DNA of 28,137 nt from IMG/VR virus record IMGVR_UViG_3300030329_003889, positions 36,586 through 64,722 of that record, one strand, 5' to 3'. Of this stretch, positions 1 through 28,137 are shown piece after piece. The position numbers and the translations under genes are program-made. How positions within the stretch are numbered: position 1 is the first letter of the stretch; each line of letters opens with the position of its first letter. The stretch comes from a virus. The notes beneath the pieces were generated by a model. The model saw only the letters and a list, made by a program, of their open reading frames with translations. It searched no databases and was not told the DNA's origin.

Positions 1-849
1 TTTGCTACAACAGCCGATGGCGCAGCCTCTGCAACTCAAAGAATGGTCATTGACTCCGCTGGCGACATTCAAATAAGCGGTAGTATGTTCGTTCCCGACG
101 ACGAAAAGATATTCTTTGGTACTGGTAACGAAACCTTTATACAATATCGTGAGGCAGTCGATGATTTTCTGACAATCTCCGGTTCAGCCGGTGGAATTGT
201 GTTGTCTGGTAGTACAATACAGATAGCGGGAACACTTGAAGGTGCGTCTCCTTTGAAAATTGCTGGTGGAATTCAAATTGTTGAATCTTCGAACGGAGAG
301 AGCACATCGATGAAATTTGGAGATAATATAAGAACTTCATGGGGAGATTCAGATGACGTGCATGTTCAGTTTAGAGACGGTTCAAGGGAATTTATGGAAA
401 TATCCGGCTCTGCGAAAGGTATAGTAATGTCCGCCTCTTGCGTTTCTGTTGACGGCTACTTGGGAGTAGGGCTTGGCTTGGAAAACAATGCAATTACTCA
501 CGGTATCACACTTCCAAATGCAGGCGATAATTCAGGAAAGATAAAGGCAACAGCTTATGTTACTTATTCCGATGAGAGAATTAAAAAGAATATTAAACCA
601 ATTGAGAGAGCAATGGACAAAGTTAAGTCTATGCATGGCGTAACCTACGAACTAAAGGCAGGCGGAACCCAAGAAATAGGACTAATCGCCCAAGAAATCG
701 AGAAGATCGCACCTGAAGTTGTAGACGCAGCTTCAGATCTTTTAGGTATTGATTATTCAAGAATAACCCCAATTCTAATTGAAGCAGTAAAAGATCAACA
801 AAAACAAATAGATGATTTGAAAAAGCAACTTGAAGATCTAAAAAAGTAA
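1..849 (+). CDS. Phage tail fibre, C-terminal part, with S74 chaperone domain (5' truncated)
   Basis: The reading frame is open from base 1, so the true start lies upstream. About 282 residues are visible. The upstream part is Ser/Gly/Thr-rich with short beta-type repeats (ISGSAGGIVLSGS, later ISGSAKGIVMSAS), typical of trimeric fibre shafts. The last ~93 residues are a peptidase S74 intramolecular chaperone: the motif SDERIKKNI starts at the Ser codon at 568-570 and holds the Ser and Lys needed for self-cleavage in this family, followed by GLIAQEIEKIAPEVV and a C-terminal coiled coil. In known S74 proteins the domain drives trimerisation and is then cut off in front of that Ser. The stretch GKIKATAYVTYSDE is nearly shared with the next gene (GKVKAAAYVTYSDE), so the two chaperones are paralogous. 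Which fibre of the virion this is cannot be told. Confidence 0.9.
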   Translation, partial: FATTADGAASATQRMVIDSAGDIQISGSMFVPDDEKIFFGTGNETFIQYREAVDDFLTISGSAGGIVLSGSTIQIAGTLEGASPLKIAGGIQIVESSNGESTSMKFGDNIRTSWGDSDDVHVQFRDGSREFMEISGSAKGIVMSASCVSVDGYLGVGLGLENNAITHGITLPNAGDNSGKIKATAYVTYSDERIKKNIKPIERAMDKVKSMHGVTYELKAGGTQEIGLIAQEIEKIAPEVVDAASDLLGIDYSRITPILIEAVKDQQKQIDDLKKQLEDLKK

Positions 850-890
850 TTTTTACCAACTTTTTTATGATACAAACGCTGCACTGAGAC

Positions 891-899
891 CTATTTATT
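891..899 (+). promoter_or_regulatory. Candidate phage late promoter (CTATTTATT)
   Basis: CTATTTATT lies in the gap between the two fibre genes. The same core, CTA(C/T)TTAT, recurs in gaps at 7971, 18288, 21972, 24711 and 27810, always upstream of a + strand gene. T4-type late promoters consist of a single AT-rich -10-like octamer, so this is inferred to be this phage's version. Transcription would start about 6 bases downstream, close to 905. Confidence 0.5.
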
Positions 900-901
900 A
901 A

Positions 902-959
902 TGGCAAAGGGGTTGCCAAGTTTCACTGTTTACAGTGATTTCGGGGTACTTGTTTGCCA
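902..959 (+). promoter_or_regulatory. Structured 5' leader with two hairpins before the fibre gene
   Basis: Two perfect hairpins lie in tandem: TGGCAA (902-907) pairs with TTGCCA (913-918) around a 5-base loop, and TCACTG (923-928) pairs with CAGTGA (933-938) around TTTA. A second TTTGCCA at 953-959 could pair with TGGCAAA (902-908) instead, giving a mutually exclusive fold. No U-run follows either hairpin, so they do not look like terminators. If transcription starts near 905 the first hairpin is near the mRNA 5' end and could stabilise the message. Confidence 0.4.
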
Positions 960-994
960 AAACCATATAAAACATTATTATGGAGGGTTTTAAA

Positions 995-3787
995 ATGGCT
1001 ACAACTTATACAGAGTTTGCTGAATTTAATGCCGTACTCGCCGCTACAGGTGGTGCAGGCAATTCTCAGCCACGTCTCTTCGCTTCGGGTTCCACCCCAA
1101 AGCTTTATATGTCCGCCTCTGACTCCGGAATTGTTGACCTTGCAGGTGCTAACTCGCTTAGTTTCGCAGGTGACTCGGGTTCAGATACAGGCTTCAAGCT
1201 TGATACGGACACACTTACTTTCGCTGGTACTGCCAACGAAGTCGTAACTGCTGTTTCTGACAACACAGTTACAATCAGTCTCCCAGATTCCGTTGTGATT
1301 GGGGACACTCTTTCAGTTACAGGTGTACTTACTGCTAATGGTAATGTAGACCTTGGTAACGCAACGAGCGACACAGTTACAGTAACTGCTCGTTTCGATT
1401 CTGATCTTCTTCCAAGCACCGACTCTGCTCGCGACCTTGGTTCCTCTGCTCTTCAATGGGCAGAACTTCACGTTGATGCTGGTCATATTGACCAACTCGG
1501 CTCCGCTCTTGACGCGAACAGTCAAGCAATTACTAACATTAATGTAGATTCTGGTGCTATCGATGGTACAGTAATCGGTGCTAACTCGGCTGCTGCCGGT
1601 ACATTCGCCGCTGTCGTCGCTACAAGCCTCAGTGTTTCTGATGGTAGTATCACAAACGTCAACGACATTGCTCTTGACACTATTTCCGCTGATGACGGTT
1701 CAAGCTTCTCCATGGGAAGCAACTGGACAAATGCCAGCCGTACTGTTGCTGACATGGGTACAGTAACAACTATGGACCTCAATGGTGGTAGCATTGACGG
1801 CACTGCAATTGGTGCTGCAAGCCCATCGACTGCTGTCTTTACAACAGTTAGTAGTTCTGCCACTATCCAGTCTGGTGGTAGCGTTAAGGTTCAGGAGAAG
1901 CTTATCCCTTCTGCTGACGGATACAGCGACATTGGTACTTCTACAAAGGAGTTCAAGGACCTTTATCTTGACGGTGTTGCTTATATCGACACTCTTAACG
2001 CAGACGCTCTTGGTGCAAACCTTGACCACGCTAACTACAACTCGACAAATGTCGATATCGATTCCGGTGTAATCGACGGCACTGTTATTGGTGGTAGCTC
2101 GGCTGCTGCTGGTACGTTTACTACTTTATCTTTGACCGAAATGGGTTCTAACTGGACAAATGCTAGCCGCACAGTGGCTGACATGGGTACAGTAACAACT
2201 ATGGACCTCAACGGCGGTACTATTGACGGTACAGACGTTACTGTTGGTTCTGGTAAGACACTCGACGTTTCCGGTGGTACATTGACTACTTCCGCAGCAC
2301 AAAATCTTGCAGTTATGCAGGGTGCTGGTGCAAACGTTGATATCGGTGCATACAACTTGCGTGCAGCTTCTTTGACTGCTGACGGTCAGACTTCAGGTCG
2401 CGTTGCTATCTACGGTGCAGACGGTCTCCTCTCTGAGGACTCCGACTTGACATTCTCGGATGCAACTCTTACAATGACTTCTGGTTCCTTCTCCGCAATG
2501 TCCGGTTCCGGCGCACTCAAGGTTGGTGGTGTAACAATCGTTGCAAAGACCATCAAGCCAGACACTGACAACAATGTTGACCTCGGTGCTTCCAGCGCAG
2601 AGTTCAAGGATCTTTACCTTGACGGTGTTGCTTACATTGACTCGCTTCAGGCAGACCAACTTGGTGCTGCTCTTGACGCTAATAGTCAAGCAATCACTAA
2701 CATTAATGTAGACTCCGGTGCAATTGACGGCACAGTAATCGGTGCTAACTCCGCTGCTGCTGGTACATTCGCAGCAGTTGTTGCAACAAGCCTCAGCGTT
2801 TCCGACGGTAACATTACTAATGTAGGTGATATCGCTGTTGACACTATTTCCGCTGATGACGGTTCAAGCTTCGCAATGGGAAGCAACTGGACTAACGCTG
2901 GTCGCACTGTTGCTGACGCTGGTATCCTTACCACTGTCGACATCAATGGTGGTACCATTGACGGTGCAACACTTGGTGGCGCTTCCGCAGTTACTATCAC
3001 AAACGCCGACATGAACGGTGGTTCTGTTGACGGTGTTGCAATTGGTGCTGCAAGTCCATCGACTGGTGTTTTCACAACACTTACATGCAATAGCTCATTC
3101 CTCCCAGACTCTGCTGGTGGTGCTGACCTCGGTTCCACAAGTGCTGAGTGGGGTGACCTCTACATTGCAGACGATAAGAAGATCCAACTTGGTAATGGCC
3201 AGGACTTCACTATCGAGTATGACGAGGATGGCGACGACGTAGCTCAGTTCGCTGGCTCTAACATGCGTCTTGGTCACGGTGCAGCTACAGAGCTTCAATT
3301 CCGTGACTCGGCTCTCAAGGTTTACTCCTCGACAGACGGTCAACTTGACCTTGCTGCCGATGCAGAGCTTGAGATTACTGCTCCAATCTTGGACCTTAAC
3401 TGCTCTACTTCCGTTCGCGTTAGCACAAAGATGTGCATCGGCGCAGACGACGCAAGCTTCGGCTCCAACGAGCTTCTTGTTCTTCCTTCCTCCGGTAAGG
3501 TTAAGGCTGCTGCTTACGTAACTTACTCCGACGAGTCCCTCAAGACTAACATCGAGACTCTCGATAGCGCGCTTGAGACTGTAAAGTCACTTCGTGGTGT
3601 ATCTTACGACGTAAAAGAGACTGGTAACAACGAGATCGGTCTTATCGCTCAGGAAGTTAACGAAGTCGTTCCTTCCATCGTTCAGAGCGAGTCCGAGGTA
3701 ATGGGTATTGATTACTCCCGCCTCACTGCTGTACTTGTCGAAGCTGTCAAGGAATTGGCTGCTAAGGTTGAGAACAACAACAAGTAA
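995..3787 (+). CDS. Long tail fibre protein with internal repeats and S74 chaperone domain
   Basis: This is a 930-residue fibre. An in-frame ATG at 980 exists, but GGAGGG at 982-987 is correctly placed only for the ATG at 995. The body is rich in Gly, Ser, Thr, Asp and Ala, with repeated modules containing NSQAITNINVDSGAIDGTVI, MGSNWTNA.RTVAD and (E)FKDLYLDGVAYID. These modules probably form a beta-structured trimeric shaft. From Ser845 (codon 3527-3529) the S74 domain begins with SDESLKTNI, then GLIAQEVNEVVPSIV and a terminal helix. Ser and Lys are kept, but the usual Arg of SDxR is replaced. Self-cleavage would release about 86 residues. Arginine is mostly coded by CGT/CGC rather than AGA, as in the capsid gene, which suggests high expression. 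Its role in host binding is inferred from the family. Confidence 0.9.
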   Translation: MATTYTEFAEFNAVLAATGGAGNSQPRLFASGSTPKLYMSASDSGIVDLAGANSLSFAGDSGSDTGFKLDTDTLTFAGTANEVVTAVSDNTVTISLPDSVVIGDTLSVTGVLTANGNVDLGNATSDTVTVTARFDSDLLPSTDSARDLGSSALQWAELHVDAGHIDQLGSALDANSQAITNINVDSGAIDGTVIGANSAAAGTFAAVVATSLSVSDGSITNVNDIALDTISADDGSSFSMGSNWTNASRTVADMGTVTTMDLNGGSIDGTAIGAASPSTAVFTTVSSSATIQSGGSVKVQEKLIPSADGYSDIGTSTKEFKDLYLDGVAYIDTLNADALGANLDHANYNSTNVDIDSGVIDGTVIGGSSAAAGTFTTLSLTEMGSNWTNASRTVADMGTVTTMDLNGGTIDGTDVTVGSGKTLDVSGGTLTTSAAQNLAVMQGAGANVDIGAYNLRAASLTADGQTSGRVAIYGADGLLSEDSDLTFSDATLTMTSGSFSAMSGSGALKVGGVTIVAKTIKPDTDNNVDLGASSAEFKDLYLDGVAYIDSLQADQLGAALDANSQAITNINVDSGAIDGTVIGANSAAAGTFAAVVATSLSVSDGNITNVGDIAVDTISADDGSSFAMGSNWTNAGRTVADAGILTTVDINGGTIDGATLGGASAVTITNADMNGGSVDGVAIGAASPSTGVFTTLTCNSSFLPDSAGGADLGSTSAEWGDLYIADDKKIQLGNGQDFTIEYDEDGDDVAQFAGSNMRLGHGAATELQFRDSALKVYSSTDGQLDLAADAELEITAPILDLNCSTSVRVSTKMCIGADDASFGSNELLVLPSSGKVKAAAYVTYSDESLKTNIETLDSALETVKSLRGVSYDVKETGNNEIGLIAQEVNEVVPSIVQSESEVMGIDYSRLTAVLVEAVKELAAKVENNNK
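1511..1857 (+). repeat. Fibre internal repeat, copy 1
   Basis: The encoded segment from DANSQAITNINVDSGAIDG to ASPSTAVFTT reappears 1164 bases (388 codons) downstream. The protein match is close, but many codons differ at synonymous positions. Confidence 0.85.
2051..2240 (+). repeat. Fibre internal repeat, partial middle copy
   Basis: This is a shorter relative of the flanking repeats, encoding DSGVIDGTVIGGSSAAAGTF and MGSNWTNASRTVADMGTVT. About 35 bases around GACATGGGTACAGTAACAAC are essentially identical to copy 1 (near 1752), unlike the rest of the repeat, which could reflect recent recombination. Confidence 0.75.
2675..3090 (+). repeat. Fibre internal repeat, copy 2
   Basis: This copy matches copy 1 from the same Asp codon, but carries an extra stretch of roughly 24 residues (around GATLGGASAVTITNADMNGG) before ASPSTGVFTT. 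Expansion of shaft modules by duplication is the likely origin. Confidence 0.85.
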
Positions 3788-3828
3788 TTTATTTTAATTA
3801 CAATCGTTTAATTTCGATTAATCGATAG

Positions 3829-3868
3829 AGGGTGCCCCGTCTAGGCTTTTGCTTGGGCGGGGCATCTT
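3829..3868 (+). terminator. Long hairpin after the fibre gene, probable terminator
   Basis: TGCCCCGTCTAGGC (3833-3846) pairs along its whole length with GCTTGGGCGGGGCA (3851-3864), allowing G-U pairs, around the loop TTTT. The stem can extend four more pairs outward. The following TCTTGCTTT is only a weak U-run. It closes the fibre transcript. A 12-base palindrome, TCGATTAATCGA, lies just before it at 3814-3825. Confidence 0.75.
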
Positions 3869-3889
3869 GCTTTAAAAATAAAATAAATG

Positions 3890-3898
3890 TGTTATAAT
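3890..3898 (+). promoter_or_regulatory. Extended -10 promoter (TGTTATAAT) abutting a start codon
   Basis: TGTTATAAT is a perfect extended -10 element of the bacterial housekeeping type. There is no good -35 at the usual distance (only TTTAAA at 3871-3876). The expected transcription start is at about 3905-3906, the A of the next ATG, so the message may be leaderless. It lies just after the hairpin that ends the fibre transcript. Confidence 0.5.
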
Positions 3899-3905
3899 TA
3901 CATAC

Positions 3906-4331
3906 ATGAAGAAAGATCAGAATTACATAGCAAAGGTAGAACAGGCCATAGCGAAGAAGTATGGCGAAGATACCGTGCAAAATCCAAAGAAACATTGGAA
4001 CGAAGAAAAAGAAAAAGAATATCTCCAGCAATTAAAAGATTTGCAAGAGAGAGAAGATAAAAGAAAACAAAAATCAGAAAAAGTTATGCAAGACGACGTT
4101 CTTGTTGATAAAAGACTAATTACAAAAAGAATAGATAGAACATGCCCTGTTTGCTCAGTTTATTCTTTTTCACCACAGGATGATCTTTATATTAACAGGT
4201 TCGAGTGCTGTAAAGGCTGTTACATTGAATTTGTAGAGGGTAGAGAAGAACGGTGGGCTACTGGCTGGAGACCAGATAAAAATGAAGTTGAAGAAAGAAG
4301 AATTAAAAAAAATCATAAAAGAGGTAGTTGA
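3906..4331 (+). CDS. Cys4 zinc-ribbon-like protein of unknown function
   Basis: The product has 141 residues, highly charged (Lys/Glu) and mostly helical over residues 1-75. A cysteine cluster follows: CPVC near 79-82, then FECCKGC near 99-105, a pair of knuckles suited to binding one zinc. Aromatic and charged residues follow (EGREERWATGWRP). No SD sequence precedes the ATG; a perfect extended -10 sits 8 bases upstream instead. It opens the cassette that runs to 7965 and overlaps the next gene by 50 bases. I know of similar Cys-cluster proteins in environmental phages but of no established function. Nucleic-acid or protein binding is only a guess. Confidence 0.75.
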   Translation: MKKDQNYIAKVEQAIAKKYGEDTVQNPKKHWNEEKEKEYLQQLKDLQEREDKRKQKSEKVMQDDVLVDKRLITKRIDRTCPVCSVYSFSPQDDLYINRFECCKGCYIEFVEGREERWATGWRPDKNEVEERRIKKNHKRGS

Positions 4332-4512
4332 ACAAGCCTTAGCAGAAGTATCACCAGAAGATATTAATATGATCTTCAATCAAATGATCAAAGACGCGGC
4401 AACAACACACCAGAAATTAAATCCTGCACAGCAAGAAGCATATGAAAACCTGCTCGTGCAAACCGGACGCGCCCTGGCAAGCGGAAGAGAAGAGCAAGAA
4501 AGAGAGATTTAA
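4282..4512 (+). CDS. Small helical protein with KKxELKKIIK N-terminus, unknown function
   Basis: The product has 76 residues and is predicted almost entirely helical. It begins MKLKKEELKKIIKEVVEQAL, a basic amphipathic helix very like the start of the protein at 14445 (MKKSEFKKIIKPIVKECIQE). The rest (NMIFNQMIKDAATTHQKL) has no recognisable motif. GGAG at 4267-4270 is 11 bases from the ATG. It overlaps the end of the Cys4 gene by 50 bases in another frame, and its stop is separated from the next ATG by one base, so translation is probably coupled. Confidence 0.65.
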   Translation: MKLKKEELKKIIKEVVEQALAEVSPEDINMIFNQMIKDAATTHQKLNPAQQEAYENLLVQTGRALASGREEQEREI

Positions 4513-4513
4513 A

Positions 4514-4876
4514 ATGTTACGAAAACTTAGACCAATAGTTTTCGAGGATAGTTTGATAGTCAGAATCCTTTCTGCACTACACCTCCTTGGAGTTAGAATC
4601 ATTGCATTATCCTTCGGGCCTTTTATTTTTCTTAAGAATAAAAGAAACCCATTAATGGAGAACCATGAAACAATTCATTTCTTTCAACAACTGGAATTGT
4701 TGTTTGTTTTTCAGTGGCTTTTATATGGTATTTTTTATTTAGTTGGACTTGTTAAACACCGTAGTCGAAGCCTTGCGTACTATTCTAATCCTTTTGAGAA
4801 AGAAGCTTATGAAAATCAAGGTGATATGAACTACTTAGAACGTCGCCCTTGGTTTAATTGGAGAAGATATTTATGA
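4514..4876 (+). CDS. Membrane protein with HExxH zinc metallopeptidase motif
   Basis: The product has 120 residues from the ATG at 4514, one base after the preceding stop. A longer frame starts at 4442 but would overlap the previous gene and lacks a ribosome site. HETIH (residues 51-55) is an exact HExxH zinc motif and is followed by FQQLELL and a hydrophobic segment (about 60-80). FEKEAYEN (94-101) offers a candidate third ligand (Glu95 or Glu97), and the chain ends YLERRPWFNWRRYL. A weaker hydrophobic stretch covers 15-40. From memory, small Bacteroidetes proteins share this layout (HExIHxxQQ, FExEAYxN, YLxxR); I cannot check this here. An active membrane protease is an inference. Its stop overlaps the next start as ATGA. 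Confidence 0.7.
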   Translation: MLRKLRPIVFEDSLIVRILSALHLLGVRIIALSFGPFIFLKNKRNPLMENHETIHFFQQLELLFVFQWLLYGIFYLVGLVKHRSRSLAYYSNPFEKEAYENQGDMNYLERRPWFNWRRYL

Positions 4877-7308
4877 GCCCACTTAAAGAATCCTTTAATA
4901 GTTGGAGAAACTACGTTAATGAAGACTTATTAGTAGAGAGCAGGTATAAGGATGCACTAGCTTACGCCCAGAACTTTAACAAGATGGGTAAACAGTTCAA
5001 AGTGAAAGATGTTGTTGATCAGTTTACTCCAGAACACGAGCAGAGACTTAAAGATGCAATGAAGAGGGGCATAGAGTATGCCCGAGAAGAGGACCCAAGT
5101 GGTGACAATAAGTATCTCATGTGGATAGCTCGCTATCTTAGAAAGGATTTAGCAAGAAGACTTCAGAAGTTTAGCAAGAATTGGAGCACTGACCCAGTAA
5201 ATTATTATGACCCGGAAGCAAAAAAGAATTCTGCATTCGACCCAGATGTGATTACAAATTCAATCGCCAGTCACCTAGTAGACTTGGTTCTTGCCACCTC
5301 TACCACTATAAAAGACTATCACCTTCTTAAACAAAGAAACCTTTTTAAGAAAGACATTAACGACTATGATCCTGTTAATATGGCTGGTGATTTTAAAAAT
5401 GACGTTATAATTGCAATGAGAGATTATGAAGGAAGGCAAGCAAAGGAAAAGTTAAAACAACAGGTAAAAGGCGAGGCCGATGATCTTCTTGAGACAGATG
5501 ACTACGCAGTTATTCGCCCCAACACAGAGGGTGCCTCTTGTTATTACGGCTGGGGTACTCGCTGGTGCATTTCAGCTAGAGAGTCTCGCAATTATTTCAA
5601 TCAATATACAGGAGAAGGCAAGTCGTTCTATTTCGTCATGTTCAGGCATCTTCCTAATTCCAATCGTTATAAAAAGGTGGCACTTGTATACGGGAAGGAT
5701 CAAGGTTATGAGACAGAACCAGAGCAGGTCTTCGATGCCACCGACGAAGAAACCGGTGAAGTTGGTTTGATTGAAGCGATCACCGAGAACTTCCTCTATC
5801 GCGTATTTCAAAAAAGTGATATTTTTGAAAAAACAAGAAATAAGATCAAAGGCTTGGAGGACCAAGAAGATCGCGATGAGAGACTAGATGGTATGAAAGA
5901 TATGATCGCCAGAATGATTGAGGACCCAACAGAGGACAAAATCCCTAACGAGACGGTCCTGAAAGTGGCGAACTATCTTTTCCCAGATACCTACTCCGAA
6001 GTAATCGATTTAGAAATAACACCCCTTTCGGAAAGATTTGACGAACTTGTACAAGAGACTTACAGCGACATTACAGGCAATGCTGCTTATCATGCTGAAC
6101 AAAACCCCGCAGGCCCCAAGGGCGAAGATTATCAAGACAAAATGGATGAATATAATTTTGCTCATGTTAACGTAACTTATGATGAGTATGATACAAATTC
6201 TTGGTATTGGGACGGAAGTGCCGTAATTGATATTCGAGACCCCAGACTTTCAGATTTGAACATTCCTGAAGACGTTGACATGGACGAAATTGAAACTGTT
6301 GTGCAAACAGCTATTGATAATTCTAGCATATACGTCGACGAAATAGAGATATATGATCGTGATGAAGAAGAGATTCAACTGCGTTTTACACCTGATTACG
6401 ACGAGGGCACCGGCTTAGACGGATTTGAAAGATTCTTGGACAGAATGTCCGAATACGATGACTTACTTACAGGTAAGACAGGATTCTGGGAAGACTTAGC
6501 CGACGCTATATTAGACGCCGGCCTAACTGCTGGCGGATTGAAGGAGCTTGAAGCGGTTCTTGACGAAGAGAAATTCACAAATATCGAATATAGTGTTGAA
6601 GGCAGGAAGATGGAGATCGTGTTGGAGCTTGACCCTATTTTGGGTAGACCGCCCAACCTTCCCGGCCTTTACTTCGCCCAAGTAATAAGAGCCCTCACAG
6701 GATACAGTGAACACTTCGGCGGCGCTGGTGAGATAGGTTCAATGGGTAAAGACAAAGCCGAAAAAATCCCAGTTGCAATCGCCACAGCTACGTTGGATAA
6801 GATAGAAGATATAATAGCAAAGAAATTCAACATGGTTTGGGACCAAATAGATTTGCCGGGATTTGAAAGAGAAGGTGATCCCAAAGAGATCGACGCATTA
6901 CCTTTAATTGATATGGGGTTTTATGGTAAGCCACGCCAGATATCACTCCTAGGTTATAATAATGATACGGTTTCCTGGGATACGGGAGAAGAGGGGAAGG
7001 GTGGCGCAGGTATAAATGTGGAATATCCATACAACTTTGTGCTAGAGCTTACAAATGAGGAATATTGGGAATCCATCGGTGCCGACGACGAAGAATCACA
7101 GGCATTGATAAGGTTTTTAAGATGGATCGATCAGGATAAGGTCAAGGATCAAATCGAAGCTGTCCTTCAGGGCGTACTTAACGACACAGTTCTGCAAATT
7201 ATTAAAAACCATCCACCCCAGCAGGCAAAAAAGCCAGCAGAGGCAGATAAAGAGGAAGATCAGCAAGTGGCGGAACTATTTAAACGTTGGAATAAATTTT
7301 TGGGGTAA
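4873..7308 (+). CDS. Large protein (811 aa) with capsid-targeting-like N-terminus, unknown function
   Basis: The frame can begin at a TTG at 4858, but GGAGAAG at 4860-4866 places the start at the ATG at 4873, which overlaps the previous stop as ATGA. The N-terminus, MSPLKESFNSWRNYVNE, resembles the capsid-targeting peptides of T4 internal proteins (for example MKTYQEFIAE), which the gp21 protease cuts after Glu. The C-terminus, LFKRWNKFLG, carries a similar aromatic FxxW pattern. Around residues 223-256 is YYGWGTRWCIS then NYFNQYTGEGKSFYFV, a pattern I have seen in phage proteins without a known role. The middle is very acidic (Asp/Glu-rich, 420-560). No catalytic family is recognised. A virion-packaged protein delivered with the DNA is a hypothesis resting on the terminal motif and the presence of gp21. 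Confidence 0.75.
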   Translation: MSPLKESFNSWRNYVNEDLLVESRYKDALAYAQNFNKMGKQFKVKDVVDQFTPEHEQRLKDAMKRGIEYAREEDPSGDNKYLMWIARYLRKDLARRLQKFSKNWSTDPVNYYDPEAKKNSAFDPDVITNSIASHLVDLVLATSTTIKDYHLLKQRNLFKKDINDYDPVNMAGDFKNDVIIAMRDYEGRQAKEKLKQQVKGEADDLLETDDYAVIRPNTEGASCYYGWGTRWCISARESRNYFNQYTGEGKSFYFVMFRHLPNSNRYKKVALVYGKDQGYETEPEQVFDATDEETGEVGLIEAITENFLYRVFQKSDIFEKTRNKIKGLEDQEDRDERLDGMKDMIARMIEDPTEDKIPNETVLKVANYLFPDTYSEVIDLEITPLSERFDELVQETYSDITGNAAYHAEQNPAGPKGEDYQDKMDEYNFAHVNVTYDEYDTNSWYWDGSAVIDIRDPRLSDLNIPEDVDMDEIETVVQTAIDNSSIYVDEIEIYDRDEEEIQLRFTPDYDEGTGLDGFERFLDRMSEYDDLLTGKTGFWEDLADAILDAGLTAGGLKELEAVLDEEKFTNIEYSVEGRKMEIVLELDPILGRPPNLPGLYFAQVIRALTGYSEHFGGAGEIGSMGKDKAEKIPVAIATATLDKIEDIIAKKFNMVWDQIDLPGFEREGDPKEIDALPLIDMGFYGKPRQISLLGYNNDTVSWDTGEEGKGGAGINVEYPYNFVLELTNEEYWESIGADDEESQALIRFLRWIDQDKVKDQIEAVLQGVLNDTVLQIIKNHPPQQAKKPAEADKEEDQQVAELFKRWNKFLG

Positions 7309-7312
7309 CAAC

Positions 7313-7471
7313 ATGTGTGCAGTTTGTAACGATATCGAGAACGAGGTCTTAACATATCAGCAAGTTCAAGAGAAGCTTGTTGAGGTGTGGCACAGTCTTG
7401 ATAAATATCATCGCGATGACGTAATGAAACTAGCATTAAATTTACAAAATACTCAACAGAAGGATATGTAA
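7313..7471 (+). CDS. 52-residue CxxC microprotein
   Basis: A short frame reads MCAVCNDIENEV to QQKDM, starting 4 bases after the preceding stop and ending 5 bases before the next start. It fills the gap exactly and is probably translated. GGGG at 7302-7305 is a weak ribosome site. It begins with a CxxC pair (C2, C5), followed by a helical region (residues 13-45). The CxxC pair and the adjacent glutaredoxin-like gene suggest a thiol or metal role, but this is only context. Confidence 0.55.
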   Translation: MCAVCNDIENEVLTYQQVQEKLVEVWHSLDKYHRDDVMKLALNLQNTQQKDM

Positions 7472-7476
7472 AAAAA

Positions 7477-7965
7477 ATGAAACCAATTATAGAAAGCTGG
7501 AGGCTTTTTCTTGTAGTATTAGCCTTGACAGTTATAGTGTGCTCTTCTTTCATATTGATGAGGGAATCTGCGAATACACCTCCAGAAAAAGTTGTTGGCG
7601 AGATCGAAGTTACGACTGAACCACATTCTTTTGAAAAGCCAATAATGATTATGCCTACAAAAGAGGCGGAACAGGTGATAATGTATTCTGCTCCTTGGTG
7701 TAAGTGGTGTAAAGTCGCAAAAGAATTTTTCAAAGAGAAAAAGATAAGTTATATAGAGAAGAGTATACAGAACAAAGAGGAGTACGAAGCCCTCGTTGCA
7801 TTTGCAAAAAGAATTAAGTATACAGGCCCGTTAAACGCAGTGCCTATTTTTATTATTAAAGATAATATTATTTTAGGCTTTAATAAAAGAGAAATTATGT
7901 GTATACTAGAACTAACTAAATGCGATGCAATTGAATTTATAAGATCCAAGACGGAATTGGATTGA
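7477..7965 (+). CDS. Membrane-anchored glutaredoxin/thioredoxin-fold protein
   Basis: The product has 162 residues. Residues 1-9 carry Lys and Arg, and about 10-28 are a hydrophobic helix (LFLVVLALTVIVCSSFILM), so the chain should be anchored with its C-terminal domain outside the cytoplasm by the positive-inside rule. After a linker, the globular domain has YSAPWCKWCK (active-site CxxC), a KKISYIEKSI strand, and NAVPIF with the conserved cis-proline position. This order is that of glutaredoxins. The Cys in VIVCSS is not a convincing lipobox. AAGGA at 7459-7463 is a usable ribosome site. T4 NrdC is soluble, so a tethered form in a late gene block is unusual. Substrates are unknown; a role in envelope thiol chemistry is inferred. 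Confidence 0.75.
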   Translation: MKPIIESWRLFLVVLALTVIVCSSFILMRESANTPPEKVVGEIEVTTEPHSFEKPIMIMPTKEAEQVIMYSAPWCKWCKVAKEFFKEKKISYIEKSIQNKEEYEALVAFAKRIKYTGPLNAVPIFIIKDNIILGFNKREIMCILELTKCDAIEFIRSKTELD

Positions 7966-7970
7966 GCTTA

Positions 7971-7980
7971 CTACTTATAA
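7971..7980 (+). promoter_or_regulatory. Candidate late promoter (CTACTTATAA)
   Basis: CTACTTATAA lies in the 42-base gap between the glutaredoxin-like gene and the gene at 8008. The preceding TTA is shared with the copy at 24711 (TTACTACTTAT). It is a C-variant of the CTATTTAT core. It could start the packaging and portal transcript. Confidence 0.45.
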
Positions 7981-8007
7981 GGTAGTGTTATATTAGGAGA
8001 TTTTCTT

Positions 8008-8535
8008 ATGGCAGATATTATGGACATTTTAAGAGGCATATCGCAAGCCGCCAGCTTGAATTACGATGGCTCTCAGGACCCAAAACAGGTGTTAGGCGAC
8101 CCTAAAGAAGCCGGCCTGAAAAGAGAAAATGGCGACGTGGTTTTGGACGCTCGTGTAATGGACGGTTACAATGTACGTCTTCACGGCAAAACCCTAATGC
8201 TAACATACCATTCAGAGTGCCAGTTAAAAGATGTACATAATGTTAATAGATTCGAAGCAGATATCGAACAGCACTTGTCAGATATTGTTTCATATTTAAA
8301 AAAAGAATACAAAAGTATCGTTGGTGGCAATCTAGTTCTAACAGAAGACGGCGAATCTGATATCCAAGTTAATCACATGAGTAATATACGTTGCTGGGTT
8401 GTGGCCACTAAGAATTATACAATCGGTGGTCTCAAGGATTTGGATGAGATTAGCGCACCTTCCACTTCAGAAGAGAGATTGGATAAGGCAGTTAGAGATT
8501 TTCTTTCCCTCGGAAAGAACAATAAAATGTTTTAA
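8008..8535 (+). CDS. Conserved unknown protein upstream of terminase
   Basis: The product has 175 residues with AGGAG at 7995-7999, 8 bases before the ATG. It looks soluble: a Gly/Asp-rich N-terminal part (LNYDGSQDPKQ), a beta segment (NVRLHGKTLMLTYHSECQLKDV), a helix (IEQHLSDIVSYLKKEYK), further strands, and a helix near the C-terminus. It occupies the place of the small terminase subunit gp16 relative to gp17. However, I see neither a helix-turn-helix nor the long central coiled coil expected of gp16, so I do not assign that role. A packaging or virion role is inferred only from position. Confidence 0.7.
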   Translation: MADIMDILRGISQAASLNYDGSQDPKQVLGDPKEAGLKRENGDVVLDARVMDGYNVRLHGKTLMLTYHSECQLKDVHNVNRFEADIEQHLSDIVSYLKKEYKSIVGGNLVLTEDGESDIQVNHMSNIRCWVVATKNYTIGGLKDLDEISAPSTSEERLDKAVRDFLSLGKNNKMF

Positions 8536-8555
8536 TAAGAGAACCAACAAAGTGT

Positions 8556-10145
8556 ATGTCCTTTCAGTTAACAAAAAAACAAATAACAAAAGAAATCGTT
8601 AAGTGCGGTAAGGACCCTTCTTATTTTATAAACAGCTATGCAAAGATATCACACCCAATGAAAGGGTTGATACCTTTTAGGCTTTATGATTATCAGGAAG
8701 ACCTGATATCAGATTACGAAGATTACCGATTCAATGTTATACTCAAGGCCAGACAGTTGGGTATATCTACTATCACCGCAGCTTACGTAGCCTGGATGAT
8801 GATGTTCCACCGTGATAAGAACATTCTTGTTATGGCAACCAAGTATTCCACTGCTGCTAATCTTGTTAAGAAAGTAAAATCGATCATAAAAAACCTACCA
8901 GACTGGATAAGGATTAGTGAGGTTTCTATAGACAATAGAAATAGTTTTGAACTAACAAACGGATCTCAAATTAAAGCTTCCACCACTTCCTCGGACGCCG
9001 GTCGTTCTGAAGCATTGTCTCTTTTGGTAATTGACGAGGCCGCTCATGTTGACGGCCTGGACGCCCTATGGACAGGTCTTTATCCCACGTTGTCAACCGG
9101 TGGTCGCTGCATTGCATTGTCTACTCCAAATGGGGTAGGAAACTGGTTTCACAAAACATACGCAGAAGCAGATCAGGGCTCTAACGACTTTCACCCTGTG
9201 GAATTAATGTGGGACGTCCATCCCGACAGAGACCAAGAGTGGTTCGAGAAAGAAACTCGAAATATGTCACAGAGGCAGATAGCGCAAGAGTTGGAGTGCA
9301 ACTTCAATACCTCCGGAGAAACGGTAATACACCCAGACGATATAGCCATAATCAACGAGGCAATATGTGAACCGAAGTATAAAGTTGGCTTTGACAGGAA
9401 TTTTTGGATTTGGGAAAATTACCAACCCGGCCAAAATTACCTTTTATCTGCTGACGTCGCTCGCGGCGATGGAAAAGACTTCTCGGTATTCCAAGTTTTT
9501 AAAATTGATACGATGGAAGTTGTAGGAGAATATCAGGGCAAGGTCACTCCAGATGTGTTTGCAAACATTATTGCGGACGCCGGAAAAGAATATGGAAATT
9601 GTATGTTGATTGTGGAAAACAACACAGTTGGGTTTTCTGTTTTAGAAAAGTTAAGAGAAATGGAATACCCTAACATATATTACTCTATTAAATCAACTCA
9701 CGAGTTTGTTGAACAAGCCACAGCAGAGTACTCAAATTCAGCAGTCCCGGGTTTTACAACCTCTTCTAAAACAAGGCCAATGATTATCGCCAAGATGGAA
9801 GAATTCGTTAGAAACAAAGTTGTAACTATTTATTCTTCGAGGTTATTGAATGAACTCAAGACCTTTGTGTGGGTCAACGGAAGACCACAGGCAATGAGAA
9901 GTTATCATGACGACCTCATTATGTCTTTCGCTATTGGCTGTTGGGTTCGAGATACCGTCTTTATGGAGAATCAAAAAGATTTACAATATAAGAAAGCTAT
10001 GATAAACTCTATGTTTAGGTCTGATAATACTATATCAACAGCAATCCCCGGTATGACCGGATATAGAAAACCAACTCAAGACGTTGAGAAGGTAAAAAAA
10101 GAAGTAGATAAATTAAAGAACTTTATTTGGGTTCTAAAAGGATAA
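8556..10145 (+). CDS. 17: Terminase large subunit (gp17-like)
   Basis: The product has 529 residues and is the ATP-driven DNA packaging motor and headful nuclease. The ATPase half shows a Walker A variant, KARQLGIST (residues 64-72), Walker B LLVIDEA (156-162) and the coupling motif STPNG (189-193). The RNase H-like nuclease half shows SADVARGDGKDFS (catalytic Asp at 300), LIVENNTVG (Glu354) and SYHDDLIMSF (Asp452/453), the acidic set of the gp17 nuclease. It acts at the portal, which is the next gene after a 6-base gap. The ATG at 8556 has only a weak purine-rich site (AATAAGAGAA). T4 gp17 is 610 residues, so this one is shorter. Confidence 0.95.
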   Translation: MSFQLTKKQITKEIVKCGKDPSYFINSYAKISHPMKGLIPFRLYDYQEDLISDYEDYRFNVILKARQLGISTITAAYVAWMMMFHRDKNILVMATKYSTAANLVKKVKSIIKNLPDWIRISEVSIDNRNSFELTNGSQIKASTTSSDAGRSEALSLLVIDEAAHVDGLDALWTGLYPTLSTGGRCIALSTPNGVGNWFHKTYAEADQGSNDFHPVELMWDVHPDRDQEWFEKETRNMSQRQIAQELECNFNTSGETVIHPDDIAIINEAICEPKYKVGFDRNFWIWENYQPGQNYLLSADVARGDGKDFSVFQVFKIDTMEVVGEYQGKVTPDVFANIIADAGKEYGNCMLIVENNTVGFSVLEKLREMEYPNIYYSIKSTHEFVEQATAEYSNSAVPGFTTSSKTRPMIIAKMEEFVRNKVVTIYSSRLLNELKTFVWVNGRPQAMRSYHDDLIMSFAIGCWVRDTVFMENQKDLQYKKAMINSMFRSDNTISTAIPGMTGYRKPTQDVEKVKKEVDKLKNFIWVLKG

Positions 10146-10151
10146 ACAAAA

Positions 10152-12077
10152 ATGCCACCAAGAAAACCACAAACCAATAGAAACCCAGGATCCTCATTAT
10201 ATAAGAGACTCACGAGGCTCCTGTCTGGTCCTCTAACAAATTATAGAAGACAAACACCGAGAAGAGAGAAGAGAAGACAACTCGACAAGTATTATTTTCA
10301 GTCGGCAACTGGACAACAATTTAAAAAAGCGTCTTATGACCCCTTCGAAAATCTAACTTCTAATATCCTCGCAAATCAAAATCGTGTTGAGAGATATGCT
10401 GACTTTGAGCAAATGGAGTATGAGCCAATCATTGCTTCCGCACTTGATATTTATGCCGACGAAATGTCGACTTCTAATGCATTTAATAAAGTTTTGGATA
10501 TTAAATGTTCTAATGAAGAGATTAAAGCCATTCTAGAACATTTATATAATGAAGTTTTGAATATTGAATTTAATCTTTTTGGCTGGTGCCGATCTATGTG
10601 TAAGTTCGGAGACTATCTTTTATATCTGGACATTGACGAAAGTCAAGGAATCACCAACGTAATTGGCTTGCCTTCAAGCGAGATAGAAAGAATGGAAGGC
10701 TTGGATAAGACAAACCCAGGATATGTTCAATATCAGTGGAACTCTGGCGGGCTGACCTTTGAAAATTGGCAAGTCGCGCATTTTAGAATTTTAGGAAATG
10801 ACAAGTATGCACCATATGGAACATCTGTTCTGGAGGCGTCAAGAAGAATTTTCAGACAGTTGAATCTTCTAGAAGACGCGGTTATGGCATATCGAATTGT
10901 TAGATCCCCAGAACGCCGCGTGTTTTACATTGATGTTGGTGGCATTAACCCAGACGATGTGGAACAGTATATGCAAAAGGTTATGACTCAGATGAAGCGT
11001 AATCAAGTTGTTGACTCAAATACAGGCCGCGTCGACTTACGATATAACCCAATGAGCACGGAGGAAGATTACTTTTTGCCTGTTCGAGGTGGAGTGAGCA
11101 ATAGAATTGAGACTCTCCCGGGTGGAACATATACTGGAGATATTGACGACATTAAATATTTAAAGGATAAGTTGTTTGCGGCCCTTAAGATCCCACAGTC
11201 TTATTTGTTTAGAGGAGAAGGTGGTGACGAGGATAAGACAACTTTAGCTCAAAAGGATATCCGTTTTGCAAGAACAATTCAGAGATTGCAAAGATCTGTG
11301 GTGTCTGAACTGGAGAAGATAGGAATTATTCACCTGTATACAATAGGTTATCGCCACGAGGATCTGTTGTCCTTCAATCTTTCTTTGAATAACCCGTCTA
11401 AGATCGCAGAGCTACAAGAGTTGGAACAACTGAACCAGAAGTTCTCTGTAGCCTCAGCAGCAACCGAGGGTTATTTCAGTAAGCGTTGGATAGCCGAACA
11501 TATCTTTAATATCTCTCAAGAGGAATTCTTAAGAAACCAAAGAGAAATGTTTTATGATAGAAAGTTTGAAGCTTCGCTTCAAGCTGAGTCTGAGGTTTCC
11601 GTTGATGCAGGTGCCGGCGCAGGGCTGGGCGGTGGCTTGGACTTAGGTCTTGATACACAAGAAACCCCAGAAGCTCCAGAAACCGCCGACACGCCCACTC
11701 CTGAGCCCGAGCCAGCGGCCCCACCAGAGGAAGACACAACTTTACTGGCAGCACCCGGTAATCGACCTGATAAAATAAAGGTGCGCGGACCAGATGGAAA
11801 AACACTTACAACAACTAAAAAATCACATGGAAAAATGTATAAACCAAAGCAAGGCAAAGACGGCAGACACCAAAGAAAGAAGAACATGATGTCTCAAGGC
11901 GGTTCCGCCCCAATTTCCGTAAGTTCTATTTTTCCAGGCAGTAGGGATATGGGACAACTATATAAGGGAATTAATGAGTCAAACGACACTACTTATAAAG
12001 ACGGTGAAGAAAGAATCCTAAATGCCAACTTCGAAATCAAAAGTTTAATTAAGGAATTAGAGGAGAAAAAAGATTGA
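10152..12077 (+). CDS. 20: Portal protein (gp20-like)
   Basis: The product has 641 residues. The body matches T4-type portals: EPIIASALDIYADEMS near the N-terminus, the FGWCRSMCKFGDYLLYLDI region, YAPYGTSVLEASRRI, MAYRIVRSPERRVFYIDVGG, LPGGTYTGDIDDIKYLKDKL, and AALKIPQSYLFRGEGG with DKTTLAQKDIRFARTIQRLQ. It would form the dodecameric ring at the capsid vertex through which DNA passes, and it nucleates the prohead. T4 gp20 is 524 residues. The extra length here is a C-terminal tail with a Pro/Glu/Thr-rich stretch (about 503-535) and a very basic stretch (about 553-580). It follows the terminase gene closely, and its stop overlaps the next start. Confidence 0.95.
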   Translation: MPPRKPQTNRNPGSSLYKRLTRLLSGPLTNYRRQTPRREKRRQLDKYYFQSATGQQFKKASYDPFENLTSNILANQNRVERYADFEQMEYEPIIASALDIYADEMSTSNAFNKVLDIKCSNEEIKAILEHLYNEVLNIEFNLFGWCRSMCKFGDYLLYLDIDESQGITNVIGLPSSEIERMEGLDKTNPGYVQYQWNSGGLTFENWQVAHFRILGNDKYAPYGTSVLEASRRIFRQLNLLEDAVMAYRIVRSPERRVFYIDVGGINPDDVEQYMQKVMTQMKRNQVVDSNTGRVDLRYNPMSTEEDYFLPVRGGVSNRIETLPGGTYTGDIDDIKYLKDKLFAALKIPQSYLFRGEGGDEDKTTLAQKDIRFARTIQRLQRSVVSELEKIGIIHLYTIGYRHEDLLSFNLSLNNPSKIAELQELEQLNQKFSVASAATEGYFSKRWIAEHIFNISQEEFLRNQREMFYDRKFEASLQAESEVSVDAGAGAGLGGGLDLGLDTQETPEAPETADTPTPEPEPAAPPEEDTTLLAAPGNRPDKIKVRGPDGKTLTTTKKSHGKMYKPKQGKDGRHQRKKNMMSQGGSAPISVSSIFPGSRDMGQLYKGINESNDTTYKDGEERILNANFEIKSLIKELEEKKD

Positions 12078-12901
12078 AATCTAAGCACAATAAAAAAAGA
12101 AATACCGCTCTCATTTACGAGGCTCTTATGAGGGAGCTTACTAAGGCGGTTGTTGCCAAAAACAAAGAGGCAAAAGATAAAATTGTTAGTATTGTAAAGG
12201 AGCACTTTGCAAAAGATAAGCTTATGGCAAAAGAACTAAAGCTATATCAGGCAATTTGCGAAACTTATGAAGTTAAGCCACATATCGCAGAGAAGATGAT
12301 CTTTGAGATTAGGAAGCTTCATGAAAAGATTGATAAGAAAGAACTTTTCAACGAGCAAAGTGCGATAATTGATAAGATCAATAAATCTTTTGGCAAGTCC
12401 TTTTTCTCAAGCTTTATTTCCAACTATAAGACTCTTGCCACAATCAGTCAAGTGTTTAGTGACGACGTGTCAATTAAGAAGAAGATTATGTTGGAAGAGA
12501 GATTGGTTGATAGAATGTCAGCGACTCCAGACGAAGAGACAAAGATGCAAACAATAGATAATTTAACTTTTAAAACATTTGTTGAGAAGTTTAATAAAGA
12601 GTATGCAACAACTCTTTTCGAAGAACAAAGAGAGCTTCTTTCGAGATATATCGCCTCCTTCACAGATAACGGGATAGACCTTAAGGTATATCTTAGTGAA
12701 GAAATAGAAAGATTGAAAAAAGTTATCACAGAGTCACTCGACACTCAGGAGATCAAAAGCGATAGTGATATGATCACCAAAACAAAAAAAGTTTTGGAAA
12801 TGATGAACAACTTTAAAAACGAGAGAGTTGAAAAACCAGTAATTAAAAAAGTTTTGAAAATTCAAAGTTTAGCGAGAGAGATAATCAACGATGTCAATTA
12901 A
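12074..12901 (+). CDS. Conserved helical protein following the portal gene
   Basis: The product has 275 residues and starts at a TTG that overlaps the portal stop (TTGA). GAGGAG at 12060-12065 is 8 bases upstream, which supports the rare start. It is Lys/Glu-rich and predicted all-helical: KHNKKRNTALIYEALMRELT at the start, then EERLVDRMSATPDEETKMQT in the middle. No transmembrane segment or catalytic motif is seen. I recall proteins of this type just after the portal gene in marine T4-like phages, without a known function. T4 places the prohead core genes 67 and 68 between 20 and 21, so a prohead core role is possible, but I see no sequence match. Confidence 0.75.
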   Translation: MKSKHNKKRNTALIYEALMRELTKAVVAKNKEAKDKIVSIVKEHFAKDKLMAKELKLYQAICETYEVKPHIAEKMIFEIRKLHEKIDKKELFNEQSAIIDKINKSFGKSFFSSFISNYKTLATISQVFSDDVSIKKKIMLEERLVDRMSATPDEETKMQTIDNLTFKTFVEKFNKEYATTLFEEQRELLSRYIASFTDNGIDLKVYLSEEIERLKKVITESLDTQEIKSDSDMITKTKKVLEMMNNFKNERVEKPVIKKVLKIQSLAREIINDVN

Positions 12902-13448
12902 TATCAACATTAAAGGTGGCGAAAAGAAAGAGGTCGAGAAACCAGAAGACACGGTTACTCTCGACGCTAGAAAGACTTTAGATGGCAACCTTATGGTTTT
13001 CGACCATGAAGACGTTGATATTGTGCTCGTACCCTCTTCAAACAAGATAATGGTTTTCCCGAAAGATCTTATGGAAGAGCGTATCTACCATACACAAGAT
13101 AGGTTTTTTTACTTTTTAAGAAAAAAAGGAGTTATTGTTCCGGATTCCGTGAAGGGCGGTTCAGTATACGGCTCCATGGAGGCTACTATAGCTACGCCAA
13201 TAGATGAAGGCGTTAATGCAAGTCAAGTTGCTTTGCATGTAGTCGGTAAATTTATAGAGGAAGAGAAGCCCTATTTCCGTAAATACCATGAACTTGAGGC
13301 AGAATATGAGGAGGAACTTACAGATCCTGATATTATGCACTCTACGGATCTTGGTGATGTCCCACAGGCCCCAAAGAAAGGTTCCTTGCGACCCGGATAT
13401 ATTAGGGGTCCTTATGGAATGACCTCTTTCTATCGTTACGAGGAATAG
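12891..13448 (+). CDS. Conserved unknown protein in prohead cluster
   Basis: The product has 185 residues. The start overlaps the previous gene by 11 bases, with GAGAGAG upstream. The N-terminus is acidic and beta-rich (TLDGNLMVFDHEDVDIVLVP), followed by IMVFPKDLMEERIYHTQDRF and a Glu-rich helix (EEEKPYFRKYHELEAEYEEE). The C-terminus, RPGYIRGPYGMTSFYRYEE, looks like an extended binding tail. It has no membrane segment and no enzyme motif. Its stop is immediately followed by the ATG of the next gene. A structural or assembly role is inferred from its place between portal and protease. Confidence 0.75.
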   Translation: MSININIKGGEKKEVEKPEDTVTLDARKTLDGNLMVFDHEDVDIVLVPSSNKIMVFPKDLMEERIYHTQDRFFYFLRKKGVIVPDSVKGGSVYGSMEATIATPIDEGVNASQVALHVVGKFIEEEKPYFRKYHELEAEYEEELTDPDIMHSTDLGDVPQAPKKGSLRPGYIRGPYGMTSFYRYEE

Positions 13449-13763
13449 ATGGAGCTTTTATATTTTGTTTTGTGCTGTTATGGCATGACCTCAATAATAG
13501 TTTACAGCCACATAGCGAGAGTTCCGAGGGAGTATTTTTCCTCTAAATCAGTTTGGCTATGTGAATTACTCAGTTGTTCTATGTGCACAGGCTTCTGGGT
13601 TGGAGCATTTCTATGTGGCATAAACAACTATACGGAACTATTTAATTTTGATTGTAATTTTGTCAACTTTCTTCTTTTGGGTTCTCTTGGGGCTGGCACC
13701 TCATACATGTTGGACACAATTGTAGACGATGAGGGAATTAAAATTAAGTATAGAGGAGAATAA
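13449..13763 (+). CDS. Small membrane protein with CSMCTGFWVG motif (DUF1360-like)
   Basis: The product has 104 residues with three hydrophobic segments: about 3-22, 38-58 and 68-90. CSMCTGFWVGAF in the second segment resembles the CPxCxGxWxG signature I associate with DUF1360 membrane proteins; the match is from memory. The C-terminal tail (DDEGIKIKYRGE) is charged. The gene starts directly after the previous stop (TAGATGG), and GAGG at 13439-13442 can serve as ribosome site. A membrane protein within the head genes could anchor prohead assembly at the membrane, as T4 gp40 is thought to do, but this is an inference. Confidence 0.65.
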   Translation: MELLYFVLCCYGMTSIIVYSHIARVPREYFSSKSVWLCELLSCSMCTGFWVGAFLCGINNYTELFNFDCNFVNFLLLGSLGAGTSYMLDTIVDDEGIKIKYRGE

Positions 13764-13765
13764 AA

Positions 13766-13834
13766 ATGGAAGTAGAGATCACAGTAAAGAAATGGATTTT
13801 ACAACCTGTTAGACGCTGCTGCAAAGGATCGTGA
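13766..13834 (+). CDS. Possible 22-residue leader peptide before the prohead protease
   Basis: A tiny frame reads MEVEITVKKWILQPVRRCCK and two more residues. It has a strong ribosome site (GAGGAG at 13753-13758) and starts 2 bases after the preceding stop. Its last codons lie over AAAGGA, the ribosome site of the protease gene, and its stop is 2 bases before that ATG. Translation of this frame could open or pace the protease start. The peptide is basic at its end, with a Cys pair. Whether it is a functional product is unknown. Confidence 0.35.
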   Translation: MEVEITVKKWILQPVRRCCKGS

Positions 13835-13836
13835 CT

Positions 13837-14448
13837 ATGAGCAAGTATTTACTTAGAGAATTTTATGAATTGTGCCCAAATGGGACGTGCGAAGATCTTC
13901 TTACTGAAGAAGAAAAGCGAATGGTTCGGGAGAACAAAGCTGTTTTCCTAACTGGAATCATGCAAAGAGCGGACGCACAAAACGGAAACGGAAGAGTGTA
14001 TCCAAAACCAATTCTTGAAAGAGAGATGGAAAATTATACAAAACTTGTAAAAGAGAGAAGAGCCCTAGGTGAACTAGATCACCCAGAAGATTCAGTTGTC
14101 AACCTCAAAAACGCCTCCCACATGGTTACCGATGTTTGGTGGGACGGTGATGACGTTATGGGCAAGGTTCAAGTTCTTGATACCCCATCGGGAAAAGTAT
14201 TAAAAGAACTCGTCAACGCAGGAGTCAAGCTCGGTATCTCTTCTAGAGGTTTAGGTTCGGTTAGTGAAAGCAACGGTCAAACAATAGTGGAAGACGACTT
14301 TCAGCTTATTTGTTTTGATTTTGTTTCCGAGCCCTCTACCCATGGTGCCTTTATGATGACTGAAAGCAAGAATATAAATCTTGACACAGTGTTCACAAAA
14401 GCAGATAAAATAAACAGAGTCTTAAACGACATCTTGAGAGAAGAATGA
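13837..14448 (+). CDS. 21: Prohead core protease (gp21-like)
   Basis: The product has 203 residues from the ATG at 13837. A GTG at 13831 is in frame, but AAAGGA at 13823-13828 fits only the ATG. It is the serine protease that digests the prohead core and trims gp23 during maturation. Visible signatures are LTGIMQRADAQNGNGRVYPK (39-58), GELDHPE with catalytic His82, GISSRGLG with the Ser135/136 nucleophile, and ICFDFVSEPSTHGAF with a candidate Asp161. T4 gp21 is about 212 residues, so this is full length. It should cut after Glu in hxE contexts; candidate sites are seen in the capsid protein and in the 811-residue protein. Its stop overlaps the next start as ATGA. Confidence 0.93.
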   Translation: MSKYLLREFYELCPNGTCEDLLTEEEKRMVRENKAVFLTGIMQRADAQNGNGRVYPKPILEREMENYTKLVKERRALGELDHPEDSVVNLKNASHMVTDVWWDGDDVMGKVQVLDTPSGKVLKELVNAGVKLGISSRGLGSVSESNGQTIVEDDFQLICFDFVSEPSTHGAFMMTESKNINLDTVFTKADKINRVLNDILREE

Positions 14449-14870
14449 AAAAATCAGAATTTAAAAAGATTATTAAGCCAATTGTTAAAGAGTGTATTCA
14501 GGAAGCCCTATTAGAAGAGGGGCTCCTGTCTAGTGTTATTTCTGAAGTTGTGAAGGGCCTAGGCCCAGCGCCTGTAGTTGAAAATAAACAGCAAGAAGAA
14601 GATTCTTTCGAAACACAGGCTATCAACGAAGAGAAAGAGCGTCGACGCAAGCACGCTCATGAAACTAAGAAAAAGATGTTGGACGCAATTGGTCAAAGTT
14701 CCTACAACGGTGTAGACCTCTTTGAGGGTACAACACCAATGCACCAGTCTTCTGAGTCATCTGGACCAGCCCCTTTTGCTGATGTCGCCCCAGAAGACGC
14801 TGGTGTTGATATCTCGGCCCTGATGGGCAAGAAGAAAATCTGGAATACTTTATTAGAAGGTAAGAAATGA
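14445..14870 (+). CDS. Conserved helical protein with KKxEFKKIIK N-terminus, unknown function
   Basis: The product has 141 residues and starts in the ATGA overlap with the protease gene. It begins MKKSEFKKIIKPIVKECIQE, which closely matches the helix opening the protein at 4282, then ALLEEGLLSSVISEVVKGLG. The middle is charged (NEEKERRRKHAHETKKKM), and a low-complexity part rich in Ser, Pro and Ala precedes the ending GKKKIWNTLLEGKK. No known domain is recognised. Its place between protease and scaffold suggests a prohead core component, possibly cut at LLEE-like sites, but this is inference. Its stop overlaps the next start as ATGA. Confidence 0.7.
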   Translation: MKKSEFKKIIKPIVKECIQEALLEEGLLSSVISEVVKGLGPAPVVENKQQEEDSFETQAINEEKERRRKHAHETKKKMLDAIGQSSYNGVDLFEGTTPMHQSSESSGPAPFADVAPEDAGVDISALMGKKKIWNTLLEGKK

Positions 14871-15085
14871 GAAAAAAAGTTATTAATGTAGAGATTACCC
14901 CTAGGGGAAAAGAATCTGTAGAGAGAATGCTAAAAAGATTTACAAGAAAAGTTAAAAAAGAAGGCATATTGCAAACAATTAGAGATAAGAGATATTATGA
15001 GAAACCCTCTGTTAAAAAACAGAGGACTAGAAAGCAAAGAAAAAAAGTTTTGGACAAGCTAAAACGAGAAAGAGATACTATTTAA
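14867..15085 (+). CDS. rpsU: Ribosomal protein bS21 homologue, phage-encoded
   Basis: The product has 72 residues, the size of bacterial bS21, with a very high Lys/Arg content. The order of features matches bS21: a short beta start (KKVINVEITPRGKESVERML), KRFTRKVKKEGIL (cf. RRFKRSCEKAGVL of E. coli), IRDKRYYEKPSVKK (cf. VRRREFYEKPTTER), then a basic helix. bS21 sits on the 30S platform beside the 16S 3' end that reads Shine-Dalgarno sites. Phage bS21 genes are known from Pelagibacter phage HTVC008M and from huge phages. Here it lies in the prohead block, translationally coupled by ATGA to the previous gene. Replacement of host bS21 to favour phage messages is the usual hypothesis. Confidence 0.9.
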   Translation: MRKKVINVEITPRGKESVERMLKRFTRKVKKEGILQTIRDKRYYEKPSVKKQRTRKQRKKVLDKLKRERDTI

Positions 15086-15114
15086 AAGAGAAATCATTGA
15101 GTTAGGAGTATATA

Positions 15115-15576
15115 ATGGGTGATACATACGATAAAGGTTTTACATTTCCCCGAGTTGGTCTAGGCAACGTAGGTTCCTACCAAGTCGGAGGAATTCCGTT
15201 TATTACAGGAACAATCGACGGAGCAGAGCAGGCAGCAGATACAGAAGTAAAAGTGGAGTTTCCATTTGTTACAAGGTCTATAACAGTTATTAATCTTGAT
15301 TCGTCAAATGATACACTTTATGTGCACTTTAACTCCTCTAATGCATCAAATACAGGTGGTTCTAAGGGGGTTATAACCGGATCTCACTTTATTCCTCTTG
15401 ACACCAAAGAAGACTCACTTACAATGAATGTAAAGTGTAAGGAAATTTATATCACAACGCCTCCTACAAACAGCGGTACAACCAAGTGGAAGCTTTTTGC
15501 AGAGCTTACCCACATTCCAACCAAGGCCATGTATCAATTAACTGGTTCTGGTTTAACAGATAGTCAATTAGATTAG
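15115..15576 (+). CDS. Small beta-rich probable virion protein
   Basis: The product has 153 residues, with TAGGAG at 15101-15106, 8 bases before the ATG. It reads as a beta-sandwich: ITGTIDGAEQAADTEVKVEF, FVTRSITVINLDSSNDTLYV, SHFIPLDTKEDSLTMNVKCK and EIYITTPPTNSGTTKWKLF. It has no membrane segment, coiled coil or catalytic motif. It is followed after 12 bases by the YadA-like fibre and likely shares its transcript, so a capsid decoration or fibre-attachment role is possible. The function is not established. Confidence 0.7.
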   Translation: MGDTYDKGFTFPRVGLGNVGSYQVGGIPFITGTIDGAEQAADTEVKVEFPFVTRSITVINLDSSNDTLYVHFNSSNASNTGGSKGVITGSHFIPLDTKEDSLTMNVKCKEIYITTPPTNSGTTKWKLFAELTHIPTKAMYQLTGSGLTDSQLD

Positions 15577-15588
15577 GAGACATAAAAC

Positions 15589-18264
15589 ATGGGATACGGT
15601 GGCGGTGGCGGCTTTACGCCAAGTAACAATAACATTGAGGGAGAATTTAGAGCTTCAGGCTCAAACATTCAGCTTTCCTCTTCAGAACTTGGCTTAAGCG
15701 GAATCCTTTCCGGTACAGTCGCCGGCCCCGGTAGTTATCTAGGACTTACCACCACTGGTAGAATTGTTTTTTCCACACCTGCCGGAGGAGGAGGCGGAAG
15801 TGGCGACGTTGAGGCGGGCAGCACCTTCACGACGGCAGGTGTTATTATGGCCTGTGACGGAGATGATAAAACCATTGATGAGCCTGGAACAACACTTACC
15901 ACGAATAACCAAGGCTTGACAGTTAGCGGAGTTACTAAGGTTGGCGCTTCTGCCGGAAGCGGCCAAGACCTTTTCGCCTATACAGCCGGAGCAGCAGCCC
16001 ATGTTGGCCTTCAATGGGACGCCAACGGCGAGACTGAAGGTATACTTATTGGTGGTGCAGATGATCACGGTGTTGATTTTAAATTCCATGGAGAAACTGC
16101 TGGCAAATATGTTCACTGGGACATGAGCGCAGACGCGCTGGTCCTCAAGGGCCTCCTCTCTAGTTCTGGTGACGCACAGATTAAAGGAAACGTGGTCACA
16201 GAGGGTACACTTAAGACTTCTGGTAGTGTCACTTTAGGTGACGCCGTAGCAGATGTCACAACAGTTACTGGACAACTGACAGCCTCTCAAGGGGCACAGT
16301 TCTCAGGCAGAGTGGGTATTGGTACAAATGAACCAGCATTCGATCTTCATATTAAGAACGATTCATCTCTCGCCTTAATTGACATTCAGCCAGCCGCGTC
16401 AAACGACTCTATTATTAGATTCTGGAATGGAACTTCTGTTCCATGGCAAATGCAGAATGACGCTGCGGCCACAGGAAAACCAAATAATAGATTTGTTCTA
16501 AGAGATGCTCTAACTGTTGCATACAACTCGCTTGTAATAGAACAGGATATCGGCGCAGGCCAGCTTTATTTTGCCTCTGGGTCGGATAACTCCCTTTCGG
16601 CTGCTGACGGTTCAAGACTTGGTATTAACACCGAGGGGCCAACAGAAAAGCTTTCTGTGAACGGTACACTTGGTGTAACAGGTTCAGCAGTGTTTAAATC
16701 AACAATTTCCGGATCCGGAGACGCCCATTTTGTAGGTGCGGTAACTTGTGGTGCAACACTTCTGACAACAGGTTCAATTGGTGGCGCAGGGCTCTCTATC
16801 TCCAATAATGATGAAGGAACTTCAAACACAATTCTAGGATCAGCCGCTGGTGCCGCTGTTGCCTCTGGTTGCAACAATAATGTTCTTATAGGGCATGAGG
16901 CAGGAAATGATTTAAATGCCGGTGATAACAATGTCTTCATTGGATATCAAGCGGGCGATGTAACCACCGCCGCAGGGGATTGTGTTGTCATTGGTTCTTT
17001 AGCGGGCGGTGCTGTCATGACAACCGACGCAGACGGTAGTGTGTTTATCGGTAAGTCAGCCGGTGCAGCAATTACTTCAGGTGAAGATAATATTGCGATT
17101 GGTAAAAACGCTCTTAAGTCGGAAGACGACGGAGATGGCTCCATTGCTATTGGGTTTATGGCACTTGGCGACCAAACAGGTGTCACAGGCGACGTGTTAA
17201 ATACCGCAATTGGAACTAAAGCAGGAAAAGACTTGTTAACAGGAGTCAAAAACGTCTTTATTGGTCATCAAGCTGGATTTGCAACAACGAATGTTGACGA
17301 AACTGTAATAATTGGCCAAGGTGCCGGCCAAGCAGACATGACCTCTGATGCCGATGGCACTATTGCCATTGGTGCTGGCGCAGGTGCTGCTATCACATCA
17401 GGAATCGGGAACACCTGCGTTGGCTATGCTTCGCTTGACACTGAAGATGACGGTGATCAAAACACAGCCTTTGGATATAAAACTTTGTCTGTGCAAACTG
17501 GAGTTACAGGCGAAGTAGGCAACACTGCAATCGGGTATCAAGCAGGTCAGTTCATTACCACGGCAACAGGATGTACACTTGTTGGTAATCAAGCGGGCCA
17601 AGGCACAGGTGGTGCAAAACTTACAGGAAATAATAATACTGCCTTGGGATCCGACGCCGGGTTGCTCTTGCAAGGTGCGGCACATTCAAATACATATATT
17701 GGAGCGGCAGCGGGAGACGTAACAACAACTGGTGTTGAGAATACATGTCTTGGTTTCAATTGTGATATTCAAGACGCGACAGCAACAAACCAAATCGTCA
17801 TCGGTAATAACCTGACAGGTACCAAGGACGCAGCAGTTTTCATTGGTAATGATACAAGTCATATTGAAAACGATTACAATACTGATGCTACATGGACTCA
17901 CTCCTCTGACGTACGTCAAAAAACAGATATTAGAAACGACGCCCTTGGACTTGCCTTTATTAATAGGTTACGCCCAGTGACATATCTTCACAAATCACCA
18001 AGTGAGTTCCCAGAAGAGTGGGCAGCGTATGACCCAGAAGATACTAACCCAATGGGTGGAACTAAGAGGATTCACGGTTTTATCGCCCAGGAAATAAAAG
18101 AAGCCCTTAATCAAGAAGGTTGCGAGACTTTTGGTGGCTGGAGTGTAGGCCCGGATGGTCGACAACGCATATCATTTGAAGCACTTGTAATGCCTTTGGT
18201 AAACGCTGTTAAACAACTTTCAGACAAAGTTCAAGAGTTGGAAAATATTCTAGACAGTGAATAA
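15589..18264 (+). CDS. Fibre with YadA-like beta-roll repeats and C-terminal S74 domain
   Basis: The product has 891 residues. TAGGAG at 15575-15580 precedes the ATG. Layout: a Gly-rich N-terminus (residues 1-80, with GGGGG runs), fibre segments including VGIGTNEPAFDLHIKNDSSL (about 242-261), roughly twenty xxIGxxAG-type repeats (about 411-759) like the left-handed beta-roll of YadA-type trimeric adhesins, and an S74 chaperone from Ser773 (codon 17905-17907; SDVRQKTDI). The chaperone contains GFIAQEIKEALNQEG and ends in a coiled coil (VKQLSDKVQELENIL). Cleavage would remove about 119 residues. It sits between the protease and scaffold genes, an odd place for a tail fibre, so it may instead be a head or collar fibre. 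The receptor is unknown. Confidence 0.88.
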   Translation: MGYGGGGGFTPSNNNIEGEFRASGSNIQLSSSELGLSGILSGTVAGPGSYLGLTTTGRIVFSTPAGGGGGSGDVEAGSTFTTAGVIMACDGDDKTIDEPGTTLTTNNQGLTVSGVTKVGASAGSGQDLFAYTAGAAAHVGLQWDANGETEGILIGGADDHGVDFKFHGETAGKYVHWDMSADALVLKGLLSSSGDAQIKGNVVTEGTLKTSGSVTLGDAVADVTTVTGQLTASQGAQFSGRVGIGTNEPAFDLHIKNDSSLALIDIQPAASNDSIIRFWNGTSVPWQMQNDAAATGKPNNRFVLRDALTVAYNSLVIEQDIGAGQLYFASGSDNSLSAADGSRLGINTEGPTEKLSVNGTLGVTGSAVFKSTISGSGDAHFVGAVTCGATLLTTGSIGGAGLSISNNDEGTSNTILGSAAGAAVASGCNNNVLIGHEAGNDLNAGDNNVFIGYQAGDVTTAAGDCVVIGSLAGGAVMTTDADGSVFIGKSAGAAITSGEDNIAIGKNALKSEDDGDGSIAIGFMALGDQTGVTGDVLNTAIGTKAGKDLLTGVKNVFIGHQAGFATTNVDETVIIGQGAGQADMTSDADGTIAIGAGAGAAITSGIGNTCVGYASLDTEDDGDQNTAFGYKTLSVQTGVTGEVGNTAIGYQAGQFITTATGCTLVGNQAGQGTGGAKLTGNNNTALGSDAGLLLQGAAHSNTYIGAAAGDVTTTGVENTCLGFNCDIQDATATNQIVIGNNLTGTKDAAVFIGNDTSHIENDYNTDATWTHSSDVRQKTDIRNDALGLAFINRLRPVTYLHKSPSEFPEEWAAYDPEDTNPMGGTKRIHGFIAQEIKEALNQEGCETFGGWSVGPDGRQRISFEALVMPLVNAVKQLSDKVQELENILDSE
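16820..17865 (+). repeat. YadA-head-like repeats (about twenty xxIGxxAG units)
   Basis: Successive units include VLIGHEAG, VFIGYQAG, VVIGSLAG, VFIGKSAG, IAIGKNAL, TAIGTKAG, VIIGQGAG, TAFGYKTL, TAIGYQAG, TLVGNQAG, TALGSDAG and IVIGNNLT, spaced by variable loops. The DNA is not repeated exactly; only the protein pattern is. This is the stacked-strand pattern of trimeric beta-roll adhesin heads. Confidence 0.85.
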
Positions 18265-18287
18265 TTGGCTTTTTACATAAATAACAA

Positions 18288-18296
18288 CTATTTATC
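18288..18296 (+). promoter_or_regulatory. Candidate late promoter (CTATTTATC)
   Basis: CTATTTATC lies in the 64-base gap before the scaffold gene. A start about 6 bases downstream, near 18302, would leave a leader of about 27 bases containing GGAG. It would drive the scaffold and capsid genes, which need a high dose. Confidence 0.5.
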
Positions 18297-18328
18297 TTTG
18301 ATTGCAATCATTTAATGGAGAAATTGAC

Positions 18329-19402
18329 ATGTCAAAAATGCTAGAACAGGCTATTATTGATGCTGAAGCTTTGCGTGAGGCCGCGCTTAAAACAGCAGAG
18401 CAGAGTATCGTTGAAAAATATTCTGAGGAAGTAAAAGCCGCAGTAAATCAAATACTTGAACAACCTGAAGACGATATGGGCGGAATGGATTTGGAAGCTG
18501 GAGACATGGACGCAGCGGAAGATGGCGACGAATTCGCAGACGTACCCCGCGCAGATACAGATGGTGATGATCTGTGCCCTTGTCCAGAAGAGGGTGAGGA
18601 AATCACAATTGATCTAATGAAGATTGCACAAGACTTAGAAAAACAAATGGTTGATCGTGGAGATGTTGTCGACGACGTAGAAGACGAAATGACATCTGAC
18701 GACGACGAAGAGGAAGAGGAAGAAGACACACTTGCTCTTCAAGAGGATCAAGATCTTGATATTCCTGAAGAGTGGATTGACCAGTTAGTAGAAAAGGTCA
18801 GTCTCAATGTAACTCCAGTACCTTCCGGTGTCCCAGGCGGAAACTCCAATGTAACAATGGAGCGCGAGCTTGAGGATATCATTAAAGCACGTTTGGCAGT
18901 TGATGAGGTGGCAGAAGAGAAAACAGAAAACGAAAAAGCCGCTGATCCTGTCGACACAAAGAAACTAGTTCAGATCGCCTCAACAAAAGAGCTTGAGTTG
19001 AATGAACAGATTGAAACTTTGACACAAGACAGAAAAGGACTTGTTAAAGAAAACAATGAACTTAAGAAGCTTATGTCAAAAATGAAAATAAAGTTGGAAG
19101 AGGTCAGTTTGACTAATGCACAACTTTATTATACAAACAAAGTTTTGGGTAGCACCTCTCTGAATGAGCGACAAAAAACAAAAATTGTCGAGTCTTTATC
19201 CAATACTTCGTCAGTTGAAGAAACAAAGGTTATTTTCGACACCCTTCAAAGTGCAGTGGGTCAGGACAATAAAGTTAGACCACAATCACTGGACGAAGCA
19301 GTCAGCCGTACTTCAACAATACTTCCTCGTAGAGAGGAAAAACGAGTAAATGAATCCGTGTCTAGTCGTTGGAAGACGCTAGCGGGTATTCATAAAGATT
19401 AA
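18329..19402 (+). CDS. 22: Prohead core scaffold protein (gp22-like)
   Basis: The product has 357 residues. A TTG at 18302 is in frame, but GGAG at 18317-18320 fits the ATG at 18329. It is the internal scaffold on which gp23 assembles and is normally degraded by gp21. Layout: a helical N-terminus (MSKMLEQAIIDAEALREAAL), an acidic middle (47-145) including a run of Asp/Glu near 124-133 and an unusual DLCPCPEEGEE (81-91), a coiled coil (about 218-262), then LYYTNKVLGSTSLNERQKTK (267-286) and SVEETKVIFDTLQSAV, the conserved C-terminal core of this family. It ends SSRWKTLAGIHKD. T4 gp22 is 269 residues. It lies directly before the capsid gene, as in T4. Confidence 0.88.
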   Translation: MSKMLEQAIIDAEALREAALKTAEQSIVEKYSEEVKAAVNQILEQPEDDMGGMDLEAGDMDAAEDGDEFADVPRADTDGDDLCPCPEEGEEITIDLMKIAQDLEKQMVDRGDVVDDVEDEMTSDDDEEEEEEDTLALQEDQDLDIPEEWIDQLVEKVSLNVTPVPSGVPGGNSNVTMERELEDIIKARLAVDEVAEEKTENEKAADPVDTKKLVQIASTKELELNEQIETLTQDRKGLVKENNELKKLMSKMKIKLEEVSLTNAQLYYTNKVLGSTSLNERQKTKIVESLSNTSSVEETKVIFDTLQSAVGQDNKVRPQSLDEAVSRTSTILPRREEKRVNESVSSRWKTLAGIHKD

Positions 19403-19425
19403 AACGATATAAAAGGAGTATTAAA

Positions 19426-21138
19426 ATGTCAGTTTTAGAAAAACTTACTGAAGGTATCGTTAACAGAGACTTGGCAAAAGAAGGTGCTGCCCTACTTGAA
19501 AAGTGGGAGAAGACCGGTCTTTTGGAAGGTATTGATAACGATACAGATAAGAATGGCATGGCTCGCCTTCTTGAAAATCAAGCAAAAGAGCTACTTCGTG
19601 AGGCTTCCACAATGGCAGCAGGTGACGTTGAAGGTTTCGCAGCAGTTGCGTTCCCTCTCGTCCGACGTGTTTTCGGTTCCCTCATTGCTAACGACCTTGT
19701 TAGCGTTCAACCAATGAGCCTCCCTTCGGGACTCATCTTCTTCCTTGACTTCACTGTACACTCAGCGAAGCTTGGATACGAGGCAGGTGATTCACTTTAT
19801 GGTGGTGGTGTTGTTGGTCAGGCCCTTACAGGTGGTCTTGACCTTACCGGCGAAGCTGGTGAAGACGGCCCATACAACCTTAACAATGGCTACTCTGCCC
19901 CAACAGCTTCCGCTGTAGTTACAACACAGGCTGCTCTTGTCATGCACGGTACAGCATCCATGGGCGACGATGATCTCGACAAAGCAATTCGCTTTGACCC
20001 AGATCTTTCCGGTTCCGTTGTTATTGTCTGCGCTTTCGCAGGCGAGGCTGGTATCGCGGGGTTGGATATGAAGAACCTTGTGGCACTCACTGGTTCGACA
20101 CAAACTGGATTTAGACAGATTCGTCGTTTGACCGAGGTACACTCTGGTTCTACGGGTAATCTTATGGACCCAGAAAACACTAACTTAGATATTAAGCTTG
20201 TTTATGAGCGCACCACCGCCGATGCTGGCGAGATTGTTACCGCAATTGAAGCACTTGACGGTAACGATATTGGTGTTTCCTTCACACTTGCAGACAACTT
20301 TAACAACGTTACTGAGGCCGGTGGCCGAGGCGTTGGTGCTGTTGTTGGTGCTGACACATGGGGTCTTGAAAATCAAACACAAATCCCAGAGATCGACCTT
20401 AAGGTTGACTCCGTGTCCGTAACAGCCGTCACTAAGAAGTTGAAGGCAAAATGGACTCCTGAGCTTGGCCAGGACCTCAATGCTTATCACAACCTTGACG
20501 CTGAAGTCGAGCTTACAGGTATTCTCTCCGAGCAGATCGCTCTTGAGATTGACCGTGAGATCCTCGAAGACCTCGTTAAGGGCGCTACAGCCGGTACACT
20601 CTACTGGTCCCGCGCTGCTGGTAAGTTCGTAAACCGCGAAACTGGTGCAGAAATTGGTGCTACTACAGTAACTCCAGACTTCACCGGTACTGTGTCCGAA
20701 TGGTATGAGACATTGTGTGAAACAATTAATGACGTTTCCGCACGTATCCACCGTAAGACACTTCGTGGTGGCGCAAACTTTATTGTTTGCTCGCCAGAGG
20801 TTGCCAACATTCTTGAGTTTACAGCAGGCTTCCGTGCTGACGTAGCTGGCGACTTTGACCGTGGTCAAGTCGGCGCTGTTCGCGTTGGTTCACTTAGCAA
20901 GAAGCAGGACATTCACGTAGATCCATATTTCCCAAGAAATGTGATCCTCGTAGGTCGCAGAGGCGGTTCGTTCCTTGAGAGCGGATATGTCTATGCTCCA
21001 TATGTACCTCTTCAGGTAACTCCAACTATCTTCGGTATCGAAGACTTCGTGCCTCGTAAGGGCGTGATGACTCGCTATGCGAAGAAGATGGTACGTCCTG
21101 ATATGTACGGTCTTGTTATTGTTGAAGATCTTGTCTAA
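19426..21138 (+). CDS. 23: Major capsid protein (gp23-like)
   Basis: The product has 570 residues (T4: 521), with AAAAGGAG at 19410-19417. Residues 60-110 align with the mature start of T4 gp23: ASTMAAGDVEGFAAVAFPLV, then RRVFGSLIANDLVSVQPM. The preceding LLRE gives a likely gp21 cleavage between Glu59 and Ala60, equivalent to IAE|A in T4. The C-terminal half has the HK97-fold stretch with GILSEQIALEIDREILEDLV, GGANFIVCSPEVANILEF and FLESGYVYAPYVPLQVTPTI. It forms the hexameric shell. Arg is mostly CGT/CGC, unlike the AGA-rich neighbours, consistent with very high expression. It follows the scaffold by 23 bases and is ended by a strong terminator. No separate gp24 vertex gene is seen in the window. 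Confidence 0.96.
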   Translation: MSVLEKLTEGIVNRDLAKEGAALLEKWEKTGLLEGIDNDTDKNGMARLLENQAKELLREASTMAAGDVEGFAAVAFPLVRRVFGSLIANDLVSVQPMSLPSGLIFFLDFTVHSAKLGYEAGDSLYGGGVVGQALTGGLDLTGEAGEDGPYNLNNGYSAPTASAVVTTQAALVMHGTASMGDDDLDKAIRFDPDLSGSVVIVCAFAGEAGIAGLDMKNLVALTGSTQTGFRQIRRLTEVHSGSTGNLMDPENTNLDIKLVYERTTADAGEIVTAIEALDGNDIGVSFTLADNFNNVTEAGGRGVGAVVGADTWGLENQTQIPEIDLKVDSVSVTAVTKKLKAKWTPELGQDLNAYHNLDAEVELTGILSEQIALEIDREILEDLVKGATAGTLYWSRAAGKFVNRETGAEIGATTVTPDFTGTVSEWYETLCETINDVSARIHRKTLRGGANFIVCSPEVANILEFTAGFRADVAGDFDRGQVGAVRVGSLSKKQDIHVDPYFPRNVILVGRRGGSFLESGYVYAPYVPLQVTPTIFGIEDFVPRKGVMTRYAKKMVRPDMYGLVIVEDLV

Positions 21139-21148
21139 ACAATAAATC

Positions 21149-21179
21149 GCTCTTCGCGTTAGAACGCTTCTCAAAGAGC
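21149..21179 (+). promoter_or_regulatory. Hairpin between capsid stop and terminator
   Basis: GCTCTT (21149-21154) pairs with AAGAGC (21174-21179), enclosing GCGTT/ACGC-type pairing around AGA. There is no U-run after it. It may protect the 3' end of the capsid message, next to the terminator at 21180. Confidence 0.4.
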
Positions 21180-21217
21180 AAGCCCCTCTTGGAACATTCC
21201 TTGAGGGGCTTTTTTTA
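21180..21217 (+). terminator. Rho-independent terminator after the capsid gene
   Basis: AAGCCCCTC (21180-21188) pairs with GAGGGGCTT (21203-21211), with an inner GGAA/TTCC pairing, followed by a run of seven T. It is a classic intrinsic terminator. Confidence 0.9.
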
Positions 21218-21281
21218 TTAAAACAAATGTAATAAACGCACGACTGCGGACTAATTATAGTACACATCCTTTTTAAGGTTG

Positions 21282-21293
21282 TGAATGCATTCA
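21282..21293 (+). promoter_or_regulatory. 12-base palindrome upstream of the gene at 21327
   Basis: TGAATGCATTCA is a perfect palindrome 33 bases before the start codon, downstream of an AT-rich TATAGT (21256-21261). It could be a protein-binding site or a chance sequence. No -35 partner was found for the TATAGT. Confidence 0.25.
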
Positions 21294-21326
21294 TTCTAAG
21301 AAACGAATAAAAGGAGGGTTTTTATT

Positions 21327-21884
21327 ATGGGTAAAAGAGCAATAAATTTATTAAGAAAGGGTATGGATCCGGCCATGAAGCCGAATTTCACTGGAAATAC
21401 CGGACTGTCTGCGGGCACCGGATTTTCCGACGCCGCGCTTTTCAAAAGCTGGACGGAGCAGAACGGTACGGTAACCAAAACTACTGTTTTGATCGACTTA
21501 ACTGGTATCCGCTCAACCGCAGCAAACGATGTCATTGGTAACGATGGCGCAGCTAACGCGAACATCGGTCAATATACTACAGCGACAATGGGAACATTAT
21601 TTGCAGTTCACATGTCTTGTATTGAGACACCAGCCGGTGGCGATCCAGACATCAACTTGGCTTTCGCAGATGAGGCAACTCTTGCTGAAGACGCCGCTTT
21701 GTCATCCGGGACCAATTCTGGTACTCTTTTGAATAATGGTGATCTAGCAGCCGAGAAAGAGTATTGGGCAGTTACAGGGTTCCCCTCAGCAGACCAGTAT
21801 TTCTACTTAGTTGCTGGAGCTGCCACTGATGCAGATTATACAGCCGGTGTGATTAAAATTGAATTTTACGGCACAACTGTGTAA
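21327..21884 (+). CDS. Probable capsid-associated (decoration-like) protein
   Basis: The product has 185 residues. AAGGAGGG at 21311-21318, 8 bases before the ATG, is the best ribosome site in the window. The N-terminus is basic (MGKRAINLLRKGMDPAMKPN). The rest is Ala/Gly/Thr-rich with beta segments: TVLIDLTGIRSTAANDVIGN, IGQYTTATMGTLFAVHMSCI, CIETPAGGDPDINLAF, EYWAVTGFPSADQYFYLVAG and a final IKIEFYGTTV. It is a single-gene unit between two strong terminators just after the capsid gene, which suggests a separately and strongly expressed virion component. I recall similar proteins from marine phage contigs, without a proven role; capsid decoration is an inference. Confidence 0.75.
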   Translation: MGKRAINLLRKGMDPAMKPNFTGNTGLSAGTGFSDAALFKSWTEQNGTVTKTTVLIDLTGIRSTAANDVIGNDGAANANIGQYTTATMGTLFAVHMSCIETPAGGDPDINLAFADEATLAEDAALSSGTNSGTLLNNGDLAAEKEYWAVTGFPSADQYFYLVAGAATDADYTAGVIKIEFYGTTV

Positions 21885-21928
21885 TAACTAGTATTTCTTA
21901 ATATCTCAATAATTATTTTTTAATTATG

Positions 21929-21963
21929 ACCCCCCTTTCCTTTCGGAGAGGGGGGTTTCTTTT
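21929..21963 (+). terminator. Rho-independent terminator
   Basis: ACCCCCCTTTCC (21929-21940) pairs with GGAGAGGGGGGT (21945-21956) with one G-U pair around TTTC, followed by TTCTTTT. It is a strong GC stem and ends the single-gene unit before the neck genes. Confidence 0.9.
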
Positions 21964-21971
21964 CAACAAAA

Positions 21972-21980
21972 CTATTTATA
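21972..21980 (+). promoter_or_regulatory. Candidate late promoter (CTATTTATA)
   Basis: CTATTTATA lies between a strong terminator and the neck gene start at 21997, followed by CAGAGGA, the ribosome site. Because a terminator precedes it, a promoter is needed here. Its last eight bases, TATTTATA, are also the reverse complement of the T4 late octamer TATAAATA, so the orientation rests on the other copies. Confidence 0.55.
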
Positions 21981-21996
21981 ACAGAGGATCAAATGA

Positions 21997-23316
21997 ATGG
22001 CTACAACAAACTTATCTCCAACTAGTGTCACTAGTTCAATTACACTCCCCGCTTCCGGAACTTTTATTGGTGCCGCAGCAGGAGGCACACAAGTTTTAGA
22101 CTCTGTTGTATATGGAATGTATACTGGCAGTGTAGACTTTATTACAGGCGCTCAAGATCAAGTTGCTTATGTTTATAATAAGCTTGGCGGCGATATCCTC
22201 GATATAGAAATTACAGAAACACAAGTTTACGCAGCTTATGAAGAAGCAGTTTTAGAATACTCGTATCTAGTTAATCTCCATCAAGGAAAGAATTCTCTTG
22301 GAGATCTGCTTGGCTCTGCAACTGGTAGTTTCGACAGTAAGGGAGAATACAAGGGTGACGCGATCTCTTCAAGTTTAGATCATGGCTTATACGGTGGCGG
22401 CAATGTCGCAGAGAAGTATCCTAATATTTCATTTGCTTACGAGAGAAAGGTTGGCCAAGCTTTTTCAAACGAGGTTAATCTAAATGGTTACGAGACAGTT
22501 TACTCAGCTTCGTTCGATACAACGGCTGGAATTCAGGACTATGATCTCCAGCAAATAATTAGCTCTTCTGCGGCGTCATCAGATAATGAAGACTTCCCTT
22601 ATTATAACAAAGTTGGCAACAACAGGCTATTAATAAGAAAAGTATATTATAAAACTCCTTCTGCAATGTGGCGATTCTATGGTTACTACGGTGGCCTGAA
22701 CACAATCGGAAACCTCCAGAACTATGGGCAGTATGCCGATGACTCTCAGTTCCAAATAGTTCCTGTTTGGCAAAACAAACAACAAGCTATGTCTTTCGAA
22801 GATGCCATATATACTAGAAACTCTCATTACTCATATGAGTTAAAAAATAATAAATTAAGAATCTTTCCACAAAACACAACTTCCGGCCCAAAGAAAATGT
22901 GGGTTGAGTTTGTTATCTCAAATGAGAAGGAGCCTTGGGAAGAAGATTCGAATCGAACCAATAACGTTGGTGGTGTGAATAATCTTAACACACTTCCGTT
23001 TAAGAATATTATATACGAGCATATAAATTCAATTGGTAAACAATGGATTCGAAGATTTGCTTTATCTCTGTGCAAGGAAATGCTTGGACAGATTAGAAGC
23101 AAGTTTGGAACAATACCAATCCCAGGCAACAATTTATCTCTCAATGGGGATGCCTTAATATCTCAGGGCAAAGAGGAGCAGGCTGCTCTTAGAGAGGAAC
23201 TTAAGCAAATTCTTGAGGATACTTCATATGTCAAGCTTGCGGAGAGCACAGCCGCTAAGACCGACTCTGTTATGAAGGTTCAAGAGAAGATGCCTCTACC
23301 AATATTCCAAGGATAA
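21997..23316 (+). CDS. 13: Neck protein (gp13-like head completion protein)
   Basis: The product has 439 residues. GAGGA at 21984-21988 precedes the ATG; another ATG at 21993 is in a different frame. It is assigned to gp13, which sits under the portal and closes the filled head, from order (next to gp14 and gp15) and from a C-terminal block of the gp13 type: IGKQWIRRFALSLCKEMLGQ, IRSKFGTIPIPGNNLSLNGD, a helix with EEQAALREELKQILED, and the ending MPLPIFQG. The N-terminal half contains SVVYGMYTGSVDFITGAQDQ and YAAYEEAVLEYSYLVN. T4 gp13 is about 309 residues, so this one is longer, mainly at the N-terminus. Confidence 0.75.
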   Translation: MATTNLSPTSVTSSITLPASGTFIGAAAGGTQVLDSVVYGMYTGSVDFITGAQDQVAYVYNKLGGDILDIEITETQVYAAYEEAVLEYSYLVNLHQGKNSLGDLLGSATGSFDSKGEYKGDAISSSLDHGLYGGGNVAEKYPNISFAYERKVGQAFSNEVNLNGYETVYSASFDTTAGIQDYDLQQIISSSAASSDNEDFPYYNKVGNNRLLIRKVYYKTPSAMWRFYGYYGGLNTIGNLQNYGQYADDSQFQIVPVWQNKQQAMSFEDAIYTRNSHYSYELKNNKLRIFPQNTTSGPKKMWVEFVISNEKEPWEEDSNRTNNVGGVNNLNTLPFKNIIYEHINSIGKQWIRRFALSLCKEMLGQIRSKFGTIPIPGNNLSLNGDALISQGKEEQAALREELKQILEDTSYVKLAESTAAKTDSVMKVQEKMPLPIFQG

Positions 23317-23320
23317 ATAA

Positions 23321-23818
23321 ATGTCTAACGATAAGAATAAATGGTCTCAACCAGCGGCTCCGCCACCTCCTCTTTTTGTCGGACAGAAAGAAAGGGACTT
23401 GATTAAACAAATCAACGATGAGCTTATAGAGGACGTAGTTGGTCAACAAGTTCTGTATTTTCCAATAAGTCAGGAGCATACAAACTATCATCCAATTTAC
23501 GGAGAGGCCATTAGAAAAACATTCTTGCCACCAATCAGAGTATACGTTCTTATCGATTGGGATGGGCAGGCAACAACATACATGAACAATGTCGCAGTCG
23601 ACAAATATTCAAGCATCACAATTCATTTTCACAAAAGAAGACTTACTGAAGATCAGGATCTTAATGTACGAGTTGGAGATTTTGTTCAGTATGGCGATAA
23701 TTATTACGAGATCGTAACTTTGGATGAACCAGTACAAATTTTTGGTCAAGTCGACCATAAGATGGAGATCTCTGCTAAGTGCATTTACTCAAGGGAGAGT
23801 CTATTCAATGGCGAATGA
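23321..23818 (+). CDS. 14: Neck protein (gp14-like)
   Basis: The product has 165 residues and starts 4 bases after the gp13-like gene. The segments INDELIEDVVGQQVLYFPIS, YGEAIRKTFLPPIRVYVLID, the helix-strand EDQDLNVRVGDFVQYGDNYY and EPVQIFGQVDHKMEISAKCI correspond in order to T4 gp14, which has [58 protein letters not shown] and [20 protein letters not shown]. T4 gp14 is 256 residues; the shorter length here reflects a missing C-terminal extension. The protein joins the closed head to the tail. A Pro-rich patch (PAAPPPP) lies near the N-terminus. Its end overlaps the next gene by 11 bases. Confidence 0.85.
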   Translation: MSNDKNKWSQPAAPPPPLFVGQKERDLIKQINDELIEDVVGQQVLYFPISQEHTNYHPIYGEAIRKTFLPPIRVYVLIDWDGQATTYMNNVAVDKYSSITIHFHKRRLTEDQDLNVRVGDFVQYGDNYYEIVTLDEPVQIFGQVDHKMEISAKCIYSRESLFNGE

Positions 23819-24686
23819 TGATAACAACGGGACGGACGATTCGAACATCATTGAGGAAAGGATAATCACTCCTTCGACTCTGGAAACTATAGACGAAGCA
23901 GTTTATAAATATATCGATGAACAATTTAATCTTTCTTGCAACACCAACGGCGGATTTAAAAAGGTGCCCGTGCTCTGGCTCTCCGCAGAAAGAGCGTTTC
24001 AGATAAAAAACAATAGAGACGTGCGAAACGACGGTGACTTCTTGGTGTTACCAGTTATGACGGTTCAGAGAACCTCTGTTGTAAAAGATCCAAACAGAAA
24101 AGGAATCTTCTACGGAAACATTCCACCAGTTGCCGATGCACAAGGCGGTTCAATTGTGGTGGCGAGAAGAATCAATCAAGACAAAACACAGAACTTCGTA
24201 AATGCTGACGTTCACCGATATGCTAAAGGTGGTAGCCACCAAATTAATTTTCCAACAAGAAAGAAGAGCAAGGTTGTATACCAAAGTATTTCGATTCCAA
24301 TGCCGGTATATGTCACAATGAATTACGACGTGGTGGTAACTGCTCAGTATCAACAACAAATGAATCAGATAGTAACACCATTCATGTCTAGGACAGGCGG
24401 AATCAACACCTTTACAATTGAAAGGGACGAGCATCAGTATGAAGCGTTTATTCAAGACAACTTTGCTCAGAACAACAATGTTGCATCTTTAGGCGAAGAT
24501 GAAAGATCTTATCAAACAACTATATCTATAGAAGTATTGGGATATTTGATTGGCGACGACGTTAATGAAGAGAAGCCAAAAATCGTAATTAGGGAGAATG
24601 CTGTAGAGGTTAAGCTGCCTCGCGAGCATGTGATTATGGGTGATATTCCTCAAGACATTGATAAGAGAGGATTTTATAGAGACTAA
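23808..24686 (+). CDS. 15: Tail terminator / sheath-stabilising protein (gp15-like)
   Basis: The product has 292 residues from the ATG at 23808, 10 bases after GGGAG (23793-23797). A longer frame from 23724 lies inside gp14 and is not supported. GFKKVPVLWLSAERAFQIKN then FLVLPVMTVQRTSVVKDPNR parallels T4 gp15 (FIRVPITYASKEHFMMKL, then ILPRINLHLVDFSYN), and SIPMPVYVTMNYDVVVTAQY and the ITPF-like IVTPFMSRTGGINTF match its central beta region. gp15 caps the tail tube and sheath as a hexamer and binds the neck. T4 gp15 is 272 residues. It follows gp14 with overlapping reading frames. Confidence 0.85.
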   Translation: MANDDNNGTDDSNIIEERIITPSTLETIDEAVYKYIDEQFNLSCNTNGGFKKVPVLWLSAERAFQIKNNRDVRNDGDFLVLPVMTVQRTSVVKDPNRKGIFYGNIPPVADAQGGSIVVARRINQDKTQNFVNADVHRYAKGGSHQINFPTRKKSKVVYQSISIPMPVYVTMNYDVVVTAQYQQQMNQIVTPFMSRTGGINTFTIERDEHQYEAFIQDNFAQNNNVASLGEDERSYQTTISIEVLGYLIGDDVNEEKPKIVIRENAVEVKLPREHVIMGDIPQDIDKRGFYRD

Positions 24687-24710
24687 AAGTTCTTTTCCGA
24701 CGCTCTCTTA

Positions 24711-24719
24711 CTACTTATT
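24711..24719 (+). promoter_or_regulatory. Candidate late promoter (CTACTTATT)
   Basis: TTACTACTTATT lies in the 66-base gap before the tail sheath gene; TTACTACTTAT is identical to the copy at 7968-7978. A start near 24725 would leave a short leader including AAAAGGAG. Confidence 0.45.
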
Positions 24720-24752
24720 TAAGAATTATTCTGTAAAAGGAGATTGTGTGTC

Positions 24753-27700
24753 ATGGCAGAAAAAAAGTTTAAATTCGTCTCTCCGGGTGTGTTCCTTCAA
24801 GAAATTGATAATTCCGCCCTTCCTGAGACCGGTCAAGAGATTGGCCCAGTAGTTATTGGTAGAACGGCTAGAGGCCCTGCGCTTCGCCCAGTAACGGTTA
24901 ACTCATTCTCGGAATTCGTTACCGTATTCGGAGAACCACAAGCTGGTGGTAAAGGTAACGACGTGTGGAGAGATGGAGACACACTTGCACCGACGCCTGC
25001 CGCATATGCAGCCCAGGCTTGGCTTAGAAACAACTCGCCTATTACTGTTATGAGGTTGCTTGGTGATCAATCAAACAATCCTAGTAGTGAAGGCTATGCT
25101 GGTTGGGGTGGCGCAAACAAAACCTCACCAGTTAATTTTGGTAGTGTTGCCCAATACACCGCAGGTGGAGCTTACGGTTTGTTCGTTATGAACTCAAGCT
25201 CCGCGAAGTCCGGTGTCACAGGCCAGGACGCAGTTTTGGCTGCTGTTCTTTATACAAACAGCACTAACACAGTTGCCCTATCTGGTTCATGCTTGTCCGG
25301 TAGTTCAAGCAACTTTGTAGCCACGGCTTCGCAGGGAGTTGTGTTCAAGACGAACGATGACGGAAACTTTGTCCTGTCAATCGGTACAATTGCACAGATA
25401 GCAACCCCTAATGAAGCTGAGAAAATCGAATTTAACTTTAATAGAAATGACGATAAATATATTAGAAAGGTATTGAATACAGATCCAACTCGCCTGAATA
25501 CTGAAATTACTTCAGACACTAAGAATTATTTCTTGGGTGAGACTTTCGACACAGCACTTCGCACAGGTAGTATCGGAGACACGAAATTAGCTGCTGGTAT
25601 CACAAACAGAACAATGCCAGAGCCTAATCTTAATGTACAGAACACTGGTTTAAGTTCTCAAGCAGATATTAATCGAGCGTTTCTTGTCGGTCTCGAAACT
25701 CAGACTGGTAACAACTGGTCCGACCACGCATTTGAAACCAAAGATGCTAGAACTGGTTGGATTATCGGCCAGGACCTCGGAGCAGCAGAAAATTATGTAC
25801 CAGACAACCAACAGAAATTATTCAGACTTGTTGGCTTGAATCAGGGTGCATGGATTCAAAACAATCTTAAAGTTAGTATTGAGTCTATTCGACCCGCTTC
25901 GAACAACTCTAACGATTACGGAACGTTTAGCGTAACTCTTCGTAGAATTGAAGATAACGATAAGGCTCCAGTTGTTGTAGAAAGATTCTCAAACTGTAAT
26001 CTTAATCCTAATTCTGTCGATTATATCGCTAGAAAGATTGGAGACAAGAATATTGCATGGGATAATACAGAAAAAAGAATTAGAGAATATGGCGATTATA
26101 ACAATCAGTCTAAGTTCGTTCGTGTAGAAATGAATAGTGCGGTAGACAACGGTGCCGTTGACGCTCGCCTTCTTCCATTTGGATTCTTTGGAACCCCCGC
26201 ATGGCGCGGAATGATTCGAATCTCTGGTAACATTGACAATCAGGCGGACGCAAGAGGAACAACTCTTAATAATGTTATTCTTCGCGCAAACAACGACATT
26301 GCTCACTATCCGGTAATATTCTTGAACAATTCGTCCTCCGCGTTCGTAGTTAAGAATATCGGTGGACCTAATGCTTCTCCGATAAGTGCCAATCCTTCCT
26401 TGTTAACAGCCTCCTATTACATGCCAGTTGTTCCATTGAGAATTAACGCTAAAGACGGAGACATGGCTTCTTTCACAGACGCTTACTTCGGTGTACACAC
26501 AGGCCGTTCCGGATCGTATAACACATATGAAGAGAGTACCGTAGACCTCCTTAGAGCAGCTAGTGCTGATCTTGACGTAGATTCCAACGTATCTCAAACT
26601 GTACCTTATATCTTCTCGCTTGACAACTTGTCAGGCTCGCTCGATGAAGGTGCCGTATATGTTTCTGGATCTCGTAACGCCACAGCCGCGAATCGCTCTT
26701 TGAGTGCTCGCTACGGCTTCGGTGCTGTTCTTACCGGTTCGACTCTCAATTCTGGTTTGGGACACATTGGTGGATTCAACAGGTTTACTTGCCTCTTCCA
26801 CGGTGGTTTCGACGGATTGGATATTACCGAGAGAGACGCCTTTAGAAACAATGCGTTTGTTGCGAGTCCAACCGGAGACAACGACTACCGCTTCCACTCA
26901 ATTAAAAGAGCTATCGATACATTGAGAGACCCAGAGTTTGTTGAGTATAACTTGGCAACCATCCCCGGTATCACGAACTCTACCTTGACAAGTCATCTTA
27001 TTGATACTTGTGAGGAAAGAGCGGACGCTATGGCAATTATCGACCTTGAAGGTGACTACGTGCCTCGTACAGAGAACACAAGCACAGCCGCTGTTCGTCG
27101 TCCTGACGTTACAGAGACTGTTAGAAACCTCAAGCTTCGCAACATCAACAGCAGTTATGCTGCTGCATACTTCCCGTATGTACAAATCAGAGATACCAAC
27201 ACAGCACAGCTTGTTGATATCCCAGCTTCGGTTGTCGCTCTTGGAACAATTTCCAATAGTGAAAGAAAGAAGGCACTCTGGTTCGCTCCCGCTGGATTCA
27301 CACGCGGTGGTTTGAGTGAGGGTGCAGCCGGCCTCCCAGTTGTTGGTGTTAAACATCAGCTTACTGCGAAGGAGAGAGATGATCTCTACGGCGCAAATAT
27401 TAACCCAATTGCTACTTTCCCAGCAGAGGGTATCGTTGTCTTCGGACAAAAGACTCTTCAAGTAACGCCTTCGGCTCTTGACAGAGTTAACGTGAGAAGA
27501 CTTCTTATTTTCATTAAGAAGCAAGTTTCCAGAATTGCTGCCACAACATTGTTCGAGCAGAACGTACAGGCCACCTGGGACCGATTCTCCAACCGCGTAG
27601 AGTCACTTCTAAGCGGTATCAAGGCTGCTCAAGGTCTAGAGGACTTCCGAGTTATCCTTGATTCTTCAACAACAACACCAGAACTTATTGATAGAAATAT

Positions 27701-27797
27701 CATGTATGCAAAGGTGTTCTTAAAGCCTGCTCGTGCAATTGAGTTTGTAGCACTTGACTTTACAGTTACTGATTCGGGAGCGGCTTTCGATGATTAA
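24753..27797 (+). CDS. 18: Tail sheath protein (gp18-like), enlarged
   Basis: The product has 1015 residues from the ATG at 24753, with AAAAGGAG at 24735-24742; a TTG at 24744 is in frame but too close to that site. It is the contractile sheath subunit. The N-terminus has KFVSPGVFLQEIDNSALPET and GPVVIGRTARGPALRPV, the usual sheath start. The C-terminal ~330 residues hold the conserved core: FNRFTCLFHGGFDGLDITER, a region with AYFPYVQIRDTNT, ALWFAPAGFTRGGL, and the final domain with VRRLLIFIKKQVSRIAATTL and YAKVFLKPARAIEFVALDFT. T4 gp18 is 659 residues. The extra ~350 residues fall in the middle, as surface-exposed insertion domains would. It is followed by the tail tube gene, as in T4. Confidence 0.95.
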   Translation: MAEKKFKFVSPGVFLQEIDNSALPETGQEIGPVVIGRTARGPALRPVTVNSFSEFVTVFGEPQAGGKGNDVWRDGDTLAPTPAAYAAQAWLRNNSPITVMRLLGDQSNNPSSEGYAGWGGANKTSPVNFGSVAQYTAGGAYGLFVMNSSSAKSGVTGQDAVLAAVLYTNSTNTVALSGSCLSGSSSNFVATASQGVVFKTNDDGNFVLSIGTIAQIATPNEAEKIEFNFNRNDDKYIRKVLNTDPTRLNTEITSDTKNYFLGETFDTALRTGSIGDTKLAAGITNRTMPEPNLNVQNTGLSSQADINRAFLVGLETQTGNNWSDHAFETKDARTGWIIGQDLGAAENYVPDNQQKLFRLVGLNQGAWIQNNLKVSIESIRPASNNSNDYGTFSVTLRRIEDNDKAPVVVERFSNCNLNPNSVDYIARKIGDKNIAWDNTEKRIREYGDYNNQSKFVRVEMNSAVDNGAVDARLLPFGFFGTPAWRGMIRISGNIDNQADARGTTLNNVILRANNDIAHYPVIFLNNSSSAFVVKNIGGPNASPISANPSLLTASYYMPVVPLRINAKDGDMASFTDAYFGVHTGRSGSYNTYEESTVDLLRAASADLDVDSNVSQTVPYIFSLDNLSGSLDEGAVYVSGSRNATAANRSLSARYGFGAVLTGSTLNSGLGHIGGFNRFTCLFHGGFDGLDITERDAFRNNAFVASPTGDNDYRFHSIKRAIDTLRDPEFVEYNLATIPGITNSTLTSHLIDTCEERADAMAIIDLEGDYVPRTENTSTAAVRRPDVTETVRNLKLRNINSSYAAAYFPYVQIRDTNTAQLVDIPASVVALGTISNSERKKALWFAPAGFTRGGLSEGAAGLPVVGVKHQLTAKERDDLYGANINPIATFPAEGIVVFGQKTLQVTPSALDRVNVRRLLIFIKKQVSRIAATTLFEQNVQATWDRFSNRVESLLSGIKAAQGLEDFRVILDSSTTTPELIDRNIMYAKVFLKPARAIEFVALDFTVTDSGAAFDD

Positions 27798-27809
27798 TTT
27801 CACCACTAA

Positions 27810-27818
27810 CTATTTATT
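27810..27818 (+). promoter_or_regulatory. Candidate late promoter (CTATTTATT)
   Basis: CTATTTATT lies in the 41-base gap before the tail tube gene and is followed by GCAGAGGAG, the ribosome site. An internal promoter here would raise tube over sheath expression. The leader would be very short, so the ribosome site would lie at the mRNA 5' end. Confidence 0.45.
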
Positions 27819-27838
27819 TGCAGAGGAGATAAAAACTA

Positions 27839-28137
27839 ATGGCTGAAAAATTTTGGGCAGATGCTAGACTGGAGCCAAAGCGACAACATCGCTGGCTTCT
27901 AAACTTGGACGGGATTGACGCTTTTGTCATTAAGACAGTACAAAAGCCGAGCTTTTCAGTAAGCGAGACAACTCATCAATTCTTCGGACATCAGTTTTAT
28001 TACCCAGGGCAGGTTACATGGAACACAGTGGCGGTCACATTGGTAGACCCAATCGACCCAGACACTTCAATGATGCTTTACAATAAGCTTCGCTTGTCTG
28101 GTTACGACGTCCCAGATCGCTTGATCAGAGAACCTCT
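27839..28137 (+). CDS. 19: Tail tube protein (gp19-like), 3' truncated by window end
   Basis: The first ~99 residues are visible, with GAGGAG at 27823-27828, 10 bases before the ATG. MAEKFWADARLEPKRQHRWL, LNLDGIDAFVIKTVQKPSFS, HQFFGHQFYYPGQVTWNTVA and VTLVDPIDPDTSMMLYNKLR follow the T4 gp19 pattern. The polypeptide stacks as hexamers to form the inner tail tube through which DNA passes. T4 gp19 is 163 residues, so roughly 60 are beyond the window. The position directly after the sheath gene is the T4 order. Confidence 0.93.
   Translation, partial: MAEKFWADARLEPKRQHRWLLNLDGIDAFVIKTVQKPSFSVSETTHQFFGHQFYYPGQVTWNTVAVTLVDPIDPDTSMMLYNKLRLSGYDVPDRLIREP

What the first reader, a model, noticed from the sequence alone, without database searches (positions are those of the whole stretch)
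4873..7308. Possible internal (ejected) protein with targeting-like motifs at both ends
The N-terminus, ESFNSWRNYVNE, resembles the capsid-targeting peptide of T4 internal proteins with a Glu where gp21 would cut; the C-terminus, LFKRWNKFLG, repeats the FxxW pattern. The body carries YGWGTRWCIS...NYFNQYTGEG, a pattern without known function. A packaged 811-residue effector would be large for T4-like phages, where Alt is a comparable case.
Basis: partly seen in the sequence, partly recalled or inferred. Interest (0 to 1): 0.65.

Follow-up and report, generated by a model that had tools for sequence, protein, structure and literature searches.

The report
Phage cargo protein with cleavable packaging leader
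This marine phage gene most likely encodes a protein packed inside the virus head by a short, protease-removable N-terminal tag, and the same tag sits on dozens of unrelated enzymes in related marine phages, which suggests a general system for delivering enzymes into bacteria together with the viral DNA.

Summary
The ORF and both terminal motifs are real. The window belongs to a marine T4-type-head myophage with an S77 (gp21-type) prohead protease and a Gp23-type capsid protein. The N-terminus (FNSWRNYVNE-DLLVE|SR) is not a chance resemblance. A ~14-residue leader, MKLL(F/M)E(N/S)W(R/K)x(F/Y)(L/I)xE|, occurs at the N-termini of 37 of 2,022 related-phage ORFs (shuffle expectation 0.16) and almost never internally. 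A DNA scan for leader residues 1-9 only found 107 open precursors in at least 66 unrelated body families (NUDIX, kinases, exonuclease, GDSL esterase, GNAT). Of the 102 unique ones, 80 have Glu at residue 14, a position not in the query.

P0001's own family is large and phage-borne. Its members share an L-x-E site (Glu22 conserved in 55/55) just before a conserved core (invariant G226, W231, C232). The leader is missing in homologues from phages without a detectable S77 protease. A distant PA5oct homologue is annotated as MS-detected structural. The C-terminal VAE|LFKRWNKFLG tail recurs, as in doubly processed T4 Alt.

Best reading: cleavable capsid-targeting leader plus ejected cargo, unlike T4's in sequence. 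Packaging, cleavage and cargo activity are inferred, not shown.

The parts
4873..7308 (+). P0001, 811-aa putative packaged/ejected cargo protein
   Evidence: orthologues L132, L133 (55-59% identity)
4873..4923 (+). N-terminal leader, residues 1-17 (MSPLKESFNSWRNYVNE|), predicted capsid-targeting peptide
   Evidence: shared 14-residue leader on unrelated proteins
4927..4938 (+). Residues 19-22 LLVE|, preferred predicted prohead-protease site before SRYKDA
   Evidence: Glu22 is Glu in 55 of 55 aligned homologues, Leu20 in 51 of 55
5254..5808 (+). Core domain modelled alone (residues 128-312), pLDDT 89.9
   Evidence: no PDB fold match at E<=0.001
5542..5574 (+). Signature YYGWGTRWCIS (residues 224-234) of the phrog_17056/phrog_28193 family
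7267..7305 (+). C-terminal VAE|LFKRWNKFLG (residues 799-811), predicted removable C-terminal tail
   Evidence: LNE|LYKRWGKMIK in L132 and L133 and related tails in other homologues
13831..14448 (+). S77 prohead protease (T4 gp21 family), presumed to cut the leader
   Evidence: PF03420 1.9e-33, phrog_207
19426..21138 (+). Major capsid protein, Gp23 family, with a candidate propeptide site LLRE|ASTMAA at residue 59
   Evidence: PF07068 4.2e-71
18302..19402 (+). Presumed scaffold/core protein (position before MCP, acidic and charged)
   Evidence: position and composition only
14445..14870 (+). Presumed core component next to the protease; N-terminus of the second leader type (MKKSEFKKIIKPIVKECIQEALLEE)
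   Evidence: recurs in many relatives' loci; position

Best explanation
P0001 is an internal head protein. Late in infection its N-terminal leader (a helix with a WRxYVNE core) docks it onto the prohead scaffold. The phage's S77 protease then cuts after Glu17 and/or Glu22, and probably before the C-terminal LFKRWNKFLG helix, which frees the mature protein inside the capsid. On infection it is ejected with the DNA and acts in the new host cell. In this phage group the leader is a modular address tag carried by many unrelated enzymes. Shown: the leader's N-terminal restriction, its modularity, the conserved LxE sites and the S77/Gp23 head genes. Inferred: packaging, cleavage, ejection and any activity of the WCIS core.
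For: S77 protease and Gp23 capsid protein in the same contig. The leader motif is essentially N-terminal only: 37 against 0.16 expected. A scan with residues 1-9 only: 107 of 111 matches open, at least 66 body families, and Glu14 in 80 of 102 unique precursors against 9% background, p about 4e-63. Pfam enzyme domains start at residues 17-44 in most annotated carriers, just after the leader. Leader codons vary synonymously. Glu22 is conserved in 55/55 homologues. The LxE|(G/S)(R/K) leader end is found in 39 of 46 non-redundant homologues against 28 of 390 other ORFs. Homologues in CcrBL9 and in L141/L142 start just after the site, and their records have no S77 hit, whereas SCTP-2, PA5oct, G000, G002 and G004 have both. 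PA5oct EST35_0205 carries an ESI-MS/MS note, and leader-type starts are enriched among its MS-detected proteins: 5/90 against 3/315, p=0.016. gp21 cuts L/I-X-E, T4 IP leaders are 10-19 residues, and Alt is cut at both ends (PMC9026906).
Against: There are no virion data for this phage or any close relative. The PA5oct MS list also contains metabolic enzymes, so detection is not proof of packaging, and that homologue shares only the core and part of the N-terminal region (about 30% identity). YVNE and VAE have Val where T4 prefers Leu/Ile. The regexes were chosen after seeing sequences; one search is the cleanest test. S77 was found in only 10 of 18 leader-bearing contigs of the blind scan and 16 of 27 contigs with homologues; many contigs are partial and no base rate was measured. 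L204's contig has S77 but its homologue lacks the leader.
Confidence: 0.72

Rival explanations
1. The leader is an intracellular address (for example to a replication or assembly site, the membrane or a partner protein), and the tagged enzymes act in the infected cell without being packaged.
For: Many carriers are enzymes usually thought cytoplasmic: NUDIX, guanylate kinase, nucleotidase-like, exonuclease. No virion data exist for these phages.
Against: The motif ends in the (L/I/V)xE logic of the head protease at a fixed position; the head protease co-occurs and the leader is absent in homologues from phages without detectable S77; the PA5oct homologue was MS-detected.
Confidence: 0.14
3. The terminal motifs are a chance resemblance or only part of the fold of this one family.
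For: FxWRxYL also ends the unrelated upstream gene; terminal helices are common.
Against: The leader is on at least 66 unrelated body families and nearly never internal; it is conserved in orthologues.
Confidence: 0.02

Closest known systems
T4 internal proteins IPI-IPIII and their capsid targeting sequence
   Same: Short N-terminal leader shared by proteins with unrelated mature parts, ending in (L/I)xE; S77 protease in the same phage; accessory, variable cargo.
   Different: The leader consensus (MKLLxENWRxFLxE) is its own; the cargo is larger and enzyme-rich, with dozens of families, often in tandem arrays; no packaging experiment exists.
T4 Alt ADP-ribosyltransferase
   Same: Large accessory protein with predicted removal of both an N-terminal and a C-terminal peptide by the head protease.
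   Different: No ART domain detected in P0001; unrelated core.
phrog_17056 / phrog_28193 (unknown function), including PA5oct EST35_0205 and Salicola phage SCTP-2 gp34/37/40/45/46/48/435
   Same: Shared WC(T/I)(S/A) core domain, plus an LxE-ended leader in PA5oct and SCTP-2 copies.
   Different: Different leader sequences (MKVKHITQYLFE|, MKLFEVFTLYE|) and different C-terminal parts.
Polyvalent proteins of phages (PMC5512222)
   Same: Large accessory proteins thought to be delivered with the DNA.
   Different: Here targeting is by a short leader on separate proteins; no polyvalent domain was recognised in P0001.

Membership tests
T4-type CTS-bearing internal head proteins | Short N-terminal propeptide (10-19 aa) shared by proteins with unrelated mature parts | tested here: met
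   Leader of mostly 14 aa (17 or 22 in P0001) on at least 66 body families
T4-type CTS-bearing internal head proteins | Propeptide ends in the L/I-X-E cut motif of the S77 protease | tested here: met
   80 of 102 unique precursors have Glu14 and 92 of 102 have [LIVM]xE ending at 12-17; P0001 has VNE17 and LVE22
T4-type CTS-bearing internal head proteins | S77 protease and Gp23-type head in the same phage | tested here: met
   PF03420 1.9e-33, PF07068 4e-71
T4-type CTS-bearing internal head proteins | Sequence similarity to the T4 CTS itself | not tested
   No T4 sequence was aligned; the leader is not claimed to be homologous
T4-type CTS-bearing internal head proteins | Leader is sufficient for packaging and is removed in virions | not testable with these tools
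   Needs virion proteomics or a reporter fusion
Alt-like ejected ADP-ribosyltransferase | ART catalytic domain | tested here: not met
   No ART family by Pfam or PHROGs; no PDB fold match
phrog_17056 family | Profile match over the core domain | tested here: met
   E 3.9e-11, residues 190-354
PcfJ-like proteins | Profile or fold match to PcfJ | tested here: inconclusive
   No Pfam hit; one BFVD 'PcfJ like' model at E 0.25, probability 0.41

The most novel reading that the evidence does not exclude
Marine S77-protease myophages run a general delivery system for virion cargo. A ~14-residue cleavable leader (MKLLxENWRxFLxE|), possibly alongside a second leader class (MKITKSQLKxIIKEEL), packages dozens of interchangeable enzyme families, including zeta-toxin-like kinases, NUDIX hydrolases, nucleases, acetyltransferases and the WCIS family, from tandem cargo islands, so that each phage injects its own enzyme set with its DNA.
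Probability: 0.55. Interest if true: 0.85.

Novelty: new variant of a known kind. Interest (0 to 1): 0.74.

Why it matters
If right, leader sequences alone would let one read, from uncultured phage genomes, which proteins are injected at the moment of infection. That is a set now known experimentally for only a few model phages. It gives a testable list of candidate early effectors and anti-defence proteins in the ocean, and a possible new packaging tag.

Tried and rejected
A single-sequence search with P0001 in IMG/VR found nothing because the chosen peptides lay outside the core; alignments A3 and A4 solved this. An alignment of very distant homologues had no searchable stretch. Pfam and PADLOC give no function for P0001. 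PDB fold searches with the full model and the core domain found no match at E<=0.001. PcfJ kinship was considered and left open. The upstream C-terminus WFNWRRYL was considered as the same motif and set aside: C-terminal, no Glu, overlaps the ribosome site. Promoter and terminator scans gave no excess of promoters and only a weak excess of terminators. A short leader peptide as tblastn query found only noise. MIJ3 proteomics identified only four proteins from gel bands. The PA5oct omics paper is not held. Only one bacterial genome (a WOR-3 MAG) holds a relative of the core, though that scan used a single pattern.

Full report
OBSERVATION. ORF 4873-7308 (+) encodes an 811-residue protein, P0001. 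Its ATG overlaps the stop of the upstream gene, and the L019 orthologue starts at the same residue.

CONTEXT. The window is the last 28 kb of a 64.7-kb IMG/VR contig. It encodes a T4-type structural cassette: terminase, portal, S77 prohead protease (PF03420, 1.9e-33), Gp23-type capsid protein (PF07068, 4.2e-71) and tail sheath. Terminase relatives are abundant in IMG/VR (391 stretches); that they are marine is inferred from my knowledge of such phages and was not read from metadata. P0001 itself is accessory: it is kept in L019 (and L018/L020, partial) but absent at the locus in the closest relative, L017.

THE FAMILY. P0001 matches two PHROGs of unknown function and, by tblastn, the jumbo phages PA5oct and SCTP-2 and siphophage CcrBL9. 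Profile-based searching found 547 IMG/VR stretches with relatives. In a 56-sequence alignment Y81, G226, W231 and C232 are invariant, and Glu22 is Glu in every one of the 55 sequences with a residue there. An AlphaFold2 model has mean pLDDT 82.6, and the core domain modelled alone 89.9. Neither matches a solved structure at E<=0.001. Viral structural neighbours are PA5oct, SCTP-2 (accessions A0A248S..., identity inferred) and CcrBL9 proteins and some giant-virus proteins.

THE N-TERMINUS. Homologues show variable leaders followed by a fixed L-x-E|(G/S)(R/K) boundary: MKLLFENWRQYLNEEQLLIE|GR, MTDFMKNWKTFLTEDLLIE|SR, MKFITLLNE|GK, and in SCTP-2 MKVKHITQYLFE|SY. The boundary pattern is in 39 of 46 non-redundant homologues against 28 of 390 other ORFs of the same loci. 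That regex was written after seeing examples, and homologues are not independent. Two leaderless cases are informative: CcrBL9 gp486 and L141/L142 begin just after the boundary, and their records show no S77 protease, whereas SCTP-2, PA5oct, G000, G002 and G004 have one. One exception is known: L204's contig has S77 but its homologue starts MPYTRDGKCVYKK. G013, leader-bearing but without an S77 hit, also lacks a Gp23 hit and is probably missing its head genes.

MODULARITY. The leader is not confined to this family. In 2,022 distinct ORFs (522,918 residues) W[RK].[FYW][LIVM].E falls in the first 32 residues 37 times, against 0.16 expected by shuffling and 3 elsewhere, two of which are mis-called starts. 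The leader is usually 14 residues, with synonymous codon variation. Of 111 matches in the loci read, 107 open into ORFs of at least 50 residues in at least 66 body families by single linkage at E<1e-3, often 2-5 in tandem. Although positions 11-14 were not in the query, F/Y is at 11 in 89 of 102 unique precursors, L/I/V at 12 in 90, and Glu at 14 in 80 (background Glu 9%, p about 4e-63; the precursors are not fully independent). Bodies include guanylate kinase, NUDIX, zeta-toxin-like kinase, RNase_T exonuclease, GDSL esterase, GNAT and nucleotidyltransferase domains that start soon after the leader. S77 was found in 10 of 18 of these contigs, including all five of 139 kb or more; the base rate in IMG/VR was not measured.

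THE C-TERMINUS. P0001 ends VAE|LFKRWNKFLG, L132 and L133 LNE|LYKRWGKMIK, others LCE|GWKRWAGK or LQE|NKRKIRILLKY. An (L/I/V/M)xE followed by an acid-free tail occurs in 15 of 46 homologues against 32 of 390 controls (p=1.5e-5, post hoc). T4 Alt is processed at both ends by gp21 (PMC9026906), which is the closest precedent.

VIRION EVIDENCE. The PA5oct homologue EST35_0205 carries an ESI-MS/MS note, and an SCTP-2-type leader is enriched among PA5oct's MS-detected proteins (5/90 against 3/315, p=0.016). That list also contains metabolic enzymes, so this is supportive, not decisive.

MECHANISM. By analogy with T4, where L/I-X-E is the gp21 motif and IP leaders of 10-19 residues act as capsid targeting sequences (PMC9026906; PMC3012670), the leader would bind the prohead core, the S77 protease would release the mature protein, and it would leave with the DNA. 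Sequence features are shown here; packaging, cleavage, ejection and activity are inferred.

KNOWN VERSUS NEW. It works like a T4 CTS/internal-protein system. Membership by sequence was not tested and is not claimed. The new elements are the leader family, its large enzyme-rich cargo set in these phages, and the WCIS family as a major cargo. Literature searches found no description of this leader in the open-access library; subscription papers were not searchable.

Noticed in passing
window 14445-14870 and 4282-4512; L194:7055-9365; L107:17071-18801: A second N-terminal leader type, MKITKSQLKxIIKEEL, on many unrelated proteins (50 N-terminal against 33 internal in 2,147 ORFs), with a tandem run of five genes in L194 and several copies inside one 576-aa protein of G001. 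It resembles the N-terminus of the protease-adjacent core-like protein.
   Followed up: partly
L155:927-9545: Six leader-bearing genes (one with a mis-called start) form a cargo island around a P0001 homologue.
   Followed up: partly
window 4442-4876: Membrane zincin-like gene (phrog_15610, HETIHFFQQLE) directly upstream; its C-terminal codons WFNWRRYL double as the ribosome-binding site of P0001, and its real start is probably 4514.
   Followed up: partly
window 7477-7965: Glutaredoxin-like protein with an N-terminal membrane anchor starting MKPIIESWRLFL, a leader-like start without the LxE site; L017 has MKTILSSWRLFV.
   Followed up: no
window 14867-15085: Ribosomal protein S21 homologue inside the head gene cluster.
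   Followed up: no
L107:4347-7004: 885-aa leader-bearing protein of G001 with SCHSPGS...YYKCAVAEAHGHGLVAYVV, ending LQE|LKNRFAKFMKK, parallel in layout to P0001 but without detectable similarity to known families.
   Followed up: partly
L204:3534-5201, L195:3815-6019: P0001 homologues starting MPYTRDGKCVYKK..GC instead of the leader; possibly another N-terminal module.
   Followed up: no
BFVD A0A481YW50, A0A481YZT2, A0A481Z016: Structural similarity of P0001 to proteins of Marseillevirus-like LCMAC201/202, including an ankyrin-repeat protein, so the core may occur outside phages.
   Followed up: no
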